Shown piece by piece: positions 1-64,000 of a stretch of DNA of 64,000 nt. Position 1 is the stretch's first letter, and every line of letters starts with the position of its first letter. The stretch covers positions 1,488,001 through 1,552,000 of the forward strand of contig NZ_LT629696.1 in NCBI RefSeq assembly GCF_900100265.1, read 5' to 3'. The translations under genes were made by a program, and so were the position numbers. This stretch comes from Leifsonia sp. 466MF (lineage in GTDB: Bacteria; Actinomycetota; Actinomycetes; Actinomycetales; Microbacteriaceae). The notes under the pieces were generated by a model that saw nothing but the letters and a program-made list of their open reading frames with translations, searched no databases and had not been told where the DNA came from.

Positions 1-890
1 TCTCCGTCATCTCGCCGCTGCTCTCGCGCAGCCTGCTCCTCACCCTGGAGACGCTGAGCGACGACGACCTCGGCGTCGTCATCGACCGCGCCGTGGCCGA
101 CGACCGCGGTCTCGGCGGCCAGTACACGCTCGACCCGGAGGCGCGTGCCGCCCTCATCCGTCTCGCCTCGGGTGACGCCCGGCGGGCGTTGACGGCGCTG
201 GAGGCCGCCTCGGTCACAGCGGCATCGGCCACGCCGGCGACCTCCAAGAAGAAGCCGGTCATCACCGCCGAGCTCGTCGCGCAGGCCGTCGACCGCGCGC
301 TGCTCCGCTACGACCGCAACGGCGACGAGCACTACGACGTCATCAGCGCCTTCATCAAGTCGGTGAGGGGCTCCGACGTCGACGCGTCCCTGCACTACCT
401 CGCCCGCATGATCGAGGCGGGGGAGGATCCGCGCTTCATCGCCCGCCGCATCATCGTGCTGGCGTCGGAGGACATCGGGATGGCCGACCCGCAGGCACTC
501 GGCGTCGCCATCGCCGCGGCGGACGCCGTGCAGTACATCGGGATGCCGGAGGGCCGCATCCCTCTCGCCCAGGCGGTCGTGCACCTGGCCACGGCACCGA
601 AGTCGAACGCGGCCTACATGGCGCTCGACGCCGCGATCGCCGACGTGCGCGCCGGCAAGATCGGACGCGTGCCCAAGCACCTTCGCGACGCCCACTATCC
701 CGGCGCCAAGCGGCTCGGTCACGGCAAGGGCTACAAGTACCCGCATGACGACGCGCTCGGCGTGCTCGAGCAGCAGTATCTGCCGGACGAACTGGCCGGC
801 ACGACCTACTACACGCCCACCGAGCACGGCAACGAACGGGACGTCTCCGCACGGCTGGCGAAGCTGCGCCGCATCGTGCGCGGGCGCTGA
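1..890 (+). CDS. rarA: Replication-associated recombination protein A (RarA/MgsA), C-terminal part
   Basis: Only the C-terminal ~295 residues are present; the reading frame is open from base 3 and the start lies outside the window. The residues [10 protein letters not shown] followed by a lid/arginine-finger region and the [10 protein letters not shown] motif are typical of the MgsA AAA+ C-terminal domain, which forms tetramers that act at stalled replication forks. RarA belongs to the clamp-loader-like AAA+ family; the Walker motifs are not visible because they lie upstream. It reads toward rpsD, a usual actinobacterial neighbour. The family call is secure; the detailed role is taken from family knowledge. 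Confidence 0.9.
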
Positions 891-901
891 CCACGATCTG
901 T

Positions 902-907
902 TAGACT
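902..907 (+). promoter_or_regulatory. Putative -10 box (TAGACT) for rpsD
   Basis: TAGACT lies 12 bases after the rarA stop and about 160 bases before rpsD. The same hexamer or TAGGCT recurs in this window ahead of genes with their own promoters. No convincing -35 box was seen. This is an inference from sequence alone. Confidence 0.4.
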
Positions 908-999
908 TTCTGCGCCTAGAAGCGTGTTCGGGGTGCGGCTGCCGCGTCCACGATTTGATGGGAAGAGCCCTGTAGCCGGGCGTCCCTGGCGACAATCCC

Positions 1000-1047
1000 T
1001 CTCTCTGCGGGCGCACACGTATGCCCGCATCCATCACGTCAGAGAGA
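1000..1047 (+). promoter_or_regulatory. Hairpin in rpsD leader
   Basis: An inner stem TGCGGGC (1006-1012) pairs with GCCCGCA (1023-1029), and an outer TCTCTC (1000-1005) pairs with GAGAGA (1042-1047). The structure ends just before the rpsD ribosome binding site. S4 is an autoregulatory protein in other bacteria, so a leader hairpin here could be its target, but no known S4-binding consensus was recognised. Confidence 0.35.
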
Positions 1048-1064
1048 ACTTTCGAAAGGAAACC

Positions 1065-1688
1065 GTGTCTTCACGTTCCCGCAGCAAGACCCGCGAGTCG
1101 CGGGCCCTGGGCATCCCGCTCACCCCGAAGGCGGCGCGCTACATGGAGAAGCGCCCCTACGCTCCGGGTGAGCACGGCCGCACCAAGCGCAAGGCCGACT
1201 CGGACTACGCCGTGCGTCTGCGCGAGAAGCAGCGTCTGCGCGCCCAGTACGGCATCCGCGAGAAGCAGCTCCGGATCGCCTTCGAGGAGGCCCGCCGTAC
1301 GCAGGGCCTGACCGGTGAGAACCTGGTCGAGCTCCTCGAGATGCGTCTGGACGCCCTCGTGCTCCGCGCCGGCTTCGCCCGCACCATCACGCAGGCGCGC
1401 CAGTTCGTCGTGCACCGTCACATCCTCGTCGACGGCCAGCTCGTCGACCGCCCGTCCTTCCGTGTGAAGCCGGGCCAGCTCATCCACGTCAAGGCCCGCT
1501 CCGAGGGCACCGAGCCCTTCCAGGTCGCGGCCGCCGGCGGTCACCTCGACGTTCTGCCGAAGACCCCGGGCTACCTGGATGTCGAGATCGACAAGCTGCA
1601 GGCCCGCCTCGTGCGTCGCCCGAAGCGCGCAGAGGTCCCCGTGACCTGTGAGGTCCAGCTGGTCGTCGAGTACTACGCGGCTCGCTGA
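1065..1688 (+). CDS. rpsD: 30S ribosomal protein S4
   Basis: Primary 16S rRNA-binding protein that nucleates assembly of the small ribosomal subunit body. The 207-residue product begins VSSRSRSKTRESRALG and contains the S4 RNA-binding domain at about residues 95-155 (MRLDALVLRAGFA, then HILVDGQLVDRPSF). GTG at 1065 was chosen because AAAGGA lies just upstream and the length then matches the family; the frame is open further upstream but that part has no S4 similarity. This is a stand-alone gene, as usual in actinobacteria, with its own leader and terminator. Confidence 0.96.
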   Translation: MSSRSRSKTRESRALGIPLTPKAARYMEKRPYAPGEHGRTKRKADSDYAVRLREKQRLRAQYGIREKQLRIAFEEARRTQGLTGENLVELLEMRLDALVLRAGFARTITQARQFVVHRHILVDGQLVDRPSFRVKPGQLIHVKARSEGTEPFQVAAAGGHLDVLPKTPGYLDVEIDKLQARLVRRPKRAEVPVTCEVQLVVEYYAAR

Positions 1689-1707
1689 CCATCAGCACCA
1701 CCCCGGA

Positions 1708-1736
1708 CGGGGTCGCGACTCTTCGTCGCGGCCCCG
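1708..1736 (+). terminator. Stem-loop terminator after rpsD
   Basis: A 12-bp stem (1708-1719 with 1725-1736, one G-U pair) encloses a 5-base loop and begins 20 bases after the rpsD stop. It is followed by TTCGTCGTCT rather than a strict T-run, which is common in high-GC genomes. Confidence 0.65.
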
Positions 1737-1839
1737 TTCGTCGTCTCCGGGAACGTCATTACCGTTCGCGCCGTTCCCGCCGCCCGCGCGTGCGACTACG
1801 CTTGTCCCGTATGCCTGAGGCGGAATGGAAGGAGCCCAC

Positions 1840-2223
1840 GTGTCCGGAGGAGACATCGCAGGGTTGATCGCGGCCGTCGTGTTCGCGGTCCTCGTCGGCT
1901 TCATCGCCATCCCCCTGATCAAGCTGGGGCGGGTGCTCGACTCGACGCGCGACGCGATCAAGGAGGCGAGCGACGGCATCACGCCGATCCTCGACGAGAC
2001 CGCGACGACGCTGCAGGAGACGAACAAGCAGCTCGCCCGGGTGGACGTGATCACCAAGAACGTCGCGGACGTCACCGGTAACGTGTCTGCCCTGGTGGCC
2101 TTGTTCGCCGCGACGGTCGGCGGCCCGCTCATCAAGCTCGCCGGCTTCAGCGCCGCGGCGCGGGCGGCGTTCCGGGCCGCTGGAGGATTCGGCTCCAGGA
2201 AGGGACGCGGCGGCTCGCACTAG
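1840..2223 (+). CDS. DUF948 family membrane-anchored protein
   Basis: A 127-residue protein with one N-terminal transmembrane helix (IAGLIAAVVFAVLVGFIAIP) followed by a long amphipathic, coiled-coil-prone region (DSTRDAIKEASDGITPILDE) and a short basic Gly-rich tail. This is the DUF948 layout, of unknown function, often found between rpsD and alaS in actinobacteria. GTG at 1840 was preferred over the in-frame ATG at 1825 because GGAAGGAG sits 5 bases before it. A TACGCT box at 1797-1802 may be its promoter. Confidence 0.75.
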   Translation: MSGGDIAGLIAAVVFAVLVGFIAIPLIKLGRVLDSTRDAIKEASDGITPILDETATTLQETNKQLARVDVITKNVADVTGNVSALVALFAATVGGPLIKLAGFSAAARAAFRAAGGFGSRKGRGGSH

Positions 2224-2280
2224 ACTTGACTCTCGTGCGCCGCGCCCGCGCGCGGCGGCATCCAGAGAGGGAGGATCAGC

Positions 2281-2472
2281 ATGAAGAGTTTCCTGTGGCT
2301 GCTCACCGGCGTGGCCATCGGCTTCGCCGTCGCCCACAAGGTCAACGAGACCGCCAAGGGTCGCGAATTCTTCAGCAACATCGACCAGAAGGCGCGCGAC
2401 TTCGGGGAGGCCGTCACCGACGGATACCGTCAGCGCGAGGCCGAGATCCGCTCGGCCATCCAGGGCGACTGA
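2281..2472 (+). CDS. Small membrane protein, YtxH-like
   Basis: A 63-residue protein: one N-terminal membrane segment (SFLWLLTGVAIGFAVAH), then a charged helical region with a QKARDFGEAVTDGYRQREAE stretch. GGGAGGA precedes the ATG at good spacing. TAGACT at 2221-2226 overlaps the stop of the previous gene and may drive it. The function is unknown; its position between a DUF948 protein and alaS is conserved in related genomes as far as I know. Confidence 0.7.
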   Translation: MKSFLWLLTGVAIGFAVAHKVNETAKGREFFSNIDQKARDFGEAVTDGYRQREAEIRSAIQGD

Positions 2473-2517
2473 CGCCCCCTTTCCCTCCCACCCGCAGACT
2501 TCGATCGACCGGAACCC

Positions 2518-5172
2518 ATGCAGACCGCTGAAATCCACCGCCGCTGGCTCGACTTCTTCGCGCAGCGCGGCCACACCGTCGTCCCCTCCGCCTCCCTGGT
2601 CAGCGACGACCCGTCGCTGCTCTTCACGGTGGCCGGGATGGTGCCCTTCGTGCCGTACCTGACCGGCGTGGTGCCGGCGCCGTTCCCGCGCGCGACGAGC
2701 GTCCAGAAGTGCATCCGCACGCTCGACATCGACGAGGTCGGCAAGACGCCGCGGCACGGCACGTTCTTCCAGATGTGCGGCAACTTCTCCTTCGGCGACT
2801 ACTTCAAGGAGCAGGCGATCACCTTCGCCTGGGAGCTGCTGACGACGTCGGAGGACGACGGCGGCCTCGGCTTCGACCCGAAGGACCTGTGGGTCACGGT
2901 CTACGAGGAGGACGACGAGGCCCGCGAGATCTGGCAGCGCGTCTCGACCCTGCCGGCGGACCGCATCCAGGGCCTCGGCAAGGACACCAACTACTGGTCG
3001 ACCGGCCAGCCCGGCCCCGCGGGCCCGTGCTCGGAGATCTTCTTCGACCGCGGCCCTGCCTACGGCATCGACGGCGGACCGGCGACGGATGACGACCGCT
3101 ACGTCGAGATCTGGAACCTCGTCTTCATGCAGTACCTGCGCGGCGAGGGCGACGGCAAGGAGTTCGAGATCCTCGGCGACCTGCCGAAGAAGAACATCGA
3201 CACCGGCATGGGTCTCGAGCGCGTCGCGTTCCTCAAGCAGGGCGTCGACAACATGTACGAGATCGACCAGGTGCGTCCGGTGCTCGACCGCGCGGCCGAG
3301 CTCGCCGAGAAGCCGTACGGCAACGAGGCGCACGAGGACGACGTGCGGCTGCGCGTCGTGGCCGACCACGTCCGCAGTGCGCTCATGCTGATGGCCGACG
3401 GTGTCACCCCGTCGAACGAGGGACGCGGCTACGTGCTGCGCCGCCTCCTCCGCCGCACCGTGCGCGCCATGCGCCTGCTCGGCGTCGAGACCGCGACCTT
3501 CCCGGAGCTCTTCCCCGTCTCGCGCGACGCGATGAAGGCGGCGTACCCGGAGGTCGACACCGAGTTCGACCGCATCTCGCAGCTCGCCTACGCGGAGGAG
3601 GAGACCTTCCTGCGCACCCTCACCGCGGGAACGAGCATCCTCGACACCGCGGTGGCGACCACCCAGAAGGAGGGGCGGAAGCAGCTCGCGGGCGACACCG
3701 CGTTCCTCCTGCACGACACTTACGGCTTCCCGATCGACCTCACCCTGGAGATGGCGGAGGAGGCCGGGCTCACCGTCGATCGCGGCGCGTTCGACAAGCT
3801 CATGGCCGACCAGCGCTCGCGGGCGAAGGCGGACGCGAAGGCGAAGAAGACGGCGCTGGCCGACCTGTCGGTGTACAGCAGCTTCCGCTCGCTCGGCGAG
3901 ACCGTGTTCACCGGCTACACCGAGCTGCAGACGGAGTCGAGCATCCTCGGCCTCATCGTCGATGGGCGCTCCGTGAACAGCGCCCGTGAGGGCCAGGTCG
4001 CGGAGGTCATCCTCGGCGCGACGGCGCTTTACGCGGAGTCCGGCGGACAGGATGCGGACGCCGGCTCGATCGTCGGCCCCGGCTACGAGCTCGACGTGCT
4101 CGACGTGCAGAAGCCCGTGAAGGGCCTGATCAGCCACAAGGTGCTGGTGCGCAGCGGCGAGGTCGGAGTCGGCGCCCCGGCGACGAGCATCGTGGATGCG
4201 GACTACCGCCGCGGCGCGCGACAGGCGCACTCGGGCACCCACATCATCCACGCGGCGCTCCGCCAGGTGCTCGGCTCGAACGCGCACCAGTCCGGCTCGT
4301 ACAACAAGGCCGGCTACCTGCGTCTCGACTTCTCGTGGAACCAGGCGCTCTCGGCCGAGACGCGGAGCGAGATCGAGGAGATCTCGAACAACGCCATCCG
4401 GCAGAACCTCGAGGTCACCACCCGCGAGCTGCCGCTGAGCGAGGCGAAGGCGCTCGGCGCCATGGCGCTGTTCGGCGAGAAGTACGGCGATGTCGTGCGC
4501 GTCGTCGACATCGGCGGCCCGTGGTCGCGCGAGCTCTGCGCGGGCACGCACGTCTCGACGAGCTCCGAGATCGGGATGATCAACCTCGTCAGCGAGTCGT
4601 CGGTGGGTTCCACGAACCGCCGCGTCGAGTCGCTGGTCGGCTTGGAGGCGTTCAAGGACCTCGCGATCGAGCGCACGATCGTGTCGCAGCTGTCGAGCTC
4701 GCTCAAGACGCCGCGCGAGCAGCTGCCCGAGAAGATCGCCGACCTGATGGCGAACCTCAAGGCGGCGGAGAAGCGCATCCAGGCGTTCGAGGCCCGTGCG
4801 GTGCTCGACAAGGTGCCGACGCTGCTCGAGTCGGCGTCGCGCCGCGGAGCGGTCACCGTCGTAGCCGAGGACGCGGGCACGCTGAACAGCGCCGATGACC
4901 TGCGGATGCTGGTCACCACGGTGCGCGAGCGCCTCGGCTCGGACGCCGCGGCGGTCGCCCTCGCGGCCCGCGCCGGCGGCAAGCCGGTCGTGATCGTCGG
5001 CACCAACCAGGCCGCTCGTGACGCGGGCGTCAACGCGGGTGCGCTCGCGAAGACGGCGGCGGGCGTGCTCGGCGGCGGTGGCGGCGGCAAGGCCGACCTG
5101 GCGCAGGGCGGCGGGACCGACGCGGACGCGATCCCCGCGGCGCTGAGCGCCGTCGTCTCGGCGATCGGATAG
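2518..5172 (+). CDS. alaS: Alanine--tRNA ligase
   Basis: Class II synthetase that charges tRNA-Ala in the cytoplasm. The 884-residue product has the catalytic core at the N terminus (MQTAEIHRRWLDFFAQRGH; GTFFQMCGNFSFGDYFKE), then the editing domain whose zinc-site residues are all visible: H571 and H575 in HSGTHIIH, C674 and H678 in CAGTHVS. The C-terminal DHHA1-like domain ends in a Gly-rich segment (GVLGGGGGGKADLAQGGG), normal for the family. The ATG at 2518 gives the canonical N terminus. Full length, nothing broken. ruvX follows after 6 bases. Confidence 0.98.
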   Translation: MQTAEIHRRWLDFFAQRGHTVVPSASLVSDDPSLLFTVAGMVPFVPYLTGVVPAPFPRATSVQKCIRTLDIDEVGKTPRHGTFFQMCGNFSFGDYFKEQAITFAWELLTTSEDDGGLGFDPKDLWVTVYEEDDEAREIWQRVSTLPADRIQGLGKDTNYWSTGQPGPAGPCSEIFFDRGPAYGIDGGPATDDDRYVEIWNLVFMQYLRGEGDGKEFEILGDLPKKNIDTGMGLERVAFLKQGVDNMYEIDQVRPVLDRAAELAEKPYGNEAHEDDVRLRVVADHVRSALMLMADGVTPSNEGRGYVLRRLLRRTVRAMRLLGVETATFPELFPVSRDAMKAAYPEVDTEFDRISQLAYAEEETFLRTLTAGTSILDTAVATTQKEGRKQLAGDTAFLLHDTYGFPIDLTLEMAEEAGLTVDRGAFDKLMADQRSRAKADAKAKKTALADLSVYSSFRSLGETVFTGYTELQTESSILGLIVDGRSVNSAREGQVAEVILGATALYAESGGQDADAGSIVGPGYELDVLDVQKPVKGLISHKVLVRSGEVGVGAPATSIVDADYRRGARQAHSGTHIIHAALRQVLGSNAHQSGSYNKAGYLRLDFSWNQALSAETRSEIEEISNNAIRQNLEVTTRELPLSEAKALGAMALFGEKYGDVVRVVDIGGPWSRELCAGTHVSTSSEIGMINLVSESSVGSTNRRVESLVGLEAFKDLAIERTIVSQLSSSLKTPREQLPEKIADLMANLKAAEKRIQAFEARAVLDKVPTLLESASRRGAVTVVAEDAGTLNSADDLRMLVTTVRERLGSDAAAVALAARAGGKPVVIVGTNQAARDAGVNAGALAKTAAGVLGGGGGGKADLAQGGGTDADAIPAALSAVVSAIG

Positions 5173-5178
5173 CACCGC

Positions 5179-5646
5179 GTGCGTAGCGGGGTGCGGATCG
5201 GCATCGACGTCGGCAAGGTCAGGATCGGCGTGAGCCGGTCCGACCTGCACGGGATGCTGGCCACCCCGGTCGAGACGGTCCCTCGCTCCGAGGACGCTGC
5301 GGACCGCCGGCGGATCGCTGAGATCGTCGGCGAACTCGGAGCCTTCGAGGTTATCGTCGGACTGCCGTTGGCGCTCTCGGGCGCACACACCGCATCCACG
5401 GCGGACGCGATCGGTTTCGCCGAGTCCCTGGCCGTCGAGGTCGGGATCCCGGTACGGCTGGTCGACGAACGCCTGTCGACCGTGTCGGCGGCCTCGGCGC
5501 TCCGCGCGTCGGGCAGGAACGCGAAGAAGGCGCGTCCGGTGGTGGATCAGGTCGCGGCCACGATAATTTTGCAGCACGCCCTCGATGCGGAACGGGCCAC
5601 AGGCCGTCCGCCGGGTGACCCCGTCGAATCGAGCATTGGACAGTAG
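5179..5646 (+). CDS. ruvX: Holliday junction resolvase-like protein (YqgF/RuvX)
   Basis: A 155-residue RNase H-fold protein. Visible motifs are IGIDVGKVRIGVS near the N terminus, VGLPLALSG, VDERLSTVSA and a C-terminal conserved Asp (VVDQVAATIILQ). In other bacteria this family acts as a resolvase or in 16S rRNA 5'-end processing. The GTG at 5179 follows alaS closely; a second in-frame GTG at 5191 is possible. The gene forms an alaS-ruvX-mltG-aroE run, a widespread bacterial order. Confidence 0.93.
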   Translation: MRSGVRIGIDVGKVRIGVSRSDLHGMLATPVETVPRSEDAADRRRIAEIVGELGAFEVIVGLPLALSGAHTASTADAIGFAESLAVEVGIPVRLVDERLSTVSAASALRASGRNAKKARPVVDQVAATIILQHALDAERATGRPPGDPVESSIGQ

Positions 5647-5647
5647 C

Positions 5648-7330
5648 TTGGCTCAGAACCCCCCAGAGCGGCCCGAGCCGCCCGCCTTCCCGGCCGTGAA
5701 CCGGCCGCCGTCGCCGCCGCAGACGCCGGCGACGGACAGCGGCGAGCGTCCGCCGATGACGCGCCGCGAGGCGCGGGCCGCCCGCGAGGCGCAGGAGCGC
5801 CGGGCGGAGGAGTCGCAGGCGCAGCCGGAGCAGGTGCAGCCGGAGCAGGTGGCGCAGCAGCCATCCTCGTCGCAGCCCGAGCAGCCGGAGGAGCCGTCAG
5901 CGCCCGTCGCCGGAGCTCCTGTCTCGGCCGCGCAGTCCCCGTCCGCGACGCCGTGGTCGCTGTTCGACGACAGCACGCCGATCTCCTCGCCGATCCCGTC
6001 CCAGGAGACGCCGGCAGATCGCGCGGCGCTCGACGGCCTCGACTTCGACGCCGTCATCACCGGCCCCATCGCCCACGTCGAGGAGCCCGAGACGGTCTCC
6101 GTCGCGGCGCGCCACGGCTCGGACGATCAGACGCCATCGCACCATGACCATCCTGCGCGTACCATCTTCGGAGTGCTGGAGGAGACCGAGGACGATTCCG
6201 CCCAGGACGAGCATCCACTCGTCTGGCGGCAGCAGAACTATCTGTCGCATGACGAGCCGCCGAAGAAGCGCCGGTGGGTCAAGCGGCTGATCGTGACCAT
6301 CGTCGTGCTCGGCATCCTCGGCGGCATGGCCGGCGCCGCGTACGCCATCTTCCAGCCGCAGATCGCCAAGGTGCAGAACGCGCTCTTCCCGCCCGAGAAC
6401 GACTACAAGGGCACAGGGACGGGCGAGGTCATGTTCACGATCAAGTCCGGCGACGACGGCTCGACGATCTCGGAGAACCTCGCGAAGGCGGGTGTCGTCA
6501 AGACCTACGAAGCGTTCTACTCGCTGCTGCTGCGGCAGAAGCCGGATGTGGAGTTCCAGCCCGGCGTCTTCAAGCTCGCGAAGCAGATGAGCGCGGCGGC
6601 AGCGCTTGCCGCCCTGAAGGATCCGTCGTCGCGCGTGGAGAACACCGCGATCATCCCGGAGGGGACTCCGGAGAAGGACATCCTGCAGACGGTGTCGGAC
6701 GCGACCAAGATCCCGCTCGCCGACCTGCAGACCGCGGCCGCGAACCCGGCCGCGTACGGGCTCCCCGCCGAGGCCAAGTCGCTCGAGGGCTTCCTGTTCC
6801 CGGCGACCTACACCTTCGCACCGGGGACGACGGCGCAGCAGGCGATCAAGACCATGGTCGACCGGATGTTCCAGGCGCTCGACGAGGCCGGCGTGGCCCC
6901 GCAGAACCGCTGGAACACCGTCGTGCTCGCATCCGTCGTGCAGCGCGAGGCCGGCCTGAAGGACGACTACCCCAAGGTCGCCCGGGTCTTCCTCAACCGG
7001 CTGGCCCAGGGATGGGACCTGCAGTCGGACGCGACGGTCGCCTACGGCACCGGCCACACCGATCGGGTGGAGACGACCGACGCCGAGCGCGAGGACGCCG
7101 GGAACCCGTACAACACCTATGTGCATCCCGGCCTTCCGGTCGGCCCGATCTCGAATCCGGGCGACCTGGCGATCAACGCGGTGCAGCATCCCGCCGACGG
7201 CACCTGGATGTACTTCGTGACCTGGAACCTCCAGACCGGAGAGACGATCTTCTCCACCACGCAGGCCGAACACGAGGCAGCGGTGGAGAAATGGCAGCAG
7301 TGGATGAGGGACAATCCCGGCTATGAGTGA
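5648..7330 (+). CDS. mltG: Endolytic murein transglycosylase MltG (YceG)
   Basis: Membrane-bound enzyme that cleaves nascent glycan strands during wall synthesis. It has a long disordered N-terminal cytoplasmic part (Pro/Glu/Gln-rich, ~210 residues), one transmembrane helix (LIVTIVVLGILGGMAGAAYA, about residue 213), a LysM-like segment, and the YceG domain with the catalytic Glu in SVVQREAGL (about residue 433) and FLNRLAQGWDLQSD. The start is uncertain: TTG at 5648 sits just after the ruvX stop, while ATG at 5756 (MTRREARAARE) or 5585 are alternatives. It overlaps aroE by 8 bases. The N-terminal part contains a perfect 15-bp tandem repeat. Confidence 0.9.
   Translation: MAQNPPERPEPPAFPAVNRPPSPPQTPATDSGERPPMTRREARAAREAQERRAEESQAQPEQVQPEQVAQQPSSSQPEQPEEPSAPVAGAPVSAAQSPSATPWSLFDDSTPISSPIPSQETPADRAALDGLDFDAVITGPIAHVEEPETVSVAARHGSDDQTPSHHDHPARTIFGVLEETEDDSAQDEHPLVWRQQNYLSHDEPPKKRRWVKRLIVTIVVLGILGGMAGAAYAIFQPQIAKVQNALFPPENDYKGTGTGEVMFTIKSGDDGSTISENLAKAGVVKTYEAFYSLLLRQKPDVEFQPGVFKLAKQMSAAAALAALKDPSSRVENTAIIPEGTPEKDILQTVSDATKIPLADLQTAAANPAAYGLPAEAKSLEGFLFPATYTFAPGTTAQQAIKTMVDRMFQALDEAGVAPQNRWNTVVLASVVQREAGLKDDYPKVARVFLNRLAQGWDLQSDATVAYGTGHTDRVETTDAEREDAGNPYNTYVHPGLPVGPISNPGDLAINAVQHPADGTWMYFVTWNLQTGETIFSTTQAEHEAAVEKWQQWMRDNPGYE
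5821..5850 (+). repeat. 15-bp tandem duplication in mltG
   Basis: Two perfect copies of GCAGCCGGAGCAGGT at 5821-5835 and 5836-5850 encode the repeated pentapeptide QPEQV in the disordered N-terminal region of MltG. A slippage-type length polymorphism is plausible. Confidence 0.85.
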
Positions 7331-8573
7331 CACGAGCAAGCAGCGGCGCGACGAGGACCTGGCGGAGCCCGCGGTGCTCGAGGACGACACGGTCGAGGAG
7401 TCGCAGACGGAGGAGGCCGACGAGCGGGCCGCGGTCGAGGACGGCGTCTCGGAGGCATCGGCGGAGGCGTCGATCGCTGCGCTCGTCGAGGCCGAGCGGG
7501 AGCGCGAAGCCGAGGAGGCCGCGGTCGAGGAGGCGGAGGAGGCCGTCGAGCGGGAGGCCCCGCACGACGAGCCGGAGCCGGAGTCCGAGACGGCAGCCGA
7601 GGCGGAGCCGGAGTCCGAGACGGCCTCGGAGCCGGAGCCCGCGAAGGCCTCTACGAAGCAGTCGACCAGGGCCCCCGCGAAGTCGACAGCATCCAAGCCC
7701 CGCAAGCCGAAGGCCCCGAGCCGCAAGCTGGCCGTGCTCGGCTCGCCGATCGGCCACTCGAAGTCGCCGCAGCTCCACCGGGCGGCGTACGAGGCGCTCG
7801 GCATGGACTGGTCGTACGAGGCAATCGACGTCACCGAGGACGCCCTGCCCGAGTTCATCGCAGGCCTCGGTCCGGAGTGGCGCGGGCTGTCGCTAACCAT
7901 GCCGCTGAAGAAGGCGGTGCTCCCGCTCCTCACCGAGACCGACCGCATCGCGGAGCAGACCGGGGGAGCGAACACTGTGCTCCTCGACGGCGAGGCAGTC
8001 CGGGGTTTCAACACCGACGTCGCCGGCATCGTGCGCGCCCTGCAAGCGGCCGGGCTCGAGCAGGCGCACTACGTCCACATCCTGGGCGGGGGAGCGACCG
8101 CAGCGTCGGCGCTCGTCGCGGCGGCGGAGCTCGGCGCCGACCGTGTGGACGCGCACGTGCGCGACCTGGAGCGCAGCGCCTGGATCGAACCGCTGGCGAA
8201 CCAGCTCGGCCTGCGCGTCCGCATCCGTCCGTTCGCGCAGGCGGACCGCTCACTCGACGTGCCGGACCTCGTGATCAGCACGCTGCCGGGCGGCACCACC
8301 ACCGAGGCGGTCTACACCGACTCCACGCGGCGCCGGTCCGTCCTGTTCGACGTCGCCTACGAGCCGTGGCCGACGCCGCTGGCCCGCCAGTGGGAGTCCG
8401 TGGGCGGCCGTGTCGTCTCGGGCCTCGCCATGCTGGCCCACCAGGCACTTCTGCAGGTGCGTGTGTTCGTCTCGGGCGACCCGCTGCAGCCGCTGGAGGA
8501 CGAGGAGGCCGTGCTCGCAGCCATGCTGGACGCGGTCGGCATCGACGCGCAGGGCGCTCCGCTGGAGGTCTGA
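7323..8573 (+). CDS. aroE: Shikimate dehydrogenase with long acidic/basic N-terminal extension
   Basis: Reduces 3-dehydroshikimate to shikimate with NADPH. The catalytic domain starts near residue 137 ([16 protein letters not shown]) and shows the active-site Lys in [10 protein letters not shown] and the Asp in FNTDVAG; the nucleotide-binding region follows ([15 protein letters not shown]). The ~136 residues before it are unusual: an Asp/Glu/Ala-rich stretch ([17 protein letters not shown]) with a 10-residue repeat, then a Lys/Pro/Ser-rich stretch ([15 protein letters not shown]). The ATG at 7323 overlaps mltG by 8 bases and keeps the extension; an internal GTG at about 7734 would give a normal-length enzyme. 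Confidence 0.9.
7574..7624 (+). repeat. 21-bp direct repeat in the aroE extension
   Basis: The 21 bases at 7574-7594 recur exactly at 7604-7624 (30-bp period) and encode EPESET twice within the acidic segment. This points to internal duplication of low-complexity sequence. Confidence 0.85.
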
Positions 8574-8677
8574 GGGCACGGCGGCTCGTACCTCGGTCGC
8601 AGGCTCCCTCGGCGCTGGGGTCGCGGCATCGCTGCGCGCTGCCCTTGAGCTCCACCGCGCTGTGCCAGAATCGAATC

Positions 8678-9886
8678 ATGCTTCGTTGGCTCACGGCCGG
8701 GGAATCCCACGGTCCCGAACTCATCGCCGTCCTGGAGGGTCTTCCCGCCGGGGTCCCGGTCTCGCTCGACGCGATCCGTGCCGATCTGGCGCGTCGCAAG
8801 CTCGGGTACGGCCGCGGCGCGCGCATGAAGTTCGAGCAGGATGCGCTGGAGGTGTCCGGCGGAGTCCGTCACGGTCTGAGCCTCGGCAGCCCGATCGCCC
8901 TGCGCATCGGCAACACCGAGTGGCCGAAGTGGGTCGACGTGATGAGCCCCGAGCCGGTCGATCCGGAGGTGCTGAAGTCCGGCCGCGGCGCCGCGCTCAC
9001 GCGTCCGCGTCCCGGTCACGCCGACCTCGTCGGCATGCAGAAGTACGGCTTCGACGAGGCCCGACCGATCCTGGAGCGCGCGAGCGCCCGTGAGACCGCC
9101 GCCCGCGTGTCCCTCGGCGCCGTCGCGCGCTCGTTCCTGAACGAACTGGGCATCACCCTGGTCAGCCACACGCTCTCCATCGGTCCGGTCCGCGTACCGG
9201 AGGATGCCCCGCTTCCGCGTCCGTCGGACGTCGACACGCTCGACGCCGACCCGCTGCGCTGCTTCGACCCGGCCACCTCCGAGCGCATGGTCGCCGAGGT
9301 GGATGCCGCACACAAGGACGGCGACACGCTCGGCGGCGTCGTCGAGGTGCTCGCGTACGGCGTCCCGCCGGGGCTCGGCTCGCACGTCCACTGGGACCGC
9401 AAGCTCGACGCACAGCTGGCCGCGGCGCTCATGGGCATCCAGGCGATCAAGGGCGTCGAGATCGGCGACGGGTTCCTCACCACGACGCGTCGCGGGTCGG
9501 AGGCGCACGACGAGCTCGTCGCCGCTGACGGCACGATCGCGCGCACCAGCGACAAGGCGGGCGGCACCGAGGGCGGAATGAGCACCGGCGGTGTGCTCCG
9601 CGTCCGTGCCGGCATGAAGCCGATCGCGACCGTCCCGCACGCGCTGCGCACAGTGGATGTGGCGACAAGCGAGGCCGCACCGGCGCACCACCAGCGCTCC
9701 GACGTCTGCGCGGTTCCGGCCGCCGGAGTCGTGGCGGAGGCCATGGTCGCTCTCGTCCTCGCGAACGCCGTGCTCGAGAAGTTCGGCGGCGACTCGATCG
9801 GCGAGACGGCCCGCAACCTCCACGCGTACCTGGCCAGCATCCCGGAGAACCTCACGACCGAGCGCGTCAGCGCCCCCTACGCCTGA
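8678..9886 (+). CDS. aroC: Chorismate synthase
   Basis: Converts EPSP to chorismate with reduced FMN, the last shared step to aromatic amino acids and folate. The 402-residue product begins [18 protein letters not shown] and shows [22 protein letters not shown] and [11 protein letters not shown], all chorismate synthase signatures. ATG at 8678 starts the conserved N terminus; the frame is open far upstream but that part is an aroE shadow. A CAGAAT hexamer at 8666-8671 lies only 6 bases before the ATG, so a separate leaderless promoter is possible in the 104-base gap after aroE. Confidence 0.97.
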
Positions 9887-9890
9887 CGCC

Positions 9891-10409
9891 GTGTCGTCCG
9901 AGCTCACGACGCCCGTCGTCCTGATCGGCCCGCCCGCGGCCGGCAAGACGCGGGTCGGCAAGCGTCTCGCGCGCCGGCTGCACCTGCCGTTCGTCGACAC
10001 GGACGCCGTCGTGGTGGCGCAGCACGGCCCCATCCCTGCTCTGTTCGCCGAGCACGGGGAGCCGTACTTCCGCCAGCTGGAGCGGGCAGCGGTCGCCGAG
10101 GCAGTGCGTGAACCGGGTGTCGTCTCACTCGGCGGGGGAGCCGTGCTCGACCCCGCGACGCAGGCGGACCTGGCCGAGACCCGCGTGGTGCTGCTGACCG
10201 TGCGCCCGGAGGCGATCGCCCGCCGCATCGACAACTCCAAGCGGCCGCTGGTGACCGACCTCGAGTCGTGGAAGCGCCTCGTCGCCGCGCGCAGCGACCT
10301 CTATCACTCGCTCGCCGACTACACGGCCGACACCTCGTCCCGTCCCATCGACACCATCGTCGAGGAGATCGCGACCTGGGTCGAGTCGCAGAAGGAAGGA
10401 CACGCATGA
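9891..10409 (+). CDS. aroK: Shikimate kinase
   Basis: Phosphorylates shikimate with ATP. The 172-residue P-loop kinase starts at GTG 9891, 4 bases after aroC. The Walker A motif GPPAAGKTRVGKRL is at about residues 13-26, the shikimate-binding Asp/Arg region is FVDTDAVV, and the GGGAVLDPAT loop follows. The C-terminal lid contains RPLVTD. Its stop overlaps the aroB ATG by 4 bases (ATGA), so the two are translationally coupled. Confidence 0.95.
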   Translation: MSSELTTPVVLIGPPAAGKTRVGKRLARRLHLPFVDTDAVVVAQHGPIPALFAEHGEPYFRQLERAAVAEAVREPGVVSLGGGAVLDPATQADLAETRVVLLTVRPEAIARRIDNSKRPLVTDLESWKRLVAARSDLYHSLADYTADTSSRPIDTIVEEIATWVESQKEGHA

Positions 10410-11485
10410 CCGACGCCCCCACCGAGATCCTGGTCCCCGGTGCGCATCCGTACCCGGTGATCGTGGGCCGCGGACTCCGGCTGGAGCTCGCCGACCACCT
10501 CGGGAACGCGGTCAACAAGGTGCTCGTCGTGCACCCGCCGACGCTGGGCGCTGCGGCCGCCGAACTGCGCGAGTCGCTCGTCGGGCGCTACGAGGTGCTG
10601 CTCGCCGAGGTGCCGGACGCGGAGGCGGCCAAGCGCGTCGAGGTGGCGTCGTTCCTCTGGGGCATCATGGGGCAGGCCGACTTCACCCGCTCGGACGCCG
10701 TCATCGGGTTCGGCGGCGGCGCAGTCACCGACCTGGCCGGATTCGTGGCCGCGACCTGGCTGCGCGGCGTGAAGCTGATCCAGGTCCCGACGACGCTGCT
10801 CGGGATGGTGGATGCGGCGGTCGGCGGCAAGACCGGCATCAACACCGCGGAGGGCAAGAACCTCGTCGGGGCGTTCTACGCGCCGGACGCCGTGATCTGC
10901 GACCTCGACACGCTCACATCCCTGCCGAAGAACGAGATCCTCGCCGGCTTCGCGGAGGTCGTGAAGTACGGGTTCATCGCCGAGCCGGAGATCCTGGACA
11001 TCATCGAGGCCGACGTCGACCGGGCGACCGACCCGGAGACGCCGGAACTGCGCCGGCTGGTGGAGCTGTCCATCGGCATCAAGGCGCGGGTCGTGGGGGA
11101 GGACTTCACCGAGCAGGGGCTCCGCGAGATCCTCAACTACGGCCACACCCTCGGGCACGCCATCGAGCACGCCGAGCGATACCAGTGGCGCCACGGGGCC
11201 GCCGTCTCGGTCGGGATGGTCTTCGCGGCGGAGCTGGCCCGGCTGAGCGGGCGGCTGAGCGACGAGGTCGTCGACCGGCACCGCCGCATCCTGGAGTCGC
11301 TGACCCTGCCGGTTTCGTATCCGCTGGGCCGCTGGCAGACCCTGCTCGCCACGATGCAGCGCGACAAGAAGGCCCGGGGCAGTATGCTGCGGTTCATCGT
11401 GCTCGACGACGTCGCCCGGCCCACCGTGCTGGCCGGCCCCGATCAGAGCCTGCTGTTCGCCGCATACCAGGAGGTGGGCTCGTGA
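10406..11485 (+). CDS. aroB: 3-dehydroquinate synthase
   Basis: NAD-dependent lyase converting DAHP to 3-dehydroquinate. The 359-residue product contains GFGGGAVTDLAGFVAATWLR, QVPTTLLGMVDAAVGGKTG and the zinc ligands in GHTLGHAIEH and WRHGAAVSVGM. Length and motifs are normal. It overlaps aroK (ATGA) upstream and the next small gene (GTGA) downstream, so it lies in the middle of the aro operon. Confidence 0.97.
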   Translation: MTDAPTEILVPGAHPYPVIVGRGLRLELADHLGNAVNKVLVVHPPTLGAAAAELRESLVGRYEVLLAEVPDAEAAKRVEVASFLWGIMGQADFTRSDAVIGFGGGAVTDLAGFVAATWLRGVKLIQVPTTLLGMVDAAVGGKTGINTAEGKNLVGAFYAPDAVICDLDTLTSLPKNEILAGFAEVVKYGFIAEPEILDIIEADVDRATDPETPELRRLVELSIGIKARVVGEDFTEQGLREILNYGHTLGHAIEHAERYQWRHGAAVSVGMVFAAELARLSGRLSDEVVDRHRRILESLTLPVSYPLGRWQTLLATMQRDKKARGSMLRFIVLDDVARPTVLAGPDQSLLFAAYQEVGS

Positions 11486-11865
11486 GCGAGAAGACCGTGC
11501 TGCAGAGGTTCCAGGCGAAGCCCGGCGACGGGATCGCGCTGGTGGTCGCAGAGGACGGCGACCGCGCACTGCTGGGCGCGCTCCCGGACGGTGCGACCGA
11601 GGCGCCGGTGGCGTCCGCCGCGATCCTGGCGACCGTGGTCCGGACGCGCGACGAGCTGCTGGCGCGCTATGCCGAGCAGCTGCCGGTGGCGTCCGGCGCG
11701 CGCGCCGTCTGGGTCGTGTACCCGAAGGGCGGGCGCGCCGACGTCAACCGCGACGTGGTCGCGGGCGAGGCGCGCGCCTACGGCTGGCGTGGCGTGAGCA
11801 ACATCGCGGTCGACGACACCTGGTCGGCGGTACGTGTGCGCCCGCTCAAGGACGGGGAGGAGTGA
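11482..11865 (+). CDS. Uncharacterised small protein, possibly DUF3052-like
   Basis: A 127-residue cytoplasmic protein starting at GTG 11482 with a 4-base overlap on aroB and ending 1 base before aroQ. Features seen: LQRFQAKPGDGIALVV at the N terminus, RAVWVVYPKGG in the middle and VDDTWSAVRVRPLK at the end. This layout resembles DUF3052-type proteins of actinobacteria; I recognise the pattern but cannot confirm it. No catalytic motif is evident. Tight coupling suggests co-expression with aroB and aroQ, not necessarily a role in the pathway. Confidence 0.6.
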   Translation: MSEKTVLQRFQAKPGDGIALVVAEDGDRALLGALPDGATEAPVASAAILATVVRTRDELLARYAEQLPVASGARAVWVVYPKGGRADVNRDVVAGEARAYGWRGVSNIAVDDTWSAVRVRPLKDGEE

Positions 11866-11866
11866 C

Positions 11867-12304
11867 GTGACGACCATCCTCGTCCTCAACGGCCCCAACC
11901 TGGGGCGCCTCGGCACCCGCGAGCCCGACGTCTACGGCTCCGGTACCCTCGACGACCTGCGCGTCGTCCTCGCGGAGGACGCCGGCGACGACACCATCGA
12001 CCTGCGCCAGACCGACGACGAGGGTCAGTTGCTGCGGTGGCTGCACGAGGCGGCGGACACGGGTGCGCCCGTCATCCTGAACGCCGGGGCGTGGACGCAC
12101 TACTCCTACGCCGTGCGGGATGCGGTGTCGCTCGTGACGAAGGCGGGAGGCACCGTGATCGAGGTGCACCTGTCGAATCCGCACGCCCGCGAGGAGTTCC
12201 GCCACACCAGCGTGCTGAGCGCTGTGGCGACCGGCGTCATCGCCGGGTTCGGCTTCGAGTCGTACCGGCTGGCGCTGGCGTTCATTCGCCGAAACGCCCG
12301 CTGA
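11867..12304 (+). CDS. aroQ: 3-dehydroquinate dehydratase, type II
   Basis: Dehydrates 3-dehydroquinate to 3-dehydroshikimate. The 145-residue product has the type II motifs: LNGPNLGRLGTREPDVYG with the catalytic Arg and Tyr, NAGAWTHYSYAVRDA for substrate binding, and the catalytic His in IEVHLSN. GTG at 11867 follows the previous stop by 1 base. With aroE, C, K and B it covers all shikimate steps from DAHP to chorismate except EPSP synthase (aroA), which is not in the window. Confidence 0.96.
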   Translation: MTTILVLNGPNLGRLGTREPDVYGSGTLDDLRVVLAEDAGDDTIDLRQTDDEGQLLRWLHEAADTGAPVILNAGAWTHYSYAVRDAVSLVTKAGGTVIEVHLSNPHAREEFRHTSVLSAVATGVIAGFGFESYRLALAFIRRNAR

Positions 12305-12308
12305 CGTC

Positions 12309-12314
12309 TAGAAT
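12309..12314 (+). promoter_or_regulatory. Putative -10 box (TAGAAT) for efp-nusB
   Basis: TAGAAT sits 5 bases after the aroQ stop and about 97 bases before efp, consistent with a separate promoter for efp and nusB. No clear -35 element was seen. Confidence 0.4.
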
Positions 12315-12410
12315 CTCTGGGGGCCGCCGTGCGCGGCCGACCGTGGGCCGCTTCCCGTAGCGAAGCCTGCACCACCCGAAACTTCTCATCGAGCGAACGG
12401 AAACATCCCC

Positions 12411-12974
12411 TTGGCCTCAACCGCTGACATCAAGAACGGCGTCGTCCTCAGCATCGACGGACAGCTCTGGACCGTGATCGAGTTCCAGCACGTCAAGCCG
12501 GGCAAGGGCGGCGCGTTCGTCCGCACCAAGCTGAAGAACGTCACGACGGGCAAGACGGTCGACCGCACCTACAACGCCGGCGCCAAGATCGAGATCACCA
12601 ACGTCGACCGCCGCGACTACCAGTACCTGTACCAGGACGGCGCCGACTTCGTGTTCATGGACACGTCCGACTACGACCAGATCACCATCCCGGGCCCGGT
12701 CGTCGGCGACGCCGCCAACTTCATGCTCGAGAACCAGAACGTCACGGTCGCGCTGCACGAGGGCTCGCCTCTGTACGTCGAGCTCCCCGCCTCCGTCGTT
12801 CTCGAGATCACCTACACCGAGCCGGGCCTCCAGGGCGACCGCTCCACCGGCGGCACCAAGCCCGCGACGGTCGAGACCGGCTACCAGATCCAGGTCCCGC
12901 TGTTCCTCGAGACCGGCACCAAGGTCAAGGTCGACACCCGCACGGGCGACTACCTCGGCCGCGTCAACGACTGA
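12411..12974 (+). CDS. efp: Elongation factor P
   Basis: Relieves ribosome stalling at polyproline by entering between the P and E sites. The 187-residue product has the three-domain EF-P layout: N-terminal KOW-like domain ([20 protein letters not shown]) with the tip loop [12 protein letters not shown], followed by two OB-type domains ending in [13 protein letters not shown]. The tip residue is Lys in PGKGG; no modification enzymes are seen nearby. The start is TTG at 12411 with only a weak ribosome binding site, unusual for such an abundant factor. nusB follows with no gap. Confidence 0.96.
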
Positions 12975-13391
12975 ATGAGCGCTCGGACGAAGGCGCGCAA
13001 GCGCGCGCTCGACGTGCTCTACAGCGCCGACCTGCGGCAGACGCCGCTCCGGCAGGCGCTGGCGACCGAGGCCGAGCGCGCGGCGAACGAGCCTGCGCGC
13101 GAGGCGTCGTGGCTGTATGCGCGCGAGATCCTCGACGGGGTCATCGAGCACGAGGACGAGATCGACGAGCTGATCGAGACGTACGCGCAGGGCTGGACGC
13201 TGGCGCGCATGCCCGCCGTCGACCGCGCGATCCTGCGCATCGGCGTGTGGGAGGTGCTGTTCAACGACGAGGTGCCCGAGGGTGTCGCGATCTCCGAGGC
13301 GGTCGAGGCGGCCACGGTGCTCTCGACGGATGACTCGGCCGGTTTCGTCAACGGGCTGCTCGCCAAGATCGCCCAAACGAGGTCGGTGTGA
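12975..13391 (+). CDS. nusB: Transcription antitermination protein NusB
   Basis: All-helical protein that with NusE binds boxA in rRNA transcripts. The 138-residue product shows KARKRALDVLYSADLRQ at the N terminus and the conserved C-terminal core WEVLFNDEVPEGVAISEAVE, STDDSAGFVNGLLAKI. ATG at 12975 directly follows the efp stop; the efp-nusB pair is a common arrangement. The stop overlaps the next gene by 4 bases. Confidence 0.96.
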   Translation: MSARTKARKRALDVLYSADLRQTPLRQALATEAERAANEPAREASWLYAREILDGVIEHEDEIDELIETYAQGWTLARMPAVDRAILRIGVWEVLFNDEVPEGVAISEAVEAATVLSTDDSAGFVNGLLAKIAQTRSV

Positions 13392-14122
13392 GCAGCGTGC
13401 GGACGAGCCTGCGTCGCCGGGTCGCCCGCGCGGCGGCTGCCGCCGTGCTGGCGGTCGGCATCGTCTCCGGCGTCGCGGCGTGCTCGCTGCTGGGCGGAGC
13501 ATCCAATGTCCCGGTGGCCACCGACAAGCCTCCGACGGGCACGGATGGCGCTGTCGACTTCGACGGCCGCTTCATCACCGCGGGTGACGGCGAGAAGAAG
13601 GTCGACATCTGGTTCGACGCGATGTGCCCGGTGTGCGGCGCGTTCGAGCAGACGAACGGTGAGACGCTGGCGAAGGCCGTCGACGACGGGTCGATCACGC
13701 TCCGCTTGCACCCTCTGACCTTCCTTGACGCCGCATCGAACGGCACCGGATACTCGACCAGGGCGGCCGCGGCGCTGACCTGCGTCGCCGTGACGGACCG
13801 GAGCGCGGTGCTGCCGTTCTACCAGGCGCTGTTCACCGACCAGCCGGAGGAGAACTCCGACGGGCTCACCGACAAGCAGCTTGCGAAGCGCGCGAGCGAC
13901 GCCGGTGCGGGGGACATCACCTCGTGCCTTGCCGACAGCGGCCCGTACCAGGCGTGGGCGCAGGCGAACACCGCGCACTCGCAGAAGGGCCCGATCGAGG
14001 TCGACGGCACCAAGGTGCTCGACACGATCAAGGGGACCCCGACGGTGCTCGTGAACGGCAAGCAGTATCCCGGCGGCATCACCGACAAGAAGGCGTTCAC
14101 CGCGTTCCTCGCCGACCACTGA
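13388..14122 (+). CDS. DsbA-family thioredoxin-like lipoprotein
   Basis: A 244-residue exported protein. The N terminus has basic residues, a hydrophobic stretch and a lipobox (GVAAC, Cys32), so it is probably lipid-anchored outside the membrane. The thioredoxin fold carries a redox motif CPVC at residues 80-83 (WFDAMCPVCGAF) and a cis-Pro loop in GTPTVLVNG, as in DsbA/DsbG-like disulfide oxidoreductases of actinobacteria. GTG at 13388 overlaps nusB by 4 bases. It lies between the nusB and pyr operons and is not part of either pathway; its substrates are unknown. Confidence 0.85.
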   Translation: MSSVRTSLRRRVARAAAAAVLAVGIVSGVAACSLLGGASNVPVATDKPPTGTDGAVDFDGRFITAGDGEKKVDIWFDAMCPVCGAFEQTNGETLAKAVDDGSITLRLHPLTFLDAASNGTGYSTRAAAALTCVAVTDRSAVLPFYQALFTDQPEENSDGLTDKQLAKRASDAGAGDITSCLADSGPYQAWAQANTAHSQKGPIEVDGTKVLDTIKGTPTVLVNGKQYPGGITDKKAFTAFLADH

Positions 14123-14129
14123 CCCGTCT

Positions 14130-14176
14130 GAAACGGAGGAGATCGCCGGGCGCAAGCCCTCCGGCTCCTCCGTTTC
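14130..14176 (+). terminator. Inverted repeat after the DsbA-like gene
   Basis: A perfect 12-bp stem GAAACGGAGGAG (14130-14141) with CTCCTCCGTTTC (14165-14176) begins 8 bases after the stop codon. There is no T-run. The left arm can instead pair with a second site, ATCTCCTCCGTT at 14204-14215, also 12 bp perfect, so two exclusive structures are possible upstream of pyrR. Confidence 0.6.
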
Positions 14177-14285
14177 GTGCATCCGTGCGGCGTGTCACCT
14201 CTCATCTCCTCCGTTACGGACTGTGGGGGGCCGTGCGGGTGAGCGGACGGTGCGCGCCTGAAGCAGACTGGCGGCGGGAGGCTGA

Positions 14286-14291
14286 TAGGGT
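14286..14291 (+). promoter_or_regulatory. Putative -10 box (TAGGGT) of the pyr operon
   Basis: TAGGGT lies about 15 bases before the PyrR-type hairpin. A transcript starting near 14298 would begin with that hairpin, fitting translational control without a long attenuator. Inferred from spacing only. Confidence 0.4.
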
Positions 14292-14305
14292 GGGCGACGT
14301 AGGCA

Positions 14306-14343
14306 TCCTTTAAGAGCCGTCCTGTGAGGCGGGGAAGGAGGTC
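14306..14343 (+). promoter_or_regulatory. PyrR-binding RNA hairpin overlapping the pyrR ribosome binding site
   Basis: The sequence fits the PyrR-binding loop consensus: lower stem TCCTT (14306-14310) with AAGGA (14335-14339), upper stem GCC (14316-14318) with GGC (14328-14330), and the conserved TCC-NGTGAGGC loop and GG side. The lower stem sequesters GGAAGGAGG, the ribosome binding site 5 bases before the pyrR ATG. PyrR bound to UMP is expected to stabilise the hairpin and block translation; related sites are known from actinobacterial pyr operons. Confidence 0.8.
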
Positions 14344-14346
14344 GGC

Positions 14347-14928
14347 ATGACAGCGCGCACCGTGCTGCAACAGGCTGACATCGCCCGGGCGTTGACTCGG
14401 ATCTCTCACGAGATCCTGGAGTCCAACCGGGGAACGGACGACCTGGTGATCCTCGGGATCCCGACTCGCGGCGTCGTGCTCGCGCGGCGGATCGCCGAGA
14501 ACATCCAGCGCATCGAACCGGCGGCCATCGCGTCGCTGGCGGACATCGTGGGCGCGCTCGACGTGACCATGTACCGCGACGACCTCTCGCGGCATCCCAC
14601 CCGCACGCCGCAGCCCACTTCGCTGCCGGGGCCGATCGACGGGAAGACCGTCGTGCTGGTCGACGACGTGCTGTTCTCGGGCCGGACCATCCGCGCAGCC
14701 CTGGACGCGGTGAGCGACCTCGGCCGGCCCCGGGCCGTGCGCCTCGCGGTGCTGGTCGACCGCGGGCACCGCGAGCTGCCGATCCGCGCCGACTTCGTGG
14801 GCAAGAACCTGCCGTCGGCCGCGTCGGAGCGCATCTACGTGCGGCTCGCCGACGTCGACGGCGACGAGTCGGTCACCATCGAGGACCCGAACGCCGAACC
14901 GAACGCGACGCAGGAGGCCGACGCATGA
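14347..14928 (+). CDS. pyrR: Bifunctional pyr operon regulator / uracil phosphoribosyltransferase
   Basis: RNA-binding regulator of pyrimidine synthesis with UPRTase activity. The 193-residue type I phosphoribosyltransferase has the PRPP loop [18 protein letters not shown] at about residues 101-118 and the dimer region [15 protein letters not shown] short acidic tail ([15 protein letters not shown]) extends beyond the family core. It is the first gene of the operon and lies directly behind its own predicted RNA target, so autoregulation is expected. It overlaps pyrB by 4 bases. Confidence 0.96.
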
Positions 14929-15896
14929 GGCACCTGCTCTCCACTCGCGACCTCCCGCGCGAGGACGCCATCCGGCTGCTCGACATCGCCGAGGACATGG
15001 CGGATGTGCAGGACCGCGAGGTCAAGAAGCTCCCGACCCTGCGCGGCAAGACCGTCGTCAACCTGTTCTTCGAGGACTCCACGCGAACGCGCATCTCGTT
15101 CGAGGCCGCCGCGAAGCGCCTCTCGGCCGATGTGATCAACTTCTCGGCGAAGGGCTCCAGCGTCTCGAAGGGCGAGAGCCTCAAGGACACCGCCCAGACG
15201 CTGCAGGCGATGGGCGCGGACGCCGTGGTGATCCGTCACGGGTCGTCCGGCGCTCCGCAGACCCTCGCGGCGAGCGGCTGGATCGACGCGGGTATCGTCA
15301 ACGCCGGCGACGGCACGCACGAGCACCCGACGCAGGCGCTGCTCGACGCGTTCACGATGCGCCGCCGCCTCCACGGCACCGCATCGCGCGGCAAGGACCT
15401 CGACGGCGTGAGCGTCGCGATCGTCGGCGACATCCTCCACTCGCGCGTCGCGCGCTCGAACGTGTGGCTGCTGCGCACGCTCGGCGCCCACGTCACGCTG
15501 GTCGCACCACCGACCCTGCTGCCGGTGGATGTGTCCGGCTGGCCGGCCTCGGTCGGCTACGACCTCGACGCGGCGATCGCGGAGGGACCCGACGTCGTGA
15601 TGATGCTCCGCATCCAGGCCGAGAGGATGAACGCCGCGTTCTTCCCGACCACACGCGAATACACGCGACGCTGGGGGCTGGACGAGGAACGGTTGGGCCG
15701 GCTGCGGGCCGATAGCATTGTGATGCACCCGGGACCGATGAACCGTGGGCTGGAGATCTCGGCCGCGGCCGCGGACTCCCCGCGCTCGACGGTCCGGGAG
15801 CAGGTCGCGAACGGCGTCTCCGTGCGGATGGCAGCCCTGTACCTGCTGCTGTCGGGTGCAGGTCCCGAACAGGTACGGCCCGGCGGTGTGAGGTGA
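14925..15896 (+). CDS. pyrB: Aspartate carbamoyltransferase catalytic subunit
   Basis: Joins carbamoyl phosphate and aspartate, the committed pyrimidine step. The 323-residue product shows the carbamoyl-phosphate motif [13 protein letters not shown], the [10 protein letters not shown] substrate loop, the aspartate-domain segment [12 protein letters not shown] and [11 protein letters not shown]. No pyrI regulatory subunit is present, as expected for this lineage. The ATGA overlap with pyrR and 4-base overlap with pyrC indicate coupled translation. Confidence 0.97.
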
Positions 15897-17233
15897 GTGT
15901 GGACGAGAGATTCCTGATCGGCGGCGCGACGCTGGCCGACGGCACCCGGACCGACCTTCTGGTCGAGGGCGGCCGGATCGTGGAGACCGGTACCGGGCTG
16001 AGCGCCGCGGGCGCGACGGCGATCGACGCGGACGGGCTGCTCGCGCTGCCCGGACTGGTCGACCTGCACACGCACCTGCGCGAGCCCGGCTACGAGCAGA
16101 GCGAGACCGTCCTGACCGGTACCCGCGCCGCCGCCGCGGGCGGTTTCACGGCGGTGTTCGCCATGGCGAACACGTCGCCGGTGGCCGACACCGCTGGCGT
16201 GGTGGAGCAGGTGCTGAGCCTCGGCGAGGCCGCCGGCTACGCGACCGTCCGCCCGATCGGCGCCGTGACGGTGGGCCTGGAGGGCGAGCGCCTCGCCGAG
16301 CTGGGCGCGATGGCGCAGTCCCGTGCCCGCGTCCGGGTGTTCTCCGACGACGGCAAGTGCGTCTCCGACCCGCTGCTGATGCGCCGGGCGCTGGAGTACG
16401 TGAAGGCGTTCGACGGCGTCATCGCTCAGCACGCCCAGGAGCCGCGCCTGACCGAGGGCGCCCAGATGAACGAGGGCGCGCTCTCGGGCGAGCTGGGTCT
16501 TGCCGGCTGGCCGGCGGTGGCCGAGGAGTCGATCATCGCCCGGGATGTGCTCCTCGCCGAGCACGTCGGCTCGCGCCTGCACGTCTGCCACGTCTCGACG
16601 GCCGGCAGCGTCGACGTGATCCGCTGGGCGAAGGCCCGCGGCATCGACGTGACCGCCGAGGTCACGCCGCACCACCTCGCTCTCACCGAGGAGCTGGCGA
16701 CCGGTTATGACGCGCGCTACAAGGTGAACCCGCCGCTGCGCAGCCGGGAGGACGTCGAGGCGCTCCGCGCAGGGCTTGCCGACGGCACGATCGACATCGT
16801 CGCCACCGACCACGCTCCGCATCCCGTCGAGTCGAAGGACTGCGAGTGGGATGCCGCCGCGTTCGGCATGGTCGGCCTCGAGTCGGCGCTCTCGGTGGTG
16901 CAGGCATCGGTCGTGGACAACGGGATGCTCGGCTGGGCCGACATCGCGCGTGTCCTGTCCGCCACCCCGGCGAAGATCGGCCGGCTGGACGGCCACGGCG
17001 TGCCGCTTGCCGCGGGCGCTGCGGCGAACCTCTTCCTCTACGACCCGACCGCGTCGCGCACGTTCTCGACCGGCGACCTCGCGGGCAAGGGCGTCAACTC
17101 GCCCTACCTCGGGCTGACGCTGCCCGGACGTGTCGTGGCGACCTTCCACCAGGGCCGGGCGACCGTGCTCGACGGCGCCGTGGTCGACGCCGAGCGGCTG
17201 GCCGCAGGAGCGGGGGTGACGGCGCATGGATAA
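15893..17233 (+). CDS. pyrC: Dihydroorotase
   Basis: Zinc amidohydrolase closing carbamoyl aspartate to dihydroorotate. The 446-residue product has the metal motif [10 protein letters not shown], further ligands in HVCHVSTAG and [10 protein letters not shown], and the catalytic Asp in [10 protein letters not shown]. The length fits type I (class) dihydroorotases. It starts with GTG at 15893 overlapping pyrB and ends 8 bases into the next gene. Confidence 0.96.
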
Positions 17234-17798
17234 GGTGCTCCCCACCCTCGGGATCCTCGCGGTCGTCGTCATCGTGCTCGCACTGGCGGTCGTCGGCTGG
17301 CGTCGGCGCCTGCGGCGCGACACGGCATCCGGCGGCGGCTACTCCATCCCGGGAACGCTGAGCGCGCCGACCGCCTCCACCGAGGTGCTGTACGTTGCGA
17401 CGACCCGCGCCGGTCAGCCCCTGGAGCGGCTCACCCTGCCGGGGCTGGCGTTCCGCGGAACGGCGACGGTGACCGTCCGGCCGGAGGGCGTCGAGCTCGC
17501 GGTGACGGGGGAGCAGCCGGTGTTCATCCCGGCCGCCGTCGTCACCGGCATCGGCGCCGCGAGCGTCGCCATCGACCGCGTCGTCGAGAAGGACGGCCTG
17601 CTCCGCCTCGGCTGGACCACCAGCGGCGGCACGGCCGCCGACAGCTACGTCCGGGTCGTCGACCCGGCCGGCCGCGCGCAGCTCGCCGCGGCCATCGAAG
17701 ATCTCGTGCCGCGGTCGGACACCGCAGGCACGGCCGGTGCGGAGACCACCGGCGACGACACGACGGGCGTCGACCGCCCGAACGACAAGGAGGTGTGA
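17226..17798 (+). CDS. Membrane-anchored PH-like domain protein of the pyr operon
   Basis: A 190-residue protein with one N-terminal transmembrane helix ([18 protein letters not shown]), a basic stop-transfer RRRLRRD, and a beta-rich domain (TERA-like strands such as [15 protein letters not shown] and [12 protein letters not shown]) resembling bacterial PH domains, then an acidic tail. It sits between pyrC and carA, a position where actinobacteria commonly have such a protein. A pathway role is not known; one can only infer co-expression. ATG at 17226 overlaps pyrC by 8 bases. Confidence 0.7.
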
Positions 17799-17799
17799 C

Positions 17800-18969
17800 G
17801 TGCTCGCTGCAGAACCCGCAGTGCTCGTCCTCGAAGACGGAAAACGGTACGTCGGCCGGGCCTACGGCGCCCGCGGGCGCACGCTCGGCGAGGCCGTGTT
17901 CGCCACCGGGATGACCGGGTACCAGGAGACGCTGACCGACCCGTCGTACGCGGGCCAGATCGTCCTCATGACGGCGCCGCACATCGGCAACACCGGCACG
18001 AACGACGAGGACATGGAGTCGCGCCGGATCTGGGTCGCCGGCTACGTCGTGCGCGAGCCCAGCCGCGTCGTCTCCAACTTCCGCGCCCAGCGGAGCCTCG
18101 ACGACGACCTGGTCGCCCAGGGCGTCGTCGGGATCAGCGGCATCGACACGCGCGCCGTGACCCGTCACATCCGTTCGGCCGGTGCCATGCGCGCCGGCGT
18201 CTTCTCCGGCGACGACTTCGCGCTGAGCGACAGCGAGCAGCTGGACCTGGTGCTCGCCGGAGCGCCCATGAAGGGCCGCAACCTCTCGGCCGAGGTGTCG
18301 ACGATCGAGCCGTACACCGTCCCGGCCGTCGGCGAGAAGGTCGGCTCGGTGGCCGTCCTCGACCTCGGCGTGAAGAAGTCCACGCTGGAGAACCTCGCCG
18401 CCCGCGGGCTCGACGTCCACGTCCTCCCGCAGCAGGTGTCCGCGCAGGATGTGCTCGACCTCGGCGTCTCTGCACTGTTCTTCTCGAACGGCCCCGGCGA
18501 CCCCCAGGCCTCCGACAAGCATGTCGCGCTCCTGCAGGAGACCCTGCGCGCCGGGCTGCCGTACTTCGGCATCTGCTTCGGCAATCAGCTGCTCGGCCGC
18601 GCGCTCGGCCTCGACACTTACAAGCTGCCGTTCGGTCACCGTGGGATCAACCAGCCGGTGCTCGACAAGCGCACCGGCCGTGTGGAGATCACCGCGCAGA
18701 ACCACGGCTTCGCGGTGAAGGCGCCGATCGACGCGTCCTTCGACTCGCCCGCCGGCTTCGGCCGCGTCGAGGTGAGCCACTTCTCCCTCAACGACAACGT
18801 CGTCGAGGGCCTGAACTGCCTCGACCTGAACGCCTTCAGCGTGCAGTACCACCCCGAGGCTGCCGCGGGCCCGCATGACGCCAACTACCTCTTCGACCGC
18901 TTCCTGGACATGGTCAGGGCGCAGCACGCCGACCGGTCCGCCAGCACCGAGAACCAGGAGAACGCCTGA
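17800..18969 (+). CDS. carA: Carbamoyl-phosphate synthase small subunit
   Basis: Glutaminase subunit supplying ammonia to CarB. The 389-residue product has the N-terminal CPSase domain ([20 protein letters not shown]) and a class I amidotransferase domain with the nucleophile Cys259 in [11 protein letters not shown] and the His/Glu pair in [16 protein letters not shown] at 17800 directly follows the preceding stop. The carAB pair serves both pyrimidine and arginine synthesis. Confidence 0.97.
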
Positions 18970-21900
18970 TGCCCAAACGCCAAGACATCCAGTCGGTCCT
19001 GGTCATCGGCTCCGGGCCGATCGTCATCGGCCAGGCGGTCGAGTTCGACTACTCCGGCACCCAGGCCTGCCGCGTGCTGAAGGCGGAGGGCGTCCGCGTC
19101 ATCCTCGTCAACTCCAACCCGGCGACGATCATGACCGATCCCGACTTCGCCGACGCGACCTACGTCGAGCCGATCACCTGGCCGGTCATCGAGACGATCA
19201 TCGCCAAGGAGCGCCCGGACGCGATCCTCCCGACCCTGGGCGGACAGACGGCGCTCAACGCGGCCATGCAGCTGCACGAGCACGGCATCCTCGAGAAGTA
19301 CGGCGTCGAGCTGATCGGCGCGAAGTTCGAGGCGATCCAGAAGGGCGAGGACCGCCAGATCTTCAAGGAGCTCGTCGTGGAGGCGGGCGCCGAGGTCGCG
19401 CGCTCGCACATCGCCCACACGGTGGATGAGGCCCTCGAGTTCGCCGAGGACCTCGGCTACCCGCTCGTGGTCCGGCCCTCGTTCACGATGGGCGGACTCG
19501 GCTCGGGCTTCGCGCACACCCCGGAGGAGCTCCGCCGCATCGCCGGCGACGGCATCCACCAGAGCCCGACCAGCGAGGTGCTCCTGGAGGAGTCGATCCT
19601 CGGCTGGAAGGAGTACGAGCTCGAGCTCATGCGCGACACGGCCGACAACACGGTCGTCGTCTGCTCCATCGAGAACGTCGACCCGGTCGGCGTGCACACC
19701 GGCGACTCGATCACGGTCGCCCCGGCGCTCACGCTGACCGACCGCGAGTACCAGCGGATGCGCGACATCGGCATCGACATCATCCGCGCGGTGGGCGTCG
19801 ACACCGGCGGCTGCAACATCCAGTTCGCGGTGAACCCGGAGAACGGCCGCATCATCGTCATCGAGATGAACCCGCGCGTCTCCCGCTCCTCGGCGCTCGC
19901 GTCGAAGGCGACCGGCTTCCCGATCGCGAAGATCGCGGCGAAGCTCGCCATCGGCTACCGGCTGGACGAGATCCCGAACGACATCACCAAGGTGACCCCG
20001 GCGAGCTTCGAGCCGACGCTCGACTACATCGTCGTCAAGGTCCCGCGATTCGCGTTCGAGAAGTTCCCCGCCGCCGACCCGACGCTGACGACGACCATGA
20101 AGTCGGTCGGCGAGGCGATGGCCATCGGCCGCAGCTTCAGCTCGGCGCTGCAGAAGGCGCTCCGGTCGCTCGAGAAGCGCGGCTCGTCGTTCCACTGGGG
20201 GCCGCAGACGCGCACCGTGGACGAGCTGCTCGACTCGATCGCGACGCCGACCGACGGCCGCATCGTCGACGTCCAGCAGGCGCTGCGCCTCGGCGCGACG
20301 CCGGAGCAGGTGTTCGAGGCCACGAAGATCGACCCCTGGTTCATCGACCAGATCGTCTTGATCAACGAGGTCGCCGACCAGATCCGCGACGCCCCGACGC
20401 TCGACACCGACACGCTGCGCTACGCCAAGGACCACGGGTTCTCGGACGCGCAGATCGGCGAGCTGCGCGGCTTCGGCGAGGCGGACGTGCGCGAGGTGCG
20501 TCACATCCTCGGTGTCCGGCCGGTGTACAAGACGGTGGACACCTGCGCTGGCGAGTTCCCGGCGCTCACGCCGTACCACTACTCCAGCTACGACCTGGAG
20601 ACCGAGGTGGAGCCGAGCGACAAGCGCAAGGTCGTCATCCTGGGCTCCGGGCCGAACCGCATCGGGCAGGGCGTCGAGTTCGACTACTCGTGCGTGCACG
20701 CGTCGTTCGCGCTGCACGACGCCGGGTTCGAGACGATCATGATCAACTGCAACCCGGAGACGGTGTCGACCGACTACGACACCAGCGACCGGCTCTACTT
20801 CGAGCCGCTGACGCTGGAGGACGTGCTGGAGATCATCCACGCGGAGTCGCAGTCCGGCGAGCTCGTCGGCGTGGTCGTGCAGCTCGGCGGGCAGACGGCG
20901 CTGGGGCTCGCCAAGGGCCTCGAGGCCGCGGGCGTCCCGATCCTCGGCACCACGCCGGAGGCCATCGACCTGGCGGAGGAGCGCGGACTGTTCTCCGGGA
21001 TCCTCGACGACGCCGGTCTGGTCGCTCCGCGCAACGGCACCGCCGTCGACTTCCCGAGCGCCTCGCACGTCGCCGAGCAGATCGGCTACCCGGTGCTGGT
21101 GCGTCCGAGCTTCGTTCTCGGCGGTCGTGGCATGGAGATCGTGTACGACAGCGCGTCGCTCGCCGACTACTTCGAGCGGGTCGCGGGCCAGGGCATCGTC
21201 GGCCCGTCGCATCCACTGCTGGTCGACCGCTTCCTCGACGACGCGATCGAGATCGACGTCGACGCCCTGTTCGACGGCGAGCGGCTGTACATCGGCGGCG
21301 TGATGGAGCACATCGAGGAGGCCGGCGTCCACTCCGGCGACTCATCGTGCACCCTCCCGCCGATCACGCTCGGCCGCCGCGAGATCGACCGCGTGCGCGA
21401 GGCCACACGGAAGATCGCCGAGGGCATCGGCGTGCGCGGCCTGCTGAACGTGCAGTTCGCGATCGGCGCGGGCGTGCTCTACGTGCTCGAGGCCAACCCG
21501 CGCGCGTCGCGGACGGTACCGTTCGTCTCGAAGGCGCTCGGCATCCCGCTCGCCAAGGCGGCCTCGCGCATCATGGTCGGCGAGACGATCGCCGACCTGG
21601 TCGCCGAGGGTCTGCTGCCCGATCAGGACGGCTCGCGCATCCCGATGGACTCGCCGGTCGCCGTGAAGGAGGCCGTGCTGCCGTTCAAGCGGTTCCGGAC
21701 GAAGGAGGGCACGGTCGTCGACTCGGTGCTCGGCCCGGAGATGCGCTCGACCGGTGAGGTCATGGGCATCGACAAGGACTTCCCGACGGCGTTCGCGAAG
21801 AGCCAGTCGGCCGCGTACGGCGGCATGCCGCTCGGCGGGACAGCGTTCGTGTCCGTCTCCGACCGCGACAAGCGGGCTGTTGTGCTCCCGGTGCTCCGGC

Positions 21901-22256
21901 TGCACCAGCTCGGCTTCGAGATCGTCGCGACCGAGGGAACGGCCGAGGTGCTGAACCGCAACGGCATCGCGGCCCGCATCGTGCGCAAGCACAGCGAGGC
22001 CCAGGAGAGCGGCGGCGACTCGATCGTCGACATCATCAACCGTGCCGAGGTGGATGTGGTGATCAACACCCCGAGCGGGCGGTCCGCCCGCGCCGACGGG
22101 TACGAGATCCGTGCCGCGGCGGTCGCGGCGGACAAGCCGCTCTTCACGACCATCGCCGAGCTGAGCGCCGCTGTCGCGTCGCTGGACGCCATCCGCGAGG
22201 GCTTCGACGTGAAGTCCCTCCAGGAGTACGCCGTCGAGAGGGCCGCCCGAGCATGA
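18969..22256 (+). CDS. carB: Carbamoyl-phosphate synthase large subunit
   Basis: ATP-dependent synthetase, 1095 residues, with two homologous halves each containing an ATP-grasp domain (N half: [20 protein letters not shown] half: [19 protein letters not shown]) and a C-terminal MGS-like allosteric domain ([26 protein letters not shown]), where UMP and effectors act in the family. Full length. It shares one base with the carA stop and overlaps pyrF by 4 bases. Confidence 0.98.
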
Positions 22257-23215
22257 CGACCCCTGCTCCCGCAGCCGACAGTTCCGGAGTTTTTCCGTCC
22301 GACACGCCGGTGGCGGGCCGAAAAACTCAGGAGCCGTCGGCCGGGCGCGGGGCGCGGTTCGGGGAGCGCCTCGCGGGGGTGTTCGCCGAGGAGGGGCGGC
22401 TGTGCGTCGGCATCGACCCGCACGCGCACCTGCTCGAGGCCTGGGGGCTCCCGGCGTCGGCCGACGGCCTCCGCTCCTTCGGGCTCACGGTGGTGGAGGC
22501 CGCAGCCGGCCGGGCGGGGATCGTCAAGCCGCAGGTGGCCTTCTTCGAGCGCTTCGGCGCCGCGGGCTACGGAGCGCTGGAGGAGGTGCTGGCCGCCGCT
22601 CGTGCCGCCGGTCTCCTGGTGATCGCCGATGTCAAGCGCGGCGACATCGGCACGAGCGTCACGGCCTACGCGGAGGCGTGGCTGACTCCCGGGTCTCCTT
22701 TGGAGGCCGACGCGATGACCGTCGCCGCCTACCAGGGGGTCGGGTCGCTCGCCGACGCCATGGCGCTGGGGGAGCGGGCCGGCAAGGGACTCTTCGTCCT
22801 GGCCGCGACCTCCAACCCGGAGGCGGCGGATGTGCAGCAGGCCGTCGTCCGCTCCGGGCTGCGGGCGGGACAGTCCGTTGCTCGTGCGATCATCGAAGAC
22901 GTGCATTCGTTCAATCAGGAGCAGCCGGGCGGCGCGCCCTTCGGATCGGTCGGGCTGGTGCTCGGCGCGACCGTCGAGCTCGCCCACTACGGGATCGATG
23001 TGGCGACGGCGGGGGAGCGGACACCTGCACTCCCGGTGCTCGCGCCCGGATTCGGGCACCAGGGCGCCCGGGTCGAGGATGCGCCGCGGCTGTTCGGTTC
23101 GCTCGCGGCCGGTGTGATCGTCAGCGAGTCGCGCGGGCTCCTCACGGCAGGGCCTACGGGTCTGGCCGACGCGATCGCGCGTCGCGCCGAGGAGGTGCGG
23201 TCCGCGCATGTCTGA
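22253..23215 (+). CDS. pyrF: Orotidine 5'-phosphate decarboxylase (type 2), with an inserted palindromic element
   Basis: Decarboxylates OMP to UMP, the end of the de novo pathway. The 320-residue product has the type 2 active site [14 protein letters not shown] (catalytic Lys128) and [19 protein letters not shown]. Residues 8-30 are encoded by a 67-bp palindromic element ([20 protein letters not shown]) that also occurs in priA in the same frame; the conserved enzyme begins after it ([20 protein letters not shown]). ATG at 22253 overlaps carB (ATGA); without this start, no ribosome binding site fits. Overlaps gmk by 8 bases. Confidence 0.94.
22274..22340 (+). repeat. Coding palindromic element, copy A (in pyrF)
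   Basis: 67 bp that match the priA copy at 27559-27625 in 60 of 67 positions. The element is a near-perfect inverted repeat with ~25-base arms (CGACAGTTCCGGAGTTTTTC on the left) around a ~14-base loop. It is in frame with pyrF. The AT-rich GTTTTTC/GAAAAAC core stands out in this high-GC gene and suggests insertion. Confidence 0.85.
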
Positions 23216-24152
23216 GGCCGCATCCACCCGGGAGGCCGCCTCCCTGCGCCCCGCACCGCCCGAGGTCGACCGTCAGGCCGCCTCGCAGGCCGCCGTCGCC
23301 GCGCGCCGCGCACGTGCCGCGGTGAAGGCCGCGATCGCGTCGCGCGAGGTGTCGCCGCTCGTCGTGCTCGACCGCGCGACCGCCGACCCGGAGGGTGTCG
23401 AGGGGCGGCTGCGGGTGACCGAGTTCCTGCTCAGCGTGCCCGCCATCGGCACGACGAAGATGCAGGAGGCGCTGGACCGCCTCGCCATCTCGCCCGCGAA
23501 GCGCCTCGGCGGCCTGGGGCGCCACCAGCGGCTCCGGCTGCGCCAGTACCTCATCGAGCGCGAGAACCGCAGCGCGCGCCAGCGCAACCGGCTGGTCGTT
23601 CTGGCCGGTCCGACCGCGGTCGGCAAGGGCACCGTCTCCACCTACATCCGGGAGCACTATCCCGACGTGCTGCTGTCGGTCTCCGCGACCACGCGTGCGC
23701 CGCGCCCGGGCGAGGTCGACGGGATCAACTACTACTTCGTTGACGACGCCGAGTTCGACCGGATGATCGCCGCCGGCGAGCTGCTCGAGCACGCCACCGT
23801 GCACAACGCCTACCGCTACGGCACGCCGCGCGCTCCGATCGAGAAAGCCCTCGCCGCAGGGCGCAGCGTGCTGCTGGAGATCGACCTCCAGGGCGCCCGC
23901 CAGGTGCGCGAGTCGATGCCGGAGGCACGCCTGATCTTCCTCCTCCCGCCGACTTGGGACGAACTGGTGCGGCGCCTCATCGGGCGTGGCACGGAGGATG
24001 CGGCCGAGCAGCAGCGACGCCTGGAGACGGCGAAGGTCGAGCTGGCCGCCCAGGACGAGTTCGACTACAAGGTCGTCAACCACGACGTCGCCGAGGCGGC
24101 CCGCGAGGTCGTAGACTTGATGAAGGTCCGTGCGGCGCCAGGGCGTCCATGA
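23208..24152 (+). CDS. gmk: Guanylate kinase fused to an N-terminal actinobacterial IHF (mIHF-like) domain
   Basis: The 314-residue product has two parts. Residues ~25-125 resemble mycobacterial integration host factor ([58 protein letters not shown]), a helix-two-turn-helix DNA-binding protein. From residue ~129 it is guanylate kinase, with P-loop [11 protein letters not shown] (134-144), [17 protein letters not shown] and [12 protein letters not shown]. In mycobacteria these are two adjacent genes; here there is no stop between them. ATG at 23208 overlaps pyrF by 8 bases. GMP phosphorylation is secure; DNA binding by the fused part is inferred. Confidence 0.93.
24112..24117 (+). promoter_or_regulatory. 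Putative -10 box (TAGACT) for rpoZ inside gmk
   Basis: TAGACT occurs near the 3' end of gmk, about 135 bases before rpoZ, and matches the recurring -10 hexamer of this window. It would give rpoZ expression independent of the pyr operon. Weak without a -35 box. Confidence 0.3.
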
Positions 24153-24252
24153 CCTTCCTCCGCGCCGTCGCCGGCGCGCCCACCGTCCTCGGCCGCCTCT
24201 CGCGGTCGTCCGATCCGGCCCAGCGCCCGATCGCCCAGAGCAAGGAGCATCC

Positions 24253-24513
24253 ATGGCCACCAGCAACAACGGCATCATCGACCCGCCCATCGACGACCTC
24301 CTGTCGCGCGTCGAGTCCAAGTACGCGCTCGTGATCTTCGCGTCCAAGCGGGCCCGCCAGATCAACGACTACTACGCCGACCTCCACGAGGGCAGCCTGT
24401 TCGACAACGTCGGCCCGCTGGTCGACTCGTCCGTCGACGACAAGCCGCTGTCGGTCGCGCTCCACGAGATCAACGAGGACAAGCTCGTCCTGAAGCCGAT
24501 CGCCGCCGAGTAA
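24253..24513 (+). CDS. rpoZ: DNA-directed RNA polymerase omega subunit
   Basis: Small subunit that helps assemble the beta' subunit. The 86-residue product has the conserved [20 protein letters not shown] and [11 protein letters not shown] segments near the N terminus. ATG at 24253 is preceded by AAGGAG at good spacing; the open frame upstream is not conserved. The gmk-rpoZ-coaBC-metK-priA order is typical of actinobacteria. Confidence 0.95.
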
Positions 24514-24583
24514 GACAGAGGCAGAAGACAACACCGCAGGACGACCGCAGCCGGGAGGCCCCGGCCGAGGAGAGGTGCCGCCG

Positions 24584-25918
24584 TTGAGCCCACGATTGAC
24601 CATCGTCGTCGGAGTGACCGGCGGCATCGCTGCGTATAAAGCCGTCGGTGTCATCCGCGCCCTGGTCCTCGAGGGTCACTCGGTGCACGTGGTCGCGACG
24701 GAGGCCGCTCTGCGGTTCGTCGGCAGGCCGACGCTCGAGGCGATCAGCCGCAACCCGGTCGCGACCGACCTGTACGAGGGCGTCGCCGAGGTCCGTCACG
24801 TCGCGATCGGCCAGTCGGCCGACCTGATCGTCATCGCACCGGCCACGGCGAACACCATCGCCAAGCTCGCCGCCGGCCTGGCAGACGACCTGCTCGGCAA
24901 CACCGTCCTCGCGTCCACCGCGCCTCTGGTCATCGCGCCCGCGATGCACACGGAGATGTGGCGGAACCCGGCCACGGTCGCGAACATCGCAACTCTGCGC
25001 AGCCGCGGCGTCACGGTCGTCGGGCCGGCGAGCGGTCAGCTGACCGGCGCCGACTCCGGCCCCGGCCGCATGGAGGAGCCGGAGGTCATCGTCCGGGCCG
25101 CCCTGCGTGCCGCCGGGGCGATGCCGCGCGCGGTCGAAGCCCCCGCTCACGCGCCCGCCGCCCTTCCCGCGGGGTCCGCGGCCGAGGCCCCCGCGGTGAA
25201 CGACGTGGTGGTGCTCTCCGAGCGACGCCGCGCCAACGAGGCCGCCCGGCGCCCACGCGGCGGCGTGGACCTCGCCGGGAAGCGCGTGGTCATCACCGCC
25301 GGGGGGACGCGCGAGCCGCTCGATCCCGTCCGCTTCCTCGGCAACCGGTCCAGCGGTCGACAGGGCGTCGCCATCGCCAGTGCCGCGCAGGCTCGCGGCG
25401 CCGACGTCGTGCTCATCGCCGCGCACCTCGAGGTGGAACCGCCGGAGGGCGTCGAGCTCATCGAGGTGCAGACCGCGCTCGAACTGCAAGAGGCGGTCGA
25501 GGAGGCCGCCCGCGCCGCCGACGTCGTCGTCATGACGGCGGCCGTCGCCGACTACCGTCCGGCCGAGACCCGCGAGGCCAAGATCAAGAAGTCGGACCAC
25601 GGCGACACCCTGACGCTGGAGCTGGTGGCCAACCCCGACATCCTCGCCGGGCTCTCCGCGCACAAGCGCGACGATCAGGTCGTCGTCGGGTTCGCGGCCG
25701 AGACCGAGCCGGACCCGCAGGCTCTCATCGAGCTCGGCCGCACCAAGCTCGCCGCCAAGGGCAGCGACTTCCTCGTGCTCAATCAGGTGGGCTGGTCGCA
25801 GGGCTTCGCAACGGAGAGCAATGAGGTCGTGGTCCTGCGCAAGGGCGGCGATATAGTGATGGAGGCCTCGGGCAGCAAGCTGTCGGTGGCCGACCGTATC
25901 CTCGACGTCATCGCGTAA
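24584..25918 (+). CDS. coaBC: Bifunctional phosphopantothenoylcysteine decarboxylase / phosphopantothenate--cysteine ligase
   Basis: Two consecutive steps of CoA synthesis. The N-terminal flavoprotein half shows GVTGGIAAYKAVGVIRAL and PAMHTEMWRNPA; the ligase half starts near residue 225 with ITAGGTREPLDPVRFLGN and includes AAVADYRPAE and KIKKSDHGD. Between them is an Ala/Pro-rich linker of about 45 residues. The position of the E. coli CoaC active-site Cys reads LTGADSGPGRM, without Cys, which I believe is usual in actinobacteria. TTG at 24584 was chosen because GAGGAGAGG ends 8 bases before it; GTG at 24575 overlaps that site. Confidence 0.93.
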   Translation: MSPRLTIVVGVTGGIAAYKAVGVIRALVLEGHSVHVVATEAALRFVGRPTLEAISRNPVATDLYEGVAEVRHVAIGQSADLIVIAPATANTIAKLAAGLADDLLGNTVLASTAPLVIAPAMHTEMWRNPATVANIATLRSRGVTVVGPASGQLTGADSGPGRMEEPEVIVRAALRAAGAMPRAVEAPAHAPAALPAGSAAEAPAVNDVVVLSERRRANEAARRPRGGVDLAGKRVVITAGGTREPLDPVRFLGNRSSGRQGVAIASAAQARGADVVLIAAHLEVEPPEGVELIEVQTALELQEAVEEAARAADVVVMTAAVADYRPAETREAKIKKSDHGDTLTLELVANPDILAGLSAHKRDDQVVVGFAAETEPDPQALIELGRTKLAAKGSDFLVLNQVGWSQGFATESNEVVVLRKGGDIVMEASGSKLSVADRILDVIA

Positions 25919-25978
25919 ACACGCTTGCGCCGGAGGAGTCCGGTCGTGAGACAAGCGCCCCGTCGACCAGGGAGAACA

Positions 25979-27172
<1,194 letters not shown>

Positions 27173-27174
27173 CG

Positions 27175-29250
27175 GTGGCGGCGGCCGGACGGGTCGCCCG
27201 GGTGGTCCTCGACTCGCCGCTCCCGCAGCTCGACCACCTCTTCGACTACAGCATCCCCGAGGAGCTCGCCGCCGAGGCGCAGCCGGGCGTGCGCGTGCGC
27301 GTTCCGCTGCGCTCGGCAGGCCGCGTCGCGGACGGCTATCTGGTCGAGGTCGGCGAACCGGACGACGGGTACGACGGGACGTTGAGCCCGCTGGAGGCCG
27401 TCGTCTCGCCCGCGCAGGTGCTCACGCCCGGCGTGTGGCGGCTGGCGCGGCGGCTCGCGGATCGGAGCGCCGGTACGGCGAGCGACATCCTGCGCCTGGC
27501 CGTCCCCGGCCGGATGGTGCGCGTCGAGAAGGCGTGGCTCTCGGCGCGATCCGCCGCCGCCGACAGTTCCGGAGTTTTTCGGCCCGACACGCCATCGGAG
27601 GGCCGAAAAACTCAGGAGCTGTCGGGGGCGGCCGTGGCGGTGCGCGGGTACGGAGAGCGGGTGCTGGAGGATGCGGTCGCGCGCGACGAGCGGATCGCGC
27701 TGCGCGCCATCCCGCGTCTCGTGCCGTTGCCCGACGGCACCTGGGTCGGCGAGTGGGCGGTCACTCTGGCGACGCTGGCCGCCGACTGCTGGCGCGGCGG
27801 CCGCACCGCGATCGTCGCCGTTCCCGATCACCGCGACTTGGAGCAGCTGGCCGCAGCACTCGCGGTCAGCGCGCCCGCGCACGCGGTCGTGCGCGCCGAC
27901 GCCGGGCAGGCGAACCCCGACAGGTACCGCGGCTTCCTGGAGGCGCTCTCCGGCCCGCGCATCGTCATCGGCAACCGCTCGGTCGTCTACGCCCCCGCCG
28001 AGCGGCTCGGCCTGATCGCGGTCTGGGAGGACAGCGACCCTCTGCACGCCGAGCCGCTGAGCCCGTACGTGCACACGCGGGATGCGGCCCTCGTCCGGCA
28101 GGAGCTCGAGGGCTGCGCACTCGTTCTGAGCGGCAACATCCGCAGCGTTGAGGCACAGCGCCTGGTGGAGCTCGGCTGGCTGCGCGACATCGCGCCGGAG
28201 CGCATCCAGACTCCCAAGGTGGTGCTCACCGCCAACCAGCAGGCGCCCGAGCCGATGGCCCGCGCCGCACGCATCCCGTCAACAGCCTGGCGCGCCGCCC
28301 GTGAGGCGCTCAACGGCGAGAGCGGACGGCCGCGCGGCCCGGTGCTCGTGCAGGTCGGGCGCCCTGGCTACGCTCCGGTGATCGCCTGCGCGAACTGCGG
28401 CCAGGCGGCGCGGTGCATGAACTGCAAGGGCGCGCTGCACCAGACGCGGGCGGGCTCGCCGCCGTCGTGCACCGTCTGCGGCCGGCTCGCGACCGACTGG
28501 CAGTGCGAGCACTGCGAGCACCGGCGGTTCCGGCTCGTCACCGTCGGCTCGGGCCGCACCGCGGAGGAGCTGGGACGCGCGTTCCCCGGCACGCGCGTCA
28601 TCCTCGCCGACGGCGATCATCCCGTGCAGCGCGTCGGGTCGGCGCCCGCGCTCGTCGTCGCGACCCGTGGCGCCGAGCCGATCGCCGAGGGCGGGTACCA
28701 GGCGGTGCTGCTGCTGGACGGCGAGCGGATGCTGGCGCGCGAGAGCCTGCACGTCGCCGAGGACTGTCTGCGCTGGTGGCAGAGTGCGGCCGGGCTCGCC
28801 GCACCCGGCGCCCCGACCGTCCTGGTCGGCGTCGGGGGACCGCTGGCGCGCGACTTCGCGACCGGGCGCCTGGTCGAGTTCGCGCACGAGGAGCTGGTGG
28901 ACCGCCGCGAGCTGCGCTTCCCGCCCGCGGTGCGTCTCGCCTCGGTCACCGGGTCGGAGGCCACCGTGACCGAAGTGCTGGATGCGGTGGACCGCTCCCT
29001 CCTCATCGACGTCCTGGGGCCCGCGCCGGTGGAGGCGGAGGGTCCATCGGCGCGCGCCGCCCGCTCCGGGCCCGACCTCGTCCGCGCCGTGCTGCGGTTC
29101 GAGTACGCGCACGGCGCTGACGTCGCGGCGTCCGTCCGTGCCGCCGTCGTGAAGAACGCGACCCGACGTCGTCGCGCGCCGGCGGGACGGCCGGGCTACC
29201 GTCCGGCGCCGACGCTCCGGGTGCGCTTCGACGATCCCGAGATCCTCTAG
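27175..29250 (+). CDS. priA: PriA-like primosomal protein N', helicase-degenerate, with an inserted palindromic element
   Basis: The 691-residue product has the PriA 3'-DNA-binding domain (VVLDSPLPQLDHLFDYSIP), a helicase-like body, and the zinc cluster ACANCGQAARCMNCKGALH / CTVCGRLATDWQCEHC. The Walker A motif expected in the helicase body (GxxGSGKT) is absent; the region reads WRGGRTAIVAVPDHRDLEQL. Loss of helicase motifs is characteristic of actinobacterial PriA. Residues 129-151 come from the same 67-bp palindromic element found in pyrF, located in the linker after the DNA-binding domain. GTG at 27175 is 2 bases after metK; GTG 27202 is an alternative. Confidence 0.9.
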   Translation: MAAAGRVARVVLDSPLPQLDHLFDYSIPEELAAEAQPGVRVRVPLRSAGRVADGYLVEVGEPDDGYDGTLSPLEAVVSPAQVLTPGVWRLARRLADRSAGTASDILRLAVPGRMVRVEKAWLSARSAAADSSGVFRPDTPSEGRKTQELSGAAVAVRGYGERVLEDAVARDERIALRAIPRLVPLPDGTWVGEWAVTLATLAADCWRGGRTAIVAVPDHRDLEQLAAALAVSAPAHAVVRADAGQANPDRYRGFLEALSGPRIVIGNRSVVYAPAERLGLIAVWEDSDPLHAEPLSPYVHTRDAALVRQELEGCALVLSGNIRSVEAQRLVELGWLRDIAPERIQTPKVVLTANQQAPEPMARAARIPSTAWRAAREALNGESGRPRGPVLVQVGRPGYAPVIACANCGQAARCMNCKGALHQTRAGSPPSCTVCGRLATDWQCEHCEHRRFRLVTVGSGRTAEELGRAFPGTRVILADGDHPVQRVGSAPALVVATRGAEPIAEGGYQAVLLLDGERMLARESLHVAEDCLRWWQSAAGLAAPGAPTVLVGVGGPLARDFATGRLVEFAHEELVDRRELRFPPAVRLASVTGSEATVTEVLDAVDRSLLIDVLGPAPVEAEGPSARAARSGPDLVRAVLRFEYAHGADVAASVRAAVVKNATRRRRAPAGRPGYRPAPTLRVRFDDPEIL
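27559..27625 (+). repeat. Coding palindromic element, copy B (in priA)
   Basis: Matches copy A in 60 of 67 bases. The left arm (27561-27585) pairs with the right arm (27600-27624): 23 Watson-Crick pairs, one G-U and one mismatch, with a 14-base loop. It is read in the same frame as in pyrF, giving ADSSGVFRPDTPSEGRKTQE. It lies in a variable linker of PriA. Confidence 0.87.
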
Positions 29251-29301
29251 GAGCCGACCCCGGGCTGCCGCCGCTCGCGGCCGGTCGTGAGCTTCGCAGA
29301 G

Positions 29302-29307
29302 TAGGCT
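29302..29307 (+). promoter_or_regulatory. Putative -10 box (TAGGCT) for fmt-rsmB
   Basis: TAGGCT lies 33 bases before the fmt start in the 90-base gap after priA. It matches the recurring hexamer; no clear -35 box. Confidence 0.4.
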
Positions 29308-29340
29308 GGGTGGCCGTCCCGAACCGAAAGAACCTTCTCC

Positions 29341-30282
29341 ATGCGCATCGTCTTCGCCGGAACGCCGGCCGTCGCCCTCCCGTCCCTGGAGGCCGTCGCG
29401 GCCCGGCACGAGGTGGTCGCCGTCGTCACCCGTGAGGATGCGCCGCTCGGCCGCAAGCGCGTGCTGACCCCGTCGCCCGTCGCGGAGGCTGCAGAGCGTC
29501 TCGGGCTACCGGTGATCAAGGCGAACCGGCTCGGCGACGACGTGACCGAACGCATCGCCGCCCTGCAGCCCGACCTCGGCGTGGTGGTGGCGTACGGCGG
29601 CCTGGTGCGCGAGCCGCTACTGTCGCTTCCGCGCCTCGGCTGGGTCAACCTCCACTTCTCCCTGCTCCCGCGTTGGCGGGGCGCCGCGCCTGTGCAGCGC
29701 GCCGTGATCGCCGGGGACACCGAGACCGGCGCGGCGGTCTTCCATCTCGTGCCGGAGCTCGACGCGGGGGATGTGTACGCCGAGCTGCGACGTCCCATCG
29801 GCCCGGATGAGACGGCCGGCGAGTTGCTCTCCGCCCTGGCCGAGGAGGGCGCGGCCCTGCTGGCCGACACCGCCGACGCGCTGGCCGCGGGCACGGCCGC
29901 CGCGACGCCCCAGGAGGGTGAAGTCACGCTGGCGCCGAAGCTGACGCTCGAGGATGCGCGCCTCGACCTCACCGAACCGGCCGAGCGGGTCTCCGCGCGG
30001 CTGCGCGGCGTGACGCCGGAGCCGGGCGCGTTCGTGCTGCTGGACGGCGAGCGGTTCAAGGTGCACGAAGCGCGGACGACCGACGGCGAGGAGCCCGTGG
30101 CTCCCGGCGCGGTCGAGCTGCGCGGCAAGCGGGTGCTCGTCGGGACGGGGACCGCTCCGCTGGAGCTCGTCACCGTCCAGCCGGCCGGGAAGCGCGCGAT
30201 GCCGGCCGCCGACTGGCTGCGCGGTGTCGCCTCCGCGTCGGCCTCCTCCGCTGCCGGATCGACCGGGGTGGTGTTCGCATGA
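29341..30282 (+). CDS. fmt: Methionyl-tRNA formyltransferase
   Basis: Formylates initiator Met-tRNA with 10-formyl-THF. The 313-residue product begins MRIVFAGTPAVALPSLEA and has the catalytic motif NLHFSLLPRWRGAAPVQ with Asn and His, and the Asp in ELDAGDVY. The C-terminal tRNA-binding domain is present. Overlaps rsmB by 4 bases (ATGA), a common fmt-rsmB pairing. Confidence 0.97.
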   Translation: MRIVFAGTPAVALPSLEAVAARHEVVAVVTREDAPLGRKRVLTPSPVAEAAERLGLPVIKANRLGDDVTERIAALQPDLGVVVAYGGLVREPLLSLPRLGWVNLHFSLLPRWRGAAPVQRAVIAGDTETGAAVFHLVPELDAGDVYAELRRPIGPDETAGELLSALAEEGAALLADTADALAAGTAAATPQEGEVTLAPKLTLEDARLDLTEPAERVSARLRGVTPEPGAFVLLDGERFKVHEARTTDGEEPVAPGAVELRGKRVLVGTGTAPLELVTVQPAGKRAMPAADWLRGVASASASSAAGSTGVVFA

Positions 30283-31709
30283 ACGCGCCGCGCGATGACC
30301 GCAACCGCGACCGCCGGCCCCGCCCGCGTTCTGGTCCGCCGCAGACCCGCGTCCAGCCCGCCCGCCAGGTCGCCCTCGACGTGCTGCAGGCCGTCAGCGA
30401 CTCCGACGCCTACGCCAACCTCCTCCTTCCGACGCGCATCGCCCGCGCCGGGCTCTCCCCGGCGGATGCCGGCCTCGCCACTGAGCTGACCTACGGCACG
30501 CTGCGGATGCAGGGCTACTACGACCGGGTCATCGCCATCGCGGCGGGCCGTGACGTCGACCGGATCGACCCGCCCCTCCTCGACGTGCTGCGGCTGGGCG
30601 CGCACCAGCTGCTGTCGATGCGCGTCCCGTCGCACGCGGCGGTCAACGAGTCGGTCGGGCTGGCGCGCAGCGTCGGCAGCCGCTCGGGTACCGGCTTCGT
30701 GAACGGCGTGCTGCGCGAGATCGGCCGCCACACTCCCGACGAGTGGCGGGATGAGGTGGCGTCGCGGGCGAAGAACGACGACGACCGCCTGTCGGCGCTG
30801 TACTCGCATCCCGTCTGGGTGGTCCGCGCGCTGCGCCGATCGCTCGACGCCGAGGGCCGGGCGGAGGAGTTGGAGCAGCTCCTGGAGGCCGACAACACCG
30901 CGCCGCGGGTCAACCTCATCGCACTGCCCGGTCTCGTCGACAAGCCGGACGACGCGCGCGACGACCGTTTCTCGCCTCCCGGCTTCACCGTCGGCGGCGG
31001 CGACCCGTTCGGGATCGTGGAGAAGACCGAGGGACGCATCCGCGTGCAGGACGAGGGCTCGCAGCTGGCTGCCCTCGCGCTGACCCGCGCGGAGCCGGTG
31101 CGGCCGGGGGAGCGCTGGCTCGACCTGTGCGCCGGCCCCGGCGGGAAGGCGGCTCTGCTCGCCGCCGAGGCGCTGACCGGCGGCGCGACCCTGGTCGCGA
31201 ACGAGCTGGTCCCCGCCCGCGCCGAGCTGGTGCGACGCGCGCTCGCTCCGGTGCCGCTGGAGGTGCCGGTCTGGGAGCTGGACGGCACGGTCGTCGGCGC
31301 CGAGCATCCCGAAGCGTTCGACCGCATCCTGCTCGACGCCCCGTGCACCGGGCTCGGCGCGCTCCGTCGCCGGCCGGAGGCGCGCTGGCGGAAGAGCCCA
31401 CGGGATGTCGCCGAGCTGACCGCGCTGCAGTCGGCGCTGCTCGACTCGGCCATCGCCGCTCTGAAGCCCGGCGGCCTGCTCGCCTACGTGACCTGCTCGC
31501 CGCACCTCGCCGAGACCCGAGGTGTCGTCGCCGACGCGCGCGAGCGCCACGGCGACCTGCTCGAGCCGCAGGCGACCGCCGACACCCTGCAGTCCATCGC
31601 CGTCGAACGGCTCGATCTCGCGGGCGAAGGCGACACCGTCCAGCTGTGGCCGCACCGGCACCTCACCGACGGGATGTTCGTCGCGCTGCTCCGCAAGCGC
31701 TCCGCCTAG
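30279..31709 (+). CDS. rsmB: 16S rRNA (cytosine-967-C5)-methyltransferase
   Basis: The 476-residue product has an N-terminal NusB-like RNA-binding domain (ARQVALDVLQAVSDSDAYAN to about residue 150) and a C-terminal SAM methyltransferase domain. The SAM motif is LDLCAGPGGKAALLA; the two catalytic cysteines are in LLDAPCTGLGALRRRPEARW and AYVTCSPHLAET. The first ~25 residues are Arg/Pro-rich and probably disordered. Confidence 0.94.
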   Translation: MNAPRDDRNRDRRPRPRSGPPQTRVQPARQVALDVLQAVSDSDAYANLLLPTRIARAGLSPADAGLATELTYGTLRMQGYYDRVIAIAAGRDVDRIDPPLLDVLRLGAHQLLSMRVPSHAAVNESVGLARSVGSRSGTGFVNGVLREIGRHTPDEWRDEVASRAKNDDDRLSALYSHPVWVVRALRRSLDAEGRAEELEQLLEADNTAPRVNLIALPGLVDKPDDARDDRFSPPGFTVGGGDPFGIVEKTEGRIRVQDEGSQLAALALTRAEPVRPGERWLDLCAGPGGKAALLAAEALTGGATLVANELVPARAELVRRALAPVPLEVPVWELDGTVVGAEHPEAFDRILLDAPCTGLGALRRRPEARWRKSPRDVAELTALQSALLDSAIAALKPGGLLAYVTCSPHLAETRGVVADARERHGDLLEPQATADTLQSIAVERLDLAGEGDTVQLWPHRHLTDGMFVALLRKRSA

Positions 31710-31712
31710 GCT
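31707..31712 (+). promoter_or_regulatory. Putative -10 box (TAGGCT), leaderless rpe
   Basis: TAGGCT overlaps the rsmB stop and ends 6 bases before the rpe ATG. If used, transcription would start at or next to the start codon, giving a leaderless mRNA. Confidence 0.5.
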
Positions 31713-31718
31713 GGAGTC

Positions 31719-32411
31719 ATGGCTTCGACCCCTTCCGCCGACCGGATCGACCCGCGTGTCCGCATCAACCCCAGCATCCTGGCCGCCGACTTCGTCAACA
31801 TGCAGAGCGAGGTCGCGCGCATCGCGACCGCCGACCTGGTGCACGTCGACGTGATGGACAACCACTTCGTCCCTAACCTCACGTTCGGGCCGCAGATGGT
31901 GGGCCGCATCCAGGATGTGAGCCCCATCCCGCTGGATGTGCACCTGATGATCGACGACCCGGACCGCTGGGCGCCGGGGTACGCGGAGCTCGGAGCGTAC
32001 TCGGTGACCTTCCACGCCGAGGCTGCGCACGATCCCATCGCTCTGGCGCGCCGCCTGCGCTCGATCGGCGCGCGGGCGGGCATCGCGGTCAAGCCGGGCA
32101 CCGGCGTCGAGCCCTACCTCGACCTGCTGGAGGAGTTCGACCAGGTGCTCGTCATGACGGTCGAGCCGGGGTTCGGCGGCCAGTCGTTCATGCCGGAGAC
32201 CATGCCGAAACTGAACGCGCTCCGGCAGGCCGTCGAGGCGCGGGGTCTCGACGTGTGGCTGCAGGTGGACGGCGGCATCACCGAGGAGACGATCGTCACG
32301 GCGGCCGCGGCCGGGGCGGACACGTTCGTGGCGGGCTCCAGCGTCTTCCGCGGAGAGCCGGCGGACCGCATCGCGGCCCTCCGTGCCGCTGCGCTGCCGC
32401 ACCTCCACTGA
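31719..32411 (+). CDS. rpe: Ribulose-phosphate 3-epimerase
   Basis: Interconverts ribulose 5-phosphate and xylulose 5-phosphate in the pentose phosphate pathway. The 230-residue TIM barrel shows [30 protein letters not shown] with metal ligands, [24 protein letters not shown] and [10 protein letters not shown]. Standard length. The spacing to the -10 box and lack of a normal ribosome binding site position suggest leaderless expression. Confidence 0.97.
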
Positions 32412-32432
32412 CCCGTACGCTGACCCGCGGCG

Positions 32433-32495
32433 CGCACATTCGTGCCGAATGTGCGGAATCAGCGCGGCATACCGCACATTCGGCACGAATGTCCG
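32433..32495. promoter_or_regulatory. Two 23-bp dyads forming a long inverted repeat before hisE
   Basis: Each unit is CGCACATTCG-N3-CGAATGTGCG: a perfect dyad at 32433-32455 and one with a single mismatch at 32473-32495. Their centres are 40 bp apart. The two units together also form 21-base perfect outer arms (32436-32456 with 32472-32492). The second unit ends 19 bp before the hisE -10 box. It could be a double operator or a terminator after rpe; there is no T-run. Confidence 0.6.
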
Positions 32496-32514
32496 ACCGG
32501 CTCGGGCGGACCGG

Positions 32515-32520
32515 TACGCT
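32515..32520 (+). promoter_or_regulatory. Putative -10 box (TACGCT), leaderless hisE
   Basis: TACGCT ends 6 bases before the hisE GTG. This is the predicted start of the his-trp operon. Confidence 0.45.
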
Positions 32521-32526
32521 GGAGAG

Positions 32527-32790
32527 GTGAAAACCTTCGACGACCTCTTCGCCGAACTCGCGCAGAAGGCGCAGGACCGCCCGGAGGGCTCCGGCACCGT
32601 CCGCGAGCTCGACGCCGGCGTGCACGCCATCGGCAAGAAGATCGTCGAGGAGGCCGCCGAGGTCTGGATGGCCGCCGAGTACGAGTCCGACGAGGCCACC
32701 GCCGAGGAGATCTCGCAGCTGCTCTACCACCTGCAGGTCCTGCTCCTCGCCAAGGGGCTGACGCCGGCCGACGTGTACCGACATCTGTGA
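32527..32790 (+). CDS. hisE: Phosphoribosyl-ATP pyrophosphatase
   Basis: Second step of histidine synthesis, converting PR-ATP to PR-AMP. The 87-residue MazG-fold protein shows [20 protein letters not shown] and [13 protein letters not shown] at 32527 starts the conserved sequence [12 protein letters not shown]; the open frame further upstream runs through the palindrome and is not coding. hisG follows after 66 bases. Confidence 0.95.
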
Positions 32791-32856
32791 TGGACCAGCC
32801 TTTTCGCCGTACCTAGGCCCATCCACTCGTCCGATCACGTCACGAAAGACCTGCGA

Positions 32857-33696
32857 ATGCTGAAGATCGCCGTCCCCAACAAGGGCTCCCTCTCCGAGAC
32901 CGCGGCGCAGATGCTGCACGAGGCCGGCTATGTCGGCCGCCGCGACCCGAAGGAGCTCATCGTCACCGACGCCCGCAACGGCGTCGAGTTCTTCTATCTG
33001 CGCCCGCGTGACATCGCCACCTACGTCGGCTCCGGCGCGCTCGATGTCGGGATCACCGGCCGCGACCTGCTGCTCGACTCGGGCTCACCCGCCGCCGAGA
33101 TCAGCGCCCTCGACTTCGCCGCGTCGACGTTCCGGTTCGCCGGCCCAGCCGGCGTGTTCGCCGAGCTGGCCGACCTGGAGGGCAAGCGCGTCGCGACGAG
33201 CTACCCGGGCCTCGTCGGCGCGTTCCTCGGCGAGCACGGTGTCAGCACCTCCCTGATCAAGCTCGACGGCGCGGTCGAGTCGGCCGTGCGGCTCGGCGTC
33301 GCCGACGCGGTCGCCGACGTCGTCGAGACGGGTTCCACCCTCCGCAAGCAGGGGCTGGAGATCTTCGGACCGGTCATCCTGGAGTCGGAGGCCGTGCTCA
33401 TCTCGTCCCCGTCGCCGGCCGCCGGGGTGGACACGCTGGTGCGCCGGCTGCAGGGCGTCATGGTCGCCCGCCAGTACGTGCTGATCGACTACAACCTCCC
33501 CGTCGCACTGCTCGAGAAGGCGGTCGCGCTGACGCCGGGCGTCGAGTCGCCGACCGTCTCTCCGCTGGGGGAGCCGGAGTGGGTGGCCGTGCGCGTGATG
33601 ATCAAGCGCGAGCAGACCAACCACATCATGGACGACCTGTACGAGCTGGGCGCCCGCGCCATCCTGGTCACCTCCATCCACGCTGCGCGGATCTGA
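32857..33696 (+). CDS. hisG: ATP phosphoribosyltransferase (long form)
   Basis: First committed step of histidine synthesis. The 279-residue product is the long, HisZ-independent form: catalytic part [20 protein letters not shown] with PRPP loop [13 protein letters not shown], and a C-terminal regulatory domain ([20 protein letters not shown]) that binds histidine in the family. Its last base is shared with the hisF start (TGATG). Confidence 0.96.
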
Positions 33697-34460
33697 TGAG
33701 CGTCGCGGTCCGGGTGATCCCCTGTCTCGACGTGGCCGCCGGCCGCGTCGTGAAGGGCGTGAACTTCCAGAACCTGCGCGACCAGGGCGACCCGGTCGAG
33801 CTCGCCCGGCGGTACTTCGAGCAGGGCGCGGACGAGCTGACCTTCCTGGATGTGACGGCGACCGTCGACGACCGCGCCACCACATACGACGTGGTGCGGG
33901 CGACGGCCGAGCAGGTCTTCATCCCGCTCACCGTCGGCGGCGGCGTGCGCAGCCCCGAGGATGTGGCAAAGCTCCTCGGCCACGGCGCCGACAAGGTGGG
34001 TGTCAACTCGGCCGCGATCGCGCGCCCGGAGCTGATCTCGGAGATCGCCGCCCGGTTCGGCGCGCAGGTGCTGGTGCTGTCGCTGGATGTGAAGCGCTCG
34101 GCCGCGACGCCGTCGGGTTTCGTGGTCACGACGCACGGCGGCCGAACGGAGACCGACCTCGATGCCCTGGAGTGGGCGGCGCGCGCGATCGAGCTGGGCG
34201 CGGGCGAGCTGCTGGTCAACTCCATCGACGCCGATGGCACCAAGGAGGGCTTCGACCTGGAGCTCATCCGCGAGATGCGCGCCCTGAGCAGCGTTCCCGT
34301 GATCGCCTCGGGCGGTGCGGGGGCGCTGGAGCACTTCGTTCCGGCCATCCAGGCGGGAGCCGACGCCGTGCTCGCGGCGAGCGTGTTCCACCAGGGTGAG
34401 CTGACGATCGAGCAGGTGAAGGACGAACTGGCCGCGGCCGGGATGGAGGTCCGCCGATGA
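33696..34460 (+). CDS. hisF: Imidazole glycerol phosphate synthase, cyclase subunit
   Basis: TIM-barrel partner of HisH that makes IGP and AICAR. The 254-residue product has [18 protein letters not shown] with the catalytic Asp, [19 protein letters not shown] and the second catalytic Asp region [13 protein letters not shown]. hisH and hisA are not in the window. Overlaps hisG by 1 base and hisI by 4. Confidence 0.97.
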
Positions 34461-34840
34461 ACGCGACGACGACCGACGCGGTGCTGGAGCGCATCCGCTT
34501 CACCGACACCGGGCTGGTGCCGGCGATCATCCAGCAGTGGGACACCCGCGAGGTGCTGATGATGGGGTGGATGGACGCGGAGGCGTTCCGCCGCACCATG
34601 AGCGAGGGCCGGGTGACGTTCTGGTCGCGCTCCCGCAAGGAGTACTGGCGGAAGGGCGACACGTCCGGGCACGTGCAGTACGTGAAGGGCGCCGCGCTCG
34701 ACTGCGACGGCGACACCCTGCTGGTCACGGTCGAGCAGGTCGGCGCGGCCTGCCACACCGGCACACGCACCTGCTTCGACGCGGATGTGCTGGAGCCGGT
34801 CGTCGGCGCGAGCCCCGAGATCGAGGCGGCCGACCTGTGA
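34457..34840 (+). CDS. hisI: Phosphoribosyl-AMP cyclohydrolase
   Basis: Third histidine step. The 127-residue product has [35 protein letters not shown] and the zinc/magnesium residues in DCDGDTLLV and [11 protein letters not shown]. It is a stand-alone cyclohydrolase because hisE is separate. ATGA overlap with hisF; 4-base overlap with trpE, which joins the two pathways in one transcript. Confidence 0.97.
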
Positions 34841-36369
34841 TCGACACCGTGGGCGGTACGACGACCCGGAACGCCTTCGACGGACTCGTCGGCGACCACC
34901 GCGTCGTCCCGGTGATCCGCGAGCTCTTCGCCGACGGGGAGACCCCGGTCGGCATCTATCGGAAGCTCGCGGCCGGCCGGCCGGGCACCTTTCTGCTGGA
35001 GTCCGCCGAGCAGGGCGGCATCTGGTCGCGCTTCTCGTTCGTCGGCGCGTCGTCGTTCGGCGTGCTCACGCAGGAGGGCGAAGCCGTGAACTGGCTCGAC
35101 TACGGCCTGCCCGCCGAGCGCGCCCTCGGCACGGCGGCCTCCCTCCGGCCGCTGGAGGCTCTCGCGGCGCTGCATGCGCGCTGGCAGACCGCCCGCATCC
35201 CGGGCCTCCCTCCGCTCACCGGCGGTCTCGTCGGGTTCATCGGCTGGGAGGCGATCCGGCAGATCGAGCGCCTGCCCGACGCCCCGCCCGCCGATGTCGA
35301 CGTGCCCGGCCAGGCGCTCGCGTTCGTGGCCGACCTCGTCGTCGTGGATCACCGCACCGGCACCGTGAAGCTGGTCGCCAACGCGCTGGCCGACGGCGTC
35401 GCCGACGCGGACGCGCTGTGGGCGGATGCGCAGGCACGTCTCGACCGCATGCAGCGCGAGCTCGCGCAGCCTTCCGAGGCGTGGCTGGAGGACGTCGACC
35501 TCGGCATCCCGGCCGAGCCGATCTCCCGCACGCGCCGGGAGGACTTCCTGTCGTCGGTCGTCACGGCCAAGGAGCGCATCGTCGACGGCGACATCTTCCA
35601 GGTCGTCATCTCGCAGCGCTTCGAGCTGGAGTGCACGGCCCCCGCGCTCGACGTCTACCGCGTGCTCCGCGCGCTCAACCCGAGCCCGTACATGTACCTG
35701 CTGTCGCTGGAGAAGCCGAGCGGCGAGCCATACCAGATCGTGGGCTCGTCGCCCGAGGCGCTGGTGAAGGTGCAGGAGGGACGCGCATTCACGCATCCCA
35801 TCGCCGGATCGCGTCCGCGCGGCGCCACGCCGGAGCAGGACCTGGACCTGGAGGCGTCGCTGCTCGCCGACGACAAAGAGCGCGCCGAGCACTTGATGCT
35901 GGTCGACCTCGCCCGCAACGACCTGCTCAAGGTGTGCGAGGCGGGCACCGTCGAGGTGACGGAGTTCATGCGCATCGAGCGGTTCAGCCACATCATGCAC
36001 ATCGTGTCGTCCGTCGAGGGCGACCTGCTGCCGGATGCGACGGCGATCGACGTGTTCCGCGCGACGTTCCCGGCCGGAACGCTCTCGGGCGCGCCGAAGC
36101 CGATGGCGTTGCGGATCATCGACGAGTTGGAGCCCATCCAGCGCGGCGTCTACGGCGGCGTGATCGGGTACTTCGACTTCGCCGGGGATGCGGACCTCGC
36201 CATCGCGATCCGCACCGCGACGATCATGGACGGCGTCGCACGGGTGCAGGCCGGCGGGGGACTGGTGGCCGACTCGGTGCCCGAGAACGAGTTCCAGGAG
36301 TCGCAGAACAAGGCGGCGGCTCCGCTGCGCGCCGTCGCCGTGGCGAACGCCATGAAGCGCGTGCTGTGA
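34837..36369 (+). CDS. trpE: Anthranilate synthase component I
   Basis: Makes anthranilate from chorismate with the TrpG amidotransferase, which is not in the window. The 510-residue product has the Trp-feedback motif FLLESAEQG near residue 50 and the chorismate-binding domain (SPYMYLLS; IAGSRPRGATPEQD; FPAGTLSGAPKPMALRIIDE). GTG at 34837 overlaps hisI by 4 bases. Regulation by tryptophan feedback is expected from the LLES motif; no transcriptional attenuator is visible. Confidence 0.97.
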   Translation: MIDTVGGTTTRNAFDGLVGDHRVVPVIRELFADGETPVGIYRKLAAGRPGTFLLESAEQGGIWSRFSFVGASSFGVLTQEGEAVNWLDYGLPAERALGTAASLRPLEALAALHARWQTARIPGLPPLTGGLVGFIGWEAIRQIERLPDAPPADVDVPGQALAFVADLVVVDHRTGTVKLVANALADGVADADALWADAQARLDRMQRELAQPSEAWLEDVDLGIPAEPISRTRREDFLSSVVTAKERIVDGDIFQVVISQRFELECTAPALDVYRVLRALNPSPYMYLLSLEKPSGEPYQIVGSSPEALVKVQEGRAFTHPIAGSRPRGATPEQDLDLEASLLADDKERAEHLMLVDLARNDLLKVCEAGTVEVTEFMRIERFSHIMHIVSSVEGDLLPDATAIDVFRATFPAGTLSGAPKPMALRIIDELEPIQRGVYGGVIGYFDFAGDADLAIAIRTATIMDGVARVQAGGGLVADSVPENEFQESQNKAAAPLRAVAVANAMKRVL

Positions 36370-37112
36370 GGACGGAGAGCGTGAACGGCCGTCGCGTCAA
36401 GTACTCCACGATGCTGCTCCTCCTCGTGGGGAGCGGTCTCGCGCTGCTGGCGGCGACCCAGCCGTGGTTCACGATCACGCTGACCGACACGGCCGAGCAC
36501 TCGACCACGATCAGCGTGGCGGGATCGGTGGCCGCGCCAGCGCTGACCGCCCTGTCGCTCGCGGGGCTGGCGCTGACCGCTGCGCTGGCGATCGCCGGTC
36601 CGGTCTTCCGGATCGTGCTCGCTCTGCTCGGCCTGCTGCTCGGCGTCTCCGTGCTCATCTCGGCGATCAGCGCGGTGTCGGATGCGGTGGGCGCGTCGTC
36701 CTCCGCGATCACGACGGCGACCGGCGTGGCCGGGGACTCCTCGATCCGCCGTCTGGTGCACTCGTCCGCGATCGAGCTGTGGCCGTGGGTTGCCCTCGTG
36801 GCGGGCATCCTGGTCATCCTGGCGAGCGCGGCGGTCGTCGTCTTCTTGCGGCTCTGGCCCGGTCCGTCGCGCAAGTACCAGACCCGCTTCGCGGGGGAGG
36901 ACGGGCGCCCCGCCGACGAGCTCTTCGCCGACGGGGAGCCCACCGACGACGCCGAGGCCCGCGCCGCCGCCGAGGAGCCGGCCGCTGACGCGCCGGACAC
37001 TGACGCGCCGGCCGCTGACGTGCCCGACTCCGCGACCCCCACCACCCTCGACCGCGACGCGGCGATCGACAGCTGGGACGACCTCACCCGCGGCGACGAC
37101 CCCACCCGCTGA
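36366..37112 (+). CDS. Tryptophan operon-associated membrane protein (Trp_oprn_chp type)
   Basis: A 248-residue membrane protein with about four transmembrane helices (for example TMLLLLVGSGLALLAATQPW and ALVAGILVILASAAVVVFL) and a long acidic cytoplasmic tail with an Ala/Asp/Pro repeat (PAADAPDTDAPAADVPD). Proteins of this type occur in actinobacterial trp operons between trpE and trpC; the function is unknown, perhaps transport. GTG at 36366 overlaps trpE by 4 bases; GTG 36381 is an alternative. Confidence 0.85.
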   Translation: MRTESVNGRRVKYSTMLLLLVGSGLALLAATQPWFTITLTDTAEHSTTISVAGSVAAPALTALSLAGLALTAALAIAGPVFRIVLALLGLLLGVSVLISAISAVSDAVGASSSAITTATGVAGDSSIRRLVHSSAIELWPWVALVAGILVILASAAVVVFLRLWPGPSRKYQTRFAGEDGRPADELFADGEPTDDAEARAAAEEPAADAPDTDAPAADVPDSATPTTLDRDAAIDSWDDLTRGDDPTR

Positions 37113-37148
37113 CCTCCCGTCCGTCCCCTCCCGCACGCCCTCCCACCC

Positions 37149-37214
37149 CCGTCGAGTCCGCAAACTTTGCACGCCCGCGCCCGCGAAACCGTGCAAAGTT
37201 TGCGGACTCGACGG
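37149..37214. repeat. Perfect 25-base inverted repeat between trp genes
   Basis: Arms 37149-37173 and 37190-37214 are exact reverse complements around a 16-base loop. Each arm contains its own small dyad (GCAAACTTTGC / GCAAAGTTTGC). There is no T-run. It lies 37 bases after the membrane-protein gene and 43 bases before the next -10 box, so it may terminate or attenuate the his-trp transcript or be a protein site. Confidence 0.8.
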
Positions 37215-37256
37215 TGGGGCTGGCGCGTGGAGGGCGGCGGGGAAGTGAGCGCCCAC

Positions 37257-37262
37257 TAGACT
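37257..37262 (+). promoter_or_regulatory. Putative -10 box (TAGACT) internal to the trp cluster
   Basis: TAGACT lies 59 bases before the next gene and would give trpCBA a promoter separate from hisE-trpE. It follows the long inverted repeat. Confidence 0.45.
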
Positions 37263-37321
37263 GGGTGCGTTCCAAATTCCCGTGCGCGCCGGGCGGCGCG
37301 CACCCGACGTGCAGGAGTCCC

Positions 37322-37552
37322 ATGAGCAGCGAGTCAGTCGAGCCAGGCCACGGTCACTCGCCGGCGGCGTGGACAGCCGTGATCATCATGCTGGTCGCGT
37401 TCACCATCGGCGCCATCGCCTTCTTCTTCGACGCCCCCATCATCGTCTGGGCGGCTGCGGGTCTCGCGGTGATCGGCCTCATCGTCGGCTGGGTCATGAA
37501 GCGCGCCGGGTACGGCGTCGGCGGCGACAAGTACACCCCGAAGGGGCACTGA
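37322..37552 (+). CDS. Small two-helix membrane protein before trpC
   Basis: A 76-residue protein with a His/Gly start (VEPGHGHSPAAWTAVIIMLV), two predicted transmembrane helices and a short C-terminal tail (GVGGDKYTPKGH). The HGHxPAAWT motif is a hallmark of a small protein family I associate with trpC in Micrococcales; its function is unknown. AGGAG precedes the ATG. trpC starts 3 bases after the stop. Confidence 0.75.
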   Translation: MSSESVEPGHGHSPAAWTAVIIMLVAFTIGAIAFFFDAPIIVWAAAGLAVIGLIVGWVMKRAGYGVGGDKYTPKGH

Positions 37553-37555
37553 TCC

Positions 37556-38326
37556 GTGCTCGCCGACCTCGTCGCCGGCGCGCTCGAGGACGCTGAGCGG
37601 AGACGCGACGAGCGTCCGCTCGCCGAGGTGGAGGCCGCGGCCCTCGCCCGGCCCGCCGCACTCGATGCGCTGACCGCGCTCGCCCCGGCGGAGCGCGTCA
37701 AGATCATCGCCGAGGTGAAGCGCGCCAGCCCGTCCCGCGGGTCGCTCGCCGCCATCCCGGATCCCGCCGCCCTGGCGGTCTCGTACGAGACCGGCGGGGC
37801 CAGCGCGATCAGCGTCCTCACTGAGGAGCGCCGCTTCCACGGCTCGCTCGCCGACCTGGAGGCGGTCCGCGAGGCCGTCTCGATCCCGGTGCTGCGCAAG
37901 GAGTTCGTCGCCGATCCGTACCAGGTGTTCGAGGCCCGCGCCGCGGGGGCCGACCTGGTACTGCTGATCGTCGCCGCGCTCGACCAGAAGCGGCTCGTCG
38001 AGCTGCACGAGCTGATCACCGAGCTGGGCATGACCTCGCTGGTGGAGGCGCACTCGGCCGACGAGCTGAGCCGCGCCCTCGACACCGGCGCGGGCCTCGT
38101 GGGCGTCAACGCCCGCGACCTGACGACGTTCGAGCTGGATCGGGACCTGTTCGGCCGCCTGGCCGGCAGCATCCCCTCCGGCGTCATCCGCGTGGCGGAG
38201 TCGGCCGTGAAGACGGCCGACGATGTCGCGCATTACCGAGCGGCGGGCGCCGATGTGGTGCTCGTCGGCGAGGCGCTCGTCACGAGCGACCCCGTCGCGA
38301 CGCTTGAAGAGTTCTTGGGAGTCTGA
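37556..38326 (+). CDS. trpC: Indole-3-glycerol phosphate synthase
   Basis: Converts CdRP to indole-glycerol phosphate. The 256-residue TIM barrel shows [14 protein letters not shown] with catalytic Lys, [32 protein letters not shown] and [12 protein letters not shown] at 37556 is the start; the stop shares one base with trpB (TGATG). Confidence 0.96.
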
Positions 38327-39537
38327 TGTCCCTCCGCACTGAGCAGGGTCCGTATTTCGGCGACTTCGGCGGGCGGTTCGTCCCCGAGTCGCTGGTCGCA
38401 GCGCTCGACGAGCTGTCGGCGGCGTGGGAGGAGGCGAAGGCCGACCCCGCGTTCCATGCCGAGCTGGATGAGCTCCACCGCAGCTACACCGGCCGCCCGT
38501 CGATCATCACCGAGGTGCCCCGGTTCGCCGAGCACGCAGGCGGCGCCCGCATCATCCTGAAGCGCGAGGACCTCAATCACACCGGCTCGCACAAGATCAA
38601 CAACGTGCTGGGCCAGGCCATCCTGACGAAGCGCATCGGCAAGACCCGCGTGATCGCCGAGACCGGCGCGGGCCAGCACGGCGTCGCCACCGCGACGGCC
38701 GCCGCCCTGTTCGGGCTCGAGTGCACGATCTACATGGGCGAGGTCGACACCGAGCGCCAGGCGCTGAACGTCGCCCGGATGCGTCTGCTCGGCGCCGAGG
38801 TCGTCGCCGTCAAGACCGGGTCGCGCACGCTCAAGGACGCCATCAACGACGCCATGCGCGACTGGGTGACGAACGTCGAGCACACCAACTACATCTTCGG
38901 CACGGTCGCGGGCCCGCACCCGTTCCCGGCGATGGTGCGCGACCTCCAGAAGATCATCGGCGAGGAGGCGCGCGAGCAGGTGCAGGAGCTCACCGGCCGC
39001 CTGCCGAACGCCGTGGTCGCGTGCGTCGGCGGAGGCTCGAACGCGATGGGCATCTTCCATGCCTTCCTGGACGACGAGGATGTGCGCCTGGTCGGCTTCG
39101 AGGCGGGCGGCGAGGGTGCGGACACCCCGCGCCACGCCGCGACGATCACCAAGGGCCGCCCCGGCGTGCTGCACGGCGCGCGCTCCATGCTGCTGCAGGA
39201 CGAGGACGGCCAGACCATCGAATCCCACTCGATCTCCGCCGGCCTCGACTACCCGGGCGTCGGCCCGGAGCACGCCTGGCTCGCGAAGATCGGCCGCGCC
39301 GAGTACCGGCCGGTGTCGGACGCGGACGCCATGGAGGCCCTGCGCCTGCTCAGCCGCACCGAGGGCATCATCCCGGCCATCGAGTCGTCCCACGCGTTGG
39401 CAGGCGCCATCGCGCTCGGGCGCGAGCTGGGGCCGGAGGGCATCATCCTGGTGAACCTCAGCGGCCGTGGCGACAAGGACATGGAGACCGCCGGGCGGTA
39501 CTTCGACCTGATCGACGCGGACGCGGTGCAGTCGTGA
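38326..39537 (+). CDS. trpB: Tryptophan synthase beta chain
   Basis: PLP enzyme joining indole and serine. The 403-residue product has the PLP Lys in [16 protein letters not shown], the ETGAGQHG substrate loop, and the phosphate loop VGGGSNAMG. Standard TrpB1. Overlaps trpA by 4 bases. Confidence 0.98.
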
Positions 39538-40331
39538 GCGGCGTGGTCACGAGCCGGGTCGCCGCCGCGATCGCCCGCCGCAACACCGAGGCATCGGGCG
39601 CGCTGATCGGCTACCTCCCGGCCGGCTTCCCCGACCTCGCGACCAGTGTGGATGCGGCCGTCGCGCTCGCGAACAACGGCGTCGACGTCATCGAGCTCGG
39701 CCTGCCGTACTCCGACCCCGTGATGGACGGCACGGTCATCCAGGCCGCGACGCAGCAGGCGCTCAGAGCCGGCTTCCGCTTGCGCGACGGCTTCACCGCC
39801 GTCCGTGAGATCACCGCGCAGGTCGACATCCCCGTGCTCGTCATGACCTACTGGAACCCGGTGCTGCAGTACGGTGTCGACCGCTTCGCGGACGACCTCG
39901 CCGCCGCCGGGGGAGCAGGCCTCATCACGCCCGACCTCATCCCGGACGAGGGCGCCGACTGGCTCGCCGCATCCGACCGCGTCGGTCTCGACCGCGTGTT
40001 CCTCGCCGCGCCCAGCTCGACCGACGCCCGCCTGAAGCAGGCGGTGGAGGCGAGCCGCGGGTTCGTCTACGCCGTCTCGACCATGGGCATCACGGGCGCG
40101 CGCACCGATGTGGATGCGGCGGCGCGCACGCTCGTCGGCCGTCTCCGCGAGGCGGGAGCGACGAGCACGTGCGTCGGACTCGGCATCTCATCGGCCGCGC
40201 AGGTGGCCGAGGTGCTCGAGTACGCGGACGGCGCGATCGTCGGCTCGGCGCTCGTGAAGGCGCTGGGCGACGGCGGCGTGGCGGAGGCCGGTCGCGTCGC
40301 GGCCGAGCTCGCCCGCGGCACAGCGGCCTAG
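39534..40331 (+). CDS. trpA: Tryptophan synthase alpha chain
   Basis: Cleaves indole-glycerol phosphate. The 265-residue TIM barrel shows [13 protein letters not shown], catalytic Glu and Asp in [25 protein letters not shown] and [16 protein letters not shown] at 39534 overlaps trpB by 4 bases. trpD and trpG, and any trpF or priA/hisA isomerase, are absent from the cluster and must lie elsewhere. Confidence 0.97.
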
Positions 40332-40341
40332 CCGGGCGTTC

Positions 40342-40347
40342 TAGACT
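40342..40347 (+). promoter_or_regulatory. Putative -10 box (TAGACT) for lgt
   Basis: TAGACT starts 11 bases after the trpA stop and lies about 60 bases before lgt; same hexamer as elsewhere in the window. Confidence 0.45.
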
Positions 40348-40406
40348 ATGGTGGCCGCGCGCCTCTCCGCGCCGCGGCATGATCGACACGAAAGGTGAGT
40401 CATCGG

Positions 40407-41420
40407 GTGTTTGCGACGATGAGCGGCTGGATGGCCAGCATCCCGAGTCCTGGGCCCGAGTGGGCGCAGATCCCGCTGCCTTTCTGGCCGTACCGCATCC
40501 AGATGTACGCGCTGATCATCCTGGTCGGCATCGTCGTCGCTGCCATGTGGACCTCGCGCCGCCTCACCAAGCAGGGCGCCGAGCCGGGTGTCGTTCTCGA
40601 CATCCTGCTGTGCGCCGTGCCCCTCGGGATCGTCGGCGCCCGGTTCTACCACGTCGCGACCCACCCGAAGGACTTCTTCTACCCGGGCGCCAACCTCTTC
40701 AACCCGTTCGAGCCCGGCAGCATCTGGGCGATCTGGGAGGGCGGCGGCGCCATCTTCGGCGCGCTGATCGGTGGCGCCATCGGTGTGCTCATCGGCTGCC
40801 GTTGGACCGGTCTGCGGTTCTGGACGTTCGCGGACGCCCTCGCACCGGCGCTCCTGCTCGCGCAGGCCATCGGCCGCCTCGGCAACTACTTCAACCAGGA
40901 GCTCTTCGGTCTTCCGACCGACCTGCCCTGGGGTCTGCAGATCGACGCGGGCAATAAGGCGATCCCGGTCGGCCTTCCGGACGGCACGCTGTTCCAGCCC
41001 CTCTTCCTGTACGAGATGATCTGGAACATCATCGGCGTCTTCGTCATCGTCTGGCTGCAGCGCCGCTTCCGCCTCCAGTGGGGCAAGGTGTTCGCCGTCT
41101 ACCTGATCTGGTACGGCGCCGGCCGCTCCTACCTGGAGTCGATCCGCATCGACCCGAGCGAGTTCACGTTCCTCGGCATCCCGAGCAACGTCTGGGCCGC
41201 GTTCGGCGCCGTCGTGCTCGGCCTCATCATCTTCTTCGTCCAGTCGAGCAGGCACCCGGGTCTCGAGCCCAGCCCGTACCGACCGGGTCGTGAATGGGTG
41301 AACCCGGATGCTGAGGTAGACTCGGAGGACACGGACCTGGAGGACGAGGACGCCGCCGACGCAGACGGTGTGCCTGCCGGGTCCGCTTCGGCCAAGGCCA
41401 CAAGCCCCACGAACGGATAA
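40407..41420 (+). CDS. lgt: Prolipoprotein diacylglyceryl transferase
   Basis: Integral membrane enzyme that attaches diacylglycerol to the lipobox Cys of prelipoproteins, such as the DsbA-like protein at 13388. It has about seven transmembrane helices and the Lgt signature GRLGNYFNQELFGLPTDLPW. The C-terminal ~45 residues are acidic and disordered (EVDSEDTDLEDEDAADADG). The start is uncertain: GTG at 40407 is placed 11 bases after AAAGG, GTG 40395 has no room for a site, and ATG 40419 is possible. Confidence 0.93.
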   Translation: MFATMSGWMASIPSPGPEWAQIPLPFWPYRIQMYALIILVGIVVAAMWTSRRLTKQGAEPGVVLDILLCAVPLGIVGARFYHVATHPKDFFYPGANLFNPFEPGSIWAIWEGGGAIFGALIGGAIGVLIGCRWTGLRFWTFADALAPALLLAQAIGRLGNYFNQELFGLPTDLPWGLQIDAGNKAIPVGLPDGTLFQPLFLYEMIWNIIGVFVIVWLQRRFRLQWGKVFAVYLIWYGAGRSYLESIRIDPSEFTFLGIPSNVWAAFGAVVLGLIIFFVQSSRHPGLEPSPYRPGREWVNPDAEVDSEDTDLEDEDAADADGVPAGSASAKATSPTNG

Positions 41421-41591
41421 ACCCGACGGCTCGAAGTACGAAACCGTCGAGGCGATCCCACGCACCTGACCGCTCCACGAGTCCGAGCCGCACACGGCCC
41501 GGAGGATGCGGCGGAACTCATAAGCACCGGGCCGATGGCGTCCCTGCACCCAACATCCCCACATCCACGACACTGTGAGGACGGTCGACAG

Positions 41592-44500
41592 ATGGCGCTC
41601 ACGCCTCCCCATTCCCGCTTCGGGACCGTGCCTGGCCCGCAGGGCCTGTACGACCCTGCCCACGAGAAGGACGCCTGCGGTCTCGCCATGGTCGCGACCC
41701 TCCGGGGCACGGCCGGGCACGACATCATCGACGCCGCGCTGGAGGCGCTGCGTCACCTCGAGCACCGCGGCGCGGTCGGCTCCGACGCCGGTACCGGTGA
41801 CGGCGCCGGCATCATCACCCAGGTGCCGGACGCCTTCCTGCGCGCCGTCGCGGGCTTCGACCTGCCCGCCGCCGGCCGGTACGCGGTGGGCAACGCGTTC
41901 CTGCCGAGCGCGGAGGACGAGCGTGCCGAGGTCAAGGCGGCTCTCGAGTCCATCGCGGCCGAGCACGAGCTGACCGTCCTCGGCTGGCGGTCCGTCCCGG
42001 TTCGTCCGGACGAGCTCGGCACGCTGGCCCGCCAGGCCATGCCGGTGATCGAGCAGCTCTACGTCGCGTCCACCCGCGTCGATGAGAACGGCGAGGCCGT
42101 CTCCGGCATCGCGCTCGACCGCCAGACCTTCTTCCTGCGGAAGCGGGCCGAGCGCGAGCTCGACCTGTACTTCTCGTCGCTGTCGAGCCGCACGCTCGTC
42201 TACAAGGGCATGGTCACCACGCTCCAGCTGGAGCCGTTCTACCCGGACCTCTCCGACGAGCGCTTCGCATCGAAGCTCGCCCTCGTGCACTCGCGCTACT
42301 CGACGAACACGTTCCCGTCGTGGCCGCTCGCGCAGCCGTTCCGGATGATCGCGCACAACGGCGAGATCAACACCGTGCAGGGCAACCGCAACTGGATGCG
42401 CGCCCGCCAGTCGCAGCTGGAGAACGAGCTGCTCGGCGACCTGAAGCCGGTGTTCCCGATCGTCACACCCGGCGCCTCCGACTCGGCCTCCTTCGACGAG
42501 GTCGTGGAGCTGCTGTCGCTGAGCGGCCGGTCGCTCCCGCACGCCGTCATGATGATGGTGCCGGAGGCCTGGGAGAACCAGACCGAGATCGACCCGGTCC
42601 GCCGCGCGTTCTACGAGTACCACTCGATGCTCATGGAGCCGTGGGACGGCCCCGCCGCGATCGTGTTCACCGACGGCTCCGTCGTCGGCGCGACGCTCGA
42701 CCGCAACGGCCTGCGCCCCGGCCGGTACGTCGTCACCAACGACGGCCTCGTCGTGCTCGCCTCCGAGATCGGCGTGCTCGACTTCGAGCCCAGCCGCGTC
42801 GTCCGCAAGGGGCGTCTGCGTCCCGGCCGGATGTTCCTGGTCGACACGGTCAGCGGCCGCCTCATCGAGGATGAGGAGATCAAGTCCGAGCTCGCCGCCG
42901 GCGCTCCCTACGAGGAGTGGCTGGACGAGGGCCGGATCAACCTGAAGGACCTCCCGGAGCGCGAGCACATCGTCCACACCCCGGCGTCGATCACGCGCCG
43001 CCAGCGGACGTTCGGCTACACGGAGGAGGAGGTCCGCATCCTCCTCCGCCCGATGGCGACCACCGGCGCGGAGCCGCTCGGCGCCATGGGATCGGACACG
43101 CCCGTTGCCGTGCTGTCGGAGCGCCCGCGCCTGCTGTTCGACTACTTCACGCAGCAGTTCGCGCAGGTCACCAACCCGCCGCTCGACTCGATCCGCGAGG
43201 AGGTCGTCACCTCCCTGAAGCTCGGTCTCGGCCCGGAGCGCAACCTGCTGTCGGCCGGCCCCGAGCACGCCAAGCAGGTCGTGCTCGACTTCCCGGTGAT
43301 CGACAACGACGAGCTGGCGAAGATCCAGCACATCGACCCGCGGCCGGGCAGCACGCTGACCACGACCGTGCGCGGCCTGTACCGCTCCGACGCCGGCCCC
43401 GACGCCCTGGAGCGCCGTCTCGCCGAGATGTGCGACGAGGTCGACGAGGCCATCGCGGCCGGAGCGCAGTTCATCGTGCTCAGCGACCGCGACTCGACGA
43501 AGGACCTCGCGCCCATCCCGTCGCTGCTGATGCTCGCCGCCGTGCACCACCACCTCATCCGCTCGGAGACCCGCATGAAGGTGGGCCTGATCGTGGAGGC
43601 CGGGGATGTGCGCGAGGTGCACCACGTCGCCCTGCTCATCGGGTACGGCGCCTCGGCGATCAACCCGTACCTGGCGATGGAGACCTGCGAGGAGCTCGTC
43701 CGCAGCGGGATGATCACCGGCGTCAGCCCCGAGAAGGCGGTCAAGAACGTCATCAAGGCGCTCGGCAAGGGCGTGCTGAAGATCATGTCGAAGATGGGCA
43801 TCTCGACGGTGTCCTCCTACGCGGGCGCTCAGGCGTTCGAGGCCGTCGGGCTCAGCCAGGAGTTCGTCGACCAGTACTTCACCGGAACGACGAGCAAGCT
43901 GGGCGGCGTCGGGATCGACGTCATCGCGGCCGAGAACCTCGCCCGTCACGAGAGCGCGTACCCCGCCGAGGGCGCCGCGCTCGCGCACGAGCGCCTCGCG
44001 ACCGGCGGCGAGTACCAGTGGCGCCGCGACGGATCTCCGCACCTCTTCAACCCGGAGACGGTCTTCCGCCTGCAGCACTCCACGCGCACGCGGCGGTACG
44101 ACGTGTTCCGCGAGTACACAAAGCTCGTCGACGACCAGTCCGAGTCGCTGATGACCCTGCGCGGGATGTTCTCGCTCAAGGAGGGCGAGCGTCCGCCGGT
44201 GCCGCTGGAGGAGGTCGAGCCCGTCTCGTCCATCGTCAAGCGCTTCTCCACGGGTGCGATGAGTTACGGCTCCATCTCCAAGGAGGCGCACGAGACGCTC
44301 GCGATCGCGATGAACCGGCTCGGCGCCAAGTCGAACACCGGTGAGGGCGGCGAAGACCTCGACCGTCTGCTCGACCCGGAGCGCCGCAGCGCCATCAAGC
44401 AGGTCGCCTCCGGCCGCTTCGGTGTGACGTCGATGTACCTGACCCACGCCGACGACATCCAGATCAAACTGGCGCAGGGCGCGAAGCCCGGCGAAGGCGG

Positions 44501-46169
44501 GCAGCTGCCGCCGACCAAGGTGTACCCGTGGGTGGCTCGCACCCGCCACGCGACCGCCGGTGTCGGCCTCATCTCGCCGCCGCCGCACCACGACATCTAC
44601 TCGATCGAAGACCTCAAGCAGCTGATCTTCGACCTGAAGCGCGCCAACCCGGGCGCCCGCGTTCACGTCAAGCTCGTCTCGGAGTCGGGCATCGGCGCGG
44701 TCGCGGCCGGCACCGCGAAGGCGCTGGCCGACGTCATCCTGGTCTCGGGCCATGATGGCGGCACCGGCGCATCCCCGGTCAACTCGCTGAAGCACGCGGG
44801 GACGCCGTGGGAGCTGGGGCTCGCCGAGACGCAGCAGACCCTGATGCTGAACGGGATGCGCGAGCGCGTCGTCGTTCAGGTCGACGGCCAGCTGAAGACC
44901 GGCCGCGACGTCATCGTCGGCGCGCTGCTCGGGGCCGAGGAGTTCGGCTTCGCGACCGCGCCGCTGGTGGTCTCCGGCTGCGTGATGATGCGCGTCTGCC
45001 ACCTGGACACCTGCCCGGTCGGCGTCGCGACGCAGAACCCGGAGCTGCGCGCGCGGTTCTCGGGCAAGCCCGAGTTCGTCGTCAACTTCTTCGAGTTCAT
45101 CGCGGAAGAGGTGCGCGAGTACCTCGCGGCCCTCGGCTTCCGCACCCTCGAGGAGGCGATCGGTCACGCCGAGCTGCTCGACGTCGACCGCGCCATCGAC
45201 CACTGGAAGGCGTCCGGTCTCGACCTCGCGCCCATCCTGCACGGTCCGGCCTTCGGCCCGGAGGCTCCTCGGCGCAACGGCCGGGCGCAGGACCACGAGC
45301 TGGAGCACCACTTCGACGTGCAGCTGATCGACGCGGCGCGCGACGTGCTGGAGAACGGGGGCCGCATCGAGCTGAGCCTTCCGATCCGCAACACGGAGCG
45401 GGCCGTCGGCACGATGCTCGGCCACGAGGTGACCGTCCGCCACGGCGAGAACGGCCTCCCCGCCGGCTCCATCGACATCACGCTCACCGGTTCGGCCGGC
45501 CAGTCGCTCGGCGCGTTCCTCCCCGCGGGCATCACCCTGCGGCTGGAGGGCGACTCCAACGACTACGTCGGCAAGGGGCTCTCCGGGGGCCAGATCGTCG
45601 TGAAGCCCCCGCGCGACAGCGTGTTCGCCGCCGAGCGGAACGTGATCGCCGGCAACGTGATCGGCTACGGCGCGACGCAGGGGAGCATGTTCATCCGCGG
45701 GATCGTGGGCGAGCGCTTCCTGGTGCGCAACTCCGGTGCGACCGCGGTCGTCGAAGGCGTGGGCGATCACGCCCTCGAGTACATGACCGGTGGCCTCGCC
45801 GTGATCCTCGGCGGCACCGGGCGCAACCTCGGCGCCGGCATGTCCGGTGGCACCGCGTACGTGTACGACCTGAAGCCGGAGCGGGTCAACCGCGACTCGC
45901 TCGCGACCGGCGAGCTCGAGCTCCTGCCTCTCGGGAGCGCGGACATCGAGATCGTGCGCGACCTGCTCGAACAGCACGCCGCCGAGACGGGCTCCGAGCT
46001 CGCCGCCCGGATGCTGGAGGACTTCGACGAGACCGTCGCGAAGTTCGTCAAGGTGCTGCCGCGGGACTACGCCGCGGTGATGCAGATGCGCCAAGAGGCC
46101 GTTGACGAGGGTCTCGACCCCGACGGCGACATCGTGTGGAACAGAATTCTGGAGGTGACCGGCGGATGA
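41592..46169 (+). CDS. gltB: Glutamate synthase (NADPH) large subunit
   Basis: GOGAT alpha subunit; moves the glutamine amide to 2-oxoglutarate. The ~1525-residue product has the Ntn amidotransferase domain with Cys29 in KDACGLAMV (a short propeptide is normally cut off before it), the central and FMN domains ([17 protein letters not shown]), the 3Fe-4S cysteines in [15 protein letters not shown], and the C-terminal beta-helix ([14 protein letters not shown]). ATG at 41592 follows GAGGA; an in-frame ATG at 41535 would lengthen the propeptide. The 171 bases before it show only a weak CGACGG/CCGTCG stem. Confidence 0.97.
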
Positions 46170-46230
46170 TGCTGCCTGATCCTAAAGGCTCCGTCGAAAT
46201 GGAGGTGACCGGTGGCTGACCCCAAAGGCT
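46151..46230 (+). repeat. Partial tandem duplication of the gltD translation start
   Basis: GGAGGTGACCGGYGG occurs at 46151-46165 and 46201-46215 (14 of 15 identical), and CTGAYCCYAAAGGCT at 46176-46190 and 46216-46230 (13 of 15). The first copy has 10 extra bases between the blocks. The first block covers the end of gltB, so its last codons match the gltD ribosome binding site. Confidence 0.8.
46166..46219 (+). CDS. Possible 17-codon mini-ORF between gltB and gltD
   Basis: ATG at 46166 overlaps the gltB stop (ATGA) and lies behind GGAGGTGACC; the frame reads [17 protein letters not shown] and stops at 46217-46219, 5 bases inside gltD. PDPKG resembles the gltD start VADPKGFLK, so this looks like a decayed copy of the gltD start. 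It may couple translation of gltB to gltD or be a mere relic. No protein evidence. Confidence 0.3.
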
Positions 46231-47669
46231 TTTTGAAGGTGACGGAGCGGGAGCTGCCCAAGCGCCGCCCCGTCTCGGTCCGGCTCATGGACTGGAAAGA
46301 GGTCTACGAGGCCCAGGACCCGGCGCAGCTGCGCCGCCAGGCCGGCCGCTGCATGGACTGCGGCGTGCCGTTCTGCCACTCGGGCTGCCCGCTCGGCAAC
46401 CTCATCCCCGAGTGGAACGACCTCATGTGGCGCGGTGAGGGCCGCCAGGCGATCGAGCGCCTCCACGCGACGAACAACTTCCCGGAGTTCACCGGGCGGC
46501 TGTGCCCGGCGCCGTGCGAGTCGTCCTGCGTGCTCGGCATCAACCAGCCGGCCGTCACGATCAAGCAGGTCGAGGTCTCGATCATCGACCAGGCGTGGCA
46601 GCACGGCTGGGTGCAGCCGCAGCCGCCGGAGCGCCTCACCGGCAAGACGGTCGCGGTCGTCGGCTCCGGCCCTGCCGGCCTCGCCGCCGCCCAGCAGCTG
46701 ACGCGTGCCGGCCACACGGTCGCCGTGTACGAGCGGGACGACCGCATCGGCGGCCTGCTGCGCTACGGCATCCCGGACTTCAAGATGGAGAAGAAGCACC
46801 TCGAGGCGCGTCTCAACCAGATGATGGCCGAGGGCACGCGTTTCCGCGCCGGAGTCGACATCGGCACGGACATCAGCTGGGACGACCTGCGCGCCCGGTA
46901 CGACGCGGTCGTCGTCGCGACCGGCGCCATGGTGCCGCGCGACCTGCCCATCCCGGGCCGTGAGCTCTCCGGCGTTCACTTCGCCATGGAGTACCTGGTG
47001 CAGCAGAACAAGGCGGGTGCGGGCGACCAGATCGCCGACCAGATCACGGCGGACGGCAAGCACGTCATCGTCCTCGGCGGCGGCGACACCGGTGCGGACT
47101 GCATCGGCACCGCACACCGTCAGGGCGCCGCGAGCGTCACCAACCTCGCCATCGGCAAGCAGCCGCCGTCGGAGCGTCCGGACCACCAGCCGTGGCCGAC
47201 CACGCCGACGCTGTTCGAGGTCCAGTCCGCCCACGAGGAGGGCGGGAAGCGCGAGTACCTCGCGTCGACCGTCGAGTTCCTCTCCAACGAGTTCGGCGAG
47301 GTGCGCGCCCTGCGCGTGGCCGAGACCGAGTTCCTCGACGGACGCCGGGTGCCGAAGGCCGGAACCGAGCGCGAGATCCCGGCCGACCTGGTGCTACTGG
47401 CCCTCGGATTCACCGGCCCGGAGCAGCAGGACCTGTCCTCGCAGCTGGGCCTGCCGTTCGACGGCCGCGGCAACGTCGCGCGTGATTCCGATTACCAGAC
47501 GGAGCAGGAGGGCGTGTTCGTCGCCGGCGACGCCGGCCGCGGTCAGTCCCTGATCGTGTGGGCTATCGCAGAGGGCCGGGCAGCGGCGGCCGCTGTTGAC
47601 CGGTATCTTGAAGGGGAGACGCAGTTGCCGTCTCCGATCCGTCCCACCGACCGCGGCATCCTCGTCTGA
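46212..47669 (+). CDS. gltD: Glutamate synthase small subunit
   Basis: GOGAT beta subunit; passes electrons from NADPH via FAD to GltB. The 485-residue product has the N-terminal cysteine motifs for Fe-S clusters (CMDCGVPFCHSGCPLGN and CPAPCESSC), the FAD site VAVVGSGPAGLAAAQQL, the NADPH site VIVLGGGDTGADCIG and the C-terminal GVFVAGDAGRGQSLIVW. GTG at 46212 is directly behind GGAGGTGACC. Confidence 0.97.
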   Translation: MADPKGFLKVTERELPKRRPVSVRLMDWKEVYEAQDPAQLRRQAGRCMDCGVPFCHSGCPLGNLIPEWNDLMWRGEGRQAIERLHATNNFPEFTGRLCPAPCESSCVLGINQPAVTIKQVEVSIIDQAWQHGWVQPQPPERLTGKTVAVVGSGPAGLAAAQQLTRAGHTVAVYERDDRIGGLLRYGIPDFKMEKKHLEARLNQMMAEGTRFRAGVDIGTDISWDDLRARYDAVVVATGAMVPRDLPIPGRELSGVHFAMEYLVQQNKAGAGDQIADQITADGKHVIVLGGGDTGADCIGTAHRQGAASVTNLAIGKQPPSERPDHQPWPTTPTLFEVQSAHEEGGKREYLASTVEFLSNEFGEVRALRVAETEFLDGRRVPKAGTEREIPADLVLLALGFTGPEQQDLSSQLGLPFDGRGNVARDSDYQTEQEGVFVAGDAGRGQSLIVWAIAEGRAAAAAVDRYLEGETQLPSPIRPTDRGILV

Positions 47670-47749
47670 GCGAGGCGATGCCCGCACGACCGGGCGCCAC
47701 CAAGAAATCACGCGCCGTCGGCGCAGAATCACGGAGCGAACAGAAAAGC

Positions 47750-49165
47750 ATGAGAAGGGCCAAAATCGTCGCGACCCTCGGGCCGGCGACCTCCAGCTAC
47801 GACAACATCCGCGCGATCATCGACGCGGGTGTGGACGTGGCCCGCATGAACCTGAGCCACGGCAGCTACGAGGTGCACGAGGGGGTCTACGCCAACGTGC
47901 GCAAGGCCGCCGACGACGCCGGGAAGCCGGTCGCCGTCCTCGTCGACCTCCAGGGCCCCAAGATCCGCCTCGGCAAGTTCGAGGCGGGCCCCTACGAGCT
48001 CGCCGAGGGCGACATCTTCAAGATCACCACCGAGGACATCATCGGTACGAAGGAGATCTCCTCGACGACGTTCAAGGGCCTGCCCAACGACGTCAAGCCG
48101 GGTGACTACCTGCTCATCGACGACGGCAAGGTGCGCGTGCGCGTCGTCGCGGTCGACGGCCCGGTCGTCACGACCGAGGTGATCGTCGCCGGTCCCGTCT
48201 CGAATAACAAGGGCATCAACCTGCCGGGCGTCGCCGTGAACGTCCCGGCGCTGTCCGACAAGGACGAGGCCGACCTGCGCTGGGGCCTCAAGCTCGGCGC
48301 CGACCTGATCGCCCTCTCGTTCGTCCGGAACGCCAAGGACATCGAGCGCGTGCACGAGATCATGGCGGAGGAGGGCCGTAAGGTCCCCGTCGTCGCGAAG
48401 ATCGAGAAGCCGCAGGCCGTGGATGCGCTCGAGGAGATCATCGAGGCGTTCGACGCCATCATGGTCGCCCGTGGCGACCTGGGCGTCGAGCTGCCGCTCG
48501 AGGCCGTGCCGATCGTGCAGAAGCGCGCCGTCGAGCTGGCCCGCCGCGCGGCGAAGCCGGTCATCGTCGCGACGCAGATGCTGGAGTCGATGATCTCGAG
48601 CCCGGTGCCGACCCGCGCAGAGACCTCGGACGTCGCGAACGCCGTCCTCGACGGCGCGGACGCGGTCATGCTCTCGGGCGAGACCAGCGTCGGCGAGTAC
48701 CCGACGGTCACCGTGCAGACCATGTCGCGCATCGTCACCTCGACCGAGGAGCACGGTCTGGACCGAATCCAGCCGCTCGGCACCCGGCCCCGCACCCAGT
48801 CGGGCGCGATCACGCTCGCCGCGGTCGAGGTCGCCGACTTCGTCGAGGCGAAGTTCCTCTGCGTCTTCACCGAGTCGGGCGAGTCCGCCCGCCGCATGGC
48901 GCGTCTGCGCAACAAGATCCCGATCCTGGCGTTCACGCCGGAGGAGTCGGTTCGCCGCCGCATGTCGCTGTTCTGGGGAGTCGAGTCGTTCGTCGTCGGC
49001 CGCGTCACCCACACCGACCAGATGGTCGCGCAGGTGGATGAGGCCCTCAAGTCGACCGGCCGCGCCGTCGACGGCGACAAGGTGATCATCATCTCCGGTT
49101 CCCCTCCCGGGATCCCCGGAACCACCAACGACATCCGCGTGCACCGGGTCGGCGACGTCCTGTAG
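47750..49165 (+). CDS. pyk: Pyruvate kinase
   Basis: Last glycolytic step, PEP plus ADP to pyruvate plus ATP. The 471-residue product starts MRRAKIVATLGPATSSYDNI and shows VARMNLSHGSYE, VAKIEKPQAV, MVARGDLGVELPLE and MLSGETSVGEYP. ATG at 47750 gives the conserved N terminus; the frame is open 72 bases upstream without similarity and the ribosome binding site is weak. A strong terminator follows. Confidence 0.97.
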   Translation: MRRAKIVATLGPATSSYDNIRAIIDAGVDVARMNLSHGSYEVHEGVYANVRKAADDAGKPVAVLVDLQGPKIRLGKFEAGPYELAEGDIFKITTEDIIGTKEISSTTFKGLPNDVKPGDYLLIDDGKVRVRVVAVDGPVVTTEVIVAGPVSNNKGINLPGVAVNVPALSDKDEADLRWGLKLGADLIALSFVRNAKDIERVHEIMAEEGRKVPVVAKIEKPQAVDALEEIIEAFDAIMVARGDLGVELPLEAVPIVQKRAVELARRAAKPVIVATQMLESMISSPVPTRAETSDVANAVLDGADAVMLSGETSVGEYPTVTVQTMSRIVTSTEEHGLDRIQPLGTRPRTQSGAITLAAVEVADFVEAKFLCVFTESGESARRMARLRNKIPILAFTPEESVRRRMSLFWGVESFVVGRVTHTDQMVAQVDEALKSTGRAVDGDKVIIISGSPPGIPGTTNDIRVHRVGDVL

Positions 49166-49174
49166 CACCGGTCG

Positions 49175-49202
49175 GAAGGGCCCCGCTTCGGCGGGGCCCT
49201 TC
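49175..49202 (+). terminator. Rho-independent terminator after pyk
   Basis: A perfect 12-bp stem (GAAGGGCCCCGC with GCGGGGCCCTTC) closes on a TTCG tetraloop, 9 bases after the pyk stop. This is the clearest intrinsic terminator in the window. Confidence 0.9.
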
Positions 49203-49614
49203 TGCGTTCCCGGGCTGCGTCCGGGCGCCCGCCCTCGTCGCGGCGCGGGTCCGGAGGACTTCCGAGCCCCTGCGCTCGCATCCACCTCCCTTTCCCGCAT
49301 TCTGCGGCGCGTCGAGTCGGCTTCTCCTCCCTTTCCACCGCCGTGCGAGTCGAGGGGACGCGTCCATTCGGCGTCCCGGAGGCGGCCGGAAAGGGAGGCG
49401 ATCCGGCGCGACACGCCGAGGATAGAACGGGAACGGAGGGGATCGGAGGGCCGGCCCTGACCGCGTCCTCCGTTTCCGTCGACTGGCGGTTCTGAGCGCG
49501 GCGACCGGGTCGGGCTTCCGGGGCGTCGTCCTCAGGGATGACGCGGGGTACGACCGGGGGATGAAGTCCGGCTTTGCCAGCCAATCCGGAGGGTCGGGGG
49601 CGCTCCGGCGCGCG
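49203..49614. other. Intergenic region without a recognised gene
   Basis: About 410 bases with no supported gene on either strand. It holds several copies of a short word: CCTCCCTTTCC at 49326-49336 is matched by GGAAAGGGAGG at 49388-49398 (11-bp inverted repeat, with a bulged extension CCGCC/GGCGG), and CTCCCTTTCC also occurs near 49286. Open frames here lack ribosome sites and similarity. Confidence 0.6.
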
Positions 49615-49620
49615 TATCCT
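49615..49620 (+). promoter_or_regulatory. Putative -10 box (TATCCT), leaderless LolA-like gene
   Basis: TATCCT ends 6 bases before ATG 49627, the spacing expected for a leaderless start. Confidence 0.4.
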
Positions 49621-49626
49621 CGGGCT

Positions 49627-50694
49627 ATGGAACACCGTTGGATGCGCTGGGCGCCCGCCGTCGTCGCCCCCGTGGCGATCGCCGCCGCCGTCATCGTCTC
49701 GCCCCTCGCCGCCGGAGCGTCGGACCTCCCCGTGAAGTCGCCCTCCGACGTGCTGCGGCTGGTCGCCGCGAGCGACACGCGGTCGTTCTCCGGCACGGTC
49801 GAGCAGAGCTCCGAGCTCGGACTTCCCGAGCTCCCCGCGACCACGTCGAAGGGCATGGACGACGGCGATGCCGCGAGCCTGCTCGAACTGGCTCTCGCCG
49901 ACCACACCGCGAAGGTGTGGGTCGACGGCCCGACGCACGTACGCGTCCAGGTGCTCGACAAGCTGGCCGAGCGGGATGCGATCCGCAACGGCGACGACCT
50001 CTGGCTGTACGAGTCCAACGGCAAGAAGGTCGCCCACGCGACCCTCCCGGACACCGACGCGAAGTCAACGCCTACTCCGGACGCCACGGCCCTGACGCCG
50101 TCGCAGCTGGCGCAGCGTTTCCTCGCGGCGGTCGACCCGTCCACGAAGGTGACCCTCGGCGACGAGACGAAGGTGGCCGGACGCGATGCATACGACCTCG
50201 TGCTGACCCCGCGCACCGACGCCACCCTCATCGGCACCGTCTCCATCGCGGTCGACGGTAAGACCGGCATCCCGTTGAAGGTCGCCGTCACCGCCCGTGG
50301 CGCGAGCGCGCCCGCCTTCGAGGCCGGCTTCACCGCGTTCAGCGACCAGAAGCCGGATGCCGGTGTCTTCTCGTTCACGCCGCCTCAGGGTGCGAGCGTG
50401 TCCGAGCAGAAGCTGCCGACCGGTGACCAGTTCAAGGATGCCGCGGGCTCGCACCCGAAGCCCGCTGTCTCGGGCGAGGGTTGGGCGACCGTCGTCTCCC
50501 TGCCCGCGGGCTCGGCTCCGGCCGGGGTGGCCGACGACCCGCTGTTCCAGCAGCTGACCCAGCCGGTCGACGGAGGCCGGGCGCTGAGCTCCTCGCTGGT
50601 GTCGGTGCTCATCACCGCGGACGGCCGTGTCCTGGCCGGATCCGTCCCGGTCTCGGCTCTGCAGACCGCGGCGGCGCAGGCGACCGCGCAGTGA
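49627..50694 (+). CDS. Secreted LolA/RseB-like protein
   Basis: A 355-residue exported protein with an N-terminal signal (MRWAPAVVAPVAIAAAVIVS). The body has the LolA-like/outer-membrane-lipoprotein-carrier fold pattern: RSFSGTVEQSSELGLPELP, DGPTHVRVQVLDKLAERDAI, DDLWLYESNGKKVAHATLP, and GRDAYDLVLTPRTDATLIG. In actinobacteria such proteins are thought to bind lipids or act as anti-sigma-like sensors; the substrate here is unknown. It overlaps the ABC ATPase gene by 4 bases, so the three genes 49627-52572 are one operon and may handle one exported molecule. Confidence 0.8.
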   Translation: MEHRWMRWAPAVVAPVAIAAAVIVSPLAAGASDLPVKSPSDVLRLVAASDTRSFSGTVEQSSELGLPELPATTSKGMDDGDAASLLELALADHTAKVWVDGPTHVRVQVLDKLAERDAIRNGDDLWLYESNGKKVAHATLPDTDAKSTPTPDATALTPSQLAQRFLAAVDPSTKVTLGDETKVAGRDAYDLVLTPRTDATLIGTVSIAVDGKTGIPLKVAVTARGASAPAFEAGFTAFSDQKPDAGVFSFTPPQGASVSEQKLPTGDQFKDAAGSHPKPAVSGEGWATVVSLPAGSAPAGVADDPLFQQLTQPVDGGRALSSSLVSVLITADGRVLAGSVPVSALQTAAAQATAQ

Positions 50695-51626
50695 CCGACG
50701 CGGCGATCGCGACCAGCGGGCTCACGAAGCGCTTCCGGTCGCGGGCGGTCGTCGACGGCCTCGACCTGAACGTTCCGCGCGGTTCCGTGTTCGGCTTCCT
50801 CGGCCCGAACGGGTCGGGCAAGACCACGACCATCCGGATGCTGCTCGGCCTCGTCTCCCCGTCCGCCGGGTCGATCCGAGTGCTGGGGGAGGCGATGCCC
50901 GACCGCGGCGCACGCGTGCTCCCGCGGGTCGGTGCGCTGGTCGAGGGGCCGGCGTTCGCGCCATACCTCTCGGGCACGGCGAACCTCATGCGGCGCGACA
51001 CCGCCGACCGCTACGCTCCGGGCGCCACCCGCCGCGCGCGGGTGGAGGCTGCGCTCGAACGCGTCGGCCTGTCGCACGCGGCCGGCAAGCATGTCCGCGC
51101 CTACTCGCTCGGGATGAAGCAGCGCCTCGGGATCGCGGGCGCACTCCTGACCGACCGCGACCTCCTGGTGCTCGACGAGCCGACGAACGGGCTGGACCCG
51201 CAGGGCACCCGCGAGGTGCGCGCGCTGGTGCGGTCGCTCGCCGACGAGGGGACGACGGTGTTCGTCTCCAGTCACCTGCTGGCCGAGATCGAGCAGGTCT
51301 GCACGCACGCGGCGATCATGCGCACCGGCCGGCTGGTCGCGCAGGGGTCGCTCGACGAGCTCCGGAGCGCGTCCGGTCCGCGAGTGGCGGTCGAGACGCC
51401 GGATGCGGCACAGGCAGTCGGTGTGCTGAGCCGGTTCGGTCTGGACCCCGTCGTGACGGGCAACGGAGTCGAGGCGTCCCTGGGCGACGCTGCTCCGGCG
51501 GCCGAAGAGCTGTCGGCGGCGCTGGTCGGCGACGGAGTGCGGCTGCGTGGGTTCGCCGTGCGCTCCTCCAGCCTGGAGGAGCGTTTCGTGGAGCTCACGG
51601 GGGAGGGCTTCGATGTCGAGCAATGA
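50691..51626 (+). CDS. ABC transporter ATP-binding protein
   Basis: The 311-residue ATPase has Walker A GPNGSGKTT, the signature YSLGMKQRLGIAG (LSGGQ-like), Walker B LLVLDEPTNGLDP and a switch His (VSSHLLAEIEQV). This is the DrrA/CcmA-type ATPase of two-component exporters, with a C-terminal ~80-residue accessory domain. GTG at 50691 overlaps the LolA-like gene (GTGA). Substrate unknown. Confidence 0.93.
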   Translation: MTDAAIATSGLTKRFRSRAVVDGLDLNVPRGSVFGFLGPNGSGKTTTIRMLLGLVSPSAGSIRVLGEAMPDRGARVLPRVGALVEGPAFAPYLSGTANLMRRDTADRYAPGATRRARVEAALERVGLSHAAGKHVRAYSLGMKQRLGIAGALLTDRDLLVLDEPTNGLDPQGTREVRALVRSLADEGTTVFVSSHLLAEIEQVCTHAAIMRTGRLVAQGSLDELRSASGPRVAVETPDAAQAVGVLSRFGLDPVVTGNGVEASLGDAAPAAEELSAALVGDGVRLRGFAVRSSSLEERFVELTGEGFDVEQ

Positions 51627-52572
51627 ACTGCCGAGCAGTGAGCTGCCGAGCAGTGAGCTCTCGGGAGCGGCGCCCGCCGCCGAGCCGACGGGCACCGAGC
51701 AGGCGATCCAGCCGTCCGTCACGCGCCCGGCGGGCGGGGTCGCGGAACGTCGTGAGCGTCCGAGCGGGGGATGGGCGCTGCTGGGATCGGAGATCTCGGT
51801 CATGTTCCGGCGCTGGCGCACCTGGGCGATGCTGGGTGCTCTCGCGGCCATCCCGCTGCTGATCGCCATCGCGGTGCGGGTCACCGGCGGCAGTTCGCGC
51901 GGTCCGGCCTTCCTGAGCGAGATCACCTCCAATGGGCTGTTCGTCGCGTTCACCGCCCTCGTGGTGTGCGTCCCCCTGTTCCTTCCGTTGACGATCGGCG
52001 TCGTCGCCGGTGACACGATCGCGGGCGAGGCGAGCCACGGCACCCTCCGCTACCTCGTCATCGCTCCGGCCGGGCGGCTCCGGCTGCTCGCCGTCAAGTA
52101 CGCCGGGAGCGCGGTTTTCTGCATCGCGGCCGCGCTGGTCGTCGGGCTGGCCGGAGCACTGATCGGCATGCTGCTGTTCCCCATCGGCCCGGTCACCCTG
52201 CTGTCCGGGATCCAGGTGAGCATGGGGGAGGCGTACTTCCGCCTGCTGCTGATCGCCCTCTACATCGTGGTGTCGCTGCTCGGGCTGTGCGCGATCGGGC
52301 TGTTCCTGTCGACGCTCACCGACGTCCCGGTCGGCGCCATGGCCGCGACCGCCGTGCTGGCGGTCGTCTCGCAGGTGCTCGACCAGCTGCCGCAGCTGGA
52401 GGGGCTCCACCCCTGGCTGTTCAGCCACTACTGGCTGGGGTTCGGCGACTTCCTGCGCGATCCGATCTCGTGGGATTCGTTCGGCGACAACGCGCTGCTG
52501 CAGCTCGGCTACATCGTCGTCTTCGGGGCGCTGGCGGTCGGCCGGTTCACCACGAAGGACATCCTCAGCTGA
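51613..52572 (+). CDS. ABC-2 type transporter permease
   Basis: A 319-residue membrane protein with six predicted helices (for example AMLGALAAIPLLIAIAVRV, FIALVVCVPLFLPL-like, GLCAIGLFLSTL, LGYIVVFGALAVG) and the ABC-2 motif GDTIAGEASHGTLRYLVIAP. It pairs with the ATPase upstream, overlapping by 14 bases. Its N-terminal ~60 residues are hydrophilic and start with three near-identical pentapeptides from a 15-bp tandem repeat. Confidence 0.9.
   Translation: MSSNELPSSELPSSELSGAAPAAEPTGTEQAIQPSVTRPAGGVAERRERPSGGWALLGSEISVMFRRWRTWAMLGALAAIPLLIAIAVRVTGGSSRGPAFLSEITSNGLFVAFTALVVCVPLFLPLTIGVVAGDTIAGEASHGTLRYLVIAPAGRLRLLAVKYAGSAVFCIAAALVVGLAGALIGMLLFPIGPVTLLSGIQVSMGEAYFRLLLIALYIVVSLLGLCAIGLFLSTLTDVPVGAMAATAVLAVVSQVLDQLPQLEGLHPWLFSHYWLGFGDFLRDPISWDSFGDNALLQLGYIVVFGALAVGRFTTKDILS
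51616..51660 (+). repeat. 15-bp tandem repeat (three units) in the permease gene
   Basis: Units at 51616-51630, 51631-51645 and 51646-51660 share the pattern YCGAGCARTGARCTG and encode SSNEL-PSSEL-PSSEL. It begins at the second codon, partly within the end of the ATPase gene. Confidence 0.85.
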
Positions 52573-52575
52573 TCC

Positions 52576-52628
52576 GTGGGGCGCGACACGCCGTTATGCG
52601 GCGCGCATAACGGCGTGTTGCGTCCCAC
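52576..52628. terminator. Bidirectional hairpin between convergent genes
   Basis: 25-base arms (52576-52600 and 52604-52628) with only two G-T pairs and a 3-base GCG loop. The inner 15 bp, ACACGCCGTTATGCG, are perfect. It lies between the ABC permease (plus) and the EamA gene (minus) and probably terminates both; no T-run. Confidence 0.7.
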
Positions 52629-52637
52629 AGGCGCGGG

Positions 52638-53525
52638 TCAGGGCACGGACTCGGCGGTCTGCTCCAGCTCGGAGCGGGGATGGTCGCGCTGCGTCGCGAT
52701 GGTGATCCCGGCCGCGAGGCACACCACCACGATGCCGACCAGCTGGATGAGCGTGAAGTGCTCGCCCAGCACGATGACCCCGAACACGGTGGCGACCACC
52801 GGCCCGAAACTCGTGATGACGGCGTACAGCCGCGGAGTGATCCGGCGCAGGATGAAGGTATCCAGGCTGTACGGGACGGCCGACGACAGCACGCCGAGCG
52901 CCAGCAGGAGGAGCAGCACCCGCGCATCCACTCGGCTGTAGTCGATGACGACGAGCGCGATGGGCACGGTCAATACTGTGGAGACGATGCTCGCCACACT
53001 GAGGCCTTCCAGGCCCGGCAGCCGCATCGCGACCTGACGGGTGAGCAGGATGTAGGCCGCCCAGGCGGCCGCGGCGGTCAGCGCAAGCGCGACCCCGAGA
53101 GGGTCGACCGTCCCCTCGGTCGCCGTGAGGAGCAGGACGCCCGCGGCGGCGGCCACCGCGCATCCCGCATCCAGCAGGCGACGGGATCCGGCCAGCGCGA
53201 GGGCGAACGGGCCCAGGAACTCGATGGTGGCCGCGATGCCGAGCCCGAGTCGCCCGACGGCCTCGTAGAAGCTGAGGTTCATGGCGGCCAACACGACGCC
53301 CAGCGCGAGGGCGGGCCACAGCCGCCGCCACGTCAGTTCCGCGCGGCGCGGCCGGTAGAACGGCAGCACGGCCGCGGCCGTCACGACCTGCCGTGCGGCG
53401 ACGACGACGACGGATCCGACGATCGGGATGAGGAGGCCGGCCAGCGCCGAGCCGTAGTTGATGCTCACTTCCGTCGCCACTTGGGTACCCGCGCCGACGA
53501 GGCGGTCGCGACGGGTGGAGCTCAC
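52638..53525 (-). CDS. EamA/DMT-family transporter (RhtA-like)
   Basis: A 295-residue inner-membrane protein with about ten transmembrane helices in two EamA repeats (LWPALALGVVLAAMNLSFYEA ... and PLGVALALTAAAAWAAYIL ...), ending in a cytoplasmic acidic tail. Residues LPYSLDTF-like (AVPYSLDTFILRRI) and GEHFTLIQLVGI are typical of threonine/homoserine exporters. The substrate is not determinable. GTG at 53525 has the -10-like TAAGCT (53533-53538, minus strand) 7 bases upstream, suggesting a leaderless mRNA. Confidence 0.88.
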   Translation of the reverse strand: MSSTRRDRLVGAGTQVATEVSINYGSALAGLLIPIVGSVVVVAARQVVTAAAVLPFYRPRRAELTWRRLWPALALGVVLAAMNLSFYEAVGRLGLGIAATIEFLGPFALALAGSRRLLDAGCAVAAAAGVLLLTATEGTVDPLGVALALTAAAAWAAYILLTRQVAMRLPGLEGLSVASIVSTVLTVPIALVVIDYSRVDARVLLLLLALGVLSSAVPYSLDTFILRRITPRLYAVITSFGPVVATVFGVIVLGEHFTLIQLVGIVVVCLAAGITIATQRDHPRSELEQTAESVP

Positions 53526-53552
53526 CCGGTCGAGCTTACCGGCCGGCGGGGC

Positions 53553-54122
53553 TCAGACCGCCCGGCGCATGATGGCGCGCGTCGCACTCGGACGGCGCAC
53601 CACCTCGAACCCGCCGTCGAGGAACAGCGAGACGGTGCCGTGATAGCGCTCCGCCGCCGACAGCGACGGACGCACTTCCGTGTCGACCGGGTACCCCTCG
53701 ACCGACTCGGCGCCCTGGGCTCGGGCATGCTCCACCGCGCCGTCGAGCAGCATCCGGGCGACGCCCTGACGGCGGAACTCCGAGCGGACCACGAAGCAGG
53801 TGACCGCCCAGGGGTCATCGGGGTCGCCCTCGCGCCGCTTGGTGATGGGCGAGCGCGCGAGCGTCGGATACGCGGAATACGGCTCAATGGCCGCCCAGCC
53901 GGCGGGCTCGCCGTCGACCCAGGCGATCACCCCGGGGGAGCCCTCCCGCACCTGGTCGTGCAGCAGCTCCCGCCGCTCGTCGACCGAGAGCCGGTCGTTC
54001 TGCGACCGCGGCACCTTGAACCACTGGCACCAGCATCCCGATGGGTCTCCCGGTGTGCTGAACACGGTCTCCAGATCGCCCCACACGGCGTCGTCGACGG
54101 GACGGACCACGGTGTCGCTCAT
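53553..54122 (-). CDS. GNAT-family N-acetyltransferase
   Basis: A 189-residue protein with the GNAT acetyl-CoA loop VRSEFRRQGVARMLLDGAVEHA and the preceding beta-strand AVTCFVV; N-terminal part carries GCWCQWFKVP, seen in one actinobacterial GNAT subgroup. Substrate unknown. A TAGCGT box (54129-54134, minus strand) ends 6 bases before the ATG, so it is probably leaderless and monocistronic. Confidence 0.85.
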   Translation of the reverse strand: MSDTVVRPVDDAVWGDLETVFSTPGDPSGCWCQWFKVPRSQNDRLSVDERRELLHDQVREGSPGVIAWVDGEPAGWAAIEPYSAYPTLARSPITKRREGDPDDPWAVTCFVVRSEFRRQGVARMLLDGAVEHARAQGAESVEGYPVDTEVRPSLSAAERYHGTVSLFLDGGFEVVRRPSATRAIMRRAV

Positions 54123-54131
54123 GCTTCGACG

Positions 54132-55025
54132 CTAGCGCGCACGGGTGACACGGGCCAGGGGTGGTTTGTCGCCGCCTGCCTCACCGGCCGCGCCCAGGCA
54201 CAGTGCCGCGAGGAGCGAGGGATGCTCGACGTGCGCGAAATGCCCGGTGGCGGGGAGGATGCGCGTGCGCAGCCCCGGGACGATGGCCGCGAGCCCGGCG
54301 TCGTCCGCCGCCGTGACGAAGACGTCCTGGTCGCCGTGCAGGGAGAGCACCGGGCACCGGATGCGCGCCCAGCGCTCGGCCGCCGGGTACCGCCGCGCGC
54401 ACGCGACCGCGCGCACGAACGCGGCGGGCCGCAGATCGCGCGCGAGCTCGCGGGCGGAGCCGGGGACCGGCGCCGAGAACAACGGGGCGATGAGCAGCGG
54501 CAGCAACCGCATCGGCTCCAGCGCCCGGACCAGCCGGAGCCCGGCCGGTCCGAGCGCGGCCAGCATGCGCATCCCGGCGAGCAGGAGCATGAGCGGTGCG
54601 TGGCGGTACAGCAGGGATGCGGTGCCGCGCCGATCAGCCTGCCCGCCGAACGTCGTGGCCGACACCAGGACCACCGACTCCGTGGCGATCGGCTCACGCA
54701 CCGCGAGCTCGAGCGCGACGAACCCGCCGAGCGAGTGCCCGACCACGCGCCACCGCTGGAACCCGAGCGCGCGGGCGACGGTCGCGACGCTCGACGCGAG
54801 CACGCCGGCGTCGAGCGACGCCACCTCGGCGGGGGAGTCTCCCCAGCCCGGAAGATCGGGGACGATCAGATCCGGGACGGCCGAGCCGCGGGCAGCCGCG
54901 GCCGCGGCGATCATCGGCTCCCACGTCGTCCACGATCCCGCCGCTCCGTGCAGCAGGATGGTCGCCACCGCGGATTCACGCGCCGTTCTGTGCACCGTCA
55001 CCGGCCCGGCATCCGTCTCCACCAT
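54132..55025 (-). CDS. Alpha/beta hydrolase
   Basis: A 297-residue alpha/beta hydrolase. The oxyanion motif is [12 protein letters not shown], the nucleophile Ser is in [15 protein letters not shown], the acid in [14 protein letters not shown] and the His in [12 protein letters not shown], so the triad is complete. Start ATG at 55025 ([13 protein letters not shown]) lies behind AGGAG; a longer open frame upstream runs into the divergent phosphoketolase gene and is not likely coding. Substrate unknown. Confidence 0.85.
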
Positions 55026-55137
55026 CGTCTGTTCCACTCCTGTTCTTCGGAGCGGACCGGCCGTAGGATGCGCGAGGAGCCCACCCTGCGCCGGGCCCCT
55101 CCGCGCGCGGGACACGTCACCGAGCAGGGAGCACCCG

Positions 55138-57600
55138 TTGACCGAGACCACCACTGCGTCCGACCGGCCCACCGACCAGCGCGTCCACCACCTCAGCGAG
55201 GAGACGCTCGACCGCATCGACGCCTGGTGGCGCGCGGCGAACTACCTCTCCGTCGGGCAGATCTACCTGCTCGACAACCCGCTGCTGCGGCGCCCGCTCT
55301 CGCGCGACGACATCAAGCCCCGGCTGCTCGGTCACTGGGGCACGACGCCCGGTCTCAACTTCATCTACGCGCACCTCAACCGGGTGATCCGGGAGCGCGA
55401 CCTGAACACCCTCTTCGTCGCCGGCCCCGGCCACGGCGGTCCGGGCGTCGTCGCCGGCGCCTACCTCGACGGCACCTACAGCGAGCTGTACAGCGCCATC
55501 GACCAGAGCGAGGACGGCCTGCGGCGACTGTTCCGCCAGTTCTCGTTCCCGGGCGGCATCCCGAGCCATGCAGCGCCGCAGACGCCCGGCTCCATCCACG
55601 AGGGCGGCGAGCTCGGCTACGCGCTGTCGCACGCGTATGGCGCAGCCTTCGACAACCCCGACCTGCTGGTCGCGGCGGTCGTCGGCGACGGCGAGGCCGA
55701 AACCGGCCCGCTGGCCACCGCGTGGCACTCGAACAAGTTCCTCAACCCGAAGCAGGACGGCGTCGTGCTGCCGATCCTGCACCTCAACGGCTACAAGATC
55801 GCCAACCCGACGGTGCTCGCGCGCATCCCCGAGTCCGAGCTGCTCGACCTCATGCGCGGCTACGGCTACACGCCGTACATCGTCTCGGGCGGATTCGACG
55901 GCGAAGACCCGCGCGAGGTGCACAAGCGGATGGCGGCGACGCTGGACGAGATCCTCGACCGGATCGCGCAGATCAAGGCGGACGCCGATGCCGACGAGCT
56001 GGACGGGCGCCCCGCCTGGCCGATGCTGATCCTGCGCACCCCGAAGGGATGGACGTGCCCCGCCGAGATCGACGGGCACCCCGCCGAGAACAACTGGCGC
56101 TCGCATCAGGTCCCGCTCGCCAACGCACGCGACACCGAGGCGCACACGCGCCTGCTGGAGAGCTGGATGGCCTCCTACCGTCCGCAGGAGCTGTTCGACG
56201 AGCAGGGACGCCCGGTCGAGCTGATCACCGGCCTCGCGCCGGAGGGCGAGCGGCGGATGAGTGCCAACCCGGTCGCGAACGGCGGCCTGCTGCGCCGCGA
56301 CCTGCGGCTGCCCGACTTCCGCGACTACGCCGTCGACGTGCCGCAGCCCGGCGAGACCGTGGCCGAGGCGACGCGCGTGCTCGGCGAGTGGCTGCGGGAC
56401 GTGATGATCGCCAACCCGCACGACTTCCGGCTGTTCGGCCCGGACGAGATCGCCTCCAATCGCCTCCAGGCGGTCTTCGACACCACCAGCAAGCAGTGGA
56501 ACGCCGGGTACCTGCCGATCGACGACGACAACCACCTCGCGCCGACCGGCCGGGCGATGGAGGTGCTGAGCGAGCACCAGTGCCAGGGCTGGCTGGAGGG
56601 CTACCTCCTGACCGGCCGCCATGGCGTCTTCACGTCGTACGAGGCGTTCATCCATATCGTCGACTCGATGTTCAACCAGCACGCCAAGTGGCTGAAGTCG
56701 GCGGGCGAGGTGTCGTGGCGGAGGCCGGTCGCCTCCCTCAACTACCTGCTCAGCTCGCACGTCTGGCGGCAGGATCACAACGGCGCCTCCCACCAGGATC
56801 CGGGATTCATCGACCACGTCGTCAACAAGAAGGCCGACGTCGTGCGCGTGTACCTGCCGTTCGACGCGAACACGCTGCTGTCGACGTACGACCACTGCCT
56901 GCGCTCGGTCGACTACGTCAACGTCGTGGTCGCCGGCAAGCAGCCCGCGCCGAACTGGCTGACGATGGAGCAGGCCATCGCGCACTGCACGCGCGGCATC
57001 GGCATCTTCCCGTGGGCCGGCACCGAGGTGGAGGGGGAGGAGCCTGATGTGGTGCTCGGCTGCGCGGGCGACATCCCGACGCTGGAGACGCTCGCCGCAG
57101 CCGACATCCTGCGCCGCCGCCTGCCGGACCTCAAGGTGCGCGTGGTCAACGTCGTCGACCTGATGCGGCTGCAGAGCGAGGGCGAGCACCCGCACGGCCT
57201 CAACGACCGCGAGTACGACGCGCTGTTCACGGCCGACAAGCCGGTGATCTTCGCGTACCACGGCTATCCGTGGCTCATCCACCGCCTCACCTACCGTCGC
57301 AACGGCCACGACAACCTCCACGTGCGCGGCTACAAGGAGGAGGGCACCACGACGACGCCGTTCGACATGGTGATGCTCAACGACCTCGACCGCTACCACC
57401 TGGTGATCGACGTGATCGACCGCGTCCCCGGTCTGGCGACGCGTGAGGCGGAGCTGCGGCAGGAGATGCAGGACGCCCGCCTGCGCGCTCGGCAGTACAC
57501 GCGCGAGCACGGGGAGGACATCCCGGAGGTCGCCGAGTGGACGTGGGCCGGCGGCGAGCGCACCACCCGTTTCGACACGACCGGCGGTGACAACGACTGA
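55138..57600 (+). CDS. xfp: Phosphoketolase (xylulose-5-phosphate / fructose-6-phosphate)
   Basis: ThDP enzyme splitting xylulose 5-P or fructose 6-P with phosphate to acetyl phosphate. The 820-residue product shows [14 protein letters not shown], the ThDP/Mg motif [21 protein letters not shown] in its first 20 residues, [20 protein letters not shown] and the C-terminal domain [19 protein letters not shown] at 55138 is preceded by AGGGAG. It is divergent from the alpha/beta hydrolase; TAGGAT at 55065-55070 may be its -10 box. Acetate kinase or Pta, expected partners, are not nearby. Confidence 0.95.
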
Positions 57601-57622
57601 CCCCTGTCTCCCATGCACTCTG

Positions 57623-57674
57623 GTTGACGCAACACGCCGTCCGCGCCGAGCGCGGGACGGCGTGTCACGTCAAC
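57623..57674. terminator. Bidirectional hairpin between convergent genes
   Basis: Arms of about 24 bases (57623-57646 and 57650-57674) pair with two weak positions and one bulge around CGA. It separates xfp (plus) from the SGNH hydrolase (minus). It shares the core ACACGCCGT with the hairpin at 52576. Confidence 0.65.
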
Positions 57675-57704
57675 TCAACGGCAGCGGGGCGGCGTTGAGG
57701 CGGG

Positions 57705-58493
57705 TCAGAGGGGGTGGGCGGACTCCGGGTCGACGGGGGTGAGGGTTGCCATTTTCGCGGCGCGGCCGTCGCCGGAGGACCGCCCGGTGAGGCGGCGGCC
57801 GATCCACGGCAGCACGAAACGGCGGTAGTACTCCGCCGTGCGGCGCGTGCTCTCGCCGGCAGGCGCGGCGGCGACCTCCTCCACACCCCATTCGCTCGGG
57901 ACCGGGATGCCGAGGGCGGTGAGCACGTTGCTCGCGACCCGCGCGTGACCGAGCGGACCGAGGTGCAGGCGGTCCTCCGACCAGTAGCGGATGTCCTCCA
58001 GCCCTTGGTCCGCCCAGTTGTCGACGAACGTGATCCCCTCGCGCGGCAGCATCGCCCGCACGGCGGCGGCCAGCTCTTCGCCGCGGCGCCGGATGAGACC
58101 GCCGAGGGGCAGGTGCGCGCTGGGGTTCGCGCCGCTCAGAAGGAGCATGTGGCTGCCGGATGCGACCACCCGGTCCGCCGCATCCATCAGCGTCCGCGCG
58201 ACGCCGTCGATGGACACGCGCGGTCGCATGATGTCGTTCCCGCCGCCGTTGAGGCTGACGAGGTCGGGATGCTGGGCGATCGCCGGCTCGACCTGCTCGG
58301 CCACGATCGGCCCCAGCTTGCGGCCGCGGACCGCGAGGTTCGCATACCGGAAGGGACCGTCGGCCGCTGCGGCCATCCCGAGCGCGACGAAGTCGGCCCA
58401 ACCGCGCACCCGGCCGTCCGGGAGTTCGTCGCCGACCCCCTCCGTGAAGCTGTCCCCGATGGCGATGTAGCTGGCGAATGCAGTGCTGGACAC
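57705..58493 (-). CDS. SGNH/GDSL-type esterase
   Basis: A 262-residue hydrolase of the SGNH family: block I IAIGDSFTEGVGD with the Ser nucleophile, block II Gly in NLAVRGRKLG, block III SLNGGGNDIMRP with the Asn, and block V DRLHLGPLGH with Asp and His. No signal peptide, so probably cytoplasmic. GTG at 58493 lies 7 bases after TAGCGT (58501-58506, minus strand), again a leaderless pattern. Substrate unknown; acyl esters are typical. Confidence 0.85.
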   Translation of the reverse strand: MSSTAFASYIAIGDSFTEGVGDELPDGRVRGWADFVALGMAAAADGPFRYANLAVRGRKLGPIVAEQVEPAIAQHPDLVSLNGGGNDIMRPRVSIDGVARTLMDAADRVVASGSHMLLLSGANPSAHLPLGGLIRRRGEELAAAVRAMLPREGITFVDNWADQGLEDIRYWSEDRLHLGPLGHARVASNVLTALGIPVPSEWGVEEVAAAPAGESTRRTAEYYRRFVLPWIGRRLTGRSSGDGRAAKMATLTPVDPESAHPL

Positions 58494-58560
58494 GGGTGCA
58501 ACGCTACTCCGCACGGCTACCATGGGCCGCATCGGCAGCGACGCCCGGAGGGGGACACCC

Positions 58561-59028
58561 ATGCAGAAGGTCAGTTCGTTCCTGTGGTTCGAGAGCGGGG
58601 TGGAGGAGGCGGCCCGGCTGTACACGTCCCTCATCCCCGACTCGGAGATCGTGGAGGTCCAGCGTTTCGGCGAGGGGATGCCGGACGGCCTCGTCGTGCT
58701 GCGATTCACGCTCGCCGGCGTCGAGTACCAGGCGATGAACACCGGCCCCGCCGGTGGCTTCACCGAGGCGTTCTCGCTGTCGGTGCTGTGCGACGACCAG
58801 GCCGAGGTCGACCGGCTGTGGGAAGCGCTGACGGCGGACGGCGGCGAGGAGAGCATGTGCGGCTGGCTGAAGGACCCCTGGGGCGTCAGCTGGCAGATCG
58901 TTCCGCGACGCCTGATCGAGCTGCAGTCCGACCCGGATCGGGCGCGTGCAGCCCGGGTGAATCAGGCCATGCTCGGGATGCGCAAGCTCGACATCGCCGC
59001 GCTGGAGGCCGCCGCCGACGGCCGCTGA
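58561..59028 (+). CDS. VOC-family (PhnB/glyoxalase-like) protein
   Basis: A 155-residue vicinal-oxygen-chelate protein similar to the PhnB/3-demethylubiquinone-methyltransferase-like group: KVSSFLWFESGVEEAARLYT, VLRFTLAGVEYQAMNTGP, CGWLKDPWGVSWQIVPRRL. Metal-binding and function are not certain for this subgroup. ATG at 58561 follows GGAGGGGG; an earlier in-frame ATG at 58483 would run into the divergent SGNH gene. Confidence 0.85.
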   Translation: MQKVSSFLWFESGVEEAARLYTSLIPDSEIVEVQRFGEGMPDGLVVLRFTLAGVEYQAMNTGPAGGFTEAFSLSVLCDDQAEVDRLWEALTADGGEESMCGWLKDPWGVSWQIVPRRLIELQSDPDRARAARVNQAMLGMRKLDIAALEAAADGR

Positions 59029-59046
59029 TCACCCGACCGCATCCCG

Positions 59047-59104
59047 CGAGGTGCACGTTGTTGCGCCCGCGCACGGCGTGTCGGCCGCAAGAACGTGCAC
59101 CTCG
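59047..59104. terminator. Bidirectional hairpin between convergent genes
   Basis: 19-base arms (59047-59065 and 59086-59104) match in 18 positions around a 20-base loop. It lies between the VOC gene (plus) and the secreted protein (minus). Confidence 0.6.
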
Positions 59105-59127
59105 CCGAGGACGCGGAGGGGCGGAGG

Positions 59128-60063
59128 TCAGCCGATGAGGGTCTGCCAGGCGAGGAGGTGCTCGACCGTGACGCCGCCGTAGCCGCGCAGGCCGCCGAGG
59201 GCCGTGCGGACCTTCGCCGTCTCCGACTCGAGCAGGGCGGCGCTGTCATCGCCGAAGGTCGCAGCCGGGCCGCCGGCGACCTCGGGCGTGTCCGTCTCCA
59301 CGCCGATGGTGAACGGGATGCGCTTGTTGGCGGCCGCCGTCGCCGCGGGCTTCGCGAGCGCCACGATCCCGTCGGTGCCCGCCGCGTGGTCGCTGAACGC
59401 CACGATCGCGACCGACTTCAGGTGGGGGAGCAGCGCGTCGAACGCGGTTCCGCCTCCCGGCTGCGGCTTGGCCGCGAGCCACCACGGCAGGTCGGCGCCG
59501 ATCGGCACCGTCCCGGCGGCCACGCGGGCCGCGTCGTACATCGCCTGGAGCTGCGCGACGACGGCGGGGAGCTGGTCGTCCGAGGACACCACCCACGGCT
59601 CGACGTCGAACTGCACCGCGTCGAACGGGGCGGCGCGCAGGGCGGCGGACGTCCAGGTGGCCGCGAGCGACGGGTCGTCCGCCCACGCCGGATCGCCGCC
59701 GAGGGCCGCGACCTTGGTCACGCCCGCAGCGTGCAGAGCGTTGACCGCATCCGTGAGCCAGACGCCGAACGCTCCCTCGTCGGCTGCCCACGGCACGGAC
59801 AGGAAGACGGTGCGCAGGTGGTGGGCCGCCGCGAAGTCGGCGAGCGCCTGCGGCTCGAACTGCGGCAGCCCTTCGCCGCGCGCATCCGTCGCCGGGTCGA
59901 TGGGGTTGCCCCACGCCCACATGCTGGTGATCGCCGAGGACGGCGTCGTGGCGTCCACGCGCTGGGTCACCGCGGTCGCCGGGGCCGCTGCGACGAGGGA
60001 ACCGCCGATGACGAGCGCGAGCGCGGCCGACGTGATCGCTGAGCGGAGAGTCGGAGCTCGCAT
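59128..60063 (-). CDS. Secreted protein of unknown function, possibly TIM-barrel glycosidase-like
   Basis: A 311-residue protein with a clear signal peptide (SAITSAALALVIGGSLVAAA, cleavage near APATA-V). The mature part has strand-like segments spaced as in a TIM barrel: TSMWAWGNPID, LRTVFLSVPWA, VTKVAALGGDPAW, FDAVQFDVEPWV, PIGADLPWWL, VAIVAFSDHAAG, PFTIGVETDT. Acidic residues end several strands (FDVEPW, GVETD), which suggests a glycoside-hydrolase-like fold. I do not recognise the family and assign no activity. Confidence 0.65.
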   Translation of the reverse strand: MRAPTLRSAITSAALALVIGGSLVAAAPATAVTQRVDATTPSSAITSMWAWGNPIDPATDARGEGLPQFEPQALADFAAAHHLRTVFLSVPWAADEGAFGVWLTDAVNALHAAGVTKVAALGGDPAWADDPSLAATWTSAALRAAPFDAVQFDVEPWVVSSDDQLPAVVAQLQAMYDAARVAAGTVPIGADLPWWLAAKPQPGGGTAFDALLPHLKSVAIVAFSDHAAGTDGIVALAKPAATAAANKRIPFTIGVETDTPEVAGGPAATFGDDSAALLESETAKVRTALGGLRGYGGVTVEHLLAWQTLIG

Positions 60064-60195
60064 GGCACACCCTTTGATCGCGGAACGGTACGGTCACCGC
60101 AGATTCGGGTGTGCGGTACGACCATCATCGCAGTATCCCGGAATACGTCTATGCCGCATTCGGGGTACATCGTCCGCGCCGTGCGCCTCGCTTCG

Positions 60196-61221
60196 TCAGT
60201 CGCGCCAGCCCAGCGCCGGCGCGATCTGGGTGACGATCGTCTCCAGCAGGTGGGCGTTGTACTCGACGCCCAGCTGATTCGGCACGGTCACCAGCAGCGT
60301 GTCGGCGTCGGCGACCGCGGCGTCCTCGCGCAGCTCCTCCACGATCCGCTCCGGCTCGCCCACGTAGCTCTTGCCGAAGCGCGCCAGCCCGCCGTCGAGG
60401 TGGCCGACCTGGTCGTGCCGGTCGGCGAGGGCGGAGGCGCCGAAGTAGCGCCGGTCGAGGTCGGTCGTGATCGGCAGGATGCTGCGGCTGACCGACACGC
60501 GCGGCTCGCGCTCCCAGCCCGCGGCCTTCCACGCGTCGCGGTACTGCTGCAGCTGCTCCGCCTGGAGGTCGGAGAACGGCACGCCGGTGTCCTCCGTCAG
60601 CAGTGTCGAGCTCATCAGGTTCATGCCCTGCTCGGCGGCCCACACGGCTGTCGCGCGCGTGCCGGCGCCCCACCAGATCCGGTCGGGAAGTCCCGGCGAC
60701 TGCGGCTCGATCGCCAGTGCGCCACGCTGCCCGCCCGTCATCGCCGGGTTCGCCTCGGCGACGCCCGCGCCGGCGATCGCCGCGCGGAACAGCTCGGTGT
60801 GGCGCCGGGCCATGTCCGCATCCGACTCGCCCTCCGCGGGCACATACCCGAACGACTCGGAGCCGCGCAGCGCCGTCTCGGGTGACCCGCGGCTGACGCC
60901 GAGCTGCAGCCGGCCGCCGGAGATCAGGTCGGCCGCCGCCGCATCCTCGGCCATGTAGAGGGGGTTCTCGTACCGCATGTCGATCACCGCGGTGCCGATG
61001 TCGATGCGCGACGTGCGCGCACCGATGGCGGCGAGCAGCGGGAACGGCGACGCCAGCTGCGGAGCGAAGTGGTGCACGCGGAAGAAGGCGCCGTCGGCCC
61101 CCAGCTCCTCCGCGGCGACGGCGAGGTCGATCGCCTGGTGGAGGGCGTCCGCGGCGGTGCGCGACACGGAGCCGGGGATGGGCTGGTAGTGCCCGAAGCT
61201 GAGGAACCCGATGCGTTTCAC
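60196..61221 (-). CDS. Luciferase-like (LLM class) flavin-dependent oxidoreductase
   Basis: A 341-residue protein of the bacterial luciferase-like monooxygenase superfamily: RIGFLSFGHYQPIPG, FFRVHHFAPQLASPFPLLAA, TAVIDMRYENPLYMAEDAAA, GGRLQLGVSRGSPE and RIWWGAGTRATAVWAAEQGM. Cofactor (FMN or F420) cannot be decided. GTG at 61221 was preferred because GGAG lies 5 bases before it; TAGGCT (61247-61252, minus strand) is a likely -10 box. The divergent MBL gene starts 55 bases away. Confidence 0.85.
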   Translation of the reverse strand: MKRIGFLSFGHYQPIPGSVSRTAADALHQAIDLAVAAEELGADGAFFRVHHFAPQLASPFPLLAAIGARTSRIDIGTAVIDMRYENPLYMAEDAAAADLISGGRLQLGVSRGSPETALRGSESFGYVPAEGESDADMARRHTELFRAAIAGAGVAEANPAMTGGQRGALAIEPQSPGLPDRIWWGAGTRATAVWAAEQGMNLMSSTLLTEDTGVPFSDLQAEQLQQYRDAWKAAGWEREPRVSVSRSILPITTDLDRRYFGASALADRHDQVGHLDGGLARFGKSYVGEPERIVEELREDAAVADADTLLVTVPNQLGVEYNAHLLETIVTQIAPALGWRD

Positions 61222-61276
61222 ATCCACTCCAATCGGTCCTGGTCGCAGCCTATTCCGTCGGGCTAGAGTCCCGGAT

Positions 61277-62101
61277 GTGGCGGAGTGGCTGTGTGCGACC
61301 TGTGCCGTGGAGACGGCGCCTGTGATGACGGCGTCGGGGGAGGAGCCCCCGGAGCGCTGCCCGATCTGCGAGGACGAGCGGCAGTACGTGCCACCGACCG
61401 GGCAGGAGTGGACGACGCTGCAGCGGTTGCAGCGCGAGGGCGAGCGCGTCGTGGTCGTCGAACTGGAGCCCGACCTGTACGGGCTGCGCAGCGAGCCGAA
61501 GGTGGGGATCGGCCAGCAGGGCATCCTGCTGCGCACTCCCGACGGCAACCTGCTCTGGGACCCGCCGGGCTACGTCGACGAGGCGGCCGCGGCCGCCGTG
61601 CAGGACCTCGGCGGGGTCGCCGTCATCGCGACCAGTCACCCACACATGTTCGGCGCGCAGGTGACCTGGTCGAGGATGCTCGGCGACCCGCCGGTGCTGG
61701 TCAACGCGGCCGACCGCCACTGGGTGCAGCGGGAGGACCCGGCCATCCAGTCGTGGACCGGCGAGGAGGAGGTGCTCCCCGGCGTCCTGTTGCGGACGAT
61801 CGGCGGCCACTTCCCGGGGAGCGCGGTCGTGCACTGGGACCGAGGGGTCGTGCTCAGCGGCGACACGGTGTTCCCCGGGCCGTCGCAGCGGTGGGTGACC
61901 TTCCAGCGCAGCTTCCCCAACGACATCCCCCTGTCGGCCGCCGTCGTGCGGCGGATCGCCGACACGGTCTGCGACCGGCCGTTCGAGCGGATGTACGGCA
62001 ACCTCGCCAACGTCATCCCGCGGGATGCGCGAGACGCGGTGCTGCGATCGGCCGACCGCTACATCGGGTGGGTGAGCGGGACGTTCGACCACCTCACCTG
62101 A
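61277..62101 (+). CDS. MBL-fold protein with N-terminal zinc ribbon and atypical metal site
   Basis: A 274-residue protein. The N terminus has four Cys in two pairs (LCATCAVET and RCPICED), a probable rubredoxin/zinc-ribbon-like element. The rest follows the metallo-beta-lactamase fold: LLRTPDGNLLWDPPGYVD, VIATSHPHMFGAQV, TIGGHFPGSAVVHWD and GVVLSGDTVFPG. The usual HxHxDH motif reads SHPHMFG, so the second metal site is altered. GTG 61277 lies 7 bases after TAGAGT (61264-61269), a leaderless spacing. Function unknown. Confidence 0.75.
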   Translation: MAEWLCATCAVETAPVMTASGEEPPERCPICEDERQYVPPTGQEWTTLQRLQREGERVVVVELEPDLYGLRSEPKVGIGQQGILLRTPDGNLLWDPPGYVDEAAAAAVQDLGGVAVIATSHPHMFGAQVTWSRMLGDPPVLVNAADRHWVQREDPAIQSWTGEEEVLPGVLLRTIGGHFPGSAVVHWDRGVVLSGDTVFPGPSQRWVTFQRSFPNDIPLSAAVVRRIADTVCDRPFERMYGNLANVIPRDARDAVLRSADRYIGWVSGTFDHLT

Positions 62102-62131
62102 CGGTCCCTCGCGTGGCGGGTCGGCGGCGGG

Positions 62132-62455
62132 TCACAGGAACGGGGCGAGCTCCATCTCCATCGCGGGCTTCGGCTTCGCCCCGATGATCGTCTTCACCAC
62201 CTCGCCGTCGCGGAACACCTTCATCACCGGCAGGGCGAGCGCCTTGTAGGCGACGGTGCTCTCCATGTTCTCGTCCGCGTTGATCTTGACGATGCGGATG
62301 CGGTCGGCGTGCTCCTCCTGCAGCTGCTGCAGGATCGGGCTCAGCGCCCGGCACGGACCGCACCATTCCGCCCAGAATTCGACGACGGTGGTGCCCGGGG
62401 CGGCGAGCACGGCCTCCTGGAAAGTGGCGTCGGTGACGCTCTCGATCGTGGTCAT
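62132..62455 (-). CDS. Thioredoxin
   Basis: A 107-residue cytosolic thioredoxin with the active site WCGPC (Cys32, Cys35) and the cis-Pro in ALALPVMKVFRDGE. No signal peptide. A stand-alone gene: TAGCGT (62462-62467, minus strand) ends 6 bases before the ATG, and TTGACC lies further upstream. A housekeeping disulfide reductant, though several paralogues are usual in actinobacteria, so trxA is not assigned. Confidence 0.92.
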   Translation of the reverse strand: MTTIESVTDATFQEAVLAAPGTTVVEFWAEWCGPCRALSPILQQLQEEHADRIRIVKINADENMESTVAYKALALPVMKVFRDGEVVKTIIGAKPKPAMEMELAPFL

Positions 62456-62539
62456 GCGAGCACGCTAAGCCCTGACCACGGGGGCAGGGTCAAGCGGTGC
62501 TGCTCCGATCCTGTGCGAGCATGGGAGGAGGAGGTGCGC

Positions 62540-63040
62540 ATGGAGATCCTGAGCCCGCAGCAGATCCGCGAGTCGTTCGTCAACTGCTCCCGCAGCGAAG
62601 CAGAAGAGCTTCCGCTTCCCCCGGGGTTGCACGAGGTGGATTGGGCCAGACGCGAGTACCTCGGCTGGCGCGACCCGAGGCTCCCGCAGCGCGGCTACGT
62701 CGTCATCCCGACGGCGGACGGACCGGTGGGCATCGTGCTCCGCGCTTCTGAGGCCTCCATGCGGTCACATGTGCCGTCGATGTGCGGCTGGTGCCAGGAT
62801 GTGCACCTCACCAACGACGTCTGGTTCTGGTCGGCGCGCCGCGCCGGTCAGCCGGGCCGCAACGGCGACACCGTCGGGACGCACGTGTGCGGTGCCTTCG
62901 AGTGCAGCGCCAACGTGCGTCGTACTCCGCCGCCGTCGTACGTGGGCTTCGACGCCGATCAGGTGGTCGAGGACCGCATCGCCGGCCTCGCCGAGCGCGC
63001 CCGGCGCTTCGCCGCGACCGTGGTCGGCGCCCGCATCTGA
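62540..63040 (+). CDS. FBP-domain protein (FusB-type elongation factor G-binding zinc finger)
   Basis: A 166-residue protein whose second half shows the FBP C-terminal treble-clef zinc finger: SMCGWCQDVHLTNDVWFWSA followed by GTHVCGAFECSANVRR. Related FusB/FusC proteins bind EF-G and can protect it from fusidic acid; actinobacterial members are mostly uncharacterised. The first half (SFVNCSRSEAEELPLPPGL) fits the short N-terminal part of the family. ATG 62540 follows GGAGGAGG at 5 bases. No drug phenotype should be assumed. Confidence 0.75.
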   Translation: MEILSPQQIRESFVNCSRSEAEELPLPPGLHEVDWARREYLGWRDPRLPQRGYVVIPTADGPVGIVLRASEASMRSHVPSMCGWCQDVHLTNDVWFWSARRAGQPGRNGDTVGTHVCGAFECSANVRRTPPPSYVGFDADQVVEDRIAGLAERARRFAATVVGARI

Positions 63041-63045
63041 AGTCG

Positions 63046-63128
63046 TGCCGCTGGTGGGACTCGAACCCACACGCCCTTTCGGACAAAGCATTTTGAGTGC
63101 TCCGCGTCTGCCATTCCGCCACAGCGGC
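63046..63128 (-). tRNA. tRNA-Leu (anticodon CAA)
   Basis: Read on the minus strand, the 83-base gene starts GCCGCTGTGGCGGAATGGCA and ends in GGTTCGAGTCCCACCAGCGGC plus the A discriminator. The acceptor stem (GCCGCTG/CAGCGGC) is perfect. The anticodon loop CTCAAAA gives CAA, reading UUG. A long variable arm (TGTCCGAAAGGGCG region) is diagnostic of tRNA-Leu. CCA is not encoded. It ends 5 bases from the FBP gene (convergent). Confidence 0.95.
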
Positions 63129-63153
63129 GCACAACAACCCCTGAAGAATACCG

Positions 63154-63159
63154 TAGGCT
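63154..63159 (+). promoter_or_regulatory. Putative -10 box (TAGGCT), leaderless response regulator
   Basis: TAGGCT ends 7 bases before the GTG at 63167; it lies in the 38-base gap shared with the divergent tRNA-Leu gene. Confidence 0.5.
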
Positions 63160-63166
63160 TTCGGAC

Positions 63167-63772
63167 GTGACTGACCAGGAATCCACCACCACCGCACCCC
63201 GCCGCGTCGTCGTGGCGGAGGACGAATCGCTCATCCGCCTCGACATCGTCGAGATCCTGCGCGACAACGGTTTCGAGGTCGTCGGAGAGGCCGGAGACGG
63301 CGAGACGGCGGTCGCCCTCGCGACCGAGCTGCGGCCCGACCTGGTCATCATGGACGTCAAGATGCCGCAGCTCGACGGCATCTCCGCGGCCGAGCGCCTG
63401 TCGAAGGACCACATCGCGCCCGTCGTGCTGCTGACCGCGTTCAGCCAGAAGGAGCTCGTCGAGCGGGCGACCGAGGCCGGTGCGCTCGCCTATGTGGTGA
63501 AGCCGTTCACACCGAACGACCTGCTGCCCGCCATCGAGATCGCGCTCGCGCGCTACCAGCAGATCATCGCGCTGGAGGCCGAGGTCTCGGACATGGTGCA
63601 GCGCTTCGAGACCCGCAAGCTGGTCGACCGGGCGAAGGGCCTCCTCAACGAGAAGATGGGCCTCAGCGAGCCGGAGGCGTTCCGCTGGATCCAGAAGGCG
63701 TCGATGGACCGCCGCCTCACCATGCACGATGTCGCGCAGGCGATCATCGAGCAGCTCGCCCCCAAGAAGTAG
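63167..63772 (+). CDS. pdtaR: ANTAR-domain response regulator (PdtaR-like)
   Basis: A 201-residue two-component regulator. The receiver domain has the phosphoacceptor Asp63 (LVIMDVKMPQ), acidic pocket VVVAEDES, and Lys in YVVKPF. The C-terminal ANTAR domain (about residues 135-195: SDMVQRFETRKLVDRAKGLL, NEKMGLSEPEAFRWIQKAS) binds paired RNA hairpins and acts by antitermination rather than DNA binding. The closest known relative is mycobacterial PdtaR, paired with a PdtaS kinase, which is not in the window. Confidence 0.9.
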   Translation: MTDQESTTTAPRRVVVAEDESLIRLDIVEILRDNGFEVVGEAGDGETAVALATELRPDLVIMDVKMPQLDGISAAERLSKDHIAPVVLLTAFSQKELVERATEAGALAYVVKPFTPNDLLPAIEIALARYQQIIALEAEVSDMVQRFETRKLVDRAKGLLNEKMGLSEPEAFRWIQKASMDRRLTMHDVAQAIIEQLAPKK

Positions 63773-63776
63773 ATCG

Positions 63777-63833
63777 AGATTTGCGCCAAATCTCGGTTAT
63801 GCGCACTCCATAACGACGATGTGGCGCAAATCT
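63777..63833. terminator. Bidirectional nested palindrome between convergent genes
   Basis: 25-base arms (63777-63801 and 63809-63833) match in 21 positions; the outer 12 are perfect. Each arm contains an internal dyad, for example GATTTG-CGC-CAAATC. It lies between the response regulator (plus) and the thioesterase gene (minus). Confidence 0.65.
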
Positions 63834-63849
63834 TCAGCGGCGGGGTCCG

Positions 63850-64000
63850 CTAGAGGTCTTTGATCAGGTTCGTGATGCGGATCGTCGAGCAGCGGCGGCC
63901 CTGATCGTCGGTGACCGCGATCTCATGCGTCGTCAGCGTCCGGCCCAGGTGGATGGGCGTGCACACGCCGGTCACGTAGCCGCTCGTCGCCGAGCGCGTG
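63850..64000 (-). CDS. Hotdog-fold thioesterase (PaaI-like), C-terminal end
   Basis: The last 49 or so residues of a minus-strand gene whose start is outside the window. The visible end reads SGYVTGVCTPIHLGRTLTTH and then a strand pair ending TIRITNLIKDL, which fits the C-terminal strands of hotdog-fold acyl-CoA thioesterases of the PaaI/YbgC type. Substrate unknown. Confidence is limited by the fragment length. Confidence 0.75.
   Translation of the reverse strand, partial: TRSATSGYVTGVCTPIHLGRTLTTHEIAVTDDQGRRCSTIRITNLIKDL

Follow-up and report, generated by a model that had tools for sequence, protein, structure and literature searches.

Dispersed palindromes near gene 3′ ends in Leifsonia, with copies in the reading frames of four unrelated proteins

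Rickettsia and Wolbachia are the best-known hosts of palindromic elements that lie in frame within genes. As summarized in two reviews (PMC10969869; PMC2229807), the Rickettsia palindromic elements (RPEs; Ogata et al., 2000, 2002) form several families per genome and have inserted in frame into conserved proteins unrelated to one another, and nearly half of the copies in R. conorii are coding. A coding stem-loop family, Cod-2, has been likened to the Rickettsia elements in an account of stem-loop families (Cozzuto et al., 2008, PMC2267715), the available text of which neither names Leifsonia nor contains the word "convergent." As for hairpins at actinobacterial gene ends, the mycobacterial polymerase required a U-tract in work cited by PMC5335608, where the activity of I-shaped terminators is called contradictory.

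Here we describe a family of palindromes in Leifsonia sp. 466MF, two of which lie in the 64,000-nucleotide stretch of DNA that we analyzed (the window; positions 1,488,001–1,552,000 of contig NZ_LT629696.1). Our best reading is that these palindromes now and then become part of a reading frame, where they would encode disordered protein segments.

A palindrome family with members in pyrF and priA

The first copy (22271–22344, forward strand) lies in the coding frame of pyrF (22253–23215, forward strand), which encodes an orotidine-5′-phosphate decarboxylase (Pfam PF00215, E = 3e-24) and whose ATG overlaps the stop codon of carB (18969–22256, forward strand; Pfam CPSase domains). The element peptide forms residues 8–30 of the 320-amino-acid PyrF ORF, in the N-terminal tail. 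The second copy (27556–27629, forward strand) lies in the coding frame of a gene for a PriA-like primosomal protein (27175–29250, forward strand), which has PriA matches in the PDB, such as 6dcr, and a PF17764 3′BD domain at residues 9–111. Its peptide, ADSSGVFRPDTPSEGRKTQEL, falls in the linker after this domain and forms residues 129–151, numbered from a GTG at 27175 that was our choice of start and on which the residue numbers depend.

The original prediction concerned the cores of these elements, 22274–22340 and 27559–27625, which were said to agree at 60 of 67 bases, to form strong hairpins and to be read in the same frame. Recomputation bore this out: identity is 90% across all 67 bases, the predicted RNA folds have energies of −40.8 and −49.1 kcal/mol (z = −5.9 and −9.8) that were matched by none of 200 dinucleotide shuffles of each segment, and both segments are open in one frame, giving a shared peptide. 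Each element is 74 bp long once outer bases common to other copies are added.

Shuffling predicts 0.01 occurrences of GAGTTTTTC in the window, which contains four, and there are 85 genome-wide versus two for the reversed control. Whether the two segments represented a dispersed element turned on the existence of further copies, and whole-genome searches recovered 46 beyond those in pyrF and priA. The 48 palindromes, which we call family 1, are ~70–74 bp each, with arms of ~25 nt (consensus CAAGCCAACAGCTCCTGAGTTTTTC) and a loop of 23–24 nt; mean pairwise identity is 0.93 for the inner arms and 0.50 for the loops. The copies were compiled by hand from motif and similarity searches, then extracted and aligned, and two of the 50 compiled centers (779733 and 2538788) were removed as solo half-sites that have no partner and little sequence in common with the arm beyond GAGTTTTTC.

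The 75 similarity matches listed fall at 40 distinct places, all of which are the palindromes themselves (40 of 66 candidates were scored; eight of the 48 copies came from the motif search only), and no longer parental element is among them. With one near-consensus intergenic copy as query, no plasmid copy was found and phage records gave only 20-bp matches, in three records; a plasmid or phage vehicle was rejected, as neither contained a copy. An exact 18-base arm search returned 12 stretches from Leifsonia and eight from other bacteria, none named Rickettsia, and between window positions 20000 and 30000 no known RNA family was found up to E = 1.

Location of the palindromes relative to genes

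The original prediction described two insertions into reading frames. Such insertion proved to be the exception (4/48 copies), as the main habitat of family 1 is the 3′ ends of genes, chiefly convergent ones. All 44 non-coding copies lie no more than 30 bp from a stop codon (score cut-off 20), and they occupy 33 convergent, 11 co-directional and no divergent gaps, compared to 41, 168 and 70, respectively, among 279 background gene pairs. These gene calls came from a codon-usage caller trained on these loci and used for other genera without retraining; with stricter cut-offs, one or two copies become divergent and 42 or 41 of the 44 remain near a stop. Placement at 3′ ends, in both orientations, is also seen in relatives, with exceptions. 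When strong hairpins were counted regardless of family in seven 220–240-kb stretches (gaps of 15–400 bp), the convergent gaps stood out: 51 of 134 contained one, as did 24 of 592 gaps between co-directional genes and 1 of 173 between divergent genes (Fisher p values of 4e-24 and 2e-20).

We consider it probable, with some reserve, that these dispersed palindromes have a role at the 3′ ends of genes, perhaps terminating transcription from either side without a U-tract, and that they have been homogenized and, rarely, captured in frame. At gene ends, the hairpin would terminate transcription or stabilize 3′ ends in either direction, and a copying process, either insertion or conversion between copies, would spread the arms and keep them homogeneous. 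Both the function and the mobility of family 1 are what we infer from sequence. The U-tract of a canonical Rho-independent terminator is lacking: when both sides of each of the 44 non-coding copies were considered, only 6 of 88 had five or more T residues in any 8-base arm-edge window, and a terminator scan of window positions 20000–32000, where the two coding copies are the only ones present, called neither. Since many convergent slots contain no hairpin, such a terminator would not be indispensable there. The near-invariant sequence of the arms exceeds the need of a generic terminator.

In-frame copies and their host proteins

The four coding copies are in pyrF, priA, an Asp/Glu-racemase-like gene and a GH38 mannosidase gene, and all four are read in one frame. 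The match of PyrF to the solved structure 3v75 begins past the element, at residue 35; the AlphaFold model of PriA has six segments with pLDDT below 50, one of which spans residues 130–151; and the region of the racemase insert, as modeled in a 98%-identical homolog, has a pLDDT of ~61–64. A left-arm G opposite a right arm with the consensus base is found in three of four coding copies versus 1 of 44 non-coding copies (p = 0.0009). These features suggest how a copy that occasionally ends up within a reading frame could be kept: the arm stop TCCTGAG (TGA in frame) would have to become TCCGGAG, and the host protein would tolerate the insert because its peptide lies in a tail or linker that is disordered, a location that retention would also require.

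That the shared peptide reflects insertion and not conserved protein sequence was part of the original prediction, and comparison with relatives agrees. The pyrF insert occupies a single site in 3 of 28 Leifsonia genomes (it is visible in P0121 and P0122) and is missing from the other 25, which rules out conserved protein sequence; inserts at the same place across distant genera were not seen, the pyrF insert being limited to these three congeners. The pyrF of L. virtsii, for example, is free of the insert. In PriA, the linker inserts differ within the genus. Element-like inserts occur in the PriA linker and the racemase loop of several species; the F8-like inserts in PriA were collected as 15 text-pattern matches, with P0276 and P0307 left out as chance-looking. 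Filled and empty sites are too diverged for a target-site duplication to be shown.

Could family 1 be a purely selfish mobile palindrome of the RPE type, which inserts anywhere and survives where it does little harm, at 3′ ends and in flexible protein segments? In-frame copies in four unrelated proteins, the inserts in the PriA linker and racemase loop, and orthologous slots that differ in the presence and family of their palindromes (see below) would fit such an element. However, the lack of family-1 copies in divergent gaps and their excess in convergent over co-directional ones go beyond simple avoidance of harm, because co-directional gaps are about as wide as convergent gaps (medians in the family-blind test). 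Also against it, the Y1_Tnp profile is found in 0 of 28 genomes, no longer parent is among the matches listed and neither plasmids nor phages yielded a copy. We therefore regard pure selfishness as somewhat unlikely.

Other families, arm dialects and known systems

Besides family 1, at least six palindrome families occur in convergent gaps. In the window, these other families are represented by F4 (CATTCGTGCCGAATG, 32436–32492; genome 1520436–1520492) and F2 (CCGTCGAGTCCGCAAACTTTGCACG, 37149–37214; genome 1525149–1525214) in co-directional gaps, and by two F3 palindromes (CGCGACACGCCGTTATGCG, 52576–52628, genome 1540576–1540628; GTTGACGCAACACGCCGTCC, 57623–57674), F6 (GCGAGGTGCACGTTGTTGCG, 59046–59105) and F5 (GATTTGCGCCAAATC, 63777–63833) in convergent gaps. 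Families F1–F8 were named by eye and assigned through text patterns, and the G414 palindrome CGCCGAGCACAGG was placed in F2 by resemblance. A hairpin-tip motif, CGACACGCC, is common to several families.

Among 23 orthologous convergent slots examined across seven genomes, 7 of the 17 that are occupied contain palindromes of at least two families. We filled six cells of the slot table manually, two of them with unclassified G404 hairpins that were assigned to F3 and F6 by eye, and the seven slots are independent of them. Gaps with a palindrome (n = 55) have a median length of 93 bp, and those without one (n = 74) a median of 33.5 bp. The hairpin rule used here and in the family-blind test skips loops shorter than 4 bases, so that at least the F3 palindrome at 52576–52628 and its G267 counterpart were missed and scored as empty slots. 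In one scan across genomes, the counts are lower bounds, since no more than 12 candidates in each genome were scored under strict filters, and some of its weakest matches could be hairpins of no relation.

The arms also differ between species groups, in what we call dialects. The core CTCCTGAGTTTTTC occurs 73, 88, 36, 12 and 6 times in five genomes and not in 23; TTCCTCACTTTCTC occurs 49, 35 and 17 times in three other genomes and not in 25; and TTCCTCAGTTARTCC occurs nine times in one genome and not in 27. The largest of these numbers, 88 exact cores, belongs to G267, one of the two reverse-transcriptase-bearing genomes. Some genomes are mixed, as the exact G000 core is present 12 times in G408 and six times in G412, which also has variants of its own, and some coding copies depart from the local dialect, namely the left arm in G267 PriA and the L. 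virtsii racemase insert P0017.

If nothing moves, the hairpins could be host-built terminators, selected at gene ends and made alike in their arms by recombination or convergent selection. Such an origin would account for the 3′-end distribution and for the gap-length pattern. However, selection for hairpins alone would not fix ~25-nt arms common to 48 copies, and dialects tied to species groups, a lineage-specific insertion in pyrF and copies within the pyrF and priA frames, where termination would be harmful or useless, all argue against it; we consider it quite unlikely. That family 1 is one of several families with species-specific arms points to a terminator-like 3′-end role besides, or in place of, selfishness. 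More tentatively, but as a possibility we take seriously, palindrome families, several of them with the CGACACGCC tip, may compete for convergent slots while an enzyme or conversion rewrites their arms to the dialect of the species group, coding copies included, in which case segments of protein would evolve by DNA dialect. Together, the slot differences and dialects suggest an unrecognized route by which short palindromes without a known transposase are spread or homogenized.

How do these palindromes compare with described repeats? Like REP and REPIN sequences as described in PMC3116915, they are inverted pairs, mostly outside genes, in which the arms are conserved and the middle varies, and their dispersal and specificity to species groups would also suit a REPIN or MITE mobilized in trans by a REP-associated tyrosine transposase (RAYT) or a related insertion sequence. 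However, PF01797 is found in none of the 28 Leifsonia genomes (5/14 in the control), on which ground a REPIN/RAYT system acting through a Y1 transposase was rejected, and unlike in that description, some copies are in frame and the arm has no apparent hairpin of its own; mobilization of this kind is highly improbable. The transposase- and recombinase-type profiles covered in the 28 genomes were Y1_Tnp and RVT_1. The latter was found in two genomes and not in G000, and reverse-transcriptase copying was not supported as a general cause.

The inverted uptake-sequence terminators of Neisseria and Pasteurellaceae (Kingsford et al., 2007, PMC1852404) are likewise described as conserved inverted pairs at gene ends that vary between genera. 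Since uptake sequences pair up in terminators in that account, since arm conservation exceeds the needs of pairing and since there are dialects that could track a protein, the arms might be an inverted pair of sites for a sequence-specific binding protein of the nucleoid, partition or DNA-uptake type. We consider this unlikely, as unpaired half-sites are nearly absent (2/50 centers) and at least six other palindrome families share the convergent gaps. An uptake sequence in particular was judged unlikely on the first of these grounds, and the Leifsonia arms are ~25 nt long and present in ~50 copies, whereas uptake sequences are 9–11 nt long and usually number 1,000 or more (PMC1852404).

The stem-loop families of Cozzuto et al. 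(2008, PMC2267715) resemble ours in being repeated and mostly intergenic. The mycobacterial I-shaped terminator, as presented in PMC5335608, is also an actinobacterial hairpin without a U-tract downstream of a gene, but it is a single local hairpin, whereas the Leifsonia hairpin is a dispersed, near-identical repeat. Our findings suggest that repeated hairpins lacking a U-tract may serve Actinobacteria as gene-end signals in both directions, a question under dispute.

By description, the palindromes also resemble the RPEs, which the original prediction named as precedent: both are dispersed palindromes of multiple families that lie in frame in unrelated proteins with a shared peptide, as inserts that relatives lack. 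They differ in that coding copies are a minority in Leifsonia (4/48), the rest being at gene 3′ ends. Moreover, RPEs are ~105–150 bp long, whereas the Leifsonia element is ~73 bp, is found in an actinobacterium with a 4.1 Mb genome and has arm dialects. Leifsonia would be a second, unrelated setting for in-frame palindromes, and one in which filled and empty sites in close genomes would make the origin of such inserts testable among living strains.

Family 1 and its in-frame copies

The two segments originally noted in the unrelated genes pyrF (22274-22340 of the window) and priA (27559-27625) are present and 90% identical across 67 bases. As also proposed, both are read in one frame within their ORFs and form strong hairpins (folding energies -40.8 and -49.1 kcal/mol), with 0 of 200 shuffles equally stable for either. 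PyrF was recognized by its match to Pfam PF00215 and PriA through its 3′BD domain (PF17764). The suggested search for further copies in the genome (4,141,347 bases, single contig, with the window at 1488001-1552000) gave 48 palindromes in all, which we call family 1. In a pattern search, GAGTTTTTC occurs 85 times genome-wide versus 2 for the reversed control. With the pyrF copy as BLAST query there were 75 matches, with 40 distinct places among the matches listed, all of them compiled palindromes; BLAST scoring covered 40 of 66 candidates, and the pattern search alone supplied 8 of the family's 48 copies. Fifty centres were compiled from the two lists and two partnerless half-sites removed.

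The arm consensus is CAAGCCAACAGCTCCTGAGTTTTTC, around a loop of 23 or 24 bases. At 11 of 25 arm positions the consensus base is found in 95 or 96 of the 96 half-sites, and at six in all 96. Inner arms resemble one another more than loops do, with mean pairwise identities of 0.93 and 0.50. The loops are non-random in sequence: an exact CGACACGCC is present in 14 of the 48, where 0.05 is expected and none of 200 shuffle sets has more than 2. Close to its tip, a longer 92-bp palindrome in a genome of another genus (locus L097, 961-1052; G254, genus g17) carries a CGACACGCC-like sequence together with the reverse complement.

Two further copies are coding, one in an Asp/Glu-racemase-like gene (PF01177; copy centre at genome position 3879451) and one, with decayed arms, at the N terminus of a GH38 alpha-mannosidase (centre 3899882). 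All four coding copies share one frame, in which the family consensus has a stop (TCCTGAG) and many intergenic copies have one TGA. The left arm reads TCCGGA in coding copies, and the right arm keeps the consensus base in 3 of 4; this asymmetry is found in 3/4 coding versus 1/44 non-coding copies (p 0.0009). The pyrF copy lies shortly after a start codon overlapping the preceding stop, as does the mannosidase copy with the start we chose. The PriA copy lies within the linker that follows the 3′BD domain, and the racemase copy is flanked by a helix and a strand in the AlphaFold model of a 98%-identical homologue (P0001). AlphaFold models place the inserts in segments predicted to be disordered: pLDDT is ~61–64 at P0001 residues 111–130, in a protein where 217 of the 284 residues reach ≥90 and the C-terminal tail is low as well, and <50 at PriA residues 130–151, one among six such segments.

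Insertion rather than conserved protein sequence

Comparison of pyrF relatives bears out the original reading of the pyrF segment as an insertion, since 25 of 28 Leifsonia genomes have a short form (e.g., ATGACGTTCGGCGACCGG in G412) and three, our genome (G000), G267 and G404, have the insert at the same site. Among the best 120 of 7,986 PyrF hits, for which we inspected the first 29 N termini plus long ones, P0121 and P0122 visibly carry the insert. In many congeners the PriA linker measures 16–17 amino acids. A text-pattern search of 120 listed proteins found the family-1 peptide in this linker in 6 and, with two seemingly chance matches omitted, a peptide of SGDQMS type that apparently derives from another palindrome in 13. 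The 241-amino-acid linker of the PriA homologue P0256 consists largely of repeated SGDQMSP-type units, apparently amplified out of another palindrome family. Among racemase homologues, an element-like insert was found by text pattern in 18 of the 120 listed of 1,039 hits, some resembling another dialect (the arm version typical of a species group).

Two side observations concern these linkers. The repeats in the PriA linkers of other species appear to be related to tandem GAGTGGCGACATGATGTCGCACCTCGGG units that lie in a convergent gap of G404 (C1:1336745-1336805). In G401, tblastn gives priA as two pieces around the linker (L136, L137), possibly a frameshift or assembly error.

Gene ends, shared slots and dialects

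A codon-usage gene caller at a score cut-off of 20 places a stop codon no more than 30 bp from each of the 44 non-coding copies; of these, 33 lie in convergent gaps, 11 behind co-directional genes and none in divergent gaps, against a background at the same loci of 41 convergent, 168 co-directional and 70 divergent gene pairs (n = 279). Raising the cut-off to 30 makes one copy divergent and leaves 42/44 near a stop, and at 40 the figures are two and 41/44, because low-scoring neighbour genes drop out. A family-blind test for strong inverted repeats in gaps of 15–400 bp, in seven Leifsonia stretches of 220–240 kb, agrees with this placement (51/134 convergent, 24/592 co-directional and 1/173 divergent gaps; Fisher p 4e-24 and 2e-20). 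Of 24 relatives' loci fetched after a covariance-model search, including two in G267, convergent gaps hold 10 and co-directional ones 13, with none divergent and one scored intragenic; most, not all, are near a stop codon.

De novo search found families F1–F6, named by eye, in the G000 stretch and F1–F8 across the seven. At 17 of 23 examined G000 convergent gaps, at least one of the seven genomes has a palindrome, and 7 of these 17 occupied slots hold two or more families. Slot 1425937, for instance, has family 1 in G000, G267 and G385, family 3 in G413, and family 2 in G404, G412 and, assigned through resemblance, G414. Between G000 and G267, which are close relatives, the family agrees at 10 slots and differs at 1, and 2 slots have a palindrome in only one of the two genomes. 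Six of the eight family-1 copies in the G000 stretch have a G267 counterpart, with identities of 92–100% in arm cores, 65–96% in loops and 93–100% in left flanks. Median gap length is 93 bp with a palindrome (n = 55) versus 33.5 without (n = 74, a few three-base-loop palindromes being wrongly counted here). A tandem pair of GAAGGCCCCCGTC hairpins in another convergent gap (genome 1606187-1606269; L237) is a different, terminator-like type.

Counts of the exact core CTCCTGAGTTTTTC are 73 in G000, 88 in G267, 36 in G404, 12 in G408 and 6 in G412, with none in the remaining 23 genomes. TTCCTCACTTTCTC is found 49 times in G360, 35 in G409 and 17 in G402 and is absent from the remaining 25; G385 has 9 copies of TTCCTCAGTTARTCC, and the remaining 27 genomes none. 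Reversed controls gave 0 in every genome counted. The dialects are not pure, since G412 has its own variants GTTCTTC and GTTGTTC next to its six CTCCTGAGTTTTTC cores. Some coding copies match the local variant (G412 PriA, GTTCTTC/GAACAAC; G408 racemase, GTTGTTCGACCC) and others do not (the G267 PriA left arm; the L. virtsii racemase P0017), so homogenization may extend to coding copies. The covariance model R1 matches at least 22 of 398 genomes of the bacterial family, our own included, and at least 11 of 85 genera. In a named genome collection, in a scan that may omit our genome, the exact arm is found in 20 stretches, 12 of which belong to Leifsonia (L. virtsii, Leifsonia sp. C5G2); the other 8 are isolated, come from other bacteria and look like chance. 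Similarly built palindromes with different arms occur in two other genera of the bacterial family, g58 (L091, L092, L095) and g50 (L096, L103).

Possible function and known systems

How might such palindromes act and spread? The distribution fits a 3′-end function in both directions. Most likely, the palindrome would be a hairpin terminator without a U-tract; alternatively, it may protect 3′ ends. A T-rich edge is present on 6 of 88 sides of non-coding copies. Mycobacterial I-shaped hairpins are a precedent for termination without a U-tract, but a disputed one (PMC5335608). As to spread, Y1 transposase was found in none of the 28 Leifsonia genomes, and reverse transcriptase domains (PF00078) in two (G267:C1:1734118-1736050, L300; G406:C18:233241-233744, L299), not in G000. 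No longer parent element appeared among the pyrF-copy BLAST matches listed in our genome, no plasmid copies were found, and the phage records searched gave 20-bp matches only.

Searches of the open-licence PubMed Central literature gave no account of elements of this kind, either in Leifsonia or in another actinobacterium. Since some defining features fail, we do not claim membership in either of two known systems. The coding copies work like Rickettsia palindromic elements (PMC10969869, PMC2229807), and the intergenic copies like inverted uptake-sequence terminators (PMC1852404).
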